The notes below the pieces were generated by a model that saw only the letters and a list, made by a program, of their open reading frames with translations, did no database searches and was not told where the DNA came from. Position numbers and translations under genes: made by a program. A stretch of 64,000 nt of DNA from Methyloterricola oryzae (GTDB lineage Bacteria > Pseudomonadota > Gammaproteobacteria > Methylococcales > Methylococcaceae): NCBI RefSeq assembly GCF_000934725.1, contig NZ_JYNS01000001.1:682001-746000 (forward strand). The letters are read 5' to 3'. Shown in pieces: positions 1 through 64,000 of this stretch. The first letter of the stretch is position 1, and every line of letters begins with the position of its first letter.

Positions 1-426
1 GTCGGCGCAGTCGCGGTTCGCCCAGCCGCCTTGAGTCTCGAGCGCCGCCGGCAGATCCCAGTGATAAAGGGTGAGGAAGGGCTCGATCCCCACATCGAGC
101 AGGGCGTCCACCAGCTTCAAATAGAAATCCAGCCCCTTCTGGTTGAGCCGGCCGCGCCCCTCGGGAAACACGCGGCCCCAGGCCACGCTGAAGCGGTAGG
201 CCTTCAGCCCCATGCGCCGCATCAGTTCCACGTCCTCCCCGTAGCGGCGATAGTGGTCACAGGCGATCTCGGCGGTGTCGCCGTTGGCGATGCGGCCCGG
301 CTCCTGGGCAAACACATGCCAGTGGCTTGGGCCTGCCCCATCGGCCAGGGGCGAGCCCTCGATCTGATGGGCGGAAGTGGCGGCGCCCCAAAAGAAGTTG
401 TCAGGAAATCGGTACTGAGCGGCCAT
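1..426 (-). CDS. Glycoside hydrolase family 1 (beta-glucosidase-like), N-terminal part, cut by window edge
   Basis: Read on the minus strand from the ATG at 426-424, the first 142 residues are in frame to base 1, and the rest lies outside the window. The N-terminus has the GH1 hallmark FFWGAATSAHQIEG near residues 9-22, followed by the RRMGLKAYRFSVAW and FLTLYHWDLPAAL segments that build the first strands of the TIM barrel. The catalytic glutamates would be further downstream and cannot be checked. The family hydrolyses beta-glucosides or related O-glycosides, but the substrate cannot be told from this part. An in-frame TGA at 438-436 fixes the ATG as the only sensible start. No strong Shine-Dalgarno precedes it. 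It lies 80 bases downstream of hpnB in the same direction, so it may be read from the hpnB transcript. Confidence 0.85.
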   Translation of the reverse strand, partial: MAAQYRFPDNFFWGAATSAHQIEGSPLADGAGPSHWHVFAQEPGRIANGDTAEIACDHYRRYGEDVELMRRMGLKAYRFSVAWGRVFPEGRGRLNQKGLDFYLKLVDALLDVGIEPFLTLYHWDLPAALETQGGWANRDCAD

Positions 427-506
427 GGGCAGGACTCATTTCGGACTGGTGTTGGAGAAGGGCCGCAGCCAACCGGGCAGCGGCCCGCCCGATTGCGATT
501 GTGCCC

Positions 507-1625
507 TCAAGCCTCGCGGGAATAAACCCGGTTCTTCCAACGGCTGCGCTCGCCCCGCCAATAGCGCAGGGCCGATGTCCAGGTCATGGCCAGGTAGAGG
601 CTGGCGATCACCGGCATGGCGAGCGCCCAAAGGGGGTTGCGCCGGTAGAAATTCAGCGTGGGTAGATACGCGACCAGCATGCCCGCCAGCCCCAATGCGG
701 AGAGACTTCGCGCCATGGGGTCTGCGGCGGCCAAGCCAGCAACCGGCCCCCAGAACATCAACACCATCAGAAAGGTGCAGGTTGCCAACAGGGTGATCGA
801 GTAGCGCAACTGAGTGAAGGCGGTGCGCGCCACCATTTCCCAAATCGGCTCGAGGTCACCGTAGCCGCGCAGGCTGACCACGCCGTGAGACTGCCCTGTC
901 CAGGTACGGTAGCCCGCCTGCTTGACCTTGGCGGCCAGGGTGCAGTCGTCGATGATGGCGCCGCGGATCGCGTCGAAGCCGCCGAGTTCGCGCAACACGC
1001 CGGTTTCCACCAGAATGCACCCCCCCGCTGCCGAGGCGAAGCGTGGATTGGCGGAATTGGCCAGGCGGAAGGGATATAACTGTTTGAAGAAATAGATGAA
1101 CGCCGGCATCAGGAGCTTTTCCCAGAATGTCTCCATGCGCAGACTGGCCATCAGGGACACGAAAACAGGGCCGACCCGCATGCGCTCCAACAGGGCGGCC
1201 AGCATGCCGGGGGCGAGGTGGATATCCGCATCCAGCAGCAGAGTGTAAGGCGTCTCCACCTTGCGCAAGCCCTGCTCCAGAGCCCACAGCTTGCCGCTCC
1301 AGCCTTCCGGCAGCGGCGCGCCGGCCAGCACGCTCAGGTCCAGGCCCGGCACCTGGCTGGCAAGGTCGGCAGTGCCGTCGCTGGAACCGTCATCCACCAG
1401 AATGACCCGCGGCGACCCTCCTTGCTGGGCGAGGCCTTCCAGGGTGGACTGGATGACTTCGGCCTCGTCTCGCGCTGGAATCAGCACGGTGATTTCATCG
1501 GAAGACGCCGGGGCGTCTGGCGATGGCTCCAGAATCTCCCCGTTGCGCCAAGGACGCCAGGGCAAAAGCAGGGTTGCGGTCCAGATCAGGGCCGCCGCGG
1601 CGGACGGCAGGAGGGAGGGCGCCAT
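507..1625 (-). CDS. hpnB: Hopanoid-associated glycosyltransferase HpnB
   Basis: Family 2 (GT-A) glycosyltransferase of the hopene-associated HpnB type, 372 residues from the ATG at 1625. A membrane segment at residues 5-22 is followed by the nucleotide-sugar domain with ITVLIPARDEAEVI, the acidic LLLDADIHLAPG metal-binding motif and GGFDAIRGAIIDDCTLA. Several hydrophobic segments close the C-terminus. An in-frame TTG at 1649 would add eight residues, but it lies inside the T-run of a terminator, so the ATG is preferred. Neither start has a convincing ribosome site. Its position beside hpnH supports a role in hopanoid side-chain modification; the exact sugar acceptor is not shown by the sequence. 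Confidence 0.85.
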   Translation of the reverse strand: MAPSLLPSAAAALIWTATLLLPWRPWRNGEILEPSPDAPASSDEITVLIPARDEAEVIQSTLEGLAQQGGSPRVILVDDGSSDGTADLASQVPGLDLSVLAGAPLPEGWSGKLWALEQGLRKVETPYTLLLDADIHLAPGMLAALLERMRVGPVFVSLMASLRMETFWEKLLMPAFIYFFKQLYPFRLANSANPRFASAAGGCILVETGVLRELGGFDAIRGAIIDDCTLAAKVKQAGYRTWTGQSHGVVSLRGYGDLEPIWEMVARTAFTQLRYSITLLATCTFLMVLMFWGPVAGLAAADPMARSLSALGLAGMLVAYLPTLNFYRRNPLWALAMPVIASLYLAMTWTSALRYWRGERSRWKNRVYSREA

Positions 1626-1647
1626 TGAAAGCCGGGACAGGTCAGTC

Positions 1648-1686
1648 AAAAAAACGGCCCGCCCCCGAAAAACGGGAAGCGGGCCG
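1648..1686 (-). terminator. Intrinsic terminator downstream of hpnH
   Basis: An 8-bp perfect stem, CGGCCCGC (1655-1662) with GCGGGCCG (1679-1686), is followed on the minus strand by seven T (1654-1648). It starts 16 bases after the hpnH stop and its T-run ends 22 bases before the hpnB ATG, so hpnB would depend on read-through or a promoter inside hpnH. Confidence 0.8.
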
Positions 1687-1701
1687 GAGGCATCGTCCTG
1701 T

Positions 1702-2814
1702 TTAATCGATCGCGCGGATCGGGATCACCGGGCGCGGAACCGCCTCACCTTCGGGCTGCTTGACCTCCCATTCCGGCACCGGCTCCGGCGCCATAGGACC
1801 CTCGGTGCGCGGGCCGCGGATGGCCGCCCAGGCCGCCTTGAGCGGGTTGCGAATGGAGTCTTCCGCCGCCGTCGCTTCGAAACCGCAGTGGGCCATGCAG
1901 TTGGCGCACTTGGGGTTCTTGGAGTTGCCGTACTTGTGCCAGGGCGTCTCGTCCATCAGGGCCTTGAAGCTGGGCGCGTAGCCCTCATCCACCAGCAGGT
2001 AGCAGGGCTTCTGCCAACCGAAGATGTTGCGGGTCGGGTTGCCCCACGGGGTGCAGTTGTAGCTCTGGTTGCCGGCCAGGAAGTCCAGATAGAGGCTGGA
2101 GTGGTTCAGCTTCCAGTCGCGGCCCTTGCCCAATTTGAACACCTTGCGGAACAGTTCCTTGCTCTCGCGCATCTTGATGAAGATGTTCTGCAGCGGGGCA
2201 TGCTCGTAGCTGAAGCCCGGGGCAATGGTCACGCCCTCGACACCCAGCTGCTTGGTGTAATCCAGGAATTCCGCCACTTCTTCCGCCGACTCGCCCTGGA
2301 ACAGGGTGCAGTTGACGGTGACGCGGAAGCCTTTCTCGATGGCCAGCTTGATGACCTCCACCGCGCGGTCGAAAACACCGCTCTGGCACACCGAGGCATC
2401 GTGGCGTTCCTGGTTGCCATCCAGATGGATGGAGAAGGTCAGGTAGGGCGACGGCTTGTAGTCGTCCATGCGCTTCTTCAGAAGGAGCGCATTGGTGCAC
2501 AGATACACATACTTCTTGCGGGCGATGATGCCCTCCACCACCTGGGGCAATTCCTTGTGCAGCAGCGGCTCGCCACCGGCGATGGAGACGATGGGCGCGC
2601 CGCACTCGTCCACTGCCGCCAGGCAGTCCTCCACGCTCAAGCGGCGATTCAGGATCTCGTCGGGGTAGTCGATCTTGCCGCAGCCGGCGCAGGCCAGGTT
2701 GCATCTAAACAACGGCTCCAGCATGAGCACCAAAGGATAGCGGCGCACGCCCTTCAGTTTCTGCTTGAGCAGATAGCTGGCGACGCTGATCTGTTGACGT
2801 AATGGAACGCTCAT
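1702..2814 (-). CDS. hpnH: Adenosylhopane synthase, radical SAM protein HpnH
   Basis: Radical SAM enzyme, 370 residues. In characterised hopanoid producers HpnH joins the 5'-deoxyadenosyl group of SAM to hopene to give adenosylhopane, the first step of side-chain building. The [4Fe-4S] motif CNLACAGC is at residues 38-45 (C38, C42, C45). The SAM-binding glycine-rich stretch SIAGGEPLLHKELP follows, and the C-terminal half carries extra cysteines in NCTPWGNP, KPCYLL and CANCMAHC, typical of the HpnH family with its DUF3463-type tail. The gene begins with ATG at 2814, with TAAACAGGAGATAAC giving an AGGAG site just upstream. It diverges from the sqs-shc operon. Recognition is strong. Confidence 0.95.
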   Translation of the reverse strand: MSVPLRQQISVASYLLKQKLKGVRRYPLVLMLEPLFRCNLACAGCGKIDYPDEILNRRLSVEDCLAAVDECGAPIVSIAGGEPLLHKELPQVVEGIIARKKYVYLCTNALLLKKRMDDYKPSPYLTFSIHLDGNQERHDASVCQSGVFDRAVEVIKLAIEKGFRVTVNCTLFQGESAEEVAEFLDYTKQLGVEGVTIAPGFSYEHAPLQNIFIKMRESKELFRKVFKLGKGRDWKLNHSSLYLDFLAGNQSYNCTPWGNPTRNIFGWQKPCYLLVDEGYAPSFKALMDETPWHKYGNSKNPKCANCMAHCGFEATAAEDSIRNPLKAAWAAIRGPRTEGPMAPEPVPEWEVKQPEGEAVPRPVIPIRAID

Positions 2815-3019
2815 TTGTGTTATCTCCTGTTTAGACCTGATTCGATTGCGCGTGGTCTTACCATTGTGGCCATGCTGCTCCCCGCCCTGGTTCGGTTCGC
2901 TGGCAGCATCCCGAAATTTTAGCCTCTCTGATAAACCCTTATTTTATAAAGGAGAATCAGCGCCTTCGGGACCCAGTTTCCACGCCTGGCCATATGATAG
3001 AACAAAAAAACCTCGATTA

Positions 3020-3057
3020 GTTGTATTTTACTCCAAATTTATTCGCTAAAATACAAC
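3020..3057. promoter_or_regulatory. Perfect 11-bp inverted repeat, candidate operator of the hopanoid genes
   Basis: GTTGTATTTTA (3020-3030) is exactly mirrored by TAAAATACAAC (3047-3057) with a 16-base spacer. It lies five bases upstream of the -35 box facing sqs. Because of its symmetry it also offers a TTGTAT/TAAAAT pair with 19-base spacing on each strand. It could be the binding site of a dimeric regulator or a pair of weak divergent promoters. No regulator gene is nearby. Confidence 0.55.
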
Positions 3058-3062
3058 ACAAC

Positions 3063-3090
3063 TTGATCCCTTAGCGGAAAACGATAGAAT
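3063..3090 (+). promoter_or_regulatory. Sigma-70-like promoter for sqs-shc-hpnGNO
   Basis: TTGATC (3063-3068) and TAGAAT (3085-3090) with a 16-base spacer match the -35 (4 of 6) and -10 (5 of 6) consensus. The transcript would have a leader of about 130 bases before the sqs ATG. Confidence 0.5.
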
Positions 3091-3227
3091 TTTCTGACTT
3101 TTATGGCGACCCAGACATTTCAGACCTTCGTAAAGCGGATTGGGTGTTTCCGCAACAGCACGCCGCGGGCCCGCCGGGCTGGCATGAGCGGCGCGCCGCT
3201 CGGGCGCGCGAAGACGATCGGAGCCGC

Positions 3228-4343
3228 ATGAACGGAAGCCAGACCTTGAATCAGGACCCCGCGCGCCTGGACGCGCTGCCGGACGATGCCTTGCAAGCCG
3301 AGTTGCTTGAAGGCGTCTCGCGCACCTTCGCCCTGACCATTCCGCAGTTGCCGGAAGGCCTGGCCAAGCCAGTGTCCAATGCCTATCTCTTGTGCCGCAT
3401 CGTCGACACCATCGAGGATGAGGTGGCGCTCAGCTCTCAGCAGAAGCGCGAGTTCTGCCAGCGCTTCATCGCCGTGGTGGCGGGCGATGCCCATCCGGCG
3501 GCGCTGGCCGCTGATCTCGCGCCCCTGCTCTCGGAGCAGACCATTCCCGCCGAGCACGAGCTGATCCGGCTGATTCCCCGCGTCATCGCCATCACCCACC
3601 AGTTCGAAGCGGCCCAGCGCGACGCCCTGACCCTTTGCGTGCGCATTATGGGCAAGGGCATGGCGGAATTCCAGGATCGCGACCTGCGCCACGGCCTCGC
3701 CACCATGGACGAGATGAGCGACTACTGCTATTACGTCGCCGGCGTGGTGGGCGAGATGCTGACCCGGCTGTTCTGCCACTATTCCCCGGAGATCGCCGTC
3801 CATCGCGAACTGCTCATGCGTCTGGCCGTGTCCTTCGGCCAAGGCCTGCAGATGACCAACATCCTCAAGGACCTCTGGGACGACCACGGCCGCGAGGTGT
3901 GCTGGCTGCCGCGGGAGATATTCCAGGCCCACGGCTTCGATCTGTCCACGCTTCGGCCCGGCCACGGCGACGCGCGTTTCTGCGCCGGCTTCCGCGACCT
4001 GATCGGCATCGCCCACGCGCATTTGCACAACGCCCTGGAATACACCCTGCTGATCCCCAGTCACGAGACCGGCCTGCGGGAATTCTGCCTGTGGGCACTG
4101 GGCATGGCGGTGCTGACCCTGCGCAAGATCAACCAGAACATCCATTTCAGCGAGTCGGCCCAGGTGAAGATCACGCGGCGCAGCGTGAAAACCACCATCA
4201 TCGTCAGCCGCCTGACCCGGCGCAGCGATTTGCTGCTGCGAGCCGCCTTTGCCGTGGCGGCCTCCGGATTGCCGGCGCCGGACCCGCAGGTCCTGGCCCT
4301 CGCCAAATCAGATCAATCTTTGAGAAGCCATTCCAGCCATTAA
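3228..4343 (+). CDS. sqs: Squalene synthase (squalene/phytoene synthase family)
   Basis: Condenses two farnesyl diphosphates to squalene, the substrate of the cyclase encoded next. The 371-residue protein has the first Asp-rich motif DTIED near residue 57 and a second, NILKDLWDD, near residue 210. The stretch SDYCYYVAGVVGEMLTRLF resembles the single-enzyme eukaryote-type squalene synthases more than the bacterial HpnC/HpnD pair. No HpnC, HpnD or HpnE gene is seen in the window, which agrees with a one-enzyme route. The ATG at 3228 is preferred to an earlier in-frame start at 3144, because the added residues are Arg/Ala-rich filler and GGAG sits at 3220-3223. It is 13 bases upstream of shc in one operon. 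Confidence 0.88.
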   Translation: MNGSQTLNQDPARLDALPDDALQAELLEGVSRTFALTIPQLPEGLAKPVSNAYLLCRIVDTIEDEVALSSQQKREFCQRFIAVVAGDAHPAALAADLAPLLSEQTIPAEHELIRLIPRVIAITHQFEAAQRDALTLCVRIMGKGMAEFQDRDLRHGLATMDEMSDYCYYVAGVVGEMLTRLFCHYSPEIAVHRELLMRLAVSFGQGLQMTNILKDLWDDHGREVCWLPREIFQAHGFDLSTLRPGHGDARFCAGFRDLIGIAHAHLHNALEYTLLIPSHETGLREFCLWALGMAVLTLRKINQNIHFSESAQVKITRRSVKTTIIVSRLTRRSDLLLRAAFAVAASGLPAPDPQVLALAKSDQSLRSHSSH

Positions 4344-4356
4344 GAGGACCTTACCC

Positions 4357-6336
4357 ATGCTGAAAGACACAAGCACATTTGCTGGCCTGGATTCCGCCTT
4401 CGCGGGCATGTACCAACAATTCAAGCAGGCGCCTTTGGACGGCGCCATCAGCCGCGCCAAGGACCACCTACTGTCCCTGCAGCAGGGCGACGGGCACTGG
4501 GTGTTCGAACTGGAGGCAGACTGCACCATCCCCTCCGAGTACATCCTGATGATGCACTACATGGCCGACATCGACGAGTCGCTGCAGGCCAAGATCGCCA
4601 ACTATCTGCGCCGCTGGCAGAGCCAGGACGGCAGCTATCCGCTGTTCCAGGGCGGGGCCGGCGACATTTCCTGCACCATCAAGGCCTACTACGCCCTGAA
4701 GATGGCGGGCGATTCCATCGACGCGCCGCACATGCAGAAGGCGCGCGAGTGGATCCTGGCCCAGGGCGGCGCCGCCAAGGCCAACGTGTTCACCCGCATC
4801 ATGCTGGCCATGTTCGAGCAGATTCCCTGGCGCGGCGTGCCCTTCATTCCGGTGGAGATCATGCTGCTGCCCAAGTGGTTCCCCTTTCATCTGGACAAGG
4901 TGTCCTACTGGTCGCGCACCGTGATGGTGCCCTTGTTCATCCTCTGCTCCTACAAGGTGAAGGCGCGTAATCCGCACCAGGTTCACGTGCGCGAACTGTT
5001 CGTAACGCCGCCGGAACTGGAGAAGAACTACTTCTCCCACGTCACCACCCCGCTGGGCAAGGCGATCCTGGGCCTTGAGCGCTTCGGCCGCCTGCTGGAG
5101 CCCCTGATTCCGGGCTTCGTGCGCAAGAAGGCGACGGAAAAGGCCCGCGATTGGTTCCTGGAGCGCCTCAACGGCTACGACGGCCTGGGCGCCATCTTCC
5201 CGGCGATGGTCAACGCTTATGAAGCCATGGACTACCTCGGCTTCCCCAAGGACGACGAGCGCGTGCGCGTGGCCCGCGAGGCCATCGACCGCCTGCTGGT
5301 TATCGACGGCGACAGCGCCTACTGCCAGCCCTGCGTCTCCCCCATCTGGGACACCGGCCTGGCCGCCCTGGCGCTGCAGGAAGTCGATCGTTACGAGCAG
5401 GACGACACCACCCGCGAGCAGCTCAAGCATGCCCTGCGCTGGCTGGCCAGCAAGCAGCTCAGCGACGAACCGGGCGACTGGCAGGTGAAACGTCCCAACC
5501 TGCCGGGCGGCGGCTGGGCCTTCCAGTACGGCAATAGCTGGTATCCCGACGTGGACGATTCCGCGGTGGTCGCCCATGCCCTGTATCAAGCCCAGGACAG
5601 CGAATTCGACGAGAACGTGCAGCGCGCGGGGGTGTGGATCGGCGGAATGCAGTCCAGCAACGGCGGCTACGGCGCCTTTGACGTGGACAACACCCACTAT
5701 TACCTCAACTACATTCCCTTCGCCGACCACGGCGCCCTGCTGGACCCGCCCACCGCGGACGTCAGCGGCCGCTGCCTGATGTTCCTCGGCAAGCTCTCGG
5801 AGAAGCAGCCCGAGTACCGCCCGCTGATGGAGCGCTGCATCGCCTATCTGCGCAAGGAGCAGGAAGCGGACGGCTCCTGGTTCGGGCGCTGGGGCACCAA
5901 CTACATCTACGGCACCTGGTCCGTGCTGCTGGGCTATGAAACCGCGGGCGTGCCCAAGGACGATCCGAGCGTGCGCCGCGCCGTGGCCTGGCTCAAGTCC
6001 AAGCAGCGCGCCGACGGCGGCTGGGGCGAGGACAACTACACCTACCACGACACGCGTCCCGAACTGCGCGGCGAGTTCCACACCAGCACCGCGTTCCAGA
6101 CCGGCCTGGCGCTGATGGCGTTGCTGGCCGCTGGCGAGGCGGAATCGCCGGAAGTCGAGGCGGGCGTCGAATTCCTGCTGAAAAACCAGCAGGCGGACGG
6201 TTTCTGGAAGGATGAGTGCTTCACCGCCCCCGGCTTCCCCAAGGTGTTCTATCTGAAGTACCACGGCTACGACAAATTCTTCCCGCTGTGGGCCCTGGCG
6301 CGCTACCGTAACGAGCGTTACGCGTTTGCCGCGTGA
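4357..6336 (+). CDS. shc: Squalene-hopene cyclase
   Basis: Cyclises squalene to hopene/hopanol at the membrane, the committed hopanoid step. The 659-residue length is normal for the family. The protonating motif appears as DVDD at residues 398-401. Several QW repeats are visible, for example QQGDGHW near the N-terminus and QEADGSW, QRADGGW and QQADGFW near the C-terminus. The ATG at 4357 is preceded by AGAGGA at nine bases. The stop codon overlaps the hpnG start by four bases, so the two genes are translationally coupled. Confidence 0.97.
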   Translation: MLKDTSTFAGLDSAFAGMYQQFKQAPLDGAISRAKDHLLSLQQGDGHWVFELEADCTIPSEYILMMHYMADIDESLQAKIANYLRRWQSQDGSYPLFQGGAGDISCTIKAYYALKMAGDSIDAPHMQKAREWILAQGGAAKANVFTRIMLAMFEQIPWRGVPFIPVEIMLLPKWFPFHLDKVSYWSRTVMVPLFILCSYKVKARNPHQVHVRELFVTPPELEKNYFSHVTTPLGKAILGLERFGRLLEPLIPGFVRKKATEKARDWFLERLNGYDGLGAIFPAMVNAYEAMDYLGFPKDDERVRVAREAIDRLLVIDGDSAYCQPCVSPIWDTGLAALALQEVDRYEQDDTTREQLKHALRWLASKQLSDEPGDWQVKRPNLPGGGWAFQYGNSWYPDVDDSAVVAHALYQAQDSEFDENVQRAGVWIGGMQSSNGGYGAFDVDNTHYYLNYIPFADHGALLDPPTADVSGRCLMFLGKLSEKQPEYRPLMERCIAYLRKEQEADGSWFGRWGTNYIYGTWSVLLGYETAGVPKDDPSVRRAVAWLKSKQRADGGWGEDNYTYHDTRPELRGEFHTSTAFQTGLALMALLAAGEAESPEVEAGVEFLLKNQQADGFWKDECFTAPGFPKVFYLKYHGYDKFFPLWALARYRNERYAFAA

Positions 6337-7061
6337 ATCGGGTCGGAATCGTCGTCGCCCTGGAGGCTGAAGGCCGCACCCTCACACCCAGGCCACCCAA
6401 GGCAGGCGAGTGCCTGGCGCTGGAGGGTGGTGGCCTGCTGATCGTCTCCGACGCGGGTCCGGTGGCGGCGGCCCGCGCCGCCGACCGCTTATTGGAAAAC
6501 GGCGCCGACGCCCTCGTGAGCTGGGGATGCGCCGCCGCGCTGGACCCGGGCCTGAGACCCGGCGATCTGGTTCTGCCCCGGGTCCTGCACGGGGCCGACG
6601 GGAGCGAACTGACCCTCGCCGCCGACTGGGTTGAACAGTTAAAATCCAGCCTGGCGACATCGGATCTTTCCATCCGCGAGGGAGCCATCGCCGAAAGCCG
6701 CGGCATCGTCGCCACGGTCGCTGCGAAAGCCGCACTGTTCGCCGCGACCGGTGCGCTCGCGGTGGACATGGAAAGCGCCGCCGTGGCGCGCAGCGCGGCG
6801 GCGCGTGGCCTCCCTGCCCTGGTCGTGCGCAGCATCGTCGACCCTGCCAGCATCGAAATACCGCCTGCTGTCCAGAACGCTTTCGATGGCGGCGGACACT
6901 TGCGATTGACTTCGCTCCTGGCCGGGCTGGCTCGCCGCCCCTGGGAGATCGCCGGACTGATTCAATTGGGCTGGCATTTCCGCGCCGCCATGCAGACCTT
7001 GCGGAAGGTCGGTGCACATTTCTCGGCAGCGCCGGCCGACCTGACTCACTCCACCCGCTGA
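6333..7061 (+). CDS. hpnG: Adenosylhopane nucleosidase/phosphorylase HpnG
   Basis: Purine nucleoside phosphorylase-like protein of 242 residues. HpnG removes adenine from adenosylhopane to give ribosylhopane, the step after HpnH. Family features are GIVVALEAEGRTL at the N-terminus, the VSDAGPVAAARAADRLL segment, SWGCAAALDPGLRPGDLVLP, and LAVDMESAAVARSAA, which carries the conserved Met-Glu of the purine and ribose site. It starts with GTG inside the GTGA overlap with the shc stop. hpnH is on the opposite strand at the far side of the shared promoter, so the two consecutive steps are divergently expressed. Confidence 0.92.
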   Translation: MNRVGIVVALEAEGRTLTPRPPKAGECLALEGGGLLIVSDAGPVAAARAADRLLENGADALVSWGCAAALDPGLRPGDLVLPRVLHGADGSELTLAADWVEQLKSSLATSDLSIREGAIAESRGIVATVAAKAALFAATGALAVDMESAAVARSAAARGLPALVVRSIVDPASIEIPPAVQNAFDGGGHLRLTSLLAGLARRPWEIAGLIQLGWHFRAAMQTLRKVGAHFSAAPADLTHSTR

Positions 7062-7095
7062 GCCTGCCAACAGCGGCCCTGTTCCCGAAACACCG

Positions 7096-9723
7096 ATGCG
7101 CAAAACAACCTACGCCTTTGTCGTCAAGATCATCCATTGGTGGGAAGCCAACGTCCTGAGGCATCCCTGGACCCTGCTCCTGTTGGTCATCATCACCTGC
7201 GGCGCGGTCGGCAAATACACCGCCGACAACCTGACCATGAACACCAACACGGCGGACTCCATCTCCACCTCGGTGCCGTTCCAGCAGAACCGCATCAAGC
7301 TGGAAACGGCGTTTCCGCAGGATGTCAGCACGGTGCTGCTGCTGGTGGAAGGCAAGTCGCCGGAACTGACGGCGGAGGCGGTGAAGCGCATCGGCGCCGA
7401 ACTGCGGCAGCGCAGCGATGTCATCAAGTCCGTCTACATCCCGGACGAAGGCGACTTCTTCGCCCGCAATGGCATGCTCTATCTGAGCCTGCCGGAACTG
7501 GAAAACCTGTCCAAGCAGTTGGCCAATGCCCAGCCCTTCATCGGCCGACTGTCCCAGGACAACAGCCTGCGCGGATTGCTGGATATCGTCGGCCAGGCGC
7601 TCAACGCCAAGGAAGACGACATCGCCATCGACATGAACCCGCTGCTGGGCAAGATTCGCGAGGCGATCCAGGCGGTGCAGGCGGGTCAGCCCTACCAGCT
7701 TTCCTGGCAGCAATTGATGCTGGACCAGAAGGATGGCCTGGGCCTGACCAAGCGCTTCATCATCATCACGCCCATCCTGGATTTCCAGGAACTGATGCCG
7801 GCGGAAAAGCCCATCACCGCCATCAAGGATGCAACCTCGAGCACCCTCACCGGTGACCTGGCGGAAACCCGCATCCGCATGACTGGCGAGGTCGTCCTGG
7901 AATACGAGGAGATGCTGACGGTGGAGAAGGGCATGGCGGTAGCCGGTGCGATCTCCATGGTCATGGTGTGCCTGACCCTGTGGATCGCTTACCGCTCCTT
8001 CAAGCTCATGTTCGCCACCTTCCTCACCCTGACGGTGGGCTTGGTGTATTCCATGGGCTTCGCCACGGTCGCCATTGGCCATCTCAACCTGATCTCAATT
8101 GCCTTCGCGGTGCTGTTCATCGGCATGGGCGACGCCTATTCCTCCCACTTCTGCCTGCGCTACCGGGAACTGGTGCTGCGCGGAGAATCGCAGACCCTGG
8201 CCCTGCGCGACACCCTGACTTCCACCGGCGCGGCCCTGATCCTGTGCACCCTCACCGCCGCCATCGGCCTGTACGCCTTCATCCCCACCAACTACGTGGG
8301 GGTGGCGGAACTGGGCGTCATCGCCGGCACCAGCATGTTCATCGCCCTGGCAACCACCTTTACCGTGCTGCCAGCCCTGATGAAGGTCATGCCGTACAAG
8401 CCTCCGCAAAAGAGCGGCAAGGGCAAGACCCTGGCGATCCTAGGCTCCAACTGGCCGCTACGCTATGCCCGCCCCATCCGCTGGATCACCGCCATTCTGG
8501 CGCTGGCCGCCCTGTTCCTGCTGAGCAAGGTGCAGGTCGACTTCAACCCCATCAACCTGCGCGATCCGGATACGGAGTCGGTGCAGACCTTCAAGTACTT
8601 GCTGCAGTCCCAGGACACCTCGCCCATGACCATGACGGCATTGGCGAGCAGCGAGGCCGACGCCAGGGAAAAGGCCGCGCGCTTCGAGCAATCGCCCCTG
8701 GTGGACAAGGTCGTCACCCTGTTTGACTTCATCCCCGAGGACCAGGAGCAGAAGCTGGCCATCATCGAGGACCTGGGCCTGCTGCTGGGCGGTCAGTTGC
8801 AGAATTTCCCGCCGCCGGCCGAGGGCGGCGTGCAGATGGCGACCCTGGACAAGTTCCAGAAAGCCCTGGACGAACGCCTGGCCAAGAAGGACGATCCCGC
8901 CGTGACCGCCCTGGCTGAAACCCTGGAGCAATTCCGCGAGCAGTTGCAGACGGAGGACCCGGCCACCCGCGAGGCCAGCCTGGACAAGCTGCAGGGCAGC
9001 CTGCTGAATTCCCTTCCCGCGACCATACACAACCTGTCCGAGGGCCTTCAGGCCAGCGAGATCAGCCTGGACTCCCTGCCTCCGGATCTGGTGGAGCGCT
9101 GGCGAAGTGCCAGCGGGCTATACCGAGTGCAGATCTTTCCCAAGAGGGACTTGAACGATTTGGAAAACCTGCGCGAATTCATCCTCGCAGGCCAGAAGAT
9201 CGACCCCAACGTCACCGACCTGCCGGTGACCTACCTGGAATCCATGGACGAGGTGGTGAAGGCATTCGAGCAGGCCTTCAGCATCGCCCTGGTGGCTATC
9301 AGCGTCCTGTTGTTGCTCATCCTGCGCAACATCAAGGACACCCTGCTGGTGCTTCTGCCCCTGCTGCTGGCCTCGCTGTTCACTGCGGCGGCAACGGTTC
9401 TGCTAGACGTGCCCTTCAATTTCGCCAACATCATCGCCCTACCCCTGCTGTTCGGCCTGGGCGTGGACAATGGCATCCACATGGCGCACCGCATGCACTA
9501 CCTGCAATCCAAGGACGACAATCTGCTGGGCACCAGCGAAGCGCTGGGGGTGTTCTACGGCTCCCTGACCACCATCTGGAGTTTTGGTAGCCTGGCGCTC
9601 ATGTCCCACAAGGGCACCTCATCCATGGGCATCCTGCTGGCCATCGGCCTGCTGCTTAGCCTGGTCTGCTCCCTGGTGGTGCTACCGGCCTTCAGCGCCC
9701 TCAAGTTCCGCCGCCGGGCCTGA
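7096..9723 (+). CDS. hpnN: Hopanoid transporter HpnN, RND/MMPL family
   Basis: Large inner-membrane protein of 875 residues that in other bacteria is needed to move hopanoids to the outer membrane. It has the RND double layout: one membrane segment at residues 20-42, a periplasmic loop, a block of five or more segments from about residue 275 to 430 (with LFIGMGDAYSSHF), one segment near residue 460, a second loop, and a final block from about 720 to 870 (with LLFGLGVDNGIHMAHR). The conserved acidic residues in GMGDAYSSH and GLGVDNGIH are where proton-coupled RND proteins have theirs. It lies 34 bases after hpnG and 46 before hpnO. The ribosome site is weak. Confidence 0.93.
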   Translation: MRKTTYAFVVKIIHWWEANVLRHPWTLLLLVIITCGAVGKYTADNLTMNTNTADSISTSVPFQQNRIKLETAFPQDVSTVLLLVEGKSPELTAEAVKRIGAELRQRSDVIKSVYIPDEGDFFARNGMLYLSLPELENLSKQLANAQPFIGRLSQDNSLRGLLDIVGQALNAKEDDIAIDMNPLLGKIREAIQAVQAGQPYQLSWQQLMLDQKDGLGLTKRFIIITPILDFQELMPAEKPITAIKDATSSTLTGDLAETRIRMTGEVVLEYEEMLTVEKGMAVAGAISMVMVCLTLWIAYRSFKLMFATFLTLTVGLVYSMGFATVAIGHLNLISIAFAVLFIGMGDAYSSHFCLRYRELVLRGESQTLALRDTLTSTGAALILCTLTAAIGLYAFIPTNYVGVAELGVIAGTSMFIALATTFTVLPALMKVMPYKPPQKSGKGKTLAILGSNWPLRYARPIRWITAILALAALFLLSKVQVDFNPINLRDPDTESVQTFKYLLQSQDTSPMTMTALASSEADAREKAARFEQSPLVDKVVTLFDFIPEDQEQKLAIIEDLGLLLGGQLQNFPPPAEGGVQMATLDKFQKALDERLAKKDDPAVTALAETLEQFREQLQTEDPATREASLDKLQGSLLNSLPATIHNLSEGLQASEISLDSLPPDLVERWRSASGLYRVQIFPKRDLNDLENLREFILAGQKIDPNVTDLPVTYLESMDEVVKAFEQAFSIALVAISVLLLLILRNIKDTLLVLLPLLLASLFTAAATVLLDVPFNFANIIALPLLFGLGVDNGIHMAHRMHYLQSKDDNLLGTSEALGVFYGSLTTIWSFGSLALMSHKGTSSMGILLAIGLLLSLVCSLVVLPAFSALKFRRRA

Positions 9724-9769
9724 ATCTCCCTGTAACATATGCTGACTTTAGATCCACTCCGAGGTTGAG

Positions 9770-11158
9770 ATGTCCAAGACCATAGCCGCGTTGCTCAAGG
9801 AACGGGCAGGCGAAAATTTCCAGTTGCACGACGAGCACTTGAACACCCAGATGGTGCGGGTGCTGAAGACCATCGGCTACGACCGCGTCTATACCCGCGC
9901 CCAGGGCCCTTACCTATACGACGACAAGGGCAACGAATACCTGGACCTGCTGAGCGGCTTCGGCGTGTTCGCCCTAGGCCGCAACCATCCGGCCATTGTC
10001 CAGGCGCTGAAAGATGTCTTGGACGCCCAGCTACCGGACATGGTGCAGATGGACGTGTCCCTGCTCTCGGGCATCCTGGCCGAGCAGATCCTGGCAAAAT
10101 GCCCGCCGAACCTGACCAAGGCCTTCTTCTGCAACTCCGGTGCGGAGGCGGTGGAAGCGGCCATCAAGTTCGCCCGCTATACCACCAAGCGAGAAAAGAT
10201 CGTCTACTGCGAGCACGCCTTCCACGGGCTGACCCTAGGCGCCCTGTCCCTCAATGGCGAGGAAATCTTCAAGGAGGGCTTCGGCCCACTGTTGCCCAGT
10301 GTCGCCAGCGTGCCCTTCAACGATCTCGCGTCCCTGGAAAAAGCCCTGCAGAGCAAGGACGTGGCCGCCTTCATCTTCGAACCCATCCAGGGCAAGGGCG
10401 TGAACCTGCCGGACGATGACTACCTGCCCCAGGCCCAGGCCCTGTGCCGCAAATACGGCACCCTCTTCGTGGCGGACGAGATCCAGACCGGCATCGCCCG
10501 CACGGGCAAGTTCTGGGCGATCGAACACTGGAACCTGGAGCCCGACATGATACTCATGGCCAAGGCCCTCTCCGGCGGCTTCATCCCGGTGGGCGCGGTG
10601 GCCATGACCAGCAAGATCATGGACGCGGTGTTCAATCGCATGGACCGCGCCGTGGTGCATGGCTCCACCTTCTCCAAGAACAACATGGCCATGGCCGCCG
10701 GCATCGCCGCGCTGCAGGTGATCGAGGACGAGAAACTGGTGGAGAACGCGGCCAAGATCGGCGGCGAGATCATCGACGGCCTCACCGCCATGATCCCCCG
10801 GTACGATTTCCTCAAGCAGGTGCGCGGCAAGGGCTTGATGATCGCGGTGGAATTCGGCTCGCCCGACAGCCTGCTGCGCAAGGCCGCCTTCGCAGGCCTT
10901 GAAGCCGCCAATAAAGGCTTGTTCTCGCAGACCATCACCATCCCGCTGTTCAAGAACCACCGCATCCTCAGCCAGGTGGCGGGCCACGGCATGAACGTGG
11001 TGAAGTTCCTGCCGCCCCTGGTGGTGAGCGAGAAAGACCGCGACTGGATCATCAGCGCCATGGATCAGGTGATCGCCGACACCCAGGAGGTGGGCGGCGC
11101 CATCAAGGATCTGGGCAAGAACCTCATCAGCCACGCCCTCAAGGCCAAGGCGGGATGA
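9770..11158 (+). CDS. hpnO: Hopanoid aminotransferase HpnO, class III PLP-dependent
   Basis: Class III aminotransferase of 462 residues, related to acetylornithine aminotransferases. HpnO puts the terminal amino group on bacteriohopanepolyols to form aminohopanoids. The PLP lysine is K265 in MAKALSGGFIPVG. The CNSGAEAVEAAIKFAR cofactor-binding segment and VADEIQTGIARTGKFW around the conserved Asp are present. GAGG at 9761-9764 precedes the ATG by five bases. The context, last gene of the hpn cluster, is what separates HpnO from a general ornithine aminotransferase. Confidence 0.88.
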   Translation: MSKTIAALLKERAGENFQLHDEHLNTQMVRVLKTIGYDRVYTRAQGPYLYDDKGNEYLDLLSGFGVFALGRNHPAIVQALKDVLDAQLPDMVQMDVSLLSGILAEQILAKCPPNLTKAFFCNSGAEAVEAAIKFARYTTKREKIVYCEHAFHGLTLGALSLNGEEIFKEGFGPLLPSVASVPFNDLASLEKALQSKDVAAFIFEPIQGKGVNLPDDDYLPQAQALCRKYGTLFVADEIQTGIARTGKFWAIEHWNLEPDMILMAKALSGGFIPVGAVAMTSKIMDAVFNRMDRAVVHGSTFSKNNMAMAAGIAALQVIEDEKLVENAAKIGGEIIDGLTAMIPRYDFLKQVRGKGLMIAVEFGSPDSLLRKAAFAGLEAANKGLFSQTITIPLFKNHRILSQVAGHGMNVVKFLPPLVVSEKDRDWIISAMDQVIADTQEVGGAIKDLGKNLISHALKAKAG

Positions 11159-11226
11159 GCCCGACACCGCGCGGGGACATCGATGTCCCCGCTCCCCCTT
11201 CGACTCCCTCAGCACAGGAAATACGC

Positions 11227-11610
11227 ATGTTCAGTCCGAAGTCCTTCAAAGCCGGATCCCTGGCCGCCGCCCTCACCCTTGGCACCGTGCTGGCAGCCGG
11301 TGATGCGCTCGCCCACGCCGTGGTCACCGAGTCCTCGTTGAAAGAGCATCCGATTCAGGTCAACCACGCTACCAAGGTGGTGCTGTTCTTCAACTCCAAC
11401 GTGGAACTGGCCCTGTCCAAGGTCTTTTTGGTGAGCAAGGGCGACGTACATCAGCCAGTGGACATCGCCCGCGGCAAGAAACCCGGCGAGGTGATGATCA
11501 GCGTGCCAGCCCTGACCGAAGGCGACTACGCGCTCAAGTACAAGGTGTTCGCCGCGGACGGACACCTCACCGAAGACGTCATCCGATTCAAAGTTACAGC
11601 ACAGCGGTAA
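11227..11610 (+). CDS. copC: CopC-type periplasmic copper-binding protein
   Basis: 127-residue precursor with a cleavable signal peptide (residues 1 to about 26, ending GDALA). Cleavage leaves a histidine at the new N-terminus (HAVVTESSLKEHP), which is the Cu(II) ligand in CopC proteins. The second Asp-Gly-His ligand motif is in KVFAADGHLTEDVIRF. The methionine-rich Cu(I) site of longer CopC proteins is absent. An in-frame ATG at 11155 overlaps the hpnO stop, but the start at 11227 has AGGAA six bases upstream and places the signal peptide correctly. It is followed after six bases by copD. Confidence 0.9.
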   Translation: MFSPKSFKAGSLAAALTLGTVLAAGDALAHAVVTESSLKEHPIQVNHATKVVLFFNSNVELALSKVFLVSKGDVHQPVDIARGKKPGEVMISVPALTEGDYALKYKVFAADGHLTEDVIRFKVTAQR

Positions 11611-11616
11611 ACCATC

Positions 11617-13263
11617 ATGTACATGCAAGGCCTGGCCAATTTCATCGACGACTTCCTGGGTGGTCTCATGCTCATCAGCTATGCGCTGGTGGTGGGCAGC
11701 ATCCTGTGGAGTTTCGTCATACTCAAGGTCACGACTGCGGAAGTCGCAGCGGAATCGGTGCTGAGTCGCAGCATCAAGGTGCTGCACATCGGCGCGGTAG
11801 CGCTGGCCGCCTCGGTGGGAACCAAGCTGGTGATCAAGGGCTTGGTGCTGGCTTCGACCCTGGGTGAATTGCCCCTGGGCGCCTACGCCGGCACGGTGCA
11901 GTTCCAGGCGGGCCTGCTGCGTTTCTTCCTGGCCCTGGGTTTCCTCTGGGCCACGCGCAAGCTATCCGAATCACCCGCCGATCCAACCGGTTGGAAAACC
12001 ACCCTGTGGCTGACCGTGCCCCTGGTGATCAGCGGCGCCTGGCTGGTCCACGCGGTGGGCCGCTTCGAGGAGCGCGCCCTGCTCATGGCCACCACCGTGG
12101 TGCACCAGTTCGCCGCCGCCGTCTGGTTCGGCTGTGTGGCTCAGCTTCTGGCCCTGTGGCGCGCCGCGCGCAAGGATGCCGACGCCCTCGCCCTGTGGCC
12201 CGTGGCCATAGGGCGTTTTGCCAACATGGGCATCGCCTCGGTGGTGTTGCTGCTGCTCACCGGCCTGCCCCTGGCCTGGGTCTATATCGGCAGCTGGGAT
12301 GGCCTGTTCGGCACCGGCTATGGCAGCCTGGTGGTCACCAAGGTCTGGCTGCTACTGGTGGCGCTGGGCTTCGCCTATCTGAACAACCGGGCGGGACGGC
12401 GCTGGCGCGAGAACCCGGGCGACAACACCCTCATCACCAAGGTGCCGTATTACATCGAAGCCGAGACCTTCATCCTCATCGGCATCCTGTTCATCGCCGC
12501 CACCCTGTCCTCCCAGCCCCCTTCGGTGGACATCCCGGACCGGACCGCGCAGGTTTCGGAAGTGATCAACATGTTCCTGCCCAGGGTCCCCAAGATCCAT
12601 TCCCCCAGCCACGAGGCCCTCATGGCCGGCGAGGCGGGCCGCGTGGCCGTGGTGGACAAGGTGCCTTCCGTCGCCGGACAGGAATGGTCAGACTACAACC
12701 ACAACGTGGCCGGGCTCTTCCTCACCGGCATGGGTATCTTTGCCATGCTGTCCTACGTGCGCCGCTTCCACTGGGCGCAGTATTGGCCACTGGGCTTTAT
12801 CGGATTGAGCATCTTCCTGTTCTTCCGCAGCGATGCCGAGACTTGGCCGTTGGGCCCCATCGGCTTCTGGGAGAGCACCTTCGGCAATGGCGAAGTGTTC
12901 CAGCACCGCATCGCCACGCTGCTGGCCTTCGTGCTGGGCTACATGGAACTGAAGGCGCGTACGCGGCCCGATGCCAAGAAGCTCCAGCACATCTTCCCGA
13001 TGCTGTGCGCCTTCGGCGGCATCCTGCTGCTGACCCATGCCCACGCGCAGTTCGAGTTGAAGAGCGAGTTCCTGATCCAGTCCACCCACACCACCATGGG
13101 CCTTTTGGCGGTGATAATGGCCAGCGGGCGCTGGCTGGAACTGCGCTTGGTCACGCCGGACGGCCAGAGCGCCGTCGAAGGCAGGATCGCCGGCTTCGTG
13201 GCCATCCTGGCCATGTTCATCATCGGCAACTTCCTGATGTTCTACCGCGAACCGCTGTACTAA
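11617..13263 (+). CDS. copD: CopD-family copper membrane protein with long C-terminal extension
   Basis: 548-residue polytopic membrane protein. The N-terminal part (about residues 1-300) has the eight or so segments of CopD, thought to carry copper across the inner membrane with CopC as partner. The C-terminal part (about 350-548) adds roughly six more segments with recurrent histidines in YNHNVAG, FQHRIATLL, THAHAQFE and STHTTMG, which might bind copper or heme. This tail is not part of ordinary CopD (about 300 residues). In-frame ATGs at 11617 and 11623 are both possible starts. It ends at the shared terminator facing the gene at 13356-14558. Confidence 0.85.
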   Translation: MYMQGLANFIDDFLGGLMLISYALVVGSILWSFVILKVTTAEVAAESVLSRSIKVLHIGAVALAASVGTKLVIKGLVLASTLGELPLGAYAGTVQFQAGLLRFFLALGFLWATRKLSESPADPTGWKTTLWLTVPLVISGAWLVHAVGRFEERALLMATTVVHQFAAAVWFGCVAQLLALWRAARKDADALALWPVAIGRFANMGIASVVLLLLTGLPLAWVYIGSWDGLFGTGYGSLVVTKVWLLLVALGFAYLNNRAGRRWRENPGDNTLITKVPYYIEAETFILIGILFIAATLSSQPPSVDIPDRTAQVSEVINMFLPRVPKIHSPSHEALMAGEAGRVAVVDKVPSVAGQEWSDYNHNVAGLFLTGMGIFAMLSYVRRFHWAQYWPLGFIGLSIFLFFRSDAETWPLGPIGFWESTFGNGEVFQHRIATLLAFVLGYMELKARTRPDAKKLQHIFPMLCAFGGILLLTHAHAQFELKSEFLIQSTHTTMGLLAVIMASGRWLELRLVTPDGQSAVEGRIAGFVAILAMFIIGNFLMFYREPLY

Positions 13264-13269
13264 TCCCGC

Positions 13270-13301
13270 AAAAAAGCCACCGGTCCTGGAACCGGTGGCT
13301 T
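13270..13301 (-). terminator. Intrinsic terminator of the OmpA-like lipoprotein gene, facing copD
   Basis: An 11-bp perfect stem, AAGCCACCGGT (13274-13284) and ACCGGTGGCTT (13291-13301), has a 6-base loop. On the minus strand it runs into six T (13275-13270). It lies between convergent genes and could also slow transcription coming out of copD. Confidence 0.85.
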
Positions 13302-13355
13302 GCGGCGATTCGATTCAATCAAAGGGCGGCCGATGGCCGCCCTCTGCGTTCCAGC

Positions 13356-14558
13356 CTACTTGAGCACCTTCAACTCCACGCGGCGGTTCAAGGCCTTGCC
13401 CTCTGCCGTGGCATTGGTGGCCACGGGCATGCTTTCGCCAAAGCCGCGGGCGGTGAGGCGATCGCCGGCGATGCCATGGTCCACCAGATAGGCACGCACC
13501 GCCTCGGCGCGGCGCTGGGAAAGGCCCAGGTTATGCCGGTCGCTGCCGTCGCTGTCGGTATGTCCGTCCACCTCAACCCGCAGACCCGGGTTCTCGTTGA
13601 ACACCTTGACCACGTCGTCCAGTTCCGGATAGCTCACCGGCTTGATCGTGGCCTTGTCGGTATCGAACAACACATTGGTGAGCACCCAGCAGCCGGTTGC
13701 ATTGACCTTGGCGCCGGCGGGCGAGTCGGGGCACTGGTCGAGGCAGTCGTTGACACCGTCGCCGTCGGAATCCCGGACGGAACAGTCATCGCCCTTCTTG
13801 AGGAAGACCTGGGTCACGAAGGCCGCCGCGCCCGCCGGCGATGCCGCATCGCCCACCGTGGTGAAACTGCCGCAGCCCGCGACCCCGGGCAAGGAGTACA
13901 GCAAACTGGCTCCCGGCTCGTTCGGATTGCCTACCCACACCGTGTGCAGGCAGAGTCGGTCGCCGAATTGCGCCTTGAGCGCGCGGACGGCCTCGAAGGG
14001 ATTGCCGTCGGGCCGCTTGCCGTCGCTGATCAGAATCAGCGCGATATCGCCCTGGGTGGCGGCAATGTCCTCGGCCGAGGCATTCAGCGCTTCAGCCAGT
14101 GGCGTGCCGCCCCCGGCGCAGGAAAGGCCATCCAAGCTGGACTGGAAGCCCTGCGGCGAATAGGCCCCCATGGGCGCGTTCAATTCGGTGAACCCCCAGG
14201 ACAGGCAAGGACCGAAGCCAAAGGTGCGCAGACCTGAATTGAGCTTGAGGTCGGGGATGGTCTGGTTCATGCGGCTGAGAAACTCCTTTTCCACGCTGAA
14301 CTTGGGCGGCTTGTGCACCTCCGGGAAGCCTGGTCCCCGGTATGCGCCTTCCATGGACGAGGACGCATCCATCAATACCAGAAAATTGTCGACCTTCTGG
14401 GTGTAATAGCCGGTCTTGAGCTTCTCGTTCAAATCCACCGGGGTGAAGGCCTGAAAGCTGGCCGTGGGCTGGCTGGCGCAGCCCGAAAGGAGGAACAGGC
14501 CTGTCAGAACAAAAGCCCCCAAAAGCCTTGAAGCCATGTCGCGCTCGGAAATGCTCAT
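13356..14558 (-). CDS. Outer-membrane lipoprotein with von Willebrand A and OmpA domains
   Basis: 400 residues. A lipoprotein signal (LLGAFVLTGLFLLSGC, cysteine near residue 26) is followed by a von Willebrand A domain with the metal-site motif DASSSM, a short calcium-type DSDGDGVNDCLDQCPDSP linker, and an OmpA C-terminal domain (VEVDGHTDSDGSDRHNLGLS) that binds peptidoglycan. The ATG at 14558 has AAGGAG six bases upstream, while an earlier in-frame start lacks the lipoprotein signal. It is probably anchored in the outer membrane and tied to the wall, presenting a ligand-binding domain. The partner is unknown. It stands alone, with a terminator downstream. Confidence 0.85.
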   Translation of the reverse strand: MSISERDMASRLLGAFVLTGLFLLSGCASQPTASFQAFTPVDLNEKLKTGYYTQKVDNFLVLMDASSSMEGAYRGPGFPEVHKPPKFSVEKEFLSRMNQTIPDLKLNSGLRTFGFGPCLSWGFTELNAPMGAYSPQGFQSSLDGLSCAGGGTPLAEALNASAEDIAATQGDIALILISDGKRPDGNPFEAVRALKAQFGDRLCLHTVWVGNPNEPGASLLYSLPGVAGCGSFTTVGDAASPAGAAAFVTQVFLKKGDDCSVRDSDGDGVNDCLDQCPDSPAGAKVNATGCWVLTNVLFDTDKATIKPVSYPELDDVVKVFNENPGLRVEVDGHTDSDGSDRHNLGLSQRRAEAVRAYLVDHGIAGDRLTARGFGESMPVATNATAEGKALNRRVELKVLK

Positions 14559-14789
14559 CGTCTTCTCCTTGTTACTGTTATTGTCGCAACCGAGACGGCA
14601 CGGAAGAGCCGGTAGACGAATCGCACGAAGGGTTCGTGCACAGACCGCTATGCCGCCACTGCTACCTTCAGTCGGGCGACCTAACACATCGGCCCGGCAA
14701 GGGATTGTCGCCAACGGAGTGCGCGGCGGCAAGCGAAACGATGCTGATCCTTTAATCCGGCGTCTCTGGCAAGCCGGGCTGGGACCGAA

Positions 14790-15392
14790 TCAATGCGGGG
14801 CGGCGCCCTGGTTCTCCCTCACCGCCCCGGCCAGATCCCGGCTGAAGCGCAGCAGGGCCCGGTTCATGGCCGCCACGGTCGCGCCGTATCCGTCCCCTGA
14901 AGCGCGCTCGCTGTAGCGCGATTCCCTCGACAGGCGCTCCTGGCCGCTGGCGTCGGCGAGCGTCCAGCGCACACTGAGCAGCGCATCCCCACCCTCCCGG
15001 CGTTCGAAGTGGATAACCTTCACCGACACTTGGACCTCCACCGGGTTGGAACGCTTCCAGGGATACACCGCCACCTTGCGGCTGGGCAGCAGCGCCGCCA
15101 GGTTTTCCGCCAGAACCTGGGCCACATTGTCGTGCAGCGGCTCGCCCCACTGGTCGAACTCGGCCAGGTTCAGCTCGTTCTGCCCCTCCCGGGTAACGAT
15201 CTGCGGCCGATCCAGGTAATCCGGCAATTCCACCGGCCCCAGGCCTACGGCGATTTCCCGCCCTGCCGCCGACGCGCTCTCCGGCATGGGCGCCAGCACG
15301 TAGTAGCGGGTGGGCGGACTGCTGCAGCCTGCCACCAGCAATGCCATTCCTGTCATCAACAGGGCCCTTCGCCCCGGCAGCCAGCTTTTCAT
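14790..15392 (-). CDS. pqiC: PqiC-like outer-membrane lipoprotein of an MCE lipid-transport system
   Basis: 200 residues. The lipoprotein signal ends MALLVAGC, with the acylated cysteine near residue 23, followed by the ABC-type transport auxiliary domain seen in PqiC/YmbA: RYYVLAP, VGLGPVELPDYLDRPQIV and FDQWGEPLHDNVAQVLAENL. PqiC docks the PqiB needle to the outer membrane. The ATG overlaps the pqiB stop by four bases, so it is the last gene of the overlapping pqiA-pqiA-pqiB-pqiC operon. Confidence 0.88.
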   Translation of the reverse strand: MKSWLPGRRALLMTGMALLVAGCSSPPTRYYVLAPMPESASAAGREIAVGLGPVELPDYLDRPQIVTREGQNELNLAEFDQWGEPLHDNVAQVLAENLAALLPSRKVAVYPWKRSNPVEVQVSVKVIHFERREGGDALLSVRWTLADASGQERLSRESRYSERASGDGYGATVAAMNRALLRFSRDLAGAVRENQGAAPH

Positions 15393-17107
15393 TTCTTCAC
15401 TCCCCCTTTGCCGGACAGCAAGGCTTCCGGATGACGTTCCAGATAATCGGTCAGGGCGCGGATGGACTTGGCCGCCGCCGCGAGCTCTTCCAGGGCATTG
15501 CCCACATCCACCGCCATGGGCGCGCCCGGCTCCAACTGCTCCAGCACCTTGGCGGTTGAAGCCAGGCTCTTCTCCACGCCCGTGGTGAGCTTGACCACTT
15601 CCCGGTCGGCGGTCTGCGCCAGCTGATGAACCTCCTGCAGGGCCAAATTCATGGAATGCACCGCCTGCTTGAGATCCGGCGAGTTCATCAGGCGGTTGCT
15701 GCCCTGCACCGTGCCCAGCAACTCCTCGCCGATCTTATCGAAGGGGATGCGCTTGAGCTTCTGCATCAGCTCGGTGGCGGTGGCCTGCAGCTCCTCGGTG
15801 AGGGACGGCAGGGTGGGAATCTCCGGCTGCTCGCCCCCATAGATCAGGGTCTTGGCGGGTACGTCAGGATAGAAATCCAGGTCCACGTACAACTGGCCGG
15901 TCAGCATACTGCCGGTTTTAAGCCGCCCGCGTAGCCCCCGCTCCACCAACTTCTCGAACACCGGCCGGCGGCCTTCCGCCAACTCACCCTTGTGGACCTC
16001 TTGGAATTTCTTGAACTGCTCCTGCGAGAACACGCGATCCACATCGATGTCGAGGAACACCGGGATTCTCAGCTTGTCGGCTTCCGGGTCGAACACAAAC
16101 TTGATGTAGGTCACCGTGCCCACGCGGATGCCCTTCAACTCCACTGGAGCGCCAACGCTGAGGCCGCGCACGGAATCGTCGAAGTGCATCATGAAGGGCA
16201 CGCGGTAGAAATGGGTGCCCTCGGCGATGCTGGGAAAGTCCTTGTACAGGTAGAACTGCGCGCCGCGCTCGCTGGGGACTGCCTTGGGGTCGTTGAGACT
16301 GGGCGTATAAAAACTGATGCCGCCGCCCAGGAGGCTGAGCAGGGAACCAACCTTGAGGTTGAAACCCTGGGAATTCATGGAGGCCTCGATGCCGCTGGTC
16401 TGCCAGAAGCGCGTGCTTTCGTGCACCAGCCGGTCATAGGGGGCATTGACGAAGATGTCCGCCATGACATGACCGCGGTCCTCGGCAAGGCTAACGCCCA
16501 CGACCCGCCCCACCAGAATGTCGCGGAAATAAACCGGGGTGCCGTCGGTGAGTGAGCCGGCATTGTCGGCCATCAGCATGAAATGCCGGCCCGGGGTGTC
16601 CGCGCTCACCTTGGGCGCATGTTCCAGGCCGACGAACTTGCGCGCCGTCTTGCCCTTGGCGAACTCCACCGCGATGTAATGCCCAGCGATCAGGGTGTCC
16701 AAACCGGACACGCCACCCAGCCCCAGTTGCGGCTCCACTACCCAGAACTTGGTGTCCTTGCCCAATTGCGATTCCACATGGCGGTCCAGCTTGGCGGTCA
16801 CCTCCACCTCCGACAAGTCCTCGCTGAGCACCACGGTTTCCACCGTGCCCACCTCCACCTCCTTGTATTTGATCTTGGTCTTGCCTGCCTCCAGACCGCC
16901 CGCATCCTTGAAGGTGATGGTGATGGTGGGTCCTTCCTCGCTCAGGGTCTTGTATCCCAGCCACAGGCCGATGATCAGGGCTACCAGGGGAATCAGCCAC
17001 ACGGGCGACAAGCCCCGCGACTTTTCCACCAGCAGCGCGGTCATGTCGCTGGCGTCACTGCGGTCCCTTCCGGACTGAGGGGGTCTGGCTTCTGGCATGT
17101 CAGTCAT
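15389..17107 (-). CDS. pqiB: PqiB-type MCE protein (intermembrane lipid transport)
   Basis: 572 residues. One membrane segment (about 36-56) is followed by several MCE domains: the first begins near TITITFKDAGGLEAGKTKIK, with later repeats at FMLMADNAGSLTDGTPVYFR and FMMHFDDSVRGLSVGAPVEL. A helical C-terminal part (from about residue 440) forms the needle in PqiB. Such proteins span the periplasm and carry lipids between membranes, which may matter here because this cell must traffic hopanoids. It overlaps the upstream pqiA gene by eight bases and pqiC by four. Confidence 0.92.
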   Translation of the reverse strand: MTDMPEARPPQSGRDRSDASDMTALLVEKSRGLSPVWLIPLVALIIGLWLGYKTLSEEGPTITITFKDAGGLEAGKTKIKYKEVEVGTVETVVLSEDLSEVEVTAKLDRHVESQLGKDTKFWVVEPQLGLGGVSGLDTLIAGHYIAVEFAKGKTARKFVGLEHAPKVSADTPGRHFMLMADNAGSLTDGTPVYFRDILVGRVVGVSLAEDRGHVMADIFVNAPYDRLVHESTRFWQTSGIEASMNSQGFNLKVGSLLSLLGGGISFYTPSLNDPKAVPSERGAQFYLYKDFPSIAEGTHFYRVPFMMHFDDSVRGLSVGAPVELKGIRVGTVTYIKFVFDPEADKLRIPVFLDIDVDRVFSQEQFKKFQEVHKGELAEGRRPVFEKLVERGLRGRLKTGSMLTGQLYVDLDFYPDVPAKTLIYGGEQPEIPTLPSLTEELQATATELMQKLKRIPFDKIGEELLGTVQGSNRLMNSPDLKQAVHSMNLALQEVHQLAQTADREVVKLTTGVEKSLASTAKVLEQLEPGAPMAVDVGNALEELAAAAKSIRALTDYLERHPEALLSGKGGVKK

Positions 17108-17726
17108 TTTGTTTTTCCATTGCGTCCCAAATCAGGCGGGGATCAAAGCTCATGGCGGCAAACATGGTGGTCACCACCACGCCGCCGAAAGCCACGGCCC
17201 CCGCTCCCGCATCGATGGTGGCCAAGGCGCCCAGCTTCACCAGCGCCACCAGGATGGCGATGACGAAAATGTCGATCATGGACCAGCGGCCGACGGATTC
17301 CGTGATGCGATACAGCACCGTGCGCTCCCGGGGCCGCCACTGCGAGCGGAACTGCACCGAGATCAGGAGATAGGTGAGGATCAGCAGTTTCAGCACCGGC
17401 ACGGTGATGCTGGCGAAGAACACCAGCAGCGCCAGCGGCCACATGCCGCCCAGCAGCAATTCCTTGACTCCGCTCATGATGGTGTCCGGTTCGCCCTGGC
17501 CCGACATGGTGACGGTCATCACCGGCAGCAGGTTGGCGGGGATATAAAGTATGTAGGCGGTCAAGGTCAGCGCCCAGGTGCGCGTCAGACTGTCGGGCTT
17601 GCGCGCGTGCAAGGGCGCGCCGCAGCGCGGACACTGGGGATGGGCCGCGCCAGCCGCACTGACCTGGTGGCAGGTATGACACAGCAGATAGCCCCGGCGC
17701 AGGGCGGAATCAGGCGGTCTTGTCAC
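17100..17726 (-). CDS. pqiA: PqiA-family membrane protein, second half of a split PqiA
   Basis: 208 residues with a zinc-ribbon-like N-terminus (CHTCHQ and CPRCGAPL) and four membrane segments. It matches one of the two homologous halves of the approximately 420-residue E. coli PqiA. It overlaps the preceding pqiA half by 17 bases and pqiB by eight. PqiA is the inner-membrane partner of PqiB. Confidence 0.87.
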   Translation of the reverse strand: MTRPPDSALRRGYLLCHTCHQVSAAGAAHPQCPRCGAPLHARKPDSLTRTWALTLTAYILYIPANLLPVMTVTMSGQGEPDTIMSGVKELLLGGMWPLALLVFFASITVPVLKLLILTYLLISVQFRSQWRPRERTVLYRITESVGRWSMIDIFVIAILVALVKLGALATIDAGAGAVAFGGVVVTTMFAAMSFDPRLIWDAMEKQND

Positions 17727-18339
17727 GGAGATGCCCCAGCCGCTCCCAGATTTCGTGATCGTCCAGCGAGGAATCGGTCGCCGCCATGACCAGGATCAAG
17801 GCTGCAAACGAATAGAGGGCCACGCCGGCCTCCAGGCTTGCCAGGTCCTTCAGCTTCACCATCGCCACCAGGATGCCCAGCATGTAAACCTCGGTCATGG
17901 CCCAGGGATGCAGGGTCTCGAACAACCGGAATACGCGTATCGCCCCCGGCGCGCGCAGATGAAAGCGGATCGGCGCCAACACATATAGAATGGCCAGTAT
18001 CTTCACCAGCGGCGCCAGGATGGTCACCACCAGCACCAGAGCGGCCAGCATCCAGAAGCCCTGGGCGTAAAGTTCGCTGATGCCGGAGATGATGGCGCCG
18101 GATTGCACACGCCCGCCGATGTTCATGCGCATCAGGGTGTTGACATTGGCCAGCACGAACAGGATCAGGCTGGTCAGGGCCAGGGCGATGGAGTAATCCA
18201 GGCTGTGACCCTTGCGTTCGAACAACACGGACCCGCAACGGGGACAGCGTGCCCGTTCGCCTTCGGACAAGTGCGGCAGGGGCGAGAGCAGATCGCAGTC
18301 GTGGCAGGCGACGAGCTCGGGCGGGGTCGGGGCGGGCAT
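17710..18339 (-). CDS. pqiA: PqiA-family membrane protein, first half of a split PqiA
   Basis: 209 residues. It has cysteine pairs CHDCDLL and CPRCGSVL at the N-terminus and four membrane segments with [20 protein letters not shown]. It is paralogous to the next gene; together they equal one full-length PqiA. The ATG at 18339 has AAGGAA upstream, whereas an earlier in-frame start at 18441 would run into ubiD. It heads the pqi operon and is divergent from ubiD with 92 bases between them. Confidence 0.86.
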
Positions 18340-18431
18340 CCATGGTTCCTTGTTCGGTGAGCTTCGATTATCCACCAGTCTGCGCCGGAAGCAAACCGGC
18401 AGCACGGCATCTGCAAGGACGTTACAATGGC

Positions 18432-19922
18432 ATGCCAGCAACCCAGTCCATTCATCTGATGAAATACCGCGACCTGCGAGACTTTATCGCGCAACTGGAA
18501 ACCCAGGGCGAACTCAAGCGCATCGCCTATCCGGCGGACCCGCGCCTGGAAATCACCGAGATCTGCGACCGCACCCTCCGGCAGGGCGGGCCTGCCCTGC
18601 TGTTCGAGCAGCCCAAGGGTTACTCGGTGCCGCTGCTGGGCAATCTGTTCGGAACGCCGCGGCGCGTGGCGCTGGGCATGGGCGAGGACTCGGTGGAAGC
18701 CCTGCGCGAAGTGGGCAAGCTGCTGGCCTTCCTCAAGGAGCCTGACCCGCCCAAGGGCATGAAGGACGCCCTGAGCAAGCTGCCGGTATTCAAGCAGGTG
18801 CTGAACATGGCCCCGCGCGTGGTGACCCGCGCGCCCTGCCAGGAGGCCGTGCTGCTGGGATCGGACATCGACCTGGGCCGTTATCCGGTGCAGACCTGCT
18901 GGCCGGGTGATGCCGGCCCCCTGATCACCTGGGCCCTGGTCATCACCCGAGGGCCCCATAAGGAAAGGCAGAACCTGGGCATCTACCGCCAGCAGGTGAT
19001 CGCGCGCGACAAGACCATCATGCGCTGGCTGGCCCATCGCGGCGGCGCCCTGGATTTCAGGGACTGGCAAAAGGCCCGCCCCGGCGAACCCTTCCCGGTG
19101 GCCGTTGCCCTGGGAGCAGACCCGGCCACCATCCTCGGCGCGGTCACGCCGGTGCCGGACAGCCTGTCGGAATACGGCTTCGCCGGCTTGTTGCGGGGCG
19201 ACAAGACCGAAGTGGTGAAATGCCGCCTCAGCGACCTGCAGGCCCCGGCCAGCGCCGAAATCGTGCTGGAAGGCTTCCTCTACCCGGGGGAGACGGCGCC
19301 CGAAGGTCCTTTCGGCGATCACACGGGCTATTACAACGAGGTGGAGGAGTTCCCCGTGTTCACGGTGGAATGCATCACCCAGCGGGAGAACCCCATCTAC
19401 CACAGCACCTACACCGGAAGGCCACCGGATGAGCCGGCCATCCTCGGCGTGGCGCTGAACGAGGTGTTCGTACCCATCCTGCAGAAGCAGTTCCCGGAGA
19501 TCGTCGACTTCTACCTGCCGCCGGAGGGTTGCTCCTACCGGCTCGCGGTGGTGAGCATGAAGAAGCAGTATCCGGGGCACGCCAAGCGGGTGATGTTCGG
19601 CGTCTGGTCGTTCCTGCGCCAGTTCATGTACACCAAGTTCGTCATAGTCACCGACGACGACGTGAACGTGCGCGACTGGCAGGACGTGATCTGGGCCATC
19701 ACCACGCGGGTGGACCCGGCGCGGGATGTGACCCTGATCGAGAACACTCCCATCGACTACCTGGACTTCGCCTCGCCGGTCTCGGGCCTGGGCTCCAAGA
19801 TGGGCCTGGACGCCACCAACAAGTGGCCCGGAGAAACCAGCCGCGAATGGGGCGAACCCATCGCCATGAGCACCGAGGTGAAGCAGCGGGTTGACGATAT
19901 CTGGGACAGTCTCGGAATCTGA
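18432..19922 (+). CDS. ubiD: 3-octaprenyl-4-hydroxybenzoate carboxy-lyase UbiD
   Basis: Decarboxylates the polyprenyl-hydroxybenzoate intermediate of ubiquinone synthesis, using prenylated FMN made by UbiX (present at 31625-32203). The protein of 496 residues follows E. coli UbiD throughout: [35 protein letters not shown], the E-R-E active-site region in [15 protein letters not shown] and [17 protein letters not shown], and [18 protein letters not shown]. The ATG at 18432 has AAGGAC ten bases upstream. An ATG at 18459 (MKYRDLRDF) is the alternative start. Confidence 0.96.
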
Positions 19923-19971
19923 GCCCGGGGTGCGAGGCCGCCCGCTGTGAACGGCCCCGCAAAGGCAAGGG

Positions 19972-20454
19972 CTAGGCGTGTCTGGCCTGATCCTCGAAGC
20001 GGCGCAGCAATCCCTTGAGGTAGCCCTCGTCGCTAATGCAGCTTTCGAGTTCCGCCGCGATCAGTTGCTCGTAATGGCGGCGCAGGACGCTTTCGCTGGG
20101 CCGAGGGAAAGTCACCGTCTCGATCATGTATTGCACATGGGCCAGATAATGCCGGCGCAATATGGAGTCCTGCGGGATCAGGGACAAGGGCTTGTCTTCC
20201 AGCACCACAGGCGGTGCGGCTTGGGCGGACCGAGCCGTTTCGCGCTGCGCCACGGGCCGGGAGGGCGGCTCGCGCACGACCACTTCGCCGCGACCTGCAT
20301 CGCCGGCAAAGGCCGCCTCGCTCATGCGGCGCTTGAGCACGTAGAAGAACATGATAGCCAACAGGGCCGACATGACGATGATCAGCAAGGGCCGGGCCTG
20401 GATGTCCTGACCGAGCAGATCTTTGAGCAATGCCACGGAGTCTGAAGAGTTCAT
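19972..20454 (-). CDS. Hypothetical single-pass membrane protein
   Basis: 160 residues from the ATG at 20454, which has GGGAGG six bases upstream. One membrane helix (about residues 20-40, LLIIVMSALLAIMFFYVL) is followed by KRRM, a proline- and glutamine-rich linker, and a C-terminal helical domain with two similar pieces (ILRRHYLAHVQYMIE and VLRRHYEQLIAAELE). I do not recognise the family. It is convergent with ubiD, with 49 bases between them. The paired LRRHY motif suggests an internal duplication. Confidence 0.7.
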   Translation of the reverse strand: MNSSDSVALLKDLLGQDIQARPLLIIVMSALLAIMFFYVLKRRMSEAAFAGDAGRGEVVVREPPSRPVAQRETARSAQAAPPVVLEDKPLSLIPQDSILRRHYLAHVQYMIETVTFPRPSESVLRRHYEQLIAAELESCISDEGYLKGLLRRFEDQARHA

Positions 20455-20726
20455 GGTGTGCCTCCCCATTTCTAATAGTTATGTGTTCACGTACCCCCGA
20501 TAGCCCGGTGCCGGCAGGCGCCTATCCGGGCGACGCAGAGCTTAGAAAACCCCGACCCGTGTGCCGGGATTTTGGCTAGTCTGAACCCTTCTCCTGGCGA
20601 CGGCAAGCCCAGCATCCGCCGCGCCGTGGCGGCGGACTCGCGATTTACAGACGCCCGTGCATTCATGATAATGCCGACGAGACCCGGCCAAGCCGGCATG
20701 CTGTCCCAAACTCGGAGAATAAGAAC

Positions 20727-21086
20727 ATGGCACACATACACGGTGCGGCCAAAGCGGCCGTGCAGCACGCAGCAGAAGCAGGCGCCGCGACAGCGGCCCC
20801 AGCCATCTCCTTCCACAACGTGCCCCAAGCGGCCTCGGCCATCTCCTTCCACAATGTGCCCAAAACGGCGGCCACGGCCACGGCGGCTTCCTTTGCCGGC
20901 AGGTTCCTGCGAAATCCATGGGTGCTGTTTGGCCTGGGTATAGCCGTGGGTTACATGGTGCACAAGCACCGCAAGGACATCATCGGGGCCGCCAATTTGG
21001 TGGCGGAGAAAGGCAAGGACTTCGTCCTGCAGCAGAGGGAAAACCTGGAAGACATCGTCGCCGAGAGCGGCGAAAGCACGGATTGA
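20727..21086 (+). CDS. Small membrane protein with a 12-residue tandem repeat, copper-ATPase cluster
   Basis: 119 residues, start ATG with GGAG nine bases before it. An Ala/His-rich N-terminus contains two copies of a 12-residue repeat beginning AISFHNVP (residues 26-49). Then comes a membrane helix (NPWVLFGLGIAVGYMV) and a charged C-terminal helix (HKHRKDIIGAANLVAEKGKD). The histidines of the repeat and the HKH after the helix could bind metal, which fits the neighbours: an HMA-like protein and a Cu+-type ATPase, 59 and 669 bases downstream. The function is unknown. Confidence 0.75.
   Translation: MAHIHGAAKAAVQHAAEAGAATAAPAISFHNVPQAASAISFHNVPKTAATATAASFAGRFLRNPWVLFGLGIAVGYMVHKHRKDIIGAANLVAEKGKDFVLQQRENLEDIVAESGESTD
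20802..20873 (+). repeat. Two-copy 36-bp in-frame tandem repeat
   Basis: GCCATCTCCTTCCACAA begins at 20802 and again at 20838, giving a 36-bp period inside the coding region of the small membrane protein. The first 24 bases of the two units differ at one position; the remaining 12 have diverged more. Confidence 0.85.
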
Positions 21087-21145
21087 TGGGCCACTATCGC
21101 AACGTCGGCGACCCACTGGCAACCTATATCTGACCCCGGCCCTTC

Positions 21146-21748
21146 ATGCCCTCCCTACAACGACAGGTCGTTCTGCGCTTTCGCGCACCCGGGCACGTGC
21201 GTTTCTCCCTGCCCAAGGCCCTGTGCCAGCCGGACGCGGCTGAACGCCTGCGCGCCGGCCTGAAACGGCAGGCGGGCGTGACCCGGATCGAATTGCTAAC
21301 CCGTCAGCGCAAGCTTTCCATTCGCTTTGCCGAGGAGACGATAGGCTTCAAGTCATTGGCCGCGGCTCTGTCCGCCCTGATCAGCGAGACCCAGGCCAGC
21401 CTGGAACCGGAACGAGGCACCGGGCTGGCGGCGTCCCACGCGGGCTCGACGATGACACGGGCCAGGCTATGGGCCGATGCGAAAGCACAGGAACTGAAGG
21501 AAACCCTCGCCGCCCTGCGCATCGTCCTGCAGGACAAACTGGGCGGCAAATTGCAGGCCTCGCCCGAGCGAAGCAAGTTCTTAGGCGAGTTTCTCACCGA
21601 CATCCTGGTCCTTTACCTCATCAAGACCCACTGGACACTCATCACCCAGCAGTGGCTGAAACGCCCCTGGCAACACCGCTACGAATGGCTGGCCTCTCTC
21701 TATATGATCTACCTTTTGGTCAGCTCCAAGAAACCCAAATCCTCCTGA
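21146..21748 (+). CDS. HMA-fold-like protein without metal-binding cysteines
   Basis: 200 residues. The N-terminus (VVLRFRAPGHVRFSLPKAL, then LLTRQRKLSIRFAEE) looks like a degenerate heavy-metal-associated (HMA2-type) fold, lacking the CxxC pair. A helical linker and a C-terminal amphipathic or membrane region (FLTDILVLYLIKTHWTLITQ, YEWLASLYMIYLLVS) follow. It sits seven bases before the P-type ATPase gene, which also begins with a degenerate HMA domain, so it is likely an accessory subunit or adaptor for that pump. The family name is not certain. Confidence 0.7.
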   Translation: MPSLQRQVVLRFRAPGHVRFSLPKALCQPDAAERLRAGLKRQAGVTRIELLTRQRKLSIRFAEETIGFKSLAAALSALISETQASLEPERGTGLAASHAGSTMTRARLWADAKAQELKETLAALRIVLQDKLGGKLQASPERSKFLGEFLTDILVLYLIKTHWTLITQQWLKRPWQHRYEWLASLYMIYLLVSSKKPKSS

Positions 21749-21755
21749 GGCGGTC

Positions 21756-24212
21756 ATGGATCCGCGCACCGTTCCCCTGCAGCACTGCCAGCTCGTCCAC
21801 CAGACTCGTCGGCGCGTCCGCATCGAGGCGCCCTCCCTGCGCAAGCAATTAGAGCGCTGCTATGTCTATGAAATCCTGCTGCGTAAGCATCCCGCCATCC
21901 AGCATGTGCGCATGGTGCCAGCCTTGGGCTGCGCGGTGGTGCATTTCGACCAGGCGCGACTGGACAAAACCAAGCTCCTGAAGCTGCTGGACACAGTGCT
22001 GGGCAACCTGGGCACCGCCTGCCTGTCCTCCTCCGCGGGGGATGCCACCGTGGTGGGCGACGAGCCGGAACACGAATTCAACCTGGCGCTGGATGGCATG
22101 ACCTGCGCCTCCTGCGGCTTGTTGATCGAAATGCTGCTGCGGCGCGATCCGCGTGTCGCCACGGCCAATGTCAATTTCGCCACCGAAACGGCGCAGGTGC
22201 GCGCCCGCATGAGCAAGGCCGAGCTGCAGGAGCGCATTCGCGGCCTGGGCTACGAGGCGCATTCCATGGACAGCCTCTCGCAGCGCCGCTTGCAGCTGGC
22301 CCGGGAGCGGGCGCGAATCAACGATGCCTGGAAACGCTTCTTCTGGGCGGGCCTTCTAAGCCTGCCGGCCATCGTGCTGGGCATGGCAGCGCCGCACACT
22401 CGGCTGGTGGGCTTCTTGGAAATGCTGTTCACCACCCCGGTAGTGCTGTGGAGCGGACGTCCTTTCTTCGACAAGGCCTTCAAGCTGGCGCGCCAGGGCT
22501 CGGCCAACATGGACAGCCTGGTGTCCCTTGGCGTCGGTTCCGCCTACGGCTACAGCCTGGTCGCGCTGCTGCGCGGCCGGCGCGATTTCTACTTCGAGGC
22601 CGCCGCCGGCATCGTCGCCTTCGTCCTGCTGGGCCGCTATCTGGATGAGCGCGCCCGCGGCCAGGCTCACGAGGCCATCCGCCAGCTCATCGACCTGCAG
22701 CCGCAGACGGCGACCCTGCTGCGTGACGGGCAGGAATTCGCGGTACCCATCGACGACGTGCAGATCGGCGACCTGCTGCTGGTGCGCCCCGGGGAGCGCA
22801 TTCCTACCGACGGCGAGGTGGCCCTGGGATTGTCCACCGTAGACGAATCCATGCTCACCGGCGAGAGCATGCCCGTGGTCAAGGAAGCCGGACACAAGGT
22901 GACCGGCGGCTGCATCAACGGCAACGGCTCGCTGCAAGTGCGCGTCACGGCGGTGGGCGCCGACACCGTGCTGGCCGGAATCATCCACATGGTGGACCAG
23001 GCCCAGGCCAGCCGATTGCCCATCCAGAAACTGGTGGACCAGGTTTCCGGGGTTTTCGTACCCTCGGTGATGGTGATCTCCGGCCTCACCTTCTTTGGCT
23101 GGATCGCCGCCGGCGGCGGTGCTGCCCAGGCCTTCGGCACCGCCATCACGGTGCTGCTCATCGCCTGCCCCTGCGCCCTGGGACTGGCGACCCCCGCCGC
23201 GATCATGGTGGGCACCGGCCAGGCGGCGCGGCGCGGCATCTTCATTCGCAATGGCGAAAGCCTGGAAATGGCGTCCAAGCTGACCGCCATCGTGTTCGAC
23301 AAGACCGGCACCATCACCGAAGGCAAGCCCGTCGTCACGGATTTCCGCAATATCACGCGAGTGCGCGACAGCGAGATCCTGCGCCTGGCCGCGTCCAGCG
23401 AACTGCATTCGGAACACTTCCTGGGTAAGGCCATCGTCAGCCACGTGCGCTGCCAGGAACTTGCCTTCGGCGATCCTGAGGATTTCATCAGCGAGCCAGG
23501 CCGCGGCGTCAAGGCAAAAGCCTCCGGCCATACCTTGCTCATCGGCAACCGCCATTGGCTCAGCGAGAACGGCGTGCCCACGAAGAAGCTCGATCCGATC
23601 GCCGAGCAATGGGCCGCGCAAGGCAAGACGCCGGTATTCATGAGCCGCGATGGCAAGCCGGCCGCCGTGTTTGGCATCGCCGACAAGCCGCGGGAGAATG
23701 CCCGCGACGCCATCGCGCAATTGCACGCCTTGGGTGTCAAGACGCTCATGGCCACCGGCGATGTGGCCGCGACCGCCAATTATGTGGCCGAGGTGGTGGG
23801 CATCGACGAGATCGTGTCCCAGGCCCGGCCCGAGGACAAGCTGGAGATCATCCGCTCCCTGCAGGCGCGCGGCGAGCGCGTGGGGATGATCGGCGACGGC
23901 ATCAATGACGCGCCCGCCCTGGCGGCGGCGGACGTCAGCCTGGCCATCGGCGGCGGCACCGACGTGGCCATGCAGACCGCCGACCTGACCCTGGTCAACG
24001 GCGATATCGCCAAGGCGGCCGAAGCCATGGAATTGAGCGGCTTCACCCTGCGCGTCATACGTCAAAACCTGTTCTGGGCCTTCGGCTACAACACCGTGGC
24101 CATTCCGGTGGCCGCCGCGGGACGCCTGAGTCCCATGCTGGCGTCCGCCGCCATGGCGCTCAGCTCCGTGTCCGTGGTGCTCAATTCGCTCAGGTTGCAG
24201 CGCAAGCGCTGA
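21756..24212 (+). CDS. Copper-type P1B ATPase with tandem degenerate and canonical HMA domains
   Basis: 818-residue heavy-metal pump. A cysteine-free HMA2-like domain (about 1-90) precedes a true HMA domain with CASC at residues 117-120. The membrane metal site is CPC at 471-473 (LIACPCALGLATP). The phosphorylated Asp is D515 in DKTGTI, and LTGES is in the actuator domain. The last helices carry GYNTVAIP and MALSSVSV, the P1B-1 (Cu+) signature. The nucleotide-domain His-Pro motif reads SEHFLGKAI: H554 is followed by Phe555 instead of Pro. It probably exports Cu+ or supplies it to periplasmic enzymes. It is the third gene of a tight three-gene cluster. Confidence 0.92.
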   Translation: MDPRTVPLQHCQLVHQTRRRVRIEAPSLRKQLERCYVYEILLRKHPAIQHVRMVPALGCAVVHFDQARLDKTKLLKLLDTVLGNLGTACLSSSAGDATVVGDEPEHEFNLALDGMTCASCGLLIEMLLRRDPRVATANVNFATETAQVRARMSKAELQERIRGLGYEAHSMDSLSQRRLQLARERARINDAWKRFFWAGLLSLPAIVLGMAAPHTRLVGFLEMLFTTPVVLWSGRPFFDKAFKLARQGSANMDSLVSLGVGSAYGYSLVALLRGRRDFYFEAAAGIVAFVLLGRYLDERARGQAHEAIRQLIDLQPQTATLLRDGQEFAVPIDDVQIGDLLLVRPGERIPTDGEVALGLSTVDESMLTGESMPVVKEAGHKVTGGCINGNGSLQVRVTAVGADTVLAGIIHMVDQAQASRLPIQKLVDQVSGVFVPSVMVISGLTFFGWIAAGGGAAQAFGTAITVLLIACPCALGLATPAAIMVGTGQAARRGIFIRNGESLEMASKLTAIVFDKTGTITEGKPVVTDFRNITRVRDSEILRLAASSELHSEHFLGKAIVSHVRCQELAFGDPEDFISEPGRGVKAKASGHTLLIGNRHWLSENGVPTKKLDPIAEQWAAQGKTPVFMSRDGKPAAVFGIADKPRENARDAIAQLHALGVKTLMATGDVAATANYVAEVVGIDEIVSQARPEDKLEIIRSLQARGERVGMIGDGINDAPALAAADVSLAIGGGTDVAMQTADLTLVNGDIAKAAEAMELSGFTLRVIRQNLFWAFGYNTVAIPVAAAGRLSPMLASAAMALSSVSVVLNSLRLQRKR

Positions 24213-24477
24213 ACCCCAGGGCGGTATTTCCCCACGCCCCAACTTTGCTTTTGTGCAACACCTTCTACACTTACGACGGAGATGGGCCGGCCCGCCCCTT
24301 CCCTTCTCCATTTTGAGTGCTCAATAGCCGCAGGTCCGCGGTGCTTCCAATGCTGACACCGCTTCTGGAATACCGGACTCGCACGGTGCTGATTCGAACC
24401 TAAGGACTTGACCCGAAAACCACCGCCGCCGGATTATCCATGATGCCGAGCCATTTCCGACCATCTCCGCGTTACGC

Positions 24478-27438
24478 ATGTCCGTGAAGCGCGACGTTGA
24501 GGACCGTGCGGGCGGCATCACCGGACCGGAGAGCGGTTTGCAGGTATGGCCGCATGTCCGCACACGGCGCTCCCAGCGATTTCTGAGCCTGCGCTGGAAG
24601 CTGCTGTTCAGCCTGCTGCTGCTGACCCTGACCCTAAGCACTCTCTCGGCGCAGTTCTTTCACCGCTATCTGCTGAACCGCTACGACGAGTCGCGGCGCG
24701 TCAAGCTCGCGTCGTACAGCCATCAGGTCAATGGCCTGGTGCGCCAGCAACGCCAATACCTGGAACAAGTCGCGGTTTCCCTTCCGGTCCTGTCCCGTAT
24801 TCGACGGCCTTTGGCCAAGCATGATCTGGACGCCTTGCGCGACCGCTTCGACGAATTCTGGCCCGCATTCCAGCTGGACATGGGGCTGGAAGACGCTCGC
24901 TATCTGGATGTGGACGGCCACGATGTGCTGCGCTGGGGCAGCGTTTCGCGGAACGAGGACACCGCCGATTCTCCGGCCTGGATAGAAGCCCTGCGCAAAT
25001 CCCTCAAGCAGGAATCCGCCGTAAGCCTCATCAATTGCGCATCCAGTTGCCGCATCCAGGCCCTGGTGCCGGTCCTGGTGGGTGGCCGGGTGGTCGGGCT
25101 GTTCGCCGTCGGCATGTCCCTGGCTGACACCGTGCTCACTTTTCACAACACCGCCGCCGCGGACATCGCCGTACTCGCCGACGTATCCCAACCTTCCAGC
25201 GATCCGGCCGATGTGTTTCGCGCGAATTGGGGCGTGCGGGTCGAGGCTGCCTCCAATGCGGCCAACAGCCTGCCGGTGCTCAAACGCATTGCGGCACATG
25301 CACCGTTGGACGACCTAATCAACGGTCAACGCATCGAAGTAAACGGCCGCACTTACGAGGCGGCGCGCCTGCATCTGGCACCGGATAACCAGAGCAAGGG
25401 AATTCACCTGGTGGTGCTGGAAGACATCAGCACAGAACTGGCCGTTGCCACGGAAACCGCGCGCAGGGCCCTGTTGATGACCCTGGCCGCCGGGCTGCTG
25501 TCCCTGGCCCTGCTCTATTTTCTCCTCGGCCACTCCCTGAAGCGATTGCTGCAGACGGTAGGGGCCATACCTTTGCTGGGCCAGGGTGCCTTCGCCCAGC
25601 TGCGACAGAGCGTCAAGCTGCGCCGCAACCGCGGCTTCCACGACGAGATCGATGTGCTCAACCACACCGCGTTCTCTCTCTCCCAGCGCCTGGAGGCCCT
25701 GGAGAAAGACGTGGACGAGCGCACCCGCTCCCTGCATGAAGCCCTGCGCCAGATATGCCAGGAACGCGCGTTCGCATCCAGCCTGCTGGAGCATGCCGAG
25801 GTCATCATCGTCACCTGTGATCGCGCGGGCCGCATCCTGACCGTCAACCGCTACGGCAAGGCCTTGGCCGGCTATGACGAGGAAACCCTGCTGAGCATGA
25901 CGCTCATCGGTTCCCCCTTGTTGCAACCCGACCACGACGACCTGCAGTTTCGCTACTTGAACCTGCTCGACACCCATCAGAAGCACCTGAGGCACGAAGC
26001 CGCCCTGGTCTGCTCCGACGGGCAGCAGCGGGAAATTTCCTGGATTCACACCCGCCTGGAGGGCCAGGAGAAGGGTGAGAGCGCGCTGCTTTCGGTGGGC
26101 CTGGACATCACCGAGCGCAAGCGCAACGAAGCCAAGATGGCCTTCCTGGCGGATCATGATCCGCTAACCGGCTGCTTCAACCGCCGCCGTTTCCATCTGG
26201 AACTGGAGCGCATGCTGGACACCGCCACGCGCTATGGGCTCAGGGGCGCCCTGCTATATCTGGACCTTGACCGCTTCAAATATGTGAACGACACCAGCGG
26301 CCACCAGGCAGGTGACAACCTGCTGCTGCTGGTCACCGACGAATTGCGCAAGGTACTTCGGGCCAGCGACCTGATTGGCCGGTTGGGGGGCGACGAATTC
26401 GCCATTGCCATGCTGGACGCGGACGAGGGCGGCGCGATCGCCACCGCGGAGCGCATCAACCAGCGCCTCGCCGGAATCGCCCTGCCGGGAGAGGACATCA
26501 ACCGGCGGGTCTCCGCCAGCATCGGCATCGCCCTGTTCCCGGACATCGGCGCGTCCAGCGGCAACGACCTGCTGGTCAACGCCGACCTGGCCATGTACCA
26601 GGCCAAGGATAACGGTCGCGTCGGCTGGCACGTGTTCTCCCCTCAGGAGCGGGCCAAGGAGCGGTTGCGGGAATGGATGACCTGGGAGGAGCAGATCAAG
26701 CGCGGGATGGCCGAGGACCGCTTCGAGCTGTTCTTCCAGCCGGTCATGCGCATCAGCGACAGCGATGTATCGCGCTATGAGGTGCTTCTGCGCCTGCGCA
26801 TGGAGGATGGTCGGCTGGCCTCACCGGGGCAGTTCCTGGAAATCGCCGAGCGCAGCGGCCTGATCCGTGACCTGGACCGCTGGGTGGTGCGCGCGGCCTT
26901 GCAGCGATTGGCCAGGCTGGCTCCGGAGCACGCCCATGTGAGCCTGTCGGTCAACCTCTCGGCGCTCAGCATCGCCGACGGCAAGCTGCTGGACGACTTC
27001 GCCACGTTCTTTTCCGATACCGGAGCCGACCCGCGCCAGGTGGTCTTCGAAATCACTGAGACCGCGGCTGTCGCGGATTTCTCGCAGGCGCGCCAGTTCG
27101 TCAATGAAATCAAGGCGCTGGGCAGCTCCTTCGCCCTGGATGACTTCGGCAGCGGCTTCGCCTCCTTCTATTACCTGAAGCAGTTCCCGGTGGATTTCGT
27201 GAAAATCGACGGGGCGTTCATCCGTAATCTGCCGGACAGCGTGGACGACCAGATCTTCGTGCGCGCCATGGTGGATATTGCCCGGGCCTACGGCAAGCAG
27301 ACCGTGGCCGAGTTTGTGGAGAACGATGCGATCTTGCAGATGCTGGAGGAATATGGGGTGGATTATGCTCAGGGCTACCACATCGGCATGCCCAGCGCCA
27401 CCTGGCTGAACAGCGACGAAAGCCCGGCAATCAACTGA
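24478..27438 (+). CDS. Membrane-bound Cache-PAS-GGDEF-EAL cyclic di-GMP protein
   Basis: 986 residues. A membrane helix (about 40-62), an extracytoplasmic Cache-like sensor (about 65-320), a second helix (about 325-350), a HAMP/coiled stretch and a PAS domain precede a GGDEF domain (intact GGDEF at 637-641, with the RxxD inhibitory site five residues before) and an EAL domain (EVLLR at 768-772, later DDFGSGFASF). Both catalytic motifs look intact, so it could make and break c-di-GMP in response to an external ligand. The 265 bases before it hold no clear gene or terminator. Confidence 0.9.
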   Translation: MSVKRDVEDRAGGITGPESGLQVWPHVRTRRSQRFLSLRWKLLFSLLLLTLTLSTLSAQFFHRYLLNRYDESRRVKLASYSHQVNGLVRQQRQYLEQVAVSLPVLSRIRRPLAKHDLDALRDRFDEFWPAFQLDMGLEDARYLDVDGHDVLRWGSVSRNEDTADSPAWIEALRKSLKQESAVSLINCASSCRIQALVPVLVGGRVVGLFAVGMSLADTVLTFHNTAAADIAVLADVSQPSSDPADVFRANWGVRVEAASNAANSLPVLKRIAAHAPLDDLINGQRIEVNGRTYEAARLHLAPDNQSKGIHLVVLEDISTELAVATETARRALLMTLAAGLLSLALLYFLLGHSLKRLLQTVGAIPLLGQGAFAQLRQSVKLRRNRGFHDEIDVLNHTAFSLSQRLEALEKDVDERTRSLHEALRQICQERAFASSLLEHAEVIIVTCDRAGRILTVNRYGKALAGYDEETLLSMTLIGSPLLQPDHDDLQFRYLNLLDTHQKHLRHEAALVCSDGQQREISWIHTRLEGQEKGESALLSVGLDITERKRNEAKMAFLADHDPLTGCFNRRRFHLELERMLDTATRYGLRGALLYLDLDRFKYVNDTSGHQAGDNLLLLVTDELRKVLRASDLIGRLGGDEFAIAMLDADEGGAIATAERINQRLAGIALPGEDINRRVSASIGIALFPDIGASSGNDLLVNADLAMYQAKDNGRVGWHVFSPQERAKERLREWMTWEEQIKRGMAEDRFELFFQPVMRISDSDVSRYEVLLRLRMEDGRLASPGQFLEIAERSGLIRDLDRWVVRAALQRLARLAPEHAHVSLSVNLSALSIADGKLLDDFATFFSDTGADPRQVVFEITETAAVADFSQARQFVNEIKALGSSFALDDFGSGFASFYYLKQFPVDFVKIDGAFIRNLPDSVDDQIFVRAMVDIARAYGKQTVAEFVENDAILQMLEEYGVDYAQGYHIGMPSATWLNSDESPAIN

Positions 27439-27458
27439 AGCATTGCTGCGTGCCGGCC

Positions 27459-27486
27459 GGAAGCGCGGGCGAGCGCCAGCGCTTCC
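27459..27486. terminator. Stem-loop between convergent genes
   Basis: GGAAGCGC (27459-27466) and GCGCTTCC (27479-27486) form a perfect 8-bp stem with a 12-base loop. There is no T-run on either side, so it may only help termination of the convergent genes ending at 27438 and 27503. Confidence 0.35.
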
Positions 27487-27502
27487 TCTCGGTATCAGAC
27501 AC

Positions 27503-28183
27503 TCACTGGTTGGCCTTGGCGTAGTCGGCGAAAAAAACCTTCAGTTGCTCCGCGATGCTGTCGCGGACTGGGCCCACCAGCTCGTCGGGCCTTGCGCCCG
27601 CGCGAATGATGTTGCTCTCCCACAGGATGCCGTCCACATGCTGGGGAACATTCAGCGGATGCTTGTCGGCGGAGATGTCACCCAGGCTGAGGTCCGCGTA
27701 ACGGTTGACGGCGCCGGTGTAGTGGGCGAGCACCGAAATGCGCGCACTGATGGCCGCGGGCGAGGCAGCCGGATCGGTCCCAATGAGTTCGACCAGCAGC
27801 TTGAGGCGGCCGGTCAGATGTGGCAGCAGCATCATGTCGTTGGCGTGACGCGCCTTATGAAACTTGACGCTGTTCTGCGCCGCGAGACTTTCCAGCACGG
27901 TATAGGTCTCCTGGCACAAGGTCTTCAAAGCCGGATTGTTGCCCTCATCCGCCGCGCAGAAAAAGATCATGCCCGGCCAGCCCTTGAGGCGCGACAGGCT
28001 GGTTTCCTGCAGATGACCCAGGATCTTCTTTTCCGCCGCATCGGAGATCACCGGCATTTCGTTCCCGGTCTTGGGCGGGACCGGCGGCACCACTTCTGCG
28101 CCGCATGGCGCGGACAGGCTCGACAGGCCCAACAGCAATACCGGCGCCAACCCGACCGCTTTCTGAAGCTTTGATGATTTCAT
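27503..28183 (-). CDS. Exported protein of unknown function
   Basis: 226 residues. The ATG at 28183 is preceded by AGGAGAGG. A signal peptide (residues 1 to about 29, GLAPVLLLGLSSLSAPCGA) is followed by a mostly helical soluble domain with a Cys pair (FFCAADEGN and TLCQETYTV) and several His residues (KFHKARHAND, LPHLTGR, NVPQHVDG). No CxxCH heme site is seen. I do not recognise the family. It lies downstream of the ferredoxin gene in the same direction, 70 bases away. Confidence 0.75.
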   Translation of the reverse strand: MKSSKLQKAVGLAPVLLLGLSSLSAPCGAEVVPPVPPKTGNEMPVISDAAEKKILGHLQETSLSRLKGWPGMIFFCAADEGNNPALKTLCQETYTVLESLAAQNSVKFHKARHANDMMLLPHLTGRLKLLVELIGTDPAASPAAISARISVLAHYTGAVNRYADLSLGDISADKHPLNVPQHVDGILWESNIIRAGARPDELVGPVRDSIAEQLKVFFADYAKANQ

Positions 28184-28253
28184 CGCTTTGCCTCTCCTAT
28201 CCTCGTTCTGCTTATCGTTTGGACCACTTCCCGCGACCGGCCCGCTGCATTCA

Positions 28254-28613
28254 TCAATGCGTGCCGATCAGAAACTCGTCGACCGGCACCCCACCGATCA
28301 GGTGTTCTTGAATGATGCGCTCCAAGACATCAGGCGCGCAGGAGTGATACCAGACACCCTCCGGGTACACCACCGCCACAGGACCATGCACACAGACTTG
28401 CAGGCAATTGGCCTTGGTGCGGTAGAGCCCGCCATGTCCCTCCAGCTTCAGTTCCGCCAGCCGCCGCTTGAGGTAGTTCCAGGCTTCCAGGCTGGCCTCG
28501 CGTCCACAGCACTTGGGCTTGCTCTGATCCGCGCACAGGAAAATGTGCCGGCGTATGCCGGAAAGTTCAAGCGCCTGGGCCGCCCGCTGCAGGTCTTCCT
28601 GCACGGTGCTCAC
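28254..28613 (-). CDS. Thioredoxin-fold [2Fe-2S] ferredoxin
   Basis: 119 residues starting at GTG (28613), with GGAG eight bases upstream. The pattern [15 protein letters not shown], then [20 protein letters not shown], matches thioredoxin-like [2Fe-2S] ferredoxins, with two cysteines in each half as cluster ligands. These are small electron carriers, and the partner is not evident. It is 22 bases downstream of the FKBP gene and upstream of an unknown exported protein. Confidence 0.88.
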
Positions 28614-28635
28614 TGGCAGGACTCCGGCGCCGTGT

Positions 28636-29097
28636 TCAACGGTTCACCTTGACCAGTTCCACGTCGAAGACCAGGGTCGCATTGGGCGGGATGACACGTC
28701 CGGCCCCGCTTTCACCGTAGGCCAACGCCGGCGGAATGAAGAACCGGTACTTGGCGCCTTCCTTCATCAGTTGCAAACCTTCGGTCCAACCGGGAATCAC
28801 GCCCCCCAGGGGAAAAGTAATTCCCTCGCCGCTGTCGAATTCGCTGCCTGAAATCAGCGAACCGCTGTAGTTCACCGTCACGCTGTCCTTCGCCTCGGGC
28901 TTGAGCCCGCTTCCCTCGGTCAAAACCTGATACTGCAGGCCGGACGCCGTGGTCACGACGCCTGGCTTCTTGGCGTTCTCGGCCAGATACGCCGCGCCGT
29001 CCTTCTTGTTCTGTTCCGGGTCACCCGGTGTGCAAGCCGTTACCACCGCCAAAAGTCCCCACGCGATGAGCGCGGCCAATCCACCTCGTTTATTCAT
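28636..29097 (-). CDS. FKBP-type peptidyl-prolyl isomerase, lipoprotein
   Basis: 153 residues. A lipoprotein signal (LLAVVTAC, acylated Cys near residue 22) leads to a short linker and an FKBP domain with [37 protein letters not shown] and [19 protein letters not shown], all active-site segments. It accelerates proline isomerisation during envelope protein folding. The ATG at 29097 is chosen because the earlier in-frame ATG at 29172 would put 25 residues in front of the signal. The ribosome site is weak. Confidence 0.9.
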
Positions 29098-29222
29098 GCA
29101 CCATCCGCTTCGCTGTATGAAAATCATCGGCCTGCCGAATGCCTGCGAGAGAACTCTATGCCGCTGCGGCATGGCCCCTTCGAGTTTCCGGGTCAGGCTG
29201 AGGTGCGTTATTCTTTCACGCC

Positions 29223-30122
29223 ATGCCCCATCGCTTCAACCGAGCGTCCGGCAAGGGTTTACCCGACCCGCCGCACGCCTTTGTCCCCGCCAAGGTCCTG
29301 CTGTCAGGCGCTTTGGCTTTGGCCTGCCTGACTGTCCACGCGGCGCAGGGTCAGGTCTTCCGCTGGCATGACGCACGGGGACAAGTGCATTACGGTGACC
29401 GGCCGGCACCTGGCGCGGACCGGCTGCCCTTGGCTTCCGACGCCGCCCAAACTCCGCCACTCAGCGGGCGCGTGGCGAAAATCTATGACGGCGACACCAT
29501 CGAACTCGATAACGGCGACAAAATCCGCCTCCTGGGCATCAACACGCCGGAAGTGGCACATCGAGGCCGCCGCACCGAAGCCGGCGCGGAGGAAGCCAAG
29601 GCCTGGCTCGCCGGCAAGCTTGCCGGCCGCACGGTCCGCCTGGAATTCGATGCCACGCCGAGGGACAAGTATGGCAGGCGTCTTGCCCACGTGTTCCTGG
29701 CCGATGGCACCCACATCAACTTGGCGCTGATCCGCGAAGGTCTGGCCACTACCGATATTTTTCCGCCGGACTTGAAGTACGTGAATGTGATGTTAGAAGC
29801 CGAGCGGGAAGCGCAGCGGGCCAATCGCGGCCTGTGGTCCATGGCGGCTTATCAGCCGAGGCCGGCGTCGGGGGCCCGCGAGGAATCTGGCTGGCAGCGC
29901 CTGGTGGGTTACGTCGCTTCGACTATTACCGGCCGAGGTCAGACGCGCCTGGTGCTGAGAGAGGGGCTTGAAATCAGGATTCCGGGGAAGGACCTCCATT
30001 TGTTCCCGTCAATCCGGAGCTACCTGGATCGACGCGTCGAGGTCAGAGGCTGGGTCGCCTACCGGCAAGGGAAGCTGTCCGTCACCGTGCGCCATCCCGG
30101 CGCACTGGTGAGACTGGACTGA
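29223..30122 (+). CDS. Exported SNase-like nuclease with DUF4124 domain
   Basis: 299 residues. A hydrophobic export signal lies near residues 22-42, followed by a DUF4124 module (QVFRWHDARGQVHYGDRPAP) and a staphylococcal-nuclease domain (about 80-210): KIYDGDTIEL, RLLGINTPE and DKYGRRLAHVFLADG hold the conserved Asp, Arg and Glu positions. The residue equivalent to the second calcium ligand Asp is Asn in GINTPE, a change also seen in other members. A C-terminal OB-like extension of about 90 residues has no clear assignment. It is convergent with ffh, eight bases apart. Confidence 0.85.
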   Translation: MPHRFNRASGKGLPDPPHAFVPAKVLLSGALALACLTVHAAQGQVFRWHDARGQVHYGDRPAPGADRLPLASDAAQTPPLSGRVAKIYDGDTIELDNGDKIRLLGINTPEVAHRGRRTEAGAEEAKAWLAGKLAGRTVRLEFDATPRDKYGRRLAHVFLADGTHINLALIREGLATTDIFPPDLKYVNVMLEAEREAQRANRGLWSMAAYQPRPASGAREESGWQRLVGYVASTITGRGQTRLVLREGLEIRIPGKDLHLFPSIRSYLDRRVEVRGWVAYRQGKLSVTVRHPGALVRLD

Positions 30123-30130
30123 CAAGCGCC

Positions 30131-31489
30131 TCAGAAAGGCGCGCGCCGCCCGATGTTGCCTTTCATGCCGCGCATCATGTTGAGGATGTTGCCCTTCTTG
30201 AACTTCTTCATCATCTTCTGCATCTGCTCGAACTGCTTCAGCATCTTGTTGATGTCTTGCACGTCGGTGCCGGAGCCGGTGGCGATGCGCTGCTTGCGCG
30301 AGGTGTTGATGATGTCCGGGCTCTTGCGCTCCTTGGGCGTCATGGAATTGATCATGGCCAGTTGCTGAAACAGCTCCTTGTCGTTGACCTTCTCCTTCAC
30401 CGCCGCCGGCAGGTTGGCCACGCCCGGCAACTTGTCCAGCATGGACATGACGCCGCCCATGTTCTTGATCTGGAGCAGCTGATCGCGGTAATCCTCCAGG
30501 TTGAAGCTCTTGCCCTTGTCGATCTTCTTGGCCAGCTTCTCGGCCTTCTCCTTGTCCATCTTGCTCTCGATATCCTCGATGAGCGTGAGCACGTCGCCCA
30601 TGCCCAGGATGCGGGAAGCGAGACGGTCGGGATGGAACAGTTCCAGCGCGGCGGTCTTTTCGCCCACGCCCATGAACTTGATGGGCTTGCCGGTGATGTG
30701 GCGGATGGACAAGGCCGCGCCGCCGCGGGCGTCGCCGTCGGTCTTGGTGAGGATCACGCCGGTGAGGGGCAGCGCGTCATGAAAGGCCTTGGCGGTGTTG
30801 GCCGCATCCTGGCCGGTCATGCTGTCCACCACGAACAGGGTCTCGATGGGCTTGATCGCGGCATGCACCTCCTTGATCTCCGCCATCATCTCCTCATCGA
30901 TGTGCAGGCGGCCAGCTGTGTCGACGATCACCACGTCCATATATTTCTTGCGGGCGTACTCGATGGCATTACGGGCGATGTCCACCGGCTTTTGCGAGGG
31001 ATCGCTGGGGAAGAACTCCGCCTTAACCTCGCCCGCCAGGGTCTGCAACTGCTCGATGGCCGCCGGACGGTAGATGTCGGCGCTGACCACCAGGGTCGAC
31101 TTGCGCTCGTTTTCCTTCAGCCAACGCGCCAGCTTGGCCACCGTGGTGGTCTTGCCCGCACCCTGCAGGCCGGCCATGAGGATCACCGCCGGGGGCTGGC
31201 AGGCCAGGCTCAGCTTTTCATGGGCCTTGCCCATGATGGTCTTGAGTTCCTCATGAACGATCTTCACCATGGCCTGGCCCGGCGTCAGGCTCTTGCCCAC
31301 CTCGTTGCCCAGGGCGCGTTCCTTCACCTGCTCGATGAAATCCTTGACCACCGGCAACGCCACGTCCGCCTCCAGCAGGGCCATGCGCACTTCGCGCAGC
31401 GTGTCCTGAATGTTGCTCTCGGTGAGCCGCCCTTGGCCGCGGATCTTCTTTAAGGAGTCGTTTAAGCGTTCGGTAAGGTTGTCAAACAT
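30131..31489 (-). CDS. ffh: Signal recognition particle protein Ffh
   Basis: GTPase of the signal recognition particle, binding 4.5S RNA and signal sequences of nascent membrane proteins. 452 residues: helical N domain, G domain with GLQGAGKTTTVAKLA, DTAGRLHIDEEM and TKTDGDARGG, then the methionine-rich M domain ending MLNMMRGMKGN-like. The start ATG at 31489 lies after an AT-containing leader. All motifs are intact. Confidence 0.97.
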   Translation of the reverse strand: MFDNLTERLNDSLKKIRGQGRLTESNIQDTLREVRMALLEADVALPVVKDFIEQVKERALGNEVGKSLTPGQAMVKIVHEELKTIMGKAHEKLSLACQPPAVILMAGLQGAGKTTTVAKLARWLKENERKSTLVVSADIYRPAAIEQLQTLAGEVKAEFFPSDPSQKPVDIARNAIEYARKKYMDVVIVDTAGRLHIDEEMMAEIKEVHAAIKPIETLFVVDSMTGQDAANTAKAFHDALPLTGVILTKTDGDARGGAALSIRHITGKPIKFMGVGEKTAALELFHPDRLASRILGMGDVLTLIEDIESKMDKEKAEKLAKKIDKGKSFNLEDYRDQLLQIKNMGGVMSMLDKLPGVANLPAAVKEKVNDKELFQQLAMINSMTPKERKSPDIINTSRKQRIATGSGTDVQDINKMLKQFEQMQKMMKKFKKGNILNMMRGMKGNIGRRAPF

Positions 31490-31624
31490 CGATAATACCT
31501 GTGCGATGGCAACTAAAATGGGTCGGCGGCGTCGCGTCGACCGAAAATCTGGCCCGGAATGGCGGGCCGGACATTTTAACCTTGACGGCGTGTCAAGGGA
31601 CGATTTTTTTCCACAGCATCCAAT

Positions 31625-32203
31625 TCAGCCCCGCAGGCCCTCCCAGGGCGCGAAAAGTTCTGCCTCGATGCCCAATAATCCAAGCACGCGCCCTACCGAT
31701 TCATCCACCAATTCGGCCAAGGTCTTGGACTTTCCGTAAAAGGCGGGCATGGGCGGGAACACAATGCCGCCCATCTCGGCGACACTGGCCATATTGCGGA
31801 TATGGGCAAGATTAAGGGGAGTCTCTCGCGGCATGATGACCAGGCGGCGGCGCTCCTTCAAGGTTACGTCGGCGGCACGGGCAATCAGGTTGTCGGACAG
31901 TCCATGGGCGATGGAGCCCAAGGTCTTCATGGAGCAAGGCGCCACAATCATGCCCTCGGTCTTGAAAGCGCCGCTGGCGATGCTGGCCGCCACATCATTG
32001 ACGTCATGACTGACGTCCGCCAGCGCGAGAATTTCGCTGCGCTTCAGACCCAGTTCGTGGTGGACGTTGATGAAACCCGCCGTGGACACGATCAGGTGGG
32101 TCTCGTACCCACCCAACTCACGCAGCACCTCCAGGATTCGCTGTCCGTAGACGGCGCCGGTGGCACCGGTCATGCCGATGACGATGCGCTTCTTCACGCT
32201 CAT
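31625..32203 (-). CDS. ubiX: Flavin prenyltransferase UbiX
   Basis: 192 residues. Makes prenylated FMN for UbiD by adding dimethylallyl phosphate to FMNH2. Signature segments are GMTGATGAVYG (FMN site), APCSMKTLGSIAHGLSDNLI, and KERRRLVIMPRETPLN. The ATG at 32203 overlaps the stop of the upstream iminopeptidase gene by four bases (ATGA), so the genes are coupled. ubiD, its client, lies about 12 kb away. Confidence 0.95.
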   Translation of the reverse strand: MSVKKRIVIGMTGATGAVYGQRILEVLRELGGYETHLIVSTAGFINVHHELGLKRSEILALADVSHDVNDVAASIASGAFKTEGMIVAPCSMKTLGSIAHGLSDNLIARAADVTLKERRRLVIMPRETPLNLAHIRNMASVAEMGGIVFPPMPAFYGKSKTLAELVDESVGRVLGLLGIEAELFAPWEGLRG

Positions 32204-33150
32204 CCCAATCGGTCCGCCATGAGGTCGGTGGCCCTGACCAGGGCGTCGATCATCTCCTCGCCCACGGGAAGGTGACCGGAGTCCGGCAAGGCCCAATACT
32301 CGGCTTGTGGCAACGCCTGTTTGAGGCAAAACGCGGCTTCCATGGGACAGACCAGATCGCGCCGGCCGTGGATAAGGATCACCGGCAGATGCTGCAGACA
32401 CTCGCAATGGCGCAGAATCTGATCTTCCTCGATGAAATAGCGGTTGCGCGCGTAATGCAGTTCGATCCGCGCTTTCTGCAGCATGACGGCCGGCTGCTGC
32501 TTGTCCAAATCCGAGGCCTCAAATCCTGAGCCTTGTGCGATCTGCTCGCTCCACAGGGTCCAGGCCTTCGCGGCGCGGCGCTGGGCCAATTCGTCTGCAC
32601 CCAGCAAAAGGCCATGCAAGGCGCCGATCACGTCGTGGGAGGCTTCCGCTGGCATGGCCGCCATGAACTCCGCCCAGCGTTCGGGGTAGATGCGTCTTAC
32701 GCCGTCGCCGATGAACCAATCCAGATCCCGTTGCCGGGCCAGGAAGCTCCCGCGCAGCACCATGCCGGTTACCCTTTCCGGGTGGGCCTGGGCGTACAAG
32801 AGGCCGAGGGTACTGCCCCAGGAGCCACCGTAGATCAGCCAATGATCGATTTGGAGGCGGGCGCGGATCGCTTCCAGATCACCGATAAGATGCGGCGTGG
32901 AGTTGTTTTCGGTGCTCCCGGCGGGGAGGGAACGGCCTGCGCCGCGCTGATCGAGCAGGATAATGCGGTATTTCGCGGGGTTGAAAAAGCGGCGGTGGAA
33001 TGAACGGCAGCCGGAACCTGGCCCACCGTGCAAATAGACCACCGGCAAGCCCTCCGGATTGCCGCATTCCTCCACGTAAACCCGATGACCGCCGTCCACG
33101 TCGAGTAGATATGCCGCGTAGGGCTCGATGAGAGGATAGAGTTCGTTCAT
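32200..33150 (-). CDS. pip: Proline iminopeptidase
   Basis: Alpha/beta hydrolase (peptidase S33), 316 residues. Removes N-terminal proline from peptides. It has the oxyanion HGGPGSGC, DQRGAGRS, the nucleophile elbow GGSWGS and the late HGRRDLVCP Asp and DSGHLP His regions. The start MNELYPLIEPY fits the family, while an in-frame ATG seven codons earlier (33171) is less likely. It is co-transcribed with ubiX. Confidence 0.93.
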   Translation of the reverse strand: MNELYPLIEPYAAYLLDVDGGHRVYVEECGNPEGLPVVYLHGGPGSGCRSFHRRFFNPAKYRIILLDQRGAGRSLPAGSTENNSTPHLIGDLEAIRARLQIDHWLIYGGSWGSTLGLLYAQAHPERVTGMVLRGSFLARQRDLDWFIGDGVRRIYPERWAEFMAAMPAEASHDVIGALHGLLLGADELAQRRAAKAWTLWSEQIAQGSGFEASDLDKQQPAVMLQKARIELHYARNRYFIEEDQILRHCECLQHLPVILIHGRRDLVCPMEAAFCLKQALPQAEYWALPDSGHLPVGEEMIDALVRATDLMADRLG

Positions 33151-33249
33151 CCTGGGACTCTGGAGTGCCAAAAGTCCGCTAGGTTAGCACAGGGACAGCA
33201 CCTGCGCGCGGCCGCTTTTGCGGCGAAGCCGGCGGGGGATATAAAACAG

Positions 33250-33273
33250 AAAAGGGGGGTTGCCCCCCCTTTT
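33250..33273 (-). terminator. Intrinsic terminator of the outer-membrane protein gene
   Basis: AAAAGGGGGG (33250-33259) and CCCCCCTTTT (33264-33273) form a 10-bp stem with a 4-base loop. The T-tract on the minus strand ends transcription of the gene at 33300. The structure is symmetric enough to work on both strands. Confidence 0.85.
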
Positions 33274-33299
33274 CTCGGACCGGTGTTCCGGCGAGGACC

Positions 33300-34208
33300 T
33301 TAGAAACCGAAGCCCAGATAAGCGCCGGTGGTCAGACCGTCGGTGTCCACACCCTTCAATTGAACGGCACCGCCCTTGCTCTTGAAGTTCAGGTCGCCAC
33401 CAGTGAACTGATAGCGGAAGTCCAGACCGGCATACAGATCCTTCCAGATCTTGTACTCGGCGCCAGCGCCCAGCATCAGGCCGGGGTTGAGCACCGTAAC
33501 GCCGCTGGACGGCGGGCTGATGACGTTGATGCCCAGACCGAACGGAATGATCCACGGCCTGAAGTCACCGAGGCCTTTGAACTTGATTTTCGGCGACGCG
33601 GTCAGGGTGAACTGAGTGATCTTGTTCTCGATGGTGCCGGTGACCGGCGCCGTGGAGTTGATCGCAATCAGGGTATTCGTGCCGGTACCGAAGTTCATGT
33701 ACTCGAACATGACTTCGCCGTCAATCTCGGCGCCGTCCCACAGGCCCCACACGTTGTCGGTCAGGTTGTGGTCGAAACCGGCGCCCACGTACCAGCCATC
33801 GTTGTCGCCATTGGTGTTGTTGACGAGCAGGGTCTCAGGCGCTTGCGAGCCGTAGCCGCGGCCATGTTCCATCTTGGCATAACCACCGCGGAAGAACAGC
33901 AGATCATGATGGGATTCCTCATGCTCCTCAACCTCGGCGATCTTCTGCTGAACCTGCTGAGAATGAGCTTCGACTTTTTCTTCCGTCGCGCGGCTCTCTG
34001 CGCGGGACTTGGCGACTTCCGCGCGCAGCGCCTGCATTTCGGCTTCCATCTGCTCCAGGCGCGCCTCCAGGGCAGACTGGGCAGAGGTCGAAGACGACAC
34101 GGCAGATCGGCTGGACTTGGAACCGTGCGCGAAAGCGGCGCCAGGAACCACCACACAGACAGCGGCCGCAACCGCCGCGGTGATCAGAACATTCTTATTG
34201 TTTTTCAT
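33300..34208 (-). CDS. Outer-membrane beta-barrel protein with N-terminal coiled coil
   Basis: 302 residues. A signal peptide (ending PGAAFA, about residue 27) is followed by a Ser-rich stretch, a coiled coil of about 60 residues (LEARLEQMEAEMQALRAEVA), then EEHEESHHD and a barrel of alternating strands ending in GAYLGFGF with a C-terminal Phe, the usual outer-membrane insertion signal. The layout resembles trimeric or LbtU-like porins, but the exact family is uncertain. The ATG at 34208 has GAGGG upstream, and a promoter and terminator flank the gene, so it is a single transcription unit. Confidence 0.8.
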   Translation of the reverse strand: MKNNKNVLITAAVAAAVCVVVPGAAFAHGSKSSRSAVSSSTSAQSALEARLEQMEAEMQALRAEVAKSRAESRATEEKVEAHSQQVQQKIAEVEEHEESHHDLLFFRGGYAKMEHGRGYGSQAPETLLVNNTNGDNDGWYVGAGFDHNLTDNVWGLWDGAEIDGEVMFEYMNFGTGTNTLIAINSTAPVTGTIENKITQFTLTASPKIKFKGLGDFRPWIIPFGLGINVISPPSSGVTVLNPGLMLGAGAEYKIWKDLYAGLDFRYQFTGGDLNFKSKGGAVQLKGVDTDGLTTGAYLGFGF

Positions 34209-34244
34209 GGATATACCCTCCCTCAACGTTATGGATTGTTGTAT

Positions 34245-34273
34245 CCGTTGTAACGGAGCAACAGTTAGTTGCT
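34245..34273 (-). promoter_or_regulatory. Two adjacent palindromes in the leader of the barrel gene
   Basis: CCGTT-GT-AACGG (34245-34256) touches AGCAAC-AGTTA-GTTGCT (34257-34273). Both lie between the predicted -10 box and the start codon, so they would be transcribed and could fold in the mRNA or bind a regulator. Confidence 0.45.
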
Positions 34274-34283
34274 GTACGGCGGA

Positions 34284-34312
34284 AATGTAGCAGACTTTCT
34301 TCATTACAACAA
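34284..34312 (-). promoter_or_regulatory. Candidate promoter of the barrel protein gene
   Basis: On the minus strand TTGTTG (34312-34307) is followed after 17 bases by TACATT (34289-34284), with a TGC just before the -10, an extended -10 form. Confidence 0.5.
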
Positions 34313-34484
34313 CGACTGTATGCAATTACGCCACAGATTAAGCCCGTGCTAAAACACTAATGGTTCCATTCCGCGACACTGTGGAAAACGGTTTAACCTT
34401 ATTTTTAGGGTCTTGCGGACACCCCATTCCGTCTTAACTGACTATTGCTCATACAAAAAGAGGAAAAATGGAGTGCCCAGGGTT

Positions 34485-34490
34485 TATAAT
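34485..34490 (+). promoter_or_regulatory. Consensus -10 box facing mcl
   Basis: A perfect TATAAT lies 134 bases before the mcl start. No clear -35 box is found at the expected distance, so an activator may be needed, or the match may be chance in AT-rich DNA. Confidence 0.35.
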
Positions 34491-34624
34491 GCGCCATTTG
34501 CCACGGTGGCGACAGCGATTTTTCCCGCGCCGCCGCCCTTTCGACCGACTACCCCGGAATCTTGTGTGCGGGACTCGCATGGTAGGAGCCCGCCGGTGGC
34601 GCATTTTTCAATTTGAGGCATGAC

Positions 34625-35593
34625 ATGGCTGTAAAAGACCGATTACACCGCAGCGAACTGGCGGTGCCCGGCAGTAATAAAAGAATGCTTGAAAAGGCTC
34701 CGGACGCCGGCGCCGACATCGTGTTCCTGGACCTGGAAGACGCCGTCGCGCCGGACGACAAGGAACTGGCGCGGGCCAACATCATCGAGGCGCTGAACAC
34801 CCACGACTGGTCCAAGTGCGCCGTTTCCATCCGCATGAACGGTTTGGACACCCATTACGCCTACCGTGATCTGGTCGAGGTGGTGGAAGCCTGCGGCGAC
34901 AAGCTCGACACCATTTTGATACCCAAGGTGGGCTCGGCGGCCGACGTTTACTTCGTCGCCACCATGCTGTCGCAGATCGAAGCCTATAAAGGCTACAAGC
35001 AGATCAACATCCATGTGCTGATCGAAACGGCCATGGGGATGGCAAACGTGGAGGAAATCGCCCGCGCTTGTCCCGAGCGCATGGAAGCCATGGTGTTCGG
35101 CGTCGCCGACTACGCCGCCTCGGTGCGCGCCCGCACCACCAACATCGGAGGCGCCAACCCGGACTACGGCATGCTCACCGACGCCAACGAAAGCGGCACC
35201 CGCGCCTATCACTGGGGCGATCAGTGGCATTTCGGCATCTCGCGCATGGTCGCCGCCTGCCGGGCTTATGGGCTCCGCCCCATCGACGGCCCCTTTGGCG
35301 ATTTCGGCGACCCGGAAGGCTTCCGCGCCGCCGCGCGGCGGGCCGCCGCCCTGGGCTGCGAGGGCAAGTGGGCCATTCATCCCTCCCAGGTAGCCCTGTG
35401 CAACGAGCTCTTCACACCCACCGAAAAGGAAGTGACACGAGCCTACCGCATCATCGAAGCCATGGAACAGGCGGCGAAGGAAGGCAAGGGCGCGGTGTCC
35501 CTGGACGGCCGCCTGATCGACGCCGCCTCCATCCGCATGGCGGAAAATGTGGTGCGCCAGATGAAAACCATCGAGGCGCGCACCGCCGCGTAA
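34625..35593 (+). CDS. mcl: Malyl-CoA lyase (HpcH/HpaI family), serine cycle
   Basis: Cleaves L-malyl-CoA to glyoxylate and acetyl-CoA. 322 residues of the CitE/Mcl type: RSELAVPGSNKRMLEKA, IVFLDLEDAVAPDDKELAR with the metal-binding acids, ILIPKVGSAADV, VLIETAMGMANVEEIA and GKWAIHPSQV. The ATG at 34625 has GAGG upstream; a start four codons earlier is possible. The adjacent mtkA and mtkB make its substrate, which settles the assignment against citrate lyase. Confidence 0.94.
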   Translation: MAVKDRLHRSELAVPGSNKRMLEKAPDAGADIVFLDLEDAVAPDDKELARANIIEALNTHDWSKCAVSIRMNGLDTHYAYRDLVEVVEACGDKLDTILIPKVGSAADVYFVATMLSQIEAYKGYKQINIHVLIETAMGMANVEEIARACPERMEAMVFGVADYAASVRARTTNIGGANPDYGMLTDANESGTRAYHWGDQWHFGISRMVAACRAYGLRPIDGPFGDFGDPEGFRAAARRAAALGCEGKWAIHPSQVALCNELFTPTEKEVTRAYRIIEAMEQAAKEGKGAVSLDGRLIDAASIRMAENVVRQMKTIEARTAA

Positions 35594-35681
35594 ACCCCTT
35601 GGGCTGGACCACCGACTCCCAGCCCCTAATTGCCGGGCCCGCCGGGTGGCGCGCCCCTGATCCCAGAGGAGATTGCATCCC

Positions 35682-36854
35682 GTGAATATCCATGAATACC
35701 AGGCGAAGGAATTGCTGAAGTCCTATGGCGTGTCCGTCCCGGTCGGCAGCGTCGCCTATTCCGACGCCCAGGCCGAACAAGCCGCGGAGGAGATCGGTGG
35801 CGAGCGGTGGGTGGTCAAGGCGCAGATTCACGCGGGCGGTCGCGGCAAGGCGGGCGGCGTCAAGGTGGTTAATTCCCTGGAGGATGTGCGCAAGACCGCC
35901 GACGCCATGATCGGCACGCGCCTGGTGACCCATCAGACCGGCCCGGAAGGCTCGGTGGTGCAGCGGGTGTGGATCGAGCAGGCCAGCGACATCCGGCACG
36001 AGTATTACCTGGGCTTCGTGATCGACCGGGGTACCCAGCGCATCACGATCATCGCCTCCAGCGAAGGCGGCATGGATATCGAGGACGTGGCCAAGACCAG
36101 TCCGGACAAGATCGTCAAGGAAGTCATCGACCCGGCCATCGGCCTGCGCGACTTCCAGTGTCGCAAGGTGGCCACCGCCATCGGCCTGAAGGGCAAGCTG
36201 ATGCCGCAGGCGGTCAAGTTGATGAAGGCGATCTACCGCTGCATGCGCGACAAGGATGCCCTGCAGGCGGAGATCAATCCCCTCGCGCTGGTCAATACCG
36301 GCGAAGGCGAGAAGCTGATGGTGCTGGACGCCAAGTTCAATTTCGATGACAACGGACTGTACCGGCAGAAACAGATCACCGAGTTGCGCGACCTGGCCGA
36401 GGAAGACCCCAAAGAGGTGGAAGCCTCGGGACACGGCCTCAACTACATCGCCCTGGACGGCAATATCGGCTGCATCGTCAACGGCGCGGGACTGGCCATG
36501 GCCTCCCTGGACGCCATCACGCTGCATGGCGGGCGTCCCGCCAATTTCCTCGACGTGGGCGGCGGCGCCTCCCCGGAGAAAGTGACCAACGCCTGCCGCA
36601 TCGTGCTGCAAGACCCCAACGTCAAATGCATCCTGGTGAACATCTTTGCCGGCATCAACCGCTGCGACTGGATCGCCCAGGGATTGATCCAGGCCTGCAA
36701 CAGCCTCCAGATCCAGGTACCCCTGATCGTTCGTCTTGCCGGCACCAATGTGGAAGAAGGCCGCAAGATCCTGGCCGAGTCGGGCCTTTCCTTCATCACC
36801 GCGGAAAATCTGGACGCCGCCGCCGCCAAGGCCGTCGCGACCGTCAAAGGGTAA
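35682..36854 (+). CDS. mtkA: Malate thiokinase (malate-CoA ligase) beta subunit MtkA
   Basis: ATP-grasp subunit of malate-CoA ligase, 390 residues, homologous to succinyl-CoA synthetase SucC. It begins NIHEYQAKELLKSYGVSVP and has KAQIHAGGRGKAGGVK, the metal/nucleotide segment DAKFNFDDN, NGAGLAMASLDAI and LVNIFAGINRCDWIA, the last close to methylotroph MtkA. The start is taken as GTG at 35682 with GAGGAG about ten bases upstream; a TTG at 35673 abuts that site and is unlikely. It activates malate for Mcl. Confidence 0.94.
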   Translation: MNIHEYQAKELLKSYGVSVPVGSVAYSDAQAEQAAEEIGGERWVVKAQIHAGGRGKAGGVKVVNSLEDVRKTADAMIGTRLVTHQTGPEGSVVQRVWIEQASDIRHEYYLGFVIDRGTQRITIIASSEGGMDIEDVAKTSPDKIVKEVIDPAIGLRDFQCRKVATAIGLKGKLMPQAVKLMKAIYRCMRDKDALQAEINPLALVNTGEGEKLMVLDAKFNFDDNGLYRQKQITELRDLAEEDPKEVEASGHGLNYIALDGNIGCIVNGAGLAMASLDAITLHGGRPANFLDVGGGASPEKVTNACRIVLQDPNVKCILVNIFAGINRCDWIAQGLIQACNSLQIQVPLIVRLAGTNVEEGRKILAESGLSFITAENLDAAAAKAVATVKG

Positions 36855-36862
36855 GCACAACC

Positions 36863-37750
36863 ATGAGCGTATTCGTCAACAAGAATTCACGAGTCATCTT
36901 CCAGGGCTTTACCGGGGAGCATGCCACCTTCCATGCCCAGGACGCCATGCGCATCGGCACCACCGTGGTGGGCGGCGTAACCCCCGGCAAGGGCGGAACC
37001 ACCCATCTGGGTCTGCCGGTATTCGACACTGTGGCCGAAGCAGTCGCCGAAACCGGTGCTGACGTGTCGGCCGTGTTCGTGCCGCCGGCCTTCAACGCCG
37101 ACGCCCTGATGGAAGCCATCGACGCCGGCATCAAGGTGGTAGTGACCATCGCCGACGGCATCCCGATCCACGACATGATCCGGCTGCAGCGCTACCGCAT
37201 CGGCAAGGATTCCATCCTGGTCGGTCCCAACACCCCCGGCATCATCACCCCGGACGAATGCAAGGTGGGCATCATGCCGTCCCACATCTACAAGAAAGGC
37301 AATGTGGGCATCGTCTCCCGCTCGGGCACCCTCAACTACGAGGCCACCGAGCAGATGGAAGCCCTGGGGCTCGGCATCAGCACCTCGGTGGGCATCGGCG
37401 GCGATCCCATCAATGGCACCGACTTCGTCACCGTACTCAAGGCCTTCGAGGCCGACCCGGAAACCGAGATCGTGGTCATGATCGGCGAGATCGGCGGACC
37501 CCAGGAAGTGGCGGCCGCCCGCTGGGCCAAGGAAAACATGAAAAAGCCCGTGGTCGGCTTCGTCGCGGGCCTTGCCGCTCCCGCGGGACGCCGCATGGGT
37601 CACGCCGGCGCCATCATTTCCAGCGAAGAGGACACCGCCAGCGCCAAGATGGACGCCATGGAAGCGCTTGGACTTTACGTGGCGCGCAACCCGGCCCATA
37701 TCGGCCAGACAGTGCTGCTGGCCGTGCAGGAAAACGGCCTGGCCGCCTGA
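36863..37750 (+). CDS. mtkB: Malate thiokinase alpha subunit MtkB
   Basis: CoA-binding subunit, 295 residues, homologous to SucD. Visible are VIFQGFTGEHATFHAQDAM, GGVTPGKGGTTHLGLPVF, the CoA-binding VGPNTPGIITP, SRSGTLNYEATEQM, and GRRMGHAGAIIS holding the His that is phosphorylated in this family. The ATG is eight bases after the mtkA stop. It pairs with MtkA to form malyl-CoA. Confidence 0.95.
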   Translation: MSVFVNKNSRVIFQGFTGEHATFHAQDAMRIGTTVVGGVTPGKGGTTHLGLPVFDTVAEAVAETGADVSAVFVPPAFNADALMEAIDAGIKVVVTIADGIPIHDMIRLQRYRIGKDSILVGPNTPGIITPDECKVGIMPSHIYKKGNVGIVSRSGTLNYEATEQMEALGLGISTSVGIGGDPINGTDFVTVLKAFEADPETEIVVMIGEIGGPQEVAAARWAKENMKKPVVGFVAGLAAPAGRRMGHAGAIISSEEDTASAKMDAMEALGLYVARNPAHIGQTVLLAVQENGLAA

Positions 37751-37793
37751 CGATTGGTTTACCCCATCACATCCCAACGACAGGGTTTGAATA

Positions 37794-38114
37794 ATGCAGC
37801 AGATCTCCCCGACAGAACTGAAGCAGCGACTGGAGCAGGAGGGACCCGCCCCCTTGTTGCTGGACGTGCGTGAGCCCATCGAGTTCCGCTACTGCAACAT
37901 CGAGGGCAGTGTCTCCATGCCCATGGAACACATCTTCCTGAGCCAGGAGGATCTGGACCCGGAGCAGGAAATCGTGGTCATCTGCCATCACGGCATGCGC
38001 AGTTCCCAGGTGGCGAATTTCCTCATCAACCGTGGCTTCAAGAATGTCAGCAACCTGAGCGGCGGCGTCGCGGCCTGGGCGGCGGAAGTCGAACCGTCCA
38101 TGCCCACCTATTAA
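37794..38114 (+). CDS. Single-domain rhodanese-like protein
   Basis: 106 residues: one rhodanese domain with LLLDVREPIEFRYCNIEGS and the active-site loop CHHGMRSSQVA carrying the catalytic Cys (about residue 65). It may carry or transfer sulfur as a persulfide. It is 43 bases after mtkB and nine before dtd. Its link to the serine-cycle genes is by position only. Confidence 0.9.
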   Translation: MQQISPTELKQRLEQEGPAPLLLDVREPIEFRYCNIEGSVSMPMEHIFLSQEDLDPEQEIVVICHHGMRSSQVANFLINRGFKNVSNLSGGVAAWAAEVEPSMPTY

Positions 38115-38123
38115 ACGCGGGCT

Positions 38124-38573
38124 GTGATCGCACTGATCCAGCGCGTCACGCAAGCAGCAGTCGCCGTTGAAGGTGAAAGCATCGCCGCCATCGGCCAGGG
38201 CATTTTGGCGCTAGTGGCGGTGGAACGAGGCGACGGGGAAAGCCAAGCCGATCGGTTGCTGGAGCGCATCTTGGGCTATCGCATTTTCCCCGATGCCGAG
38301 GACCGCATGAACCTGAGCGTGGCCGATATCGGTGGCGAGCTGCTGCTGGTCTCGCAATTCACCCTGGCAGCCGACACCCGCAAAGGCGCGCGCCCGAGCT
38401 TCACGCCCGCCGCGGCCCCCGAAGAGGGCCGGCGGCTATTCGATTATTTCGTCAACCAGGCGCAGCAGCGCCATCCGCAGAAGGTCCGGACGGGCCGCTT
38501 CGGCGCCAACATGCAGGTGTCACTGGTGAATGATGGGCCAGTCACCTTTCACCTGCGCGTGGCGCCGGAGTAG
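38124..38573 (+). CDS. dtd: D-aminoacyl-tRNA deacylase Dtd
   Basis: Removes D-amino acids mis-attached to tRNA. 149 residues, GTG start. The two defining motifs SQFTLAA (about residue 77) and NDGPVTF (about residue 137), which form the cross-subunit active site, are both present. It is probably the last gene of the mcl operon and ends 14 bases from a convergent gene. Confidence 0.95.
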
Positions 38574-38587
38574 AACCCCTAGAAGAG

Positions 38588-39139
38588 CTATTGGCTATTT
38601 CCCTTGTACTTGCGGTTGACACTGTACTTGTACTTGCAGGCGTTGCTGCCTCCACCCATCGCAGCACTGGCGTCGATCTTGAACCCGCCGGATTCGACGA
38701 CACTGAGGCTCGTGCCTTTCCCGTTGATGGTGCCGCCGAAGGCGTATTTGGTCGGACTGCCGGTGGCGCTGCCACCCGGGATGCTCGTCGTGAGTGACGC
38801 CCCGTACATCCAGATAAAAGAAAACGCGGCGGGATCATCGAAATCCAGATCCAGTTTGGAACCCTTCTGGGTCCAGGTGCCGTCCGCGACGCCTATGCCC
38901 AGCGTGTCGTTGGACCAGGTGAAAGTCCCGTCCTCGTTGAAGGTGATCTGAGCCGTCAGGCTCTTTTTTGCGGCAACTTTCTGGCTGCGGGAACCGCCAA
39001 TCTTGCAGGCCGCGCTTACGCTCCCGCCAAACTTCCCGGTCAAGTCGAATGTCTTCCCGGCCACCGACGAGGCCGCCATGGCAGCCCCACTCAAGCCAAA
39101 TCCGAAAATCGCAATACCAGCTATAAGCGTTTTTTTCAT
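38588..39139 (-). CDS. Small exported protein of unknown function
   Basis: 183 residues. A signal peptide (residues 1-22, GFGLSGAAMA) is followed by a Gly/Ser/Thr-rich mature part (TFDLTGKFGGSVSAACKIGG) that reads like a beta-rich lipocalin-sized domain with two cysteines (SAACKIG and SNACKYKYS), likely disulfide-bonded. The ATG at 39139 was chosen so that the signal peptide starts cleanly. I do not recognise the family. Confidence 0.75.
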   Translation of the reverse strand: MKKTLIAGIAIFGFGLSGAAMAASSVAGKTFDLTGKFGGSVSAACKIGGSRSQKVAAKKSLTAQITFNEDGTFTWSNDTLGIGVADGTWTQKGSKLDLDFDDPAAFSFIWMYGASLTTSIPGGSATGSPTKYAFGGTINGKGTSLSVVESGGFKIDASAAMGGGSNACKYKYSVNRKYKGNSQ

Positions 39140-39290
39140 ACAACTCCACATACTGACCAATCATGAATCGTCGAACGCGACGTGCAGGGAAAGGCAGAGG
39201 GCATGCCATTGGAAGCATCCAACTGATTTTCGGCGGTTTTCAGAAACAGGCCGGGGCCATGGGAGCCGTTCTGTAAAGCCGGCTGACGGC

Positions 39291-39782
39291 TCAAGCCACA
39301 ATCTGAACGCGCGTACCTGCAGCGACGCGAGAGAACAAGTCTAGGACATCCTGAGATGTCATGCGGATGCAGCCATGGGAGGCGGGCTCGCCGCTCACCC
39401 CGGAGTCGGGGCTACCATGGATGTAGATGAAACGCCAGGCCGTATCGACCGGGCCATAGCGGTTGAAGCCGGGCTCGATGCCACCCAGCCAGAGGATGCG
39501 GGTCAAGATCCAGTCGCGTCCCGGGAATTGCTCTGCCAGTTCCGGGGTGTAGATTTCCCCGGTCGGTCGGCGCCCCACGAAAACGCTGCCGGCCGGCTGT
39601 CCTTCGCCGATGCGCGCACGGATGACATGCCAGCCGCGCGGCGTGCACTCTGAACCGCGCAGTTCACCCGGCCCGTTGCGTGCGGTGGAAACGCGGTAAT
39701 CCATCACCGCCCGGCCGCCCTCCAGCAATTCCAGGCGCTGCTCGGGAATGCTCACCCTCAGGTAGGCGCCTGAAATTTCCAT
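39291..39782 (-). CDS. L,D-transpeptidase (YkuD family) lacking a visible signal peptide
   Basis: 163 residues. The YkuD catalytic segment is intact: FIYIHGSPDSGVSG and then PASHGCIRM with the nucleophile Cys. Enzymes of this fold cross-link peptidoglycan or attach proteins to it. The start ATG shares one base with the rlmD stop (TGATG), so it is translated by coupling. No signal peptide is seen before SIPEQRLELLEGG, which is unusual for a periplasmic enzyme. An in-frame extension upstream lies inside rlmD and has no signal either. Confidence 0.87.
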   Translation of the reverse strand: MEISGAYLRVSIPEQRLELLEGGRAVMDYRVSTARNGPGELRGSECTPRGWHVIRARIGEGQPAGSVFVGRRPTGEIYTPELAEQFPGRDWILTRILWLGGIEPGFNRYGPVDTAWRFIYIHGSPDSGVSGEPASHGCIRMTSQDVLDLFSRVAAGTRVQIVA

Positions 39783-41113
39783 CACTTTTCGAAAAGGGCG
39801 ATGGATTCCACGTGGGAGGTATGGGGAAACATGTCCATGACCCCCGCGCTCAGCAATCGGTAGCCATGCTCGTGCACCAGTACGCCCGCATCGCGCGCCA
39901 GGGTGGACGGGTTGCAGGACACGTACACGATGCGCCGCGCCTGCCATTTTTTTGTGTACTGCAACACTTCCAGCGCGCCGGCGCGGGAAGGGTCCAGCAG
40001 CACCTTGTCGTAACGGGCGGTAGCCCAGGCCGCCTGATCCTGGGGCTGGGTGAGGTCCGCAACGTGGAACTGGACATTGGCCAGCCCGTTGGCCTCGGCG
40101 TTCTCTCGCGCCCTGGCCACCGCCTCGGCGCCACCCTCCACGCCCACGACCTGAGCGGCCCGGCGCGCCAACGGCAGGGTGAAGTTGCCGATGCCGCAGA
40201 ACAGATCGAGGAGCGTCTCATGGCCTTGCGGATCGAGCAGTTCCAGCACCCGATCCACCATCTGCCGATTGATCTGCACATTGACCTGGGTAAAGTCGGT
40301 GGGCTTGAAACGGAACTCGACGCCATGGGCCGGCAGGGCATAGGTCAGCGGCGGCGGCGTTTGCGGATGCAGCGGGAAAACCGAGTCAGGTCCCTGGGGC
40401 TGCAGATAGATGTCGAACGCGTAATGCTCACCAAAGGCGCTCAGCCGCTCCAGATCCTCGGACGAGGGCGGCTGCAAAACCCGGAACACTAGGGCGCAAC
40501 GCACGTCGCCCACCGCCACTTCGATCTGCGGCAGCTTTTCACGGATGCTCAGGCCGGCAATCATCGCGGCAAGATCGGTCAGGTGCTCGCCTACCGCCGG
40601 GTGCAGTACGGGGCACTGCTCGATTTCAGCGATGAAGGCGCTGGCCTTTTCGCGAAAGCCCACCAGCACCCTGTCCTTTTTCGCCACCCATTTGACGCCG
40701 AGCCGGGCCTTGTGGCGGTAGCCCCAGTGGGGCCCGATGAGCGGCTCGAATAGAGCCTCCGGCTCCACCTTGCCCAGACGCCGGAACTGTTCCAGCAACA
40801 AGGCCTGCTTCTCCTGAATCTGGGCGCCCTCGGCAAGATGCTGAAGGCTGCAACCGCCGCAGACGCCGAAATGGGCGCAGCGCGGCGCTACGCGCTCCGC
40901 CGCAGGCTCAAGGATTTCCACCGCCCGCCCCTCCGCGAAATCGCGGCGGATCTGGGTGTACACAAAGCGCACGTCCTCACCGGGCAAGGCGCCATCGATG
41001 AAAACCGCCTTGCCGTCCACATGGCTGACGCCGCGGCCATCGTGGGCAAATGATTCGACGCGGGCTCCGAAGGGTGTTTGAGGCAGCGGCTTGCGCTTGG
41101 GACGTCTGGACAT
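39782..41113 (-). CDS. rlmD: 23S rRNA (uracil-1939-C5) methyltransferase RlmD
   Basis: 443 residues. A TRAM domain at the N-terminus (RVESFAHDGRGVSHVDGKAVF), iron-sulfur cysteines (CAHFGVCGGCSLQHL plus a later one in EQCPVLHP), the SAM-binding segment LLDLFCGIGNFTLPLA, and the catalytic VSCNPSTLARD with the nucleophilic Cys are all present. It methylates U1939 of 23S rRNA. It is 30 bases downstream of cysM and coupled to the L,D-transpeptidase gene. Confidence 0.95.
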   Translation of the reverse strand: MSRRPKRKPLPQTPFGARVESFAHDGRGVSHVDGKAVFIDGALPGEDVRFVYTQIRRDFAEGRAVEILEPAAERVAPRCAHFGVCGGCSLQHLAEGAQIQEKQALLLEQFRRLGKVEPEALFEPLIGPHWGYRHKARLGVKWVAKKDRVLVGFREKASAFIAEIEQCPVLHPAVGEHLTDLAAMIAGLSIREKLPQIEVAVGDVRCALVFRVLQPPSSEDLERLSAFGEHYAFDIYLQPQGPDSVFPLHPQTPPPLTYALPAHGVEFRFKPTDFTQVNVQINRQMVDRVLELLDPQGHETLLDLFCGIGNFTLPLARRAAQVVGVEGGAEAVARARENAEANGLANVQFHVADLTQPQDQAAWATARYDKVLLDPSRAGALEVLQYTKKWQARRIVYVSCNPSTLARDAGVLVHEHGYRLLSAGVMDMFPHTSHVESIALFEK

Positions 41114-41143
41114 TCAGCAGGTTGGTCTTGAGGGCTTTTGGGC

Positions 41144-42034
41144 TCAGTCTGGAAACACGCCGGTGGAAAGATAGCGGTCGCCCCGATCGCAGACGATCAC
41201 CACGATCACCGCGTGCTCGACTTCCGCTGACAGATGTAACGCTGCAGCCACAGCACCGCCGGAGGAGACGCCGGCGAAGATGCCCTCCCGGGCGGCCAGC
41301 GCTCGCGTGGTGTCTTCCGCCTCCACCTGACCCATGTCGATGATGCGGTCCACCCGCGAAGCCTGGTAGATCTTGGGCAGATATTCTTCCGGCCAGCGGC
41401 GGATGCCGGGGATCTTGGACTCCCCCTCCGGCTGTACGCCCACGATCTGGATGGCGGGATTCTGCTCCTTGAGGTACATGGACGTGCCCATGATGGTGCC
41501 GGTGGTGCCCATGGAACTGACGAAATGGGTGACTTTCCCTTGGGTATCGCGCCAGATCTCGGGCCCGGTGCCTTCGTAATGAGCCCTGGGATTGTCCGGA
41601 TTGGCGAATTGATCCAACACCTTGCCCTCGCCGCGTGCCTCCATGGCCCGCGCCAGATCGATGGCCGCCTCCATGCTCCCCGCCGCGGGGGTGAGGATGA
41701 TATCGGCGCCGTAAGCACGCATGCTGGCGCGGCGCTCGGCGCTCATGTTGTCGGGCATGATCAGGGTCATCTTGTAGCCCATGATGGCTGCCGCCATGGC
41801 CAGGGCAATGCCGGTATTGCCGCTGGTGGCTTCGATCAGGCGGTCGCCGGGCGTAATCTCGCCGCGCTCCTGGGCGCGCTTGATCATGCTGAGGGCAGGC
41901 CGGTCCTTGACGGACCCGGCCGGGTTGTTGCCTTCCAGCTTGCACAGGATCGTGTTGCTTGTCTCACCCGGTAGCCGCTGCAGGCGAACCAGGGGCGTGT
42001 TTCCGACAAAGGCTTCGATGGTGGGAAAATTCAT
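41144..42034 (-). CDS. cysM: Cysteine synthase B CysM
   Basis: PLP enzyme, 296 residues, making cysteine or S-sulfocysteine from O-acetylserine and sulfide or thiosulfate. The PLP lysine is in GNNPAGSVKDRPALSM; ATSGNTGIALAMAA and SMGTTGTIMG bind phosphate and substrate. ERRASMRAYGADIILTP and CDRGDRYLSTGVF follow CysM rather than CysK. The ATG at 42034 is chosen over an earlier frame extension without family similarity. It heads the cysM-rlmD-ldt unit. Confidence 0.95.
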   Translation of the reverse strand: MNFPTIEAFVGNTPLVRLQRLPGETSNTILCKLEGNNPAGSVKDRPALSMIKRAQERGEITPGDRLIEATSGNTGIALAMAAAIMGYKMTLIMPDNMSAERRASMRAYGADIILTPAAGSMEAAIDLARAMEARGEGKVLDQFANPDNPRAHYEGTGPEIWRDTQGKVTHFVSSMGTTGTIMGTSMYLKEQNPAIQIVGVQPEGESKIPGIRRWPEEYLPKIYQASRVDRIIDMGQVEAEDTTRALAAREGIFAGVSSGGAVAAALHLSAEVEHAVIVVIVCDRGDRYLSTGVFPD

Positions 42035-42260
42035 GGGACCGGATCTCGATACTTTGGGAGACTGGCCGCTCGCGGCCCTCCGATGGTGAAAGATTATACC
42101 GGTTCCACCCTGAACCGGCGGAACCGCAAGCGTGAAAAAGCAATCGGCGTTCCATGGACCTCGTGGCAAATGTAGTGGCCGCTCGAGGGCGTTGCGAACC
42201 GCCAGGGGCTGAGGTACAAACCTCTCCCATCACCTGCCTCCCGCTCAGGAGAAAGCCGCC

Positions 42261-43307
42261 ATCGACCAACTGACCCGTTACATCACCCCCGGCCTGCTCC
42301 TCGCCTTCCTGCTGGCCCTCGCCTACCTCGTGCTCAGGCCCTTCATCGTGCCGGTGGGCTGGGCCGCCATACTGGTCTATGTCACCTGGCCTGCCTTCAT
42401 GCGCCTGAGCCTTTCCTTCGGGGGGCACAGAACGAGCGCGGCCCTGGTGATGACCGTCGCCATCGCCTCCGTCATCGTCGTTCCGCTGATCTGGGCCAGC
42501 ATCCTGTCCCAGCGCGAGATCATGGAATTCTTTCGCAACCTGCCCGGCTGGCTGGATGCGAAGCCCACGCTGCCCGATTTCATTTCTCGGATTCCCTATG
42601 TGGGCAGCGAAGCCGCAGCGAAGCTGGCGCAATTCGACGATCTTCGCGCACTACTGAAGCAAAGGGTGGCCCCCTGGCTACAGCACTTTTCCGGGAATAT
42701 CTTCGCCATTCTGGGCGATGTGGGCTACCTGGCGGTCAAGCTCGGCTTCACCCTGCTGACCGTATTCTTCTTCTACCGCGACGGCCCGGGACTGTTGATG
42801 CAGGTTCGCACGCTGCTGCACCAGGTATTGGGGGCGCGGATGGAGCACTATTTCAGCACGGTGGAAGCCACGGTGAAGGCGGTGGTGTATGGCATCGTGC
42901 TCACCGCCATTGGCCAGGGCGCGATCGCCGGTATCGGCTATTGGTTCAGCGGGATCGGGGCCCCCATCCTCCTGGCCATCGTCACCATGTTCCTGGCCCT
43001 GATCCCCTTTGGCACGCCGGTAGCCTGGGTGTCCGCCAGCCTTTGGCTGTTGGCTTCGGGGCAGCACCTGCAGGCTCTTTCCCTGGCTTTATGGGGCGGA
43101 CTGGTGGTGAGTTGGGTGGACAACATCATTCGCCCCCTGGTGATCAGCGGTGCGACGCAGATTCCGTTTCTGCTGGTGTTTTTCGGTGTTCTGGGAGGGC
43201 TGGCCCAGTTTGGCCTGATTGGCCTGTTCCTGGGGCCAGTGGTGCTGGCGATCAGCCTGGCGGTGTGGCGCGAGTGGCTGGAGCAGAGGGCGGACCCGCT
43301 GGCCTGA
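42261..43307 (+). CDS. AI-2E/PerM-family membrane protein, apparent ATC start codon
   Basis: 348 residues in the PerM/TqsA-like fold: about seven membrane segments, with GLLLAFLLALAYLVLRPF first, a cytoplasmic or periplasmic middle loop, and GALAQFGLIGLFLGP-type helices at the end. The frame is open from a TGA at 42210, yet contains no ATG, GTG or TTG before 42330, where a start would remove the first helix. The sequence after a strong CAGGAGA (42246-42252) reads ATC GAC CAA CTG ACC, eight bases from the site, where family members have Met. ATC at 42261 is therefore the likely start, or a sequence error has replaced ATG. The function is uncertain: small-molecule or signal export. Confidence 0.75.
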   Translation: MDQLTRYITPGLLLAFLLALAYLVLRPFIVPVGWAAILVYVTWPAFMRLSLSFGGHRTSAALVMTVAIASVIVVPLIWASILSQREIMEFFRNLPGWLDAKPTLPDFISRIPYVGSEAAAKLAQFDDLRALLKQRVAPWLQHFSGNIFAILGDVGYLAVKLGFTLLTVFFFYRDGPGLLMQVRTLLHQVLGARMEHYFSTVEATVKAVVYGIVLTAIGQGAIAGIGYWFSGIGAPILLAIVTMFLALIPFGTPVAWVSASLWLLASGQHLQALSLALWGGLVVSWVDNIIRPLVISGATQIPFLLVFFGVLGGLAQFGLIGLFLGPVVLAISLAVWREWLEQRADPLA

Positions 43308-43310
43308 GAG

Positions 43311-43343
43311 CGCCGCCGACTCGCAGTACGCGGGTCGGCGGCG
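43311..43343. terminator. GC-rich stem-loop between convergent genes
   Basis: CGCCGCCGAC (43311-43320) and GTCGGCGGCG (43334-43343) form a perfect 10-bp stem with a 13-base loop, centred between the ends of the membrane-protein gene and htpG. There is no T-run. Confidence 0.5.
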
Positions 43344-43349
43344 GCAGGA

Positions 43350-45251
43350 TCACATCAGGCCGCGCTGCAGCAACTGATTGAGTTTCTGCACGAAGGCGGC
43401 CGGGTCTTCCAATTGACCGCCCTCGCTGAGCACGGACTGGTCGAAGAGAATCTGGGTCAGGTCTTCAAACCGCTGTTCGTCCCCCTCGTCCTTCAGGCGC
43501 GCGATCAAGGGATGGCCCGGGTTGATCTCGAAGATGGGCTTGCTGCTGGGCGCGCTCTGCCCAGCGGCTTTCATGATGCGCTCCATGGTGCGGCTCATGC
43601 CGTAAACCTCGGACACCAGGCAGGCCGGCGAGTCGGTCAGGCGATGACTGAGGCGCACGTCGCTGACCCGCTCGCCCAGGCTCTTCTTGATCTTTTCGAC
43701 AGTGTCCTCGAAGTCCTTGCCGACCTCCTCGATCTCCTTCTTCTCTTCCTCACCCTCCAGCTTGCCCAGGTCCAGATCGCCCTTGGCCACCGATTGCAGG
43801 TGCTTGCCCTCATAGTCGGTGAGATAGCTCACCATCCATTCGTCCACGCGATCGGACAGCAGCAGCACTTCGATGCCCTTCTTGCGGAAGATCTCCAGGT
43901 GCGGGCTGTTTTTGGCGGCCGCGTAGCTCTCGGCGGTGATGTAGTAGATCTTCTCCTGACCTTCCTGCATGCGCGCGATGTAATCGTCCAGGCTCACATC
44001 CTGAGCGTCGGTGCCGCCGTAGGTGGAGGCGAAGCGCAGCAGCTTGGCGATGCGTTCCTTGTTCTTGAAGTCCTCGATGGGGCCTTCCTTGAGCACCTGC
44101 CCGAATTCTTTCCAGAGGGTGGCGTATTTTTCCGGCTCATTTTTGGCCAGGTCCTCGAACAGGCCCAGCACCTTTTTCACCGCGCCGGAGCGCACCTTCT
44201 CCAGCAGCTTGTTCTCCTGCAGGATCTCGCGGGAGACATTGAGCGGCAGGGAATCGGAGTCGATCACGCCGCGCACGAAGCGCAGATAACGCGGCATCAG
44301 CTTTTCCGCGTCATCCATGATGAAGACCTTGCGCACATAGAGCTTCACGCCGTGCTTGACGTCGCGGTCCCACAGGTCGAAGGGCGCATGAGCCGGCACG
44401 TAGAGCAGCAGGGTGTATTCGTTGGTACCTTCCACCCGGCTGTGGATGCGCGCCAACGGTTCCTGAAAATCATGGGAAACGTGCTTGTAGAACTCGTTGT
44501 AGGCTTCCTCGCTGATTTCGTCCTTGGACTTGGACCAGAGCGCCGAGGCGCTATTGACGGTCTCCCATTCGATGACCTTTTCCTCGCCCTCCTCGCCATA
44601 GTGCTCCTTCAGCATCTCGATGGGCAGGGAAATGTGGTCGGAGAATTTGCGGATGATGGAGCGCAAACGCCAGCCATCCAGGAACTCGTCCTCGCCCTCG
44701 CGCAGGTGCAAGGTAACGCGGGTGCCGCGCTCGGACTTCTCGATGTTTTCCAGGGAGTAATCGCCCTCCCCCGATGACTCCCAGCGCACGCCGGCCTCGG
44801 CCTCCATGCCCGCCTTGCGGGTTTCCAGGGTTACCTTGTCGGCGACGATGAAGGACGAGTAGAAGCCGACGCCGAACTGGCCGATGAGCTGGCTGTCCTT
44901 GGCTTCGTCCCCGGTCAGCGATTCGAAGAAGCGACGGGTGCCGGAGCGGGCGATGGTGCCGATGTTTTCCTGCACCTCCTCGCGGGTCATGCCTATGCCG
45001 TTATCCGTGATGGTGACGGTGCGCCTGTCCTTGTCGAACTCCAGGCGGATCTTCAAGGCGCTGTCGCCTTCGTAGAGCGCGTCGTTGCTCAAGGCGGTGA
45101 AGCGGAGCTTGTCGGCGGCGTCCGAGGCGTTGGAGATCAGCTCGCGCAGAAAGATTTCCTTGTTGCTGTACAGGCTGTGGATCATCAGCTGCAACAGCTG
45201 CTTGACTTCGGCTTCGAAGCCCAGAGTGACTTTGTTTTCCGCGACAGTCAT
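43350..45251 (-). CDS. htpG: Chaperone HtpG (Hsp90)
   Basis: Bacterial Hsp90, 633 residues. The GHKL ATPase domain is intact ([44 protein letters not shown]), followed by middle and C-terminal dimerisation domains. The start ATG at 45251 is chosen since 50 earlier in-frame residues do not resemble the family. A sigma-32-like promoter precedes it, so heat induction is expected. Confidence 0.97.
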
Positions 45252-45322
45252 GGCGTCAGTAATTCCTCTTGTTTTGGCATCAATGTGCGCCGCTAAACCC
45301 AATATGCGACGTTGAAACCGGT

Positions 45323-45350
45323 TATTGGGGCAGCGCCTCAGAATTTCAAC
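45323..45350 (-). promoter_or_regulatory. Sigma-32-like heat-shock promoter of htpG
   Basis: On the minus strand GTTGAAA (45350-45344) is followed after 13 bases by CCCCAATA (45330-45323), close to the CTTGAAA/CCCCATNT pattern of RpoH promoters. The leader to the htpG ATG would be about 65 bases. Confidence 0.65.
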
Positions 45351-45533
45351 AGTCCCTGAAGCCAAAATCCGGCATCCGCTAACCTGTTCGTGGGGGACCA
45401 TTATCGTCTAGACTTCGAGGAGACCGGCGGAGGTCCGGCGCCCAGACCCCGCACCCGACCGCTCAGCCCGATTAACCAAGCCCCTTGAGGCTTTTTCTGC
45501 GACTGCCCTAGACTCTCTAAGCGGAGCCACTGC

Positions 45534-46388
45534 ATGTTTCCCATCATCGGCTATATCGTCGTCGTCGGCGGCATCCTCGGCGGTTATCTTGGATCGGGCG
45601 GACACATCGGTATCCTGATCCAGCCTTTCGAGATGATCATCATCTTCGGCGGCGCGCTGGGAGCCTTCATCGTTTCCAATAGTCCCAAGGTCCTCAAGGC
45701 CACGGCCGGCGGTCTCGGCAACGTCTTCAAGAGTTCCAAGTACAACAAGGAGTTCTACCTGGAAACGCTGACCCTGCTGAGCAAGATTTTCGTCAAGATG
45801 CGCCAGAACGGCCTGCTCTCCATCGAAGGCGACATCGAAAGCCCGGAGCAGAGCGAGTTGTTCAAATCGGCGCCCAAGGTCCTGGCGGACCACCACGCCG
45901 TGGAATTCATCACCGACTACCTGCGCCTCATGTCCAGCGGCAGCCTGGATGTGCACCAGATCGACAACCTCATGGACATCGACATCGACACCCACCACGA
46001 GGAAGGATATCTGCCGGTCTCGGCTCTGTCGAAACTCGCGGACGGCATGCCCGCTTTCGGCATCGTGGCGGCGGTGATGGGCGTGGTGCATACCATGGAG
46101 TCCCTGGACAAACCGCAGGAGGTCTTGGGCGCTCTGATCGCCGCCGCTCTCGTGGGCACCTTCCTGGGCATCCTGATTTCTTACGGCTTCATCGCCCCCC
46201 TGGCGGGCAATCTGGAACAGAAGCTGGGAGAGTCGACCAAGTATTACCAGAGCATCAAGGCCGCCCTGATCGCCACCATGAATGGCTATGCGCCGCCCAC
46301 GGCGGTGGAGTTCGCGCGCAAGGTCATGTTCTCCACCGAACGGCCGCACTTCGCGGAACTGGAAGAACACATCAAAGCCAACAAGTGA
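45534..46388 (+). CDS. motA: Flagellar motor stator protein MotA
   Basis: 284 residues, four membrane segments (two near the N-terminus, two at about 170-220), with the large cytoplasmic loop between them and PVSALSKLADGMPAFGIVAAV at the third helix. MotA and MotB form the proton channel that drives the flagellar motor. GGAG seven bases before the ATG supports the start. A small hairpin with a T-run (45478-45496) lies just upstream. No other flagellar gene is in the window. Confidence 0.95.
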   Translation: MFPIIGYIVVVGGILGGYLGSGGHIGILIQPFEMIIIFGGALGAFIVSNSPKVLKATAGGLGNVFKSSKYNKEFYLETLTLLSKIFVKMRQNGLLSIEGDIESPEQSELFKSAPKVLADHHAVEFITDYLRLMSSGSLDVHQIDNLMDIDIDTHHEEGYLPVSALSKLADGMPAFGIVAAVMGVVHTMESLDKPQEVLGALIAAALVGTFLGILISYGFIAPLAGNLEQKLGESTKYYQSIKAALIATMNGYAPPTAVEFARKVMFSTERPHFAELEEHIKANK

Positions 46389-46412
46389 GCGGCGCCTTGA
46401 GGCCCTGACCCG

Positions 46413-47411
46413 ATGAGCGAACAAACCCCGATCATCATCAAGAAAGTCAAGAAAGGCGGCCACGGCCATCATGGCGGCGCCTGGAAGCTGGCCTACGCGG
46501 ATTTCGTGACGGCCATGATGGCCTTCTTCCTGCTGATGTGGTTGCTGGGCAGCGTCGACCAGGCCAAGCTGCAGGGCATCGCCGAGTACTTCAAAGACCC
46601 GTGGAAGCCCGCGATGCAGGGCGGCCAGGCCGCCGGCGACCGCACCAGCATCATCAAGGGCGGCGGCGAGGACCTGACCCAGTCCGAGGGACAGGTCAAG
46701 CTCACCAATCAAGGCAAGGAAGAGCAGGTTGCCGAAAGCGGGGAAACCGACAGCACCGACACCCTGGAAAAGGACATGGAGCACCTGAAGGCGTTGGAGG
46801 AAAAAATCGAGAAACTGATCGAAACCAACCCGGTGCTGCAGCAGTTCAAAAGTCAGCTCAAGATCGACATCACCGCCGAGGGCTTGCGCATCCAGATCGT
46901 GGACGAGGAAAAACGTCCGATGTTCGGCACCGCCAGCGCGCGCATGGAACCCTATGCCTCGCAAATCATCGACCAGATCGCGCCGGTGGTGAATGAATTG
47001 CCCAACCGCATCACCGTGACCGGCCACACCGATGCCAAGCCCTTCCCCGGTTCGGGCCAGGGTTACACCAATTGGGAACTCTCCGCCGACCGGGCCAATT
47101 CCGCGCGCAAGGAACTGGTGCGCGGCGGCCTCAAGCCGGAAAAAATGATGCGGGTCGTCGGTCTGGCATCCAGCGTGCCTTTGCACCCGGATAATCCGGA
47201 CGACCCCACCAATCGGCGCATTTCCATCATCGTCATGAACAAGCAGACGGAAGAGGCCATCATGAGCGGCGCCAGCCTCGACGTCTCGCAGCAGAACCCG
47301 CTGGAAAAAGAGGCTGTTCCGGAATCCAAGACCGGCCTACCCATCCGTAAGCCGCCGGCGGCTCCGATTCAGCCCATCCAACCAATACAGCCCATTCCGC
47401 CCGCCCATTAA
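46413..47411 (+). CDS. motB: Flagellar motor stator protein MotB
   Basis: 332 residues. The membrane helix has the proton-carrying Asp in LAYADFVTAMMAFFLLMWLL, then a linker of about 100 residues and an OmpA-like peptidoglycan-binding domain (RITVTGHTDAKPFPGSG, WELSADRANSARKEL). The C-terminal tail is proline-rich with repeated PIQPIQP units. It lies 24 bases after motA and is co-transcribed. Confidence 0.95.
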   Translation: MSEQTPIIIKKVKKGGHGHHGGAWKLAYADFVTAMMAFFLLMWLLGSVDQAKLQGIAEYFKDPWKPAMQGGQAAGDRTSIIKGGGEDLTQSEGQVKLTNQGKEEQVAESGETDSTDTLEKDMEHLKALEEKIEKLIETNPVLQQFKSQLKIDITAEGLRIQIVDEEKRPMFGTASARMEPYASQIIDQIAPVVNELPNRITVTGHTDAKPFPGSGQGYTNWELSADRANSARKELVRGGLKPEKMMRVVGLASSVPLHPDNPDDPTNRRISIIVMNKQTEEAIMSGASLDVSQQNPLEKEAVPESKTGLPIRKPPAAPIQPIQPIQPIPPAH

Positions 47412-47427
47412 AGCGGCGCCGGGTCTC

Positions 47428-48204
47428 GTGCCGATATGGCTCAGGGCGCTGGCGGCGCAGATCATCGCCCTGATTCCGGCGCTGGCCGCCATGCAGTTCG
47501 CCGGCCCGCCCGGCTGGCCCTGGACTTTCGTGCTGTTGCAGAGCCTGGCCGCCGCCATGGCGGCACCGCTGCTGGGCCTGCCGCGCTGGTGGATACCGAT
47601 CCAGGCGGCTTTCCTGCCAGCCCTTGCTGTCCTGTTACGGCTTCAACTGCCTCCCGTCATATACCTTGCGGGCTTCGTACTGCTATGGCTGGTTTTCCGC
47701 AGCAATACGCGAGAGCGGGTTCCGCTGTATTTGAGCAACCGGGCCACCTGGGAAGCCCTTGACCAGTTTGTAGAAGACTACGCATCACCCAGCTTTCTGG
47801 ACCTGGGCAGCGGCCTCGGCGGCACCTTGCGCCATCTGGCCCAGCGTCATCCCGGCGGGCGCTTTAATGGCGTCGAATCGGCGCCCCTGCCCTTTCTCAT
47901 CAGCCGGTTACGGCTTTTGCGATTGGACAACGCCCACGTCCGTCTGGGCGATTTATGGCGTGAAGATCTGGGACGGTTCAACCTGGTCTACGCCTTCCTG
48001 TCCCCGGAGCCCATGCCGGCCTTATGGCGGAAAGCCCTGGCGGAAATGCGGGAGGGGGCGCTTTTCGTGAGCAACAGCTTTGCCGTGCCCGATACGGCCC
48101 CGACGCAGGTCCTGACCTTGAACGACAAGCGCGGGACGCGCCTGTTCATATACAGGATGGGAGCCAGTGCGACGCAGGCTGCGCCCCGTTTTCAGAATAA
48201 ATAG
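47428..48204 (+). CDS. Membrane-anchored class I SAM-dependent methyltransferase
   Basis: 258 residues. Three hydrophobic segments (about 5-90) precede a Rossmann methyltransferase domain with motif I FLDLGSGLGGTLRHLA and the later acidic GVESAPLPF. The start is GTG at 47428, 16 bases after motB, with no strong ribosome site. The substrate cannot be inferred; the anchor suggests a membrane-linked substrate. The 3' end overlaps the converging rubredoxin reductase gene by 13 bases. Confidence 0.8.
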   Translation: MPIWLRALAAQIIALIPALAAMQFAGPPGWPWTFVLLQSLAAAMAAPLLGLPRWWIPIQAAFLPALAVLLRLQLPPVIYLAGFVLLWLVFRSNTRERVPLYLSNRATWEALDQFVEDYASPSFLDLGSGLGGTLRHLAQRHPGGRFNGVESAPLPFLISRLRLLRLDNAHVRLGDLWREDLGRFNLVYAFLSPEPMPALWRKALAEMREGALFVSNSFAVPDTAPTQVLTLNDKRGTRLFIYRMGASATQAAPRFQNK

Positions 48205-49214
48205 GGATGCAGGGCGTTGAAGCCCGGCACCTTGGCCTTGGGCTTGAACTCGGGCACCGTCCAGGGTTCGGACGTCTGGCCTGCGAGATACTGCGCCAGC
48301 CACAAGGCCTGGGATCGGACCGGGGTCACATAGGCATACAGACGGCCGCCCTGGCACTCGGCCACGTCGCCGATGGCAAAGACATGAGGATCCGTGGTGC
48401 GCAGACACTCATCCACCAGAATGCCGCGCCCGGTGGCCAGCCCCGCCACCTTGGCCAGTTCCGTGCGCGGCTGGAAACCGCAGGCCACGACGATGCCGTG
48501 GAAGCCGGATTCTTCGCCGCCCGCCAGTTTCACAGCCAGTCCGTCGGCGCTTTCGGCGAACCCTTGTACCGCCTGATCCAGCAGTACGCGTACGCCAAGG
48601 CCCTGCTCCATAACCGCCCGTAGGCGAACGGAGTCATCCTCGACCAGTTGCCGCTCCATCAAACGCGGCAAGGCGTGAAACAGAGTGACGTTATCGCCCG
48701 CCTTGGCCAGGTCGGCGGCCACTTCGCAGCCGATGAGCCCACCGCCGATCACCGCCCAGCGGACACCACCATGGCGCTCCCGGATCTTCCGCCTGAGGGC
48801 GCGTAGCCGCACCAGATCGTCCAGGCTGTTCAGCGTATCGAACAGGCTGGATTGAGAGCGGAATGGCGGTGGCACGAAAGCCGCCGACCCCAGCGCCAGC
48901 ACCAAGGTCTCGTAAGGCAACTCCGCCTCTCCGCCCGGTTGACGGTAACGCAGTCGCCGCTGACCAAGGTCCAGGCTCATGACCTCGGCCTGGGCGCGCA
49001 CATCGATTCCGGACTCCTGCAAGGCCGCAAAGGACTTCAGGACGATCTTGGTCTCGATGTCCTCGCGGGTGAACCCGTGGGACAGCAAAGGGCGCGAATA
49101 ATAGCCCCGGTCTTCCCGGGTCAGCAGGGTCACCCGGGCGTCCGGCACCCGCTTGCGCAACTCCTCCGCGAGGGTCACCCCAGCGATGCCGGAACCGACG
49201 ATAAGGGTATTCAC
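48192..49214 (-). CDS. Rubredoxin-NAD+ reductase (FAD-dependent)
   Basis: 340 residues with two Rossmann motifs: the FAD-binding TLIVGSGIAGVTLAEELRK at the N-terminus and the NAD-binding AVIGGGLIGCEVAADLAKAG in the middle, plus VFAIGDVAECQGG near the C-terminus. It passes electrons from NAD(P)H to rubredoxin, encoded 12 bases upstream. The start is GTG at 49214. The final electron acceptor is unknown: no alkane hydroxylase or oxygen reductase is adjacent. Confidence 0.9.
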   Translation of the reverse strand: MNTLIVGSGIAGVTLAEELRKRVPDARVTLLTREDRGYYSRPLLSHGFTREDIETKIVLKSFAALQESGIDVRAQAEVMSLDLGQRRLRYRQPGGEAELPYETLVLALGSAAFVPPPFRSQSSLFDTLNSLDDLVRLRALRRKIRERHGGVRWAVIGGGLIGCEVAADLAKAGDNVTLFHALPRLMERQLVEDDSVRLRAVMEQGLGVRVLLDQAVQGFAESADGLAVKLAGGEESGFHGIVVACGFQPRTELAKVAGLATGRGILVDECLRTTDPHVFAIGDVAECQGGRLYAYVTPVRSQALWLAQYLAGQTSEPWTVPEFKPKAKVPGFNALHPYLF

Positions 49215-49226
49215 AGCGGCACCGCT

Positions 49227-49400
49227 TCAGGACACCATCAGCTCGAAATCGCCCTTGCTGGCCCCGCAGTCCGGACAGGACCAATCCTCAGGCACATCCT
49301 CCCAGCGGGTGCCCGGCGCCAATCCGGCCTCGGGCTCACCCAGCTCCTCGTCGTAGATGTACCCGCAAACCACACACACATATTTCTTGAATTCAGACAT
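49227..49400 (-). CDS. Rubredoxin
   Basis: 57-residue iron protein. The four Fe ligands are in [10 protein letters not shown] and [13 protein letters not shown], exactly the rubredoxin pattern, with the usual [17 protein letters not shown] between them. It lies between mtdA (18 bases upstream) and the rubredoxin reductase gene (12 bases downstream) on the same strand, so it is probably one transcript. Confidence 0.97.
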
Positions 49401-49418
49401 GAGTCGCTTCCTGGATCG

Positions 49419-50276
49419 TCAAGCCATTGCTTTCGCCGCGGCAAAAATCTCCTCGGCGTCGAAAACCTGATCATTACGCTCGAACAGCCGCGCGATGCAT
49501 GCGCGGTGCAGCGCGAGCTTGAGGGTACCAAAACCAATGGCGCCCCACACGATCTTGCCGTTACGCTCAGCGCCACGGTCCATCATGTCGGTGCCACCGA
49601 TGCCGAGCGGCGGCGTCGCGTTGGCGTCGGCGATGAGTTGGATGTCCGGGTTATCCTGCCAATGCTCCGGGTCCAGCAATTGCACACCGGCGGCCCCCGT
49701 GGCGAAGACGATCTGCGCCCCGGCGATGGCCGCGCCGCGTGCGGCATTGTCGAAAGCCTCCACCGGCTTCAGGTCCACGCCGAAGCGCGCCTTCATCTCG
49801 GCGCAAGCCCTTTCGGCACGCGCCATCTGGCGTGAGGTGAGCGCGACCTCGGCGCCTTCCTTGGCCAACATGACGGCGGCGCGCTGCCCTACCGGGCCGG
49901 TGCCGGCCAGCACCACGGCGCGCTTTCCGGCGATGACCCCGGACGAAGCCAGCTTGGCCACGCCTGCCGCTGCCGTGGTGTTGCTGCCGTTGCTGTCCAG
50001 CATCACAGACACTCGAAAATCCGCAAAAAACTTGCGCTTCACCGCCTTCAGCAATTCCTGCCCTGCGCTCAAGTCGCTACCGCCAATGAAAATGGCGGTG
50101 TTCTTCTTGTCCTTCGGGGCCCTGGTGAAGATCGCCCCCTCCACCAATGCACCCACGTTTTCAGGCGTCAAGCCGCCGTGACCAATCACGTGATCGGCAC
50201 CGCCGTCATAGGCCACCACGGTATCGAACACCGACGGATGCGGATCAGTGTCGAACTGAAACAACAGCTTTTTCAT
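49419..50276 (-). CDS. mtdA: NAD(P)-dependent methylene-tetrahydrofolate/methanopterin dehydrogenase MtdA
   Basis: 285 residues, closely following MtdA of Methylorubrum: KKLLFQFDTDPHPSVFD, the hallmark MLDSNGSNTTAAAGVAKL, the nucleotide-binding VVLAGTGPVGQRAAVM, and ANATPPLGIGG. Oxidises or reduces methylene-H4F, and in some bacteria also methylene-H4MPT. With FchA on the other side of the shared 153-base intergenic region it forms the H4F C1 branch. The ATG at 50276 is chosen over 60 in-frame residues without similarity upstream. Confidence 0.93.
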   Translation of the reverse strand: MKKLLFQFDTDPHPSVFDTVVAYDGGADHVIGHGGLTPENVGALVEGAIFTRAPKDKKNTAIFIGGSDLSAGQELLKAVKRKFFADFRVSVMLDSNGSNTTAAAGVAKLASSGVIAGKRAVVLAGTGPVGQRAAVMLAKEGAEVALTSRQMARAERACAEMKARFGVDLKPVEAFDNAARGAAIAGAQIVFATGAAGVQLLDPEHWQDNPDIQLIADANATPPLGIGGTDMMDRGAERNGKIVWGAIGFGTLKLALHRACIARLFERNDQVFDAEEIFAAAKAMA

Positions 50277-50429
50277 CAAGATTCCTGTACTAGGAGCGAG
50301 CCAGCCCGTGGCCCGTGCCGGGGAACAAAAGTTGCGAACTCCGTGCGGCGAGATGCCGCCCGCTCGCCCGTGCTTTATAATCGAGGTCCTTAGTTTACGC
50401 ATTCGCCGTCCAAATTTGGAGACCGCAGC

Positions 50430-51053
50430 ATGATCAACGACACGTCGATTCAGCACTTCCTGGACGAATTGGCGAGCAAGGCGCCAACGCCAGGTGGCGG
50501 AAGTGCGGCGGCCATCATCGGCGCCATGGGGGCCGGCCTGGTCAGCATGGTCTGCAACCTGACCCTCGGCAAGAAGGGCTACGAGGCGGTGGAAGCCGAT
50601 ATGCGCGCCACCCTGGATGCCTCGGAGAGCCTGCGCGCTCGACTCAGCGACACCGTCCGCGCCGATGTGGAGGCCTTCGACCGGGTGATGGGCGCTTACC
50701 GGCTGCCCAAGGAGACAGATGCCGACAAGCAGGCTCGCAGCGAGGCCATTCAGGCCGCGCTAAAGGCCGCCACGGATGTCCCACTGGCCTGTGCGAAAGA
50801 TTGCGCGGAATTGATCCAGCTCAGTCGGACCGCCGCCGAAAAGGGCAACCGCAACGTGATCAGCGACGCCGGCGTGGCGGTCCTGGCCGCCTACGCCGCC
50901 CTCAAGAGCGCGGCACTCAATGTCTACGTCAACACCAGCGGCATCAAGGACGAAGCCTTCGCCCAAGAGCGCATCAGCGAACTGAATGCCATACTTACGG
51001 GAGCGGAAGTATCCACCGAAGAAATCTACCAAGAGGTCAAGAACAAACTGTGA
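50430..51053 (+). CDS. fchA: Methenyl-tetrahydrofolate cyclohydrolase FchA
   Basis: 207 residues of the FTCD cyclodeaminase/FchA family: helical protein with PTPGGGSAAAIIGAMGAGLVSMV at the folate site and YVNTSGIKDEAFA near the C-terminus. Converts methenyl-H4F to formyl-H4F or back, next to the MtdA step. The ATG is preceded by TTTGGAGACC. A perfect TATAAT at 50376-50381 could be its -10 box. The alr gene follows about 50 bases later. Confidence 0.93.
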   Translation: MINDTSIQHFLDELASKAPTPGGGSAAAIIGAMGAGLVSMVCNLTLGKKGYEAVEADMRATLDASESLRARLSDTVRADVEAFDRVMGAYRLPKETDADKQARSEAIQAALKAATDVPLACAKDCAELIQLSRTAAEKGNRNVISDAGVAVLAAYAALKSAALNVYVNTSGIKDEAFAQERISELNAILTGAEVSTEEIYQEVKNKL

Positions 51054-51103
51054 CCATACCGAGCAGCCAGGGAGACGCCCGTAGCCTGGGTGAGGGCATG
51101 CCA

Positions 51104-52330
51104 ATGGACTCACACCCGCCTGCCGGGTTCGCCGCCGCCGAACATGCCGACGCGGCGGGCGACTACCGCGATCTGCTCCTGAGCGGCCTGCAAACCCCAA
51201 CCGTGGCGCGTATCAACCTGGCCGCCCTGCGCCAGAACATCGAGGTGATTCGCTCCTATATAGCGCCCCAAGTTCAACTGCTCGCCATGATCAAGGCCAA
51301 TGCCTACGGTCACGGCATGCTCGCCGTCGCCCGCGAGGCCGAGGCCGCCGGGGTCGGCTACTTCGGCATCGCCCGCATCGAGGAAGGCATCGAATTGCGC
51401 CGGGCTGGTTTCCAGCAGCGCGTCCTGCTGCTGGAACTGGCGGCGGGAGAACGCGCTGTCGCGGCCATTCGGCTGGATCTGGAAATCACCGTCGCCTCCC
51501 TGGATCAGGCCGTGGTGCTAAGCGACCTGGCCGGGCGCCTGGGCCTGACCGCCAGAATCCACGTGGAGGTGGATACCGGCATGGGCCGCATCGGCGTCCA
51601 TCACCGGGAGGCCGCACAGACAGTTCGGGACATTACCCGCCTGCCGAATCTGGAACTGGCCGGCGTGTTCAGCCATTTCGCCAGCTCCGACGACCCTGAC
51701 CAGGCCTTTGCCCGCGAGCAGTTGCAGCGCTTCAATGCCGTGCTGGGTGAACTGGAGCGTCTTGGAGTGAGGGTGCCGCTGCGGCACTTTGCCAACAGCG
51801 GCGCCGTGATGACCCTGCCCGAGGCCCACTTCGACCTGGTGCGCGTCGGCATCATGCTATACGGCTATGCCCCGAGCGGCAGCCTGAAGGCGGACGGGCT
51901 CGCTCCGGTCATGTCGTTGCAATCCCAGGTCAGTTATCTGAAATCCGTAGAGGGTGGCACGCCCATCTCCTACGACCGGCGCTACATCGCCCCGCGGAAG
52001 ACGCGCATCGCCACCGTGCTTGCGGGCTATGGCGACGGCTACTCGCGCTCCCTGACCAACAACGCCGAAGTACTGATCCGCGGTCGGCGCTACCCCGTGG
52101 TCGGCACCATCTGCATGGACATGATCATGGTGGATGTGGGCCCGGACAGCGACGTGAGCCTGGGCGATTCGGTCACCCTGATCGGCCAGGAAGGCAACGA
52201 GCGCATCACCGCCTGGGAACTGGCTCGCCGCCAGGGCACCATTCCCTACGAGATCACCTGCCAGATCGCCGAGCGCGTCCCGCGCGTGGTCCTCAGTCAG
52301 ACAGTCCCTCGCACTCCCCCTATTGTCTGA
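51104..52330 (+). CDS. alr: Alanine racemase
   Basis: PLP enzyme supplying D-alanine for peptidoglycan, 408 residues. The PLP lysine is in MIKANAYGHGML and the Tyr base in ISYDRRYIAPRKT; TICMDMIMVDVG is also characteristic. The N-terminus is about 35 residues longer than usual before PTVARINLAALRQN. An ATG at 51098 is equally in frame but GAGGG stands too close to it, so 51104 is preferred. Confidence 0.93.
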   Translation: MDSHPPAGFAAAEHADAAGDYRDLLLSGLQTPTVARINLAALRQNIEVIRSYIAPQVQLLAMIKANAYGHGMLAVAREAEAAGVGYFGIARIEEGIELRRAGFQQRVLLLELAAGERAVAAIRLDLEITVASLDQAVVLSDLAGRLGLTARIHVEVDTGMGRIGVHHREAAQTVRDITRLPNLELAGVFSHFASSDDPDQAFAREQLQRFNAVLGELERLGVRVPLRHFANSGAVMTLPEAHFDLVRVGIMLYGYAPSGSLKADGLAPVMSLQSQVSYLKSVEGGTPISYDRRYIAPRKTRIATVLAGYGDGYSRSLTNNAEVLIRGRRYPVVGTICMDMIMVDVGPDSDVSLGDSVTLIGQEGNERITAWELARRQGTIPYEITCQIAERVPRVVLSQTVPRTPPIV

Positions 52331-52333
52331 TAC

Positions 52334-52388
52334 CATGGGGCGTGGGTCATCGCGCAGGGCAGCGAGATACGAACTCGAGCACCCCATG
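52334..52388. repeat. Nested inverted repeat before the glycosyltransferase-like gene
   Basis: CATGGGG (52334-52340) pairs with CCCCATG (52382-52388), and inside it CGAG (52363-52366) pairs with CTCG (52374-52377). It begins four bases after the alr stop and might be a terminator-like or structured RNA element. No T-run follows. Confidence 0.3.
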
Positions 52389-52443
52389 TCTCGGTTGGCG
52401 CCGACAGTTTCTCCCATCGCATCCTTAATTCCAGTGAATCCGT

Positions 52444-53595
52444 ATGTCCGTGAGAAAAGTTAGAGTCTACCCGCTGTCTGATGGCCAGTTTACATCTCAA
52501 ATATATGCCGGTCTCTTTGACCTGGCGCATACTGGCGAAATTGAGCTGGAGTTTACATCGCGCCCAAAAATAAAGATTTCCGAACGTCGAGACTGGGGCT
52601 CAAAAACAAATCACCGCCTTGTATATCTTGAATTAATGGAGAGAGACAGAGAACCCATCAAGATATGCTACGACATGCTCGATGGACCGGCCATTATTTC
52701 CATGAATGGCATAGAACTGTGCGATGTTTATTTCAAGCGAAGCTATCTACCCAGTTATCTGGACATGAACCTGGACATGTCAGAACTTTATGCTCACTAT
52801 GAAGGCTGGCAGACAGAACACCCAGAGTGGAAATCGAAAATTCTTCCATATGGCCTTAACTGCCCTTGCAGAAGTGAATTCGAGTTCGCTGGCCTTAGGC
52901 GATACTTAGTATTTCTGGCGGCAACGAAAGCATACCGGGAGAACCCAATAAGAATTGCAAAGGTATTGATTAAAAAAACCTTGGCCAGTGCCCGGAAGAA
53001 TATCACGTCTGGCCCCATTGAAGTGATGCCCACGGTAGCCAGCGAACCCCTCATCCTTTTCCAAACCAGAGTATTTAACCCTCGCGACCACGTTTTCTCC
53101 GATGAGATCGTTGAACTCAATAAGGCGCGAGTCGAAACGATAGAAGCCTTAAGACAGTCTTTCGGCGACCAATTCATCGGCGGGCTTATGCCCGATGATT
53201 TTGCAAGAAAACATTATCCAGGCTTGATTACCAGCCACGGATCGTCTCGCAAAGAGTATCTTGAACTGGTTCGGCGCTGCCAGGTAGTCGTCTTCACGCG
53301 CGGGATACGACAGTCGATCGGCTGGCGGTTTCCGGAATACCTGGCTGCATCGCGCTGCATCGTTACTGAGCCACTGCTGTATCATCTCCCCACACCCTTG
53401 TTGGATGGCGTCAACTTTCTCTCCTTTAAGTCCCCGGAGCAGTGCATCATATCCTGCAGAAAGCTGTTGAATGACCCGGATTTAGCGCAGAATATGCGCG
53501 CCGCCAATTTCAATTATTACGAAGATAACGTCAAACCCGCAGCGCTAGTGCGCAGAACGCTAGACGCCGCTTCCGCGCACATGCAAGCGAAGTAA
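52444..53595 (+). CDS. Glycosyltransferase-like protein, probably acquired
   Basis: 383 residues. The C-terminal part (about 270-375) resembles GT-B glycosyltransferases: a Rossmann-like stretch with RRCQVVVFTRGIRQSIGWRF, then EYLAASRCIVTEPL and the segment LLDGVNFLSFKSPEQCI with SCRKLLNDPDLA. The N-terminal half has no clear match. The DNA is plainly richer in A and T than its neighbours, with codons (ATA, AGA, TTA, GAA) rare elsewhere here, a sign of horizontal transfer. Function inferred: cell-surface sugar transfer. Confidence 0.65.
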   Translation: MSVRKVRVYPLSDGQFTSQIYAGLFDLAHTGEIELEFTSRPKIKISERRDWGSKTNHRLVYLELMERDREPIKICYDMLDGPAIISMNGIELCDVYFKRSYLPSYLDMNLDMSELYAHYEGWQTEHPEWKSKILPYGLNCPCRSEFEFAGLRRYLVFLAATKAYRENPIRIAKVLIKKTLASARKNITSGPIEVMPTVASEPLILFQTRVFNPRDHVFSDEIVELNKARVETIEALRQSFGDQFIGGLMPDDFARKHYPGLITSHGSSRKEYLELVRRCQVVVFTRGIRQSIGWRFPEYLAASRCIVTEPLLYHLPTPLLDGVNFLSFKSPEQCIISCRKLLNDPDLAQNMRAANFNYYEDNVKPAALVRRTLDAASAHMQAK

Positions 53596-53743
53596 GCTGC
53601 TGTCAGCGCTCCTTCGGGTGGTACGCAAGCCTGACCGCCACATTGCGGTTTGAAAAACTGCTACTAAGCTCTTAGGCCGAATCGAGCCCGCGCCCCGCTT
53701 ACCCATGGCTGCGGCATCCTCCTTCCGTCCCCGGAGCACCATC

Positions 53744-55405
53744 ATGAAAGCTTTGACGATTTTGAGCGCTGGACTCATGGCAGCCGTTTGCCTCAACGCG
53801 CCTTCGGCAAACGCCATTACCCTGAAAGGCCAAATGCCGGGCAACTACACCCTGGTCAGCGTCGACGAGGACGGGAAGGCCGCCACTGGTAGCGGGACTC
53901 TGAACCTCGCGATTTCCAGCGGAAATCTCCGCCTTTATGCCATTGACGAACGCGGCAGCCTGGGAGGCCCCGTGATTCTGGCGGTCAAGCGCGGCAACCA
54001 GTACTACACCTACAAGCAGGCGACCAAGAAGCGCAAGTGCGACTCCAGCAAGGCTACGCTGGTTCTGGGAATCGCGGCGGGAACTTCCGGTGCGAAGCTG
54101 AACCTGGGCACCATCGCCGTCGAAGCGACGAACGGCGTTGCCTACGCAGGCAAGTTGTTGAACAAGAAATTCCTGGACAAACAGGGCACGACCGCCCTCG
54201 CAAACACGGGATCCTGCCTGCCTGAAGGGACAAGCAATACGCTGGGGCTCAAGGTGGCGAGCGCCGGTGCGGCGCCAGTCTTGGCCGCCGCCCCGAGCGC
54301 CGCGGACGAGAGCGACTCCCCCGGAAAAGACAAGGACAAGGATGGACTGGTGGATGCCCTGGACATCGACAAGGACGGCGACGGCATCCTCAACCCCTAC
54401 GACTCTGACAGCGCAAGCAGCCCGACCGATGGCACCAGCAGTTTCCGGGTATTTTCCAACCTGAAACTGGAGATCGAAAACAGCCTGAACCAGTATGTGC
54501 GGAGTTTGACCGCCGCCGATCTGGATAAGGCCATCGCCAACGCCAGCCTGGCCATTCAGGTGGCAGGCAGTGACTCAGACACGGTGGAACTCAACTGCTT
54601 CGGCCTCAGCTACTGCAGCAAGGGCGGTACCGGCACGGTTGGAGAAGGGGGCGCCGGCAAGGCGTTCCCGGACGACTTCGACAGCGACGGCGATGGCTTT
54701 GGGACCATCACGCGCGGCAGTACCAATGACTTCCAACTTCGCCCCAATGCCTTCTCCATCAGCGCCATCAAAGGCGGCGACACCTATGTCGAAATCCTCA
54801 CGGACAGCTCGGGCGCAGTCCGAGAGATTCCAGGCATGCTGAACTTCATCTTCAGCACCACGCCCGCGATCGCCAGCATCACGATGGGCTCGGAAACCAA
54901 AGGGGTCAGCTATCCCCCTAGCGAAGGCACCATGAACAGCCCCTTCGTGGCGCCTGCCGGTTGGGACGGCAAATTGACGCTGGCCGCCTACCGGCCTCAG
55001 CGCGTGGGCATCAAGGCGGCAGGCGAAGGCGATTTCGTCGACATCGGCCGTTCCACCATCACCATCGATATTCCCAATGCCCCCTGCACCAACACGCCCG
55101 GGAGCGGCTGCGTGTCCGACCGCGGCCCCGGCAACTGCAAGCCTGAAACCTACAGCAACCTCAGCGGCGACCTGAGCATGCCGAGCGGCACCGGACCCAG
55201 CGGCGATGGCATTAAGGATACCCGCGGCGACCAGGACACAGATACTGCCAACCCAACCGCCAACCAGGTGAGCTTCACTGTCGATCTCGATCAGTGCCTC
55301 GGTGACATAAGCTGGGAATCGGGCCAGGTGCTCGCGGTGGACCTGCAGTTCAAGAACAGCGCGGGCGACAACGCGGCCCAGAAATTCCGCATCAAGAAAC
55401 CTTAG
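53744..55405 (+). CDS. Secreted protein with calcium-binding Asp-rich repeats
   Basis: 553 residues. A signal peptide (about 1-24, ending APSANA) is followed by a lipocalin-sized beta-rich N-terminal part, then the calcium-type series KDKDKDGLVDALDIDKDGDG (about residues 200-220) in the thrombospondin type-3 pattern, a second DSDGDGFGT, and a C-terminal domain rich in Cys, Gly and Pro (NAPCTNTPGSGC, GPGNCKPETY). ATG at 53744 has GGAG upstream; an earlier in-frame ATG at 53705 would spoil the signal peptide. Likely surface or extracellular; function unknown. Confidence 0.75.
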   Translation: MKALTILSAGLMAAVCLNAPSANAITLKGQMPGNYTLVSVDEDGKAATGSGTLNLAISSGNLRLYAIDERGSLGGPVILAVKRGNQYYTYKQATKKRKCDSSKATLVLGIAAGTSGAKLNLGTIAVEATNGVAYAGKLLNKKFLDKQGTTALANTGSCLPEGTSNTLGLKVASAGAAPVLAAAPSAADESDSPGKDKDKDGLVDALDIDKDGDGILNPYDSDSASSPTDGTSSFRVFSNLKLEIENSLNQYVRSLTAADLDKAIANASLAIQVAGSDSDTVELNCFGLSYCSKGGTGTVGEGGAGKAFPDDFDSDGDGFGTITRGSTNDFQLRPNAFSISAIKGGDTYVEILTDSSGAVREIPGMLNFIFSTTPAIASITMGSETKGVSYPPSEGTMNSPFVAPAGWDGKLTLAAYRPQRVGIKAAGEGDFVDIGRSTITIDIPNAPCTNTPGSGCVSDRGPGNCKPETYSNLSGDLSMPSGTGPSGDGIKDTRGDQDTDTANPTANQVSFTVDLDQCLGDISWESGQVLAVDLQFKNSAGDNAAQKFRIKKP

Positions 55406-55427
55406 CGGCACAGAGCCTGCGTCAGAC

Positions 55428-57221
55428 CTAAAGCGCCTGGCGTAGGCGCTGCAAGTTCTCCCGCTGTTCAGGGCTGGGATCGAGCCCCTGGGCGCGGCGA
55501 ATGGCCGCCGCCGCCCGCTCCGGGCTTTCCAGCAGCAGGGCATAGTACGCGTCCAGAATCCAGACGTCCGCCATGCGCGAAGACTCGCGTTTGAGCGTCT
55601 CCAGCAGGGCCTCCGTCTCCTCGCGCTGCGTCTCGTAGCGCCCGCTGTTTAGCAAATGCTGCAGACGTCCGAGCAACAGCACCGGCTGATGCCCGGCGCC
55701 ACGGCTGCTGAATTCGTAGACGCGGTCATTCTCCGCGTCCGAGGACACCGCCACGGCGCTGTTTGCCGTCCAGAAGGTCAGGGTCGTGTACAACTGCATA
55801 CGCATGCGGCGGTCCCAGGGATTGAGCCGGCAGGCCTCCTGATTAGCCGCGAACGCCGCCCTCGGATCGCTGCCCATCAAGTCCGCTACCTGGCCGAACA
55901 ACCGATTGGACTGGTCGAACCGGAGCATGCCGACCAGCAGCAAGACACCCGCAGCCAGAGCTCCCAATCGCCCCGCGATCCAAAGCGGCCCCGAAACCAA
56001 ATCCCTTCCCGCCGCGCTCGCCTGGCATTCCTCCCGGCGGGACAGCATGGCAGCAGCCAGCACCAGAAGGAGCGCGGTTGCAGGATTCTGCAGGGGAAAT
56101 TCGATCAGGCCAATGAGCAGTCCGACGCACAGCGCCGTCCCTCCCAGCGCGGCGTGCCGGTCGCGTCTGCGCATGCCCTGCCTCAGCATGAACCAGCCAA
56201 AGCCTCCCAGGATGCCGAGGCCGACCAGTCCGTATTCCGCAAGCAGTTGCAGCAGTTCATTGTGGGCAGCGCCGGCCTTCACCATCTTGTTAGACAGCAG
56301 TATGTCCGCATGCTCGAAGTACCTCAGGTGCCACTCCTTATAGAGCGGATACAAGGCATCGAAACTCCCGGCGCCGTGCCCAAACAGGGGCGCGTCCCAC
56401 CACAGTCTCAGCGTATTGACGATCAAGGCCACGCGCGGCCGGACCGATTCCACGAAAAGGGCATGGGCCGAATCCGCGTGCAGCCCTGCCCATACAAGAG
56501 CAGCCGCCACAGCCACGATTCCAGTTCCGTTCAAGACGAGCAGGCTGCGCATCCGCAAGCGCCGCCAGATGAATCCCTCTATGGCCAGAATCAGCATGCC
56601 CAGCAGCACCAGCCATTCGATCCGACTGGGGTTGAATACAGCCAAGTCCAGCAACTCAAGACATACAATCAGGGCGACAGGTAGTTTCAGCCAGGGGTTG
56701 TATTCAGCCAGAATCAGAGCCGCTAGAAACGGGAGCGAAATGAGCTGGAACTCTGTGAGAAAGTTCTCGTTGGCGAATCCCGCCCAGTTGGCCCACCCGC
56801 TGATGGCGAAAAGCATGACCACCGCGTTGGCAACGCCCACCGACCACAGGCTGAGGCGCAGCAAGGAATCGCTCGCACGATGGCGAAAATAAAGAAAGGG
56901 ACCGGCCAACAGCAGCCACTTGACCCAGACCAGCACACCGCCTGCCGAATCCGCCGACCAGGCGAGCGAAACGCCGGCGTAAGCGATGAACGCCAGCAGC
57001 CAGGCGTCCAGCCGGTCCGGCACACGCCGCCAGGCTACCGGCCAGATCAGAAGTTCCAACAGGATGACCCAATTGCAGGCCCCCAGAAACACCCATTTGA
57101 ACTCATTGGGGTTTGCGTAGGCATTGCTGAAGGAGCACAGCGCAAGCACGATGAAGGCGGCCAACATCGCCCGAAGGAACAATCGAACGCCGGGAAACGA
57201 GGCCGGCAATGGCTCACTCAT
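55428..57221 (-). CDS. O-antigen ligase family membrane protein with C-terminal repeats
   Basis: 597 residues. About 11 membrane helices (residues 1-430) carry the Wzy_C/O-antigen ligase region around WDAPLFGHGAGSFDALYPLYK and AHNELLQLLAEYGLVGLGI with its conserved His. A soluble C-terminal part (about 440-597) has TPR-like helices (YALLLESPERAAAAIRRAQG). Such proteins join polysaccharides or glycolipids in the periplasm, or polymerise pilin glycans. It is convergent with the Asp-rich secreted protein gene and near the glycosyltransferase-like gene, which together suggest a surface-glycan function. Confidence 0.82.
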   Translation of the reverse strand: MSEPLPASFPGVRLFLRAMLAAFIVLALCSFSNAYANPNEFKWVFLGACNWVILLELLIWPVAWRRVPDRLDAWLLAFIAYAGVSLAWSADSAGGVLVWVKWLLLAGPFLYFRHRASDSLLRLSLWSVGVANAVVMLFAISGWANWAGFANENFLTEFQLISLPFLAALILAEYNPWLKLPVALIVCLELLDLAVFNPSRIEWLVLLGMLILAIEGFIWRRLRMRSLLVLNGTGIVAVAAALVWAGLHADSAHALFVESVRPRVALIVNTLRLWWDAPLFGHGAGSFDALYPLYKEWHLRYFEHADILLSNKMVKAGAAHNELLQLLAEYGLVGLGILGGFGWFMLRQGMRRRDRHAALGGTALCVGLLIGLIEFPLQNPATALLLVLAAAMLSRREECQASAAGRDLVSGPLWIAGRLGALAAGVLLLVGMLRFDQSNRLFGQVADLMGSDPRAAFAANQEACRLNPWDRRMRMQLYTTLTFWTANSAVAVSSDAENDRVYEFSSRGAGHQPVLLLGRLQHLLNSGRYETQREETEALLETLKRESSRMADVWILDAYYALLLESPERAAAAIRRAQGLDPSPEQRENLQRLRQAL

Positions 57222-57404
57222 GCTGGGGTATGCTCCTGGGTCTCTTGCATGGAGTGCCGGTTGCGAGAATGCTGCACCAACGGCTCTCGACAAGCCAAAG
57301 GCTTCAGTTTACGGTACGGGTCTAAACCAAGCCAACCCGGTGCTGCGCCCTCTTCGGGCGCTTCAGGCCGACTGGCGCGGACTGCCTCATGTGGAGGAAA
57401 AACG

Positions 57405-57629
57405 ATGCCCTACCGTCTGAGCCCGTGGAAACTGGTCTTCGGCGGCCTCGGCCTGGCCGCCGCCGTGGTCGCCTATCTTTTGGTGTTCGCACAGGAAGGT
57501 GACGCCGACTGGGAAGCTTTCAAGGCAGCCCATCACTGCCAAAGTGTCGGCGCTCAGGCCGGCAATAATCAGGGAGGATGGCGCTGTGACGATGGTGAAG
57601 TCCATTATCGCTGGCGCCAGCAAAAGTGA
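57405..57629 (+). CDS. Small single-pass membrane protein
   Basis: 74 residues, ATG with GGAGG seven bases upstream. One helix (about 8-28, LVFGGLGLAAAVVAYLLVFA) and a short polar tail with two cysteines (HHCQSVGAQ and GGWRCDDGEVHYRW). It is unrelated to anything I recognise. The Trp/Cys tail may form a disulfide outside the membrane. Confidence 0.6.
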   Translation: MPYRLSPWKLVFGGLGLAAAVVAYLLVFAQEGDADWEAFKAAHHCQSVGAQAGNNQGGWRCDDGEVHYRWRQQK

Positions 57630-57680
57630 GCGACCGCAACCGCGGCGCGGACGCCCGAATTCTCCGATAACCGGATCCCC

Positions 57681-57839
57681 ATGACCTCCACCCGTATCAC
57701 ATGCCTGATCGTGCTCATCATGCTGACGCTGTTCGGCCTGGGTCCGATGCCCATCACCAGCCTGGTGGGCATCTATGTGGTCCTGGTCCGGCCACGCTGG
57801 TTCAAAGACCTGGTCGAGCGGATCTACAAGGGCACCTGA
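57681..57839 (+). CDS. Short hydrophobic membrane peptide
   Basis: 52 residues from the ATG at 57681. Two hydrophobic segments (CLIVLIMLTLFGLG and ITSLVGIYVVLV) end in basic RPRWFKDLVERIYKG. It lies 51 bases after the previous small gene. Function unknown, and the weak ribosome site makes it less certain. Confidence 0.5.
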   Translation: MTSTRITCLIVLIMLTLFGLGPMPITSLVGIYVVLVRPRWFKDLVERIYKGT

Positions 57840-57885
57840 ACGTACAGGCCCGACCGTGGCTCGACTCCTAAGGCTGGCGCATTTT

Positions 57886-57894
57886 TGTTATAGT
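57886..57894 (+). promoter_or_regulatory. Extended -10 promoter element
   Basis: TGTTATAGT lies 37 bases before the start at 57932. The TG one base upstream of TATAGT makes a TGn extended -10; no good -35 is visible. Confidence 0.4.
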
Positions 57895-57931
57895 GCGCCG
57901 GAGACATAACCACACAAAAAAGGGGGCGTTC

Positions 57932-58327
57932 ATGGAGTCACAGGCTTTCAAACTCTTTCTGGCTTTCCTCGCAGTCATGGCGGTGGGTTTTGGCATCGTC
58001 GCCACCACCAAGGAAACCCCTCAGGAAAAGATGCAGGGGGCGTTCCTGCAAACCTCCAGCCTGCTCAGCAATCTCGCGCTGGACAAATGCACGGCCGCGG
58101 TTAAACAGGAAGTGGGGGCACAGCCCTATACGCCGAGTGAATCCAACAGCGACCACATGACCTACGTGCACCTGACCTGGAGCAATGTGGGTAGCGCCAA
58201 GCACGCGGAGTGCCGTTACATCATGGATCAGGGTATCACCCTGCTGAAAATCGACGACCGCACTGTCATCGAGAAGACCTTGAGCCAGACCTCGACCGGC
58301 GAGAAGCCCAAGGGCGAACATCACTGA
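57932..58327 (+). CDS. Membrane-anchored periplasmic protein of unknown function
   Basis: 131 residues. The ATG is preceded by AGGGGG. A single N-terminal helix (LFLAFLAVMAVGFGIVA) without a clear cleavage site anchors a soluble domain with two cysteines (LDKCTAAVKQ and HAECRYIMDQG), perhaps disulfide-linked. The charged tail is HH. A perfect stem-loop lies ten bases after the stop. Unknown family. Confidence 0.7.
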   Translation: MESQAFKLFLAFLAVMAVGFGIVATTKETPQEKMQGAFLQTSSLLSNLALDKCTAAVKQEVGAQPYTPSESNSDHMTYVHLTWSNVGSAKHAECRYIMDQGITLLKIDDRTVIEKTLSQTSTGEKPKGEHH

Positions 58328-58831
58328 GCAACGCAAGGAGACAGCCGGCGGACACCGTCTGTCTCCAGTCCCATCCCGTTCGCGCCCAGCCTTCGGCTCA
58401 CTCCGGTTTTTGACCGCCACTGTCCAGATCGCGCGACCATGGGCAGCGCCTCATCGCAAATCCTGCCCGGCTGACTACACCATTTCGCCGGACACCTGCC
58501 ATACTTCGCCCTGCCTCCCCGTCATGTGATGCGTGGCGCGCCTCGCTGCGTAGAGTAAGCCGCAAACGGTCCGCAACCTTGTGCAAACCATGGCTGGGAA
58601 GCACTATCAAGCAGATTCGCATGGACAATCCCAAACTCCAGGCATGGAAGACCGATCGTGAGAGCAAATCAGATCAGACAGGCGCTGCCCCCAGCCGTAG
58701 GAACCAATTTACCCGTGAGGGATCTCTGATCGTCAGGAGCCATCGGGCGCAACCGTCCAGCTAGCTAATACCGACCATCGCCGTCCATGTTAGATGAACT
58801 TACACATCAGGGCTTCTGAGCGGAGAGCGGG
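58328..58831. other. 504-base gap without a recognised gene
   Basis: Only a stem-loop at its left end (58337-58366) stands out. A 61-codon frame at 58579-58764 is polar, has no ribosome site and no relatives I know. The right end carries the leader of the hemerythrin gene. Confidence 0.5.
58337..58366 (+). terminator. Stem-loop downstream of the small periplasmic protein gene
   Basis: GGAGACAG (58337-58344) and CTGTCTCC (58359-58366) form a perfect 8-bp stem, with CGG/CCG pairing possible inside the 14-base loop. No T-run follows, so it is at best an imperfect terminator or an mRNA-stabilising structure. Confidence 0.45.
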
Positions 58832-61800
58832 ATGGATCTGATCGCCTGGAATGAGCGCTACCGCACCGGTATCGATATCGTCGACCGTCAGCATCAGGGC
58901 CTGTTCCAACTCCTCAATGAATACGCAACGTCGCTCACCCGTGTGGACGCGAATCCGGTGGACGAGCCCAAGAGAGTGCTGGACCGGTTGATCGACTATG
59001 CCGTCGTGCACTTCAGGACCGAAGAGTCGCTCATGGGGGAAGCTGGCGTGGATGCACGTCACGTTGACATGCACGCCCGGAGCCACCAGGCCTTCAGCGA
59101 ATATCTCGGCGCCCTGAAGGGCCAGACCCATGGCGATGAATTTAGTCGCGCCGAGGATTTGATCCGGTTCCTGGTGAATTGGCTGACGTCCCACGTCCTA
59201 GGGGAAGATCAAGCCATGGGTCGGCAACTGCAAGACATTGCCAAAGGCCAATGCCCCGCCGACGCGTACGCGGCGCTGTCCGACCCCGGCGAGACCCCGG
59301 CCCAGCTCGCGCTCACCACCTCGCTGTCCGAACTGTTTGGCCAGCTGCTGCAACAGTACCGGCAATTGCACGCAGCCAACCAACGTCTGCTGCAATTGCA
59401 GCAGGAACTGAGTCGCACGGAGCGGCAATACCGCAACTTCATCGAATCCACCAGCGACGGCGTCTGGATGATCGATGCCGAGGGATTCACCCGTTATGTC
59501 AACCCCCGGATGGCAACGATGCTCGGGTACACACCCGAGGAAATGGTCGGCGTGCACCTGCTCGACTTCGCTCATCAACGCGACCGCGAAATGGTCATGG
59601 AAAAGCTCAAGGCACGGCAGGCCGGCTTCTCCGAGCAGCATGACTTCTGCTTTCGCCGAAAGGACGGGTCAGACCTGTGGACCATCGTAACGACCAACCC
59701 GCTGTTCGAACAAAACGACAGCTATGCGGGCGCCCTTGGGGTAATAACCGATATTTCCGCGCGGCGCGAGGCGGAACAGGCGCTTATAGAAAGCGAGCGG
59801 ACCTATCGCAGCGTTCTGGCCTCCACCAAGGACGGTTTCATCCTCTGCGACACCGACGGCCGTATCCTCGAAGTCAACGATGCCTATTGCCAGAATTCCG
59901 GATACATCCGCGACGAACTGCTGGCCATGACAATCTTCGACCTGGAAGCCAGTGAGTCCCATACTGAAACCTCGAGGCACCAGCAGTTAATCGCTGAGCG
60001 CGGCGAAGACCTGTTCGAAAGCCTCCACCGGCGCAAGGATGGCTCTGTGTGGCCGGTCGAACTCAGCATCACCTTCTGGCCCGAAGCTGGCGGGCGCTTT
60101 TACGCGTTCGCCCGAGACGTGTTCAGTCGCAAGCGCTCAGAATTCCTAACCCGCTTCAGGGCCGATTTGGCTCAACGCGCCCTTACCGCATCCTTGGACG
60201 GGTTGATGCAATGGGTTCTGGATAACGTGGAGATCTATACCGGCAGCCAAATCGGTTTCTTCCATTTTGTTGATCCCGATCAGGAGAACCTGACACTTCA
60301 AGCCTGGTCGAGCAATACCGTAAAAAACATGTGCAAGGCCGAGGGCAAGGGCCAGCACTATCCCGTCAGCCAGGCCGGGGTATGGGCGGATTGCCTGCGG
60401 CAACGCCGTGCGGTGGTGCATGATGACTATGCCTCGCTGCCCCACAGGAAAGGCCTACCCGAAGGTCACGCGCCGGTGATCCGTCAACTGACCGTTCCGG
60501 TATTGAACGGGGCGTTGGTGACCGCGATCCTGGGCGTCGGCAACAAGCGCGAGCCCTATTCCCAGGACGATATCGAGATCGCCCAGGAACTGGCCAGCAT
60601 GGCCATGGATATCGTGGAAAAAAAACGCAATGACGAGCGCCTGCACCAAGCTGCCGTGCTGTTCGCCAATACACAGGAAGGCCTGATCATAACCGACGCC
60701 GACCAGCACATCATCATGGTCAATCAGGCCTTCCAGAAAATTACCGGTTATGAAGAAAAGCAGGTGCTGGGCAAGACGCCGCGCTTGCTGAAGTCTGGCC
60801 GGCACGGCCCCGACTTCTATCGCAGCATGTGGAATCAGATCCAGGAGCAAGGCTTCTGGTCCGGCGAAATCTGGAACCGGCGCGCCGGGGGGGCAGTCTA
60901 CCCGGAGTGGCTTACCATCAACGCGGTGAAGGATTCATCGGGCAAGGTCAGCCATTATGTCAGCGCCTTCTCCGATATTACCTTCCTCAAGGAAGACGAA
61001 GCCCGCATCCTGCATCTGGCGATGTACGATCCACTGACCGAGTTGCCCAACCGCCGGCTATTGACGGACCGACTGAGCCAGGCGCTCGCGGCCACCTCGC
61101 GCACCGACGCGCACGGTGCCGTCATGTTCATCGACCTCGACAACTTCAAGGCCCTCAATGACACCATGGGGCACGAGGCGGGCGATCAGTTGCTGATTGA
61201 GGTGGCTCAACGCCTCCAGGCTTGCGCGCGCAAAACGGACACAGTGGCGCGGCTGGGCGGCGACGAATTCGTACTGATGCTGAAAACCCTCAGCGCGGAC
61301 GAGATGCAGGCGGTGGCACAGGCCCAGACGATCGCGGAAAAAGTGCTCGCGCGGATCAATCAGCCCGTCTCGCTCGGCGAAAAGGAAGTGGTCATCTCGC
61401 CCAGTATCGGCATCTGCCTATTCCCTGCCCAGGCGCAAACCGTGGAAGATCTGCTCAAGCGCGCCGATCTCGCCATGTATCGCGCCAAGGAGTCGGGACG
61501 CAACACCTTCTATTTCTTTGAACCGGTCATGCAGGCGGCGGCGGAACGCCGCGTGCGCCTGGAAGCGGAATTGCGTCGGGCAATCGCCAAGACCGAATTC
61601 GTGCTGCATTATCAACCCCAGGTCAATCGCGAGTTGCGCATCGTTGCCGCCGAAGCCCTGCTCCGATGGGCGCACCCGCAGCGGGGATTGGTGCCGCCGG
61701 CGGAATTCCTGTCGGTCGCCGAGGAGGCGGCGCTTATTCTGCCCCTCGGGCGACATGTGCTGGAGAGCGCCTGCCTTCAGCTGCGCCAATGGCAGGCCAC

Positions 61801-62311
61801 GCCCGGTGCCGACTCACTAAGTCTGGCCGTCAACGTGAGCGTCCGGCAATTCCTGGACAAGACCTTCGTGCATGATGTCCGGCATGCCTTGAATGTCACG
61901 GGCGCCGATCCGGGAAAGTTGATCCTGGAGCTCACCGAAAACCTGCTGATCCACGATGCCAGGGAAGCGCGCGACAAGATGCGAACGTTACAGGAACTCG
62001 GGATCACCTTCTCCATCGACGATTTCGGCACCGGTTACTCGTCTCTGCGCTATCTGAACGAACTGCCATTCTCCCAGCTCAAGATCGACCGTTCCTTTGT
62101 CGCCAACGTGCTGCAAAACGGCAAAGATGCCGTGCTGGTCAAAACCATCATCAGCATGGGCAGGCAACTCAATTTGAGCATTCTGGCGGAAGGCGTGGAA
62201 AATCAGGATCAGGCCGCGTTCCTGTTCGCCCAGGAATGCGATGCCTTCCAGGGCTATTATTTCGGTTACCCGGTGCCAGCGGAAGAACTGATCGCCCCTG
62301 TGCTCCGATGA
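58832..62311 (+). CDS. Hemerythrin-PAS-PAS-GAF-PAS-GGDEF-EAL cyclic di-GMP protein
   Basis: 1159 residues, no membrane segments. The bacteriohemerythrin domain (1-135) has H21, H60-x3-E64, H81-x3-H85 and H121-x4-D126, a di-iron set that binds O2 or NO. PAS domains (about 195-310 and 315-430), a GAF domain (about 445-590) and another PAS (about 600-720) follow, then GGDEF at 809-813 with an RxxD inhibitory site five residues before, and EAL at 941-943 with DDFGTGYSS later. All catalytic motifs are intact. It likely adjusts c-di-GMP to oxygen or NO. GAGAGCGGG precedes the ATG at six bases. Confidence 0.93.
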   Translation: MDLIAWNERYRTGIDIVDRQHQGLFQLLNEYATSLTRVDANPVDEPKRVLDRLIDYAVVHFRTEESLMGEAGVDARHVDMHARSHQAFSEYLGALKGQTHGDEFSRAEDLIRFLVNWLTSHVLGEDQAMGRQLQDIAKGQCPADAYAALSDPGETPAQLALTTSLSELFGQLLQQYRQLHAANQRLLQLQQELSRTERQYRNFIESTSDGVWMIDAEGFTRYVNPRMATMLGYTPEEMVGVHLLDFAHQRDREMVMEKLKARQAGFSEQHDFCFRRKDGSDLWTIVTTNPLFEQNDSYAGALGVITDISARREAEQALIESERTYRSVLASTKDGFILCDTDGRILEVNDAYCQNSGYIRDELLAMTIFDLEASESHTETSRHQQLIAERGEDLFESLHRRKDGSVWPVELSITFWPEAGGRFYAFARDVFSRKRSEFLTRFRADLAQRALTASLDGLMQWVLDNVEIYTGSQIGFFHFVDPDQENLTLQAWSSNTVKNMCKAEGKGQHYPVSQAGVWADCLRQRRAVVHDDYASLPHRKGLPEGHAPVIRQLTVPVLNGALVTAILGVGNKREPYSQDDIEIAQELASMAMDIVEKKRNDERLHQAAVLFANTQEGLIITDADQHIIMVNQAFQKITGYEEKQVLGKTPRLLKSGRHGPDFYRSMWNQIQEQGFWSGEIWNRRAGGAVYPEWLTINAVKDSSGKVSHYVSAFSDITFLKEDEARILHLAMYDPLTELPNRRLLTDRLSQALAATSRTDAHGAVMFIDLDNFKALNDTMGHEAGDQLLIEVAQRLQACARKTDTVARLGGDEFVLMLKTLSADEMQAVAQAQTIAEKVLARINQPVSLGEKEVVISPSIGICLFPAQAQTVEDLLKRADLAMYRAKESGRNTFYFFEPVMQAAAERRVRLEAELRRAIAKTEFVLHYQPQVNRELRIVAAEALLRWAHPQRGLVPPAEFLSVAEEAALILPLGRHVLESACLQLRQWQATPGADSLSLAVNVSVRQFLDKTFVHDVRHALNVTGADPGKLILELTENLLIHDAREARDKMRTLQELGITFSIDDFGTGYSSLRYLNELPFSQLKIDRSFVANVLQNGKDAVLVKTIISMGRQLNLSILAEGVENQDQAAFLFAQECDAFQGYYFGYPVPAEELIAPVLR

Positions 62312-62465
62312 AGCGAACCACAGGCAGCACAAGGCAACAACCGCCTAAGGCCCCGGATAGCCCCAGGCTTGAGGGACGCTGCGGGCGGGACCTATGCAGT
62401 GTCCCGTAGGAAAAAGTCGCGGGTTCTTGATAAACTGAAACATCTGTTTACGCTAGGGTGATTTG

Positions 62466-62732
62466 ATGAAGCATTGTTCGCTGAGCGGCGACGGCGCGAT
62501 ACACGAAGCCGATCTGCACACGAGAGCCGCCGAGAACGGCCAGGAAGCGACGGAATGTCAGGGCGGCGGCTGCGGACCGGCGGTCGAATTTTCAGCCAGC
62601 ATCCGCTCCTGTGAGGGTGATGAAGTGTTCCGGGTCCATGCCCAGTACGAGAACGTGCCGGACGCGCTGGACAGCTTTGCCGCGCTGGATCACCTGGTGT
62701 GGCAAGTGCGCAATTTTCAGGATAACAGCTAG
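62466..62732 (+). CDS. Small protein of unknown function
   Basis: 88 residues, ATG with GGGTGA six bases upstream. Three cysteines, two in ECQGGGCGP (about residues 31-39), precede a C-terminal part (FRVHAQYENVPDALDSFAALDHL) that looks helical. No signal or membrane segment. Family not recognised. It sits between the hemerythrin gene and the repeat element. Confidence 0.6.
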   Translation: MKHCSLSGDGAIHEADLHTRAAENGQEATECQGGGCGPAVEFSASIRSCEGDEVFRVHAQYENVPDALDSFAALDHLVWQVRNFQDNS

Positions 62733-62751
62733 CCGATCCGGAGCCTCAGGG

Positions 62752-62887
62752 GGCGTGAAAAATCGTAGCGCGCGGCCCAAGGGCAAGGAGCCCGGAGCGC
62801 AGGAACCGCAGTGTACGTGGGGTACATGAGGACTCCGAGCAACGCGCGACGCAGCAATCGGGACGCGCAGTAGATTTTTTGACCGCC
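62752..62887. repeat. 136-bp symmetric inverted-repeat element between convergent genes
   Basis: The arms 62752-62778 and 62860-62887 are imperfect inverted copies (GGCGTGAAAAATCGTAG against GGCGGTCAAAAAATCTACT), and the exact centre (62812-62826) is the palindrome TGTAC-gtggg-GTACA. The element starts two bases after the reading-frame stop of the riboflavin gene and 19 after the stop of the small gene. It looks like a mobile miniature or interspersed repeat and may also end both transcripts. Only one copy is in the window. Confidence 0.7.
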
Positions 62888-62889
62888 TC

Positions 62890-64000
62890 TCAGGTCCGCT
62901 CCAGAGCCCCGTGGACGATGATATCGTTGTCCAAGGCATGGTAATGGCACTTGTCGATGCATAGCAGCGGTCGGTCCACAGACTGGCAGGGCTCGCTGAC
63001 GGCCTTGACGCCGCCGATGAGTTTGGGCGTCACCGTGATGACACAGTAATCCACCAGGCGGTCACGAAGGAAGCAGTTGATGACCGCGCCGCCACCCTCC
63101 ACCATGATGCTGCGCAGCCCCATGCCCCGCAGCACCTGCAGGGTGGCGCGCAAATCCACCATTCCGTGTTCGTTCTTTCCCGTCACCACGACCTGCGCGC
63201 CGCGTTCCGACAATTCGGCCATCCGTTCCGGCGGCGCTTCCTCGGTGGTAATGATGATGGGCTTGCCGCCATCCCCACTAAGAAGCCTCGCATCGAGCGG
63301 GAAGCGCAGGGTCTTGTCCAACACCACAGCCCGTGGCGCCGGGCCAAATTCACCCACCGGAGGCAGTTGCGGATCGTCGCTGAGGACCGTATTGATGCCC
63401 AGCAGCAGGGCGTCATGCCGCGCACGCAGGAAATCGGTCAAGCGCACGGCGCGCTCGGAGCGCAGTTCGTCACCGCAACCGGCGTCCAGCGCAATGCTGC
63501 CATCCAGGCTCTGGGCATAGGCCAGGGTCACGAAGGGGGCGGCCGACTCCGACTGCCGGTGCGCCTCCAGCCGATCCAACAGAGGCTCGATGAACACGAA
63601 CTCGGTGGATTCCTCGGCGTTCATGCGCAAGGAAAGCAGGTGCTGCATCTTGCGCGCCTTGGTGCGGAGGTACCCCTCGTTCTCGGCATTGAACGGGATC
63701 TCGATGGGAATGCGCTCGGTGACATCCACCCCCAGTTCGCGCAGCTCGCCGATCTTGCGCGGATTATTGGTGATCAGGCGCACGGAATGCACCTTCAAAT
63801 CCTTCAGGATGGCCGCGGCAATGCCGTAGTCGCGTTCGTCTTCCCGGTGACCCAGGCGCAAATTCGCCTCCACCGTATCGAGCCCCTGGTCTTGCAGGTT
63901 GTAGGCCTGCAGTTTCTTTAGCAGGCCGATGCCACGCCCTTCCTGGCGCAGGTAGAGAAGAACGCCGCACTCGCTGCCGCCGATGATGGCCAGCGCCCGG
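62890..64000 (-). CDS. GTP cyclohydrolase II-RibD reductase fusion, N-terminus beyond window
   Basis: 369 residues visible, in frame to the window edge. The first part (to about 130) is the C-terminal portion of GTP cyclohydrolase II: GVLLYLRQEGRGIGLLKKLQ, DTVEANLRLGHREDERDY and ITNNPRKIGELRELG hold the catalytic Arg and GTP-binding residues. A linker leads into a RibD C-terminal reductase domain (FVTLAYAQSLDGSIALDAGC, GINTVLSDDPQLPP, VEGGGAVINCFL). One protein would join two non-consecutive riboflavin steps, the ring opening of GTP and the reduction of the deaminated pyrimidine. A related pathway for another pterin or flavin is possible. Confidence 0.85.
   Translation of the reverse strand, partial: RALAIIGGSECGVLLYLRQEGRGIGLLKKLQAYNLQDQGLDTVEANLRLGHREDERDYGIAAAILKDLKVHSVRLITNNPRKIGELRELGVDVTERIPIEIPFNAENEGYLRTKARKMQHLLSLRMNAEESTEFVFIEPLLDRLEAHRQSESAAPFVTLAYAQSLDGSIALDAGCGDELRSERAVRLTDFLRARHDALLLGINTVLSDDPQLPPVGEFGPAPRAVVLDKTLRFPLDARLLSGDGGKPIIITTEEAPPERMAELSERGAQVVVTGKNEHGMVDLRATLQVLRGMGLRSIMVEGGGAVINCFLRDRLVDYCVITVTPKLIGGVKAVSEPCQSVDRPLLCIDKCHYHALDNDIIVHGALERT

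Follow-up and report, generated by a model that had tools for sequence, protein, structure and literature searches.

Hopanoids take the place of sterols in bacteria as their counterpart and are a main source of molecular fossils. How cells switch hopanoid synthesis, and when, is poorly understood. In alphaproteobacteria, EcfG controls hpnP. Among operators of long-spaced, inverted layout, that of the biotin repressor BirA consists of TTGTAAACC, about 16 nt and GGTTTACAA. Within a Streptomyces hopanoid operon, a possible termination or processing element has been reported (PMC8914203). The sites of LysR regulators are described as palindromes of the form T-N11-A that have their centre near −65 and overlap the divergent promoter (PMC4834489). 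A hopanoid operator in methanotrophs was not named in the titles and abstract openings covered by our literature search. Here we describe a candidate in a 64,000-nucleotide stretch of the Methyloterricola oryzae genome, hereafter the window, and its counterparts in related genomes.

RESULTS

An inverted repeat between hpnH and sqs

The hopanoid genes of the window form two divergent groups (Table 1). In the 413-base gap between hpnH and the inferred start of sqs lies an inverted repeat whose 11-bp arms, GTTGTATTTTA and TAAAATACAAC, are perfectly complementary and separated by a 16-nt spacer. The initial annotation of this DNA had pointed to a perfect 11-bp inverted repeat here, between hpnH and sqs–shc; our analysis recovered the same coordinates and the full complementarity of the arms, and the identities given to the neighbouring genes agree with their matches to family models. 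By itself the repeat is moderately unlikely and suggestive. When 5000 first-order Markov copies of the 413-base gap were generated, 0.24% of them held a perfect repeat with arms of at least 11 and a spacer of at most 30, and the whole window contains five of them (two overlap) as compared with 0–2 in each of 20 Markov copies. The pattern GTTGTATTTT-N18-AAAATACAAC, with up to three mismatches allowed, has its sole match in the 64-kb window at the repeat (3020–3057), and none was found in 100 shuffles. It is conservation that makes the repeat significant.

Other perfect inverted repeats occur in the window. That at 13274–13301 (AAGCCACCGGT, 11 bp, 6-nt loop) stands just past the end of a long frame on the plus strand (11617–13263) and is possibly a transcription terminator; further ones are found at 11171–11192 (GCGGGGACATC, without spacer) and at 33248–33275 (AGAAAAGGGGG, 6-nt spacer).

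Table 1. Hopanoid genes, predicted operator and inferred promoter elements, with positions in the window
Feature	Position	Strand	Remarks
hpnB, hopene-associated glycosyltransferase	507..1649	-	Downstream of hpnH; TIGR03469 above cut-off
hpnH, adenosyl-hopene transferase	1702..2814	-	TIGR03470 above cut-off
Inferred hpnH -10, TATCAT (minus strand)	2994..2999	-	20 nt from left arm
Predicted inverted-repeat operator, GTTGTATTTTA-N16-TAAAATACAAC	3020..3057	.	Conserved among relatives
Left half-site	3020..3030	.	GTTGYNTTTT in relatives; spans roughly -33 to -43 relative to the inferred start of hpnH (start deduced from the -10)
Inner element, CTCCAA	3031..3036	.	CTCAA, one base shorter, in nearly all relatives
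Right half-site	3047..3057	.	AAAANRCAAC in relatives; sqs -35 lies 5 nt downstream
Inferred sqs -35, TTGATC	3063..3068	+	TTGAC in most relatives
Inferred sqs -10, TAGAAT	3085..3090	+	Sigma-70-like site; conserved among relatives
sqs, squalene synthase	3228..4343	+	Start codon 3228 inferred; best model TIGR01559, below cut-off
shc, squalene-hopene cyclase	4357..6336	+	TIGR01507 above cut-off
hpnG, hopanoid-associated phosphorylase	6333..7061	+	TIGR03468 just above cut-off
hpnN, hopanoid-associated RND transporter	7096..9723	+	TIGR03480 above cut-off; NF052374 below its cut-off

Conservation within the family of the window

HpnH relatives were collected from 110 loci, some of which represent the same genome in two collections, and duplicate gaps were merged. 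The 32 distinct family gaps comprise all 24 same-family hpnH gaps and eight named-contig loci with an HpnH identity of at least 80%; this list was compiled after the arm-match scores were known, and the site in each gap is the best match to the arms. In 30 of the 32 gaps the site agrees at 15–20 of the 20 arm positions, and nine gaps, spread over six genera, match the arms perfectly. The 95th percentile of shuffled gaps (100 per gap) was 13–14. The four lowest accepted sites (L002, L006, L009 and L010; 15/20 each, with largest shuffle scores of 14–16) are not convincing individually; they stand 4–5 nt from a TTGAC −35 element. In two gaps (L023 and L027, score 13) the left arm is absent and the right half is kept.

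A profile was built from 29 gaps, leaving out L023 and L027, both without the left arm, and L010, a near copy of L009. Since many of its rows are close relatives, the counts do not represent independent events. GTTG and CAAC are invariant (29/29), partly by construction, because the sites were chosen by best arm match; the adjoining promoter played no part in the choice. The spacer between the 10-bp arms measures 16–19 nt across the family (18 in the window), with CTCAA kept inside. Symmetry is greatest in the outer arms, which also rank among the best-conserved parts of the site, and columns outside the site and the promoter elements mostly carry little information. Two exceptions past the right arm, both outside the named promoter elements, are conserved: a T at +43 (26/29) and a triplet rich in A (+21 to +23).

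Inferred promoters on both sides of the site

Within 2700–3400, the window contains a single sigma-70-like site, TTGATC-N16-TAGAAT (3063–3090, plus strand; chance expectation 0.4). The initial annotation had placed the repeat next to the only plausible promoter; it did not note the overlap with the inferred hpnH promoter. In 25 of the 29 profiled gaps, the sqs promoter was recognised 4–6 nt past the right arm, 5 nt in most; in the remaining four it was not recognised.

Two kinds of hpnH promoter were found on the minus strand. In 16 of the 29 gaps, TTGAG-N17-TAnnAT is present, such that CTCAA forms the −35 element and the left arm lies inside the promoter spacer. The second kind has TATCAT (8/29) or TAGAAT (4/29) 20 nt from the left arm, a distance at which the left arm overlaps the place of the −35 element; three of the four TAGAAT gaps also carry the first kind. 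The window and its nearest lineages lack the −10 element of the first kind and have that of the second at 20 nt. Neither pattern fits the gaps L022, L019, L006 and L009 (4/29). Both layouts would set the left arm on the putative core promoter of hpnH.

Copies per genome

Ten of the 38 family genomes contain the exact pattern, each at one site. A model built from 22 family gaps, on sequence alone, detected matches with E<0.01 in 32 of the 38, of which the genomes that supplied the model match by construction. All ten exact-match loci and all 30 loci kept from the model search are flanked by hpnH and sqs. Among the best 150 first-look candidates per genome, no second match better than E 0.006 was found in the 38 family genomes, which argues against a larger regulon in the window's family; weaker second matches are partial. 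As only the best 150 candidates (family) or 141 (sister family, under stricter filters) were scored per genome, weak extra sites may be missed.

Six family genomes gave no model match at E<0.01 (G007, G011, G020, G004, G001 and G015). The first of these, G007, was scored as 100% complete; it lacks the site and is the one among 25 family genomes that gave no full-length hpnH match. It has possibly lost hopanoids.

The sister family and a second copy before hpnN

Of the 33 gaps outside the family with sqs in reach, 28 carry TTNGCAACAAAACAAC-N5-TTTGCAAAATACCAACAAACAGTCTATTAT or close variants; the sister-family loci, some of which are also catalogued as Methylococcaceae, were selected with a pattern in which CAAC and TTGC are fixed, which makes these columns invariant by construction. 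The pattern is unmatched in the other five (L030, L050, L067, L088 and L092). Despite the mismatch, L050 and L067 have a near-identical element, and L030 has a family-like one (AAAAAACAAC, TTGACC, TAGAAT). Searched with a model of the block TTNGCAACAAAACAAC-N5-TTTGCAAAATACCAAC...TATTAT, 40 of 41 sister-family genomes had a match at E<1e-5, and the ten best loci, the ones checked, all lie between hpnH and sqs. The two families share the right half-site, an A-rich stretch followed by CAACA, as well as its spacing from the sqs promoter; in the sister family this half-site is part of an sqs promoter that is strongly conserved. The sister-family block contains two TTN-N9-CAAC boxes 21 bp apart, alike at 13 of 17 consensus positions (P 0.0036 in shuffles). 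Because the repeat is inverted in the window's family and direct in the sister family, the two may differ in their protein contacts.

In the sister-family locus L051 (gap position about 311), a further half-site-like stretch, TAAATACAACA or similar, precedes the sqs block by about 81 bp. Similar stretches are present in L055, L057, L061, L065 and L072; a stretch resembling TTTAAAT...CTGTTTTTGTTC often comes after them.

In all three genomes of genus g22, a weaker second match (E 1.9e-4 to 3.3e-4) lies upstream of an additional hpnN. The extra HpnN of G031 scores above the TIGR03480 cut-off and is 44% identical to the hpnN product of the window; its counterparts in G063 and G089 share 99% and 94% identity with it. 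As the g22 genomes also carry an HpnN gene about 4 kb from the sqs site, the second copy is a gain on a paralogue and, as far as shown, one event. A MarR-family gene (L174:1562-1996) is divergent from the extra hpnN.

DISCUSSION

The initial annotation had read the repeat as the site of a regulator within the divergent hopanoid promoter, to be checked by comparing the hpnH–sqs gaps of relatives. This comparison found both half-sites conserved across genera, 4–6 nt from a conserved sqs −35 element, and thereby supports the proposal, regulation itself being deduced from half-site conservation and position. The predicted operator also appears wider than first proposed, as judged from the overlap with the hpnH promoter, the CTCAA of the spacer, the half-site of the sister family and the second copy before hpnN. 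From its conservation, its position and its single strong copy per genome (within the limits of the search), we infer protein binding, the direction of control and the family of the protein, with differing confidence. That the repeat is a protein operator of one kind or another seems highly probable. The more specific reading, which we favour with some reserve, is that a hopanoid regulator of any fold acts on both promoters through a conserved operator. A dimer or tetramer would grip the outer half-sites GTTG... and ...CAAC. Its right half would stand just upstream of the sqs −35 element, a place from which activators touch RNA polymerase, while its left half would cover the core of the divergent hpnH promoter and block or retune hpnH. 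One binding event might in this manner set the making of hopene (sqs-shc-hpnG-hpnN) together with the extension of its side chain (hpnH-hpnB).

As to the type of protein, the family has two T-N11-A boxes about 21 bp apart, at about −68 and −48 relative to the inferred start of sqs, the former over the inferred hpnH promoter. Such boxes, with one near −65 over a divergent promoter, are a common LysR layout, which makes LysR the single likeliest type; even so, the proposal that a LysR protein reads the site is a tentative one. Across the family, TTG-N9-CAA is found on the left in 26 of the 29 gaps and TTN-N9-CAAC on the right in 26 of the 29, the window included in the latter. The left box of the window itself, TTG-N10-CAA, is one base too long and thus misses the LysR motif. 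A LysR-type tetramer at these boxes might activate sqs and block or retune hpnH. None of the 13 HTH_1 (LysR) matches of the genome falls in the window, and neither the LysR short list nor the MarR neighbour led to a regulator gene. Among the LysR loci compared (12 of the 13 matches of the window's genome; over six genomes, 5 of 50 loci lacked a usable frame), just two, L170 and L172, find a reciprocal best match in each of G014, G019, G008 and G031; in G007, L170 has one and L172 has none. L172 is probably CysB-like, and both loci are weak leads as candidate regulators.

About as likely as LysR, and equally tentative, is a real operator read by a regulator of another fold (MarR, TetR or response regulator), which would recognise the GTTGYNTTTT half-sites alone and leave the LysR-like boxes incidental. 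This would be consistent with the symmetry and conservation of the outer arms and with a spacer that varies by 3 nt. The inner CTCAA could then be explained as the hpnH −35 element: since it has that role in 16 of the 29 gaps, its conservation need not imply contact with a protein. However, CTCAA persists in lineages where no hpnH −10 element stands at the matching distance. A MarR-family gene does adjoin the second copy in genus g22, but its distribution is patchy. In a search of 41 genomes, which included only two of the sister family, close relatives were detected in two of the other 40 (G008 and G023, of the window's family; 65% and 63% identity), while further matches reached 33% in G035 and were weaker elsewhere, with 28% in the window's genome. 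With an identity of at least 63% in three of 41 genomes, its own included, this protein is not present wherever the site is, and it is therefore unlikely to be the general regulator.

Alternatively, promoter elements alone may have been conserved, the right arm being an A-rich, UP-like element, CTCAA the −35 element of hpnH and the symmetry of the arms incidental. In both families the A-rich right arm does lie just before the sqs −35 element, and TTGAG-N17-TAnnAT fits hpnH in 16 of the 29 gaps. We nevertheless regard this explanation as unlikely: the left GTTG is invariant in all 29 gaps, where sigma-70 contacts do not require it, and perfect 10-bp symmetry recurs in nine gaps from six genera.

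The outer TTGTA...TACAA and the long spacer also recall the BirA operator, of which the repeat could in principle be a diverged form with a similar layout. This is very improbable, as the arms of the window differ from TTGTAAACC and GGTTTACAA, the canonical pattern had no exact match in the 38 family genomes (a search run without a positive control), and the strong copies of the site that were checked all lie at hopanoid genes. Least credible of all is an RNA hairpin serving as leader or terminator: the arms could pair in RNA, but RNAalifold retains only four invariant pairs (−0.13 kcal/mol), a terminator-like site is absent from 2700–3400, the arms show no covariation (85.0% of cells paired, compared with 86.6% in shuffles, and 1 pair changed on both sides, compared with 2.2, with neither excess covariation nor compensatory arm changes), and both inferred starts lie outside the repeat, so that neither transcript would contain it.

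If the repeat is, as we favour, a protein operator acting on both promoters, it is tempting to extend the argument beyond the window. Our broadest proposal, to which we give slightly less than even weight, is that a dedicated, as yet undescribed hopanoid regulator, one and the same protein, serves two methanotroph families and perhaps the order. Its site would be present as one strong copy per genome at sqs–hpnH, copied once to the extra hpnN, and would couple the supply of squalene and hopene to side-chain extension and transport; between the families, the tandem boxes would have shifted against the promoter by a single 21-bp register. With a defined 38-bp site predicted to lie over two promoters, the control of hopanoids becomes directly testable. 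If methanotrophs do set their hopanoid levels through one regulator, this would lend a mechanism to the interpretation of hopane biomarkers.

Compared with described systems, the predicted operator would share with the EcfG control of hpnP the placing of a hopanoid gene under transcriptional control; the latter, however, operates through a sigma-factor promoter in another class of bacteria and not through an operator. Like the BirA operator of the biotin genes, it has long-spaced inverted arms that begin with TTGTA and lies between divergent operons, whereas the inner bases of the arms differ and the canonical form was not found in the family. The possible Streptomyces element (PMC8914203) is of a different nature. 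From the LysR scheme the locus departs in that the divergent gene is hpnH rather than the regulator, a LysR gene being absent from the window, and in that the left box of the window is one base long and the outer halves form a perfect inverted repeat. What the sites of the family would have in common with LysR divergent operators (PMC4834489), to judge from the inferred starts, is a palindromic T-N11-A box near −65 of the target start and over the divergent promoter, with a second contact beside the −35 element of the target.
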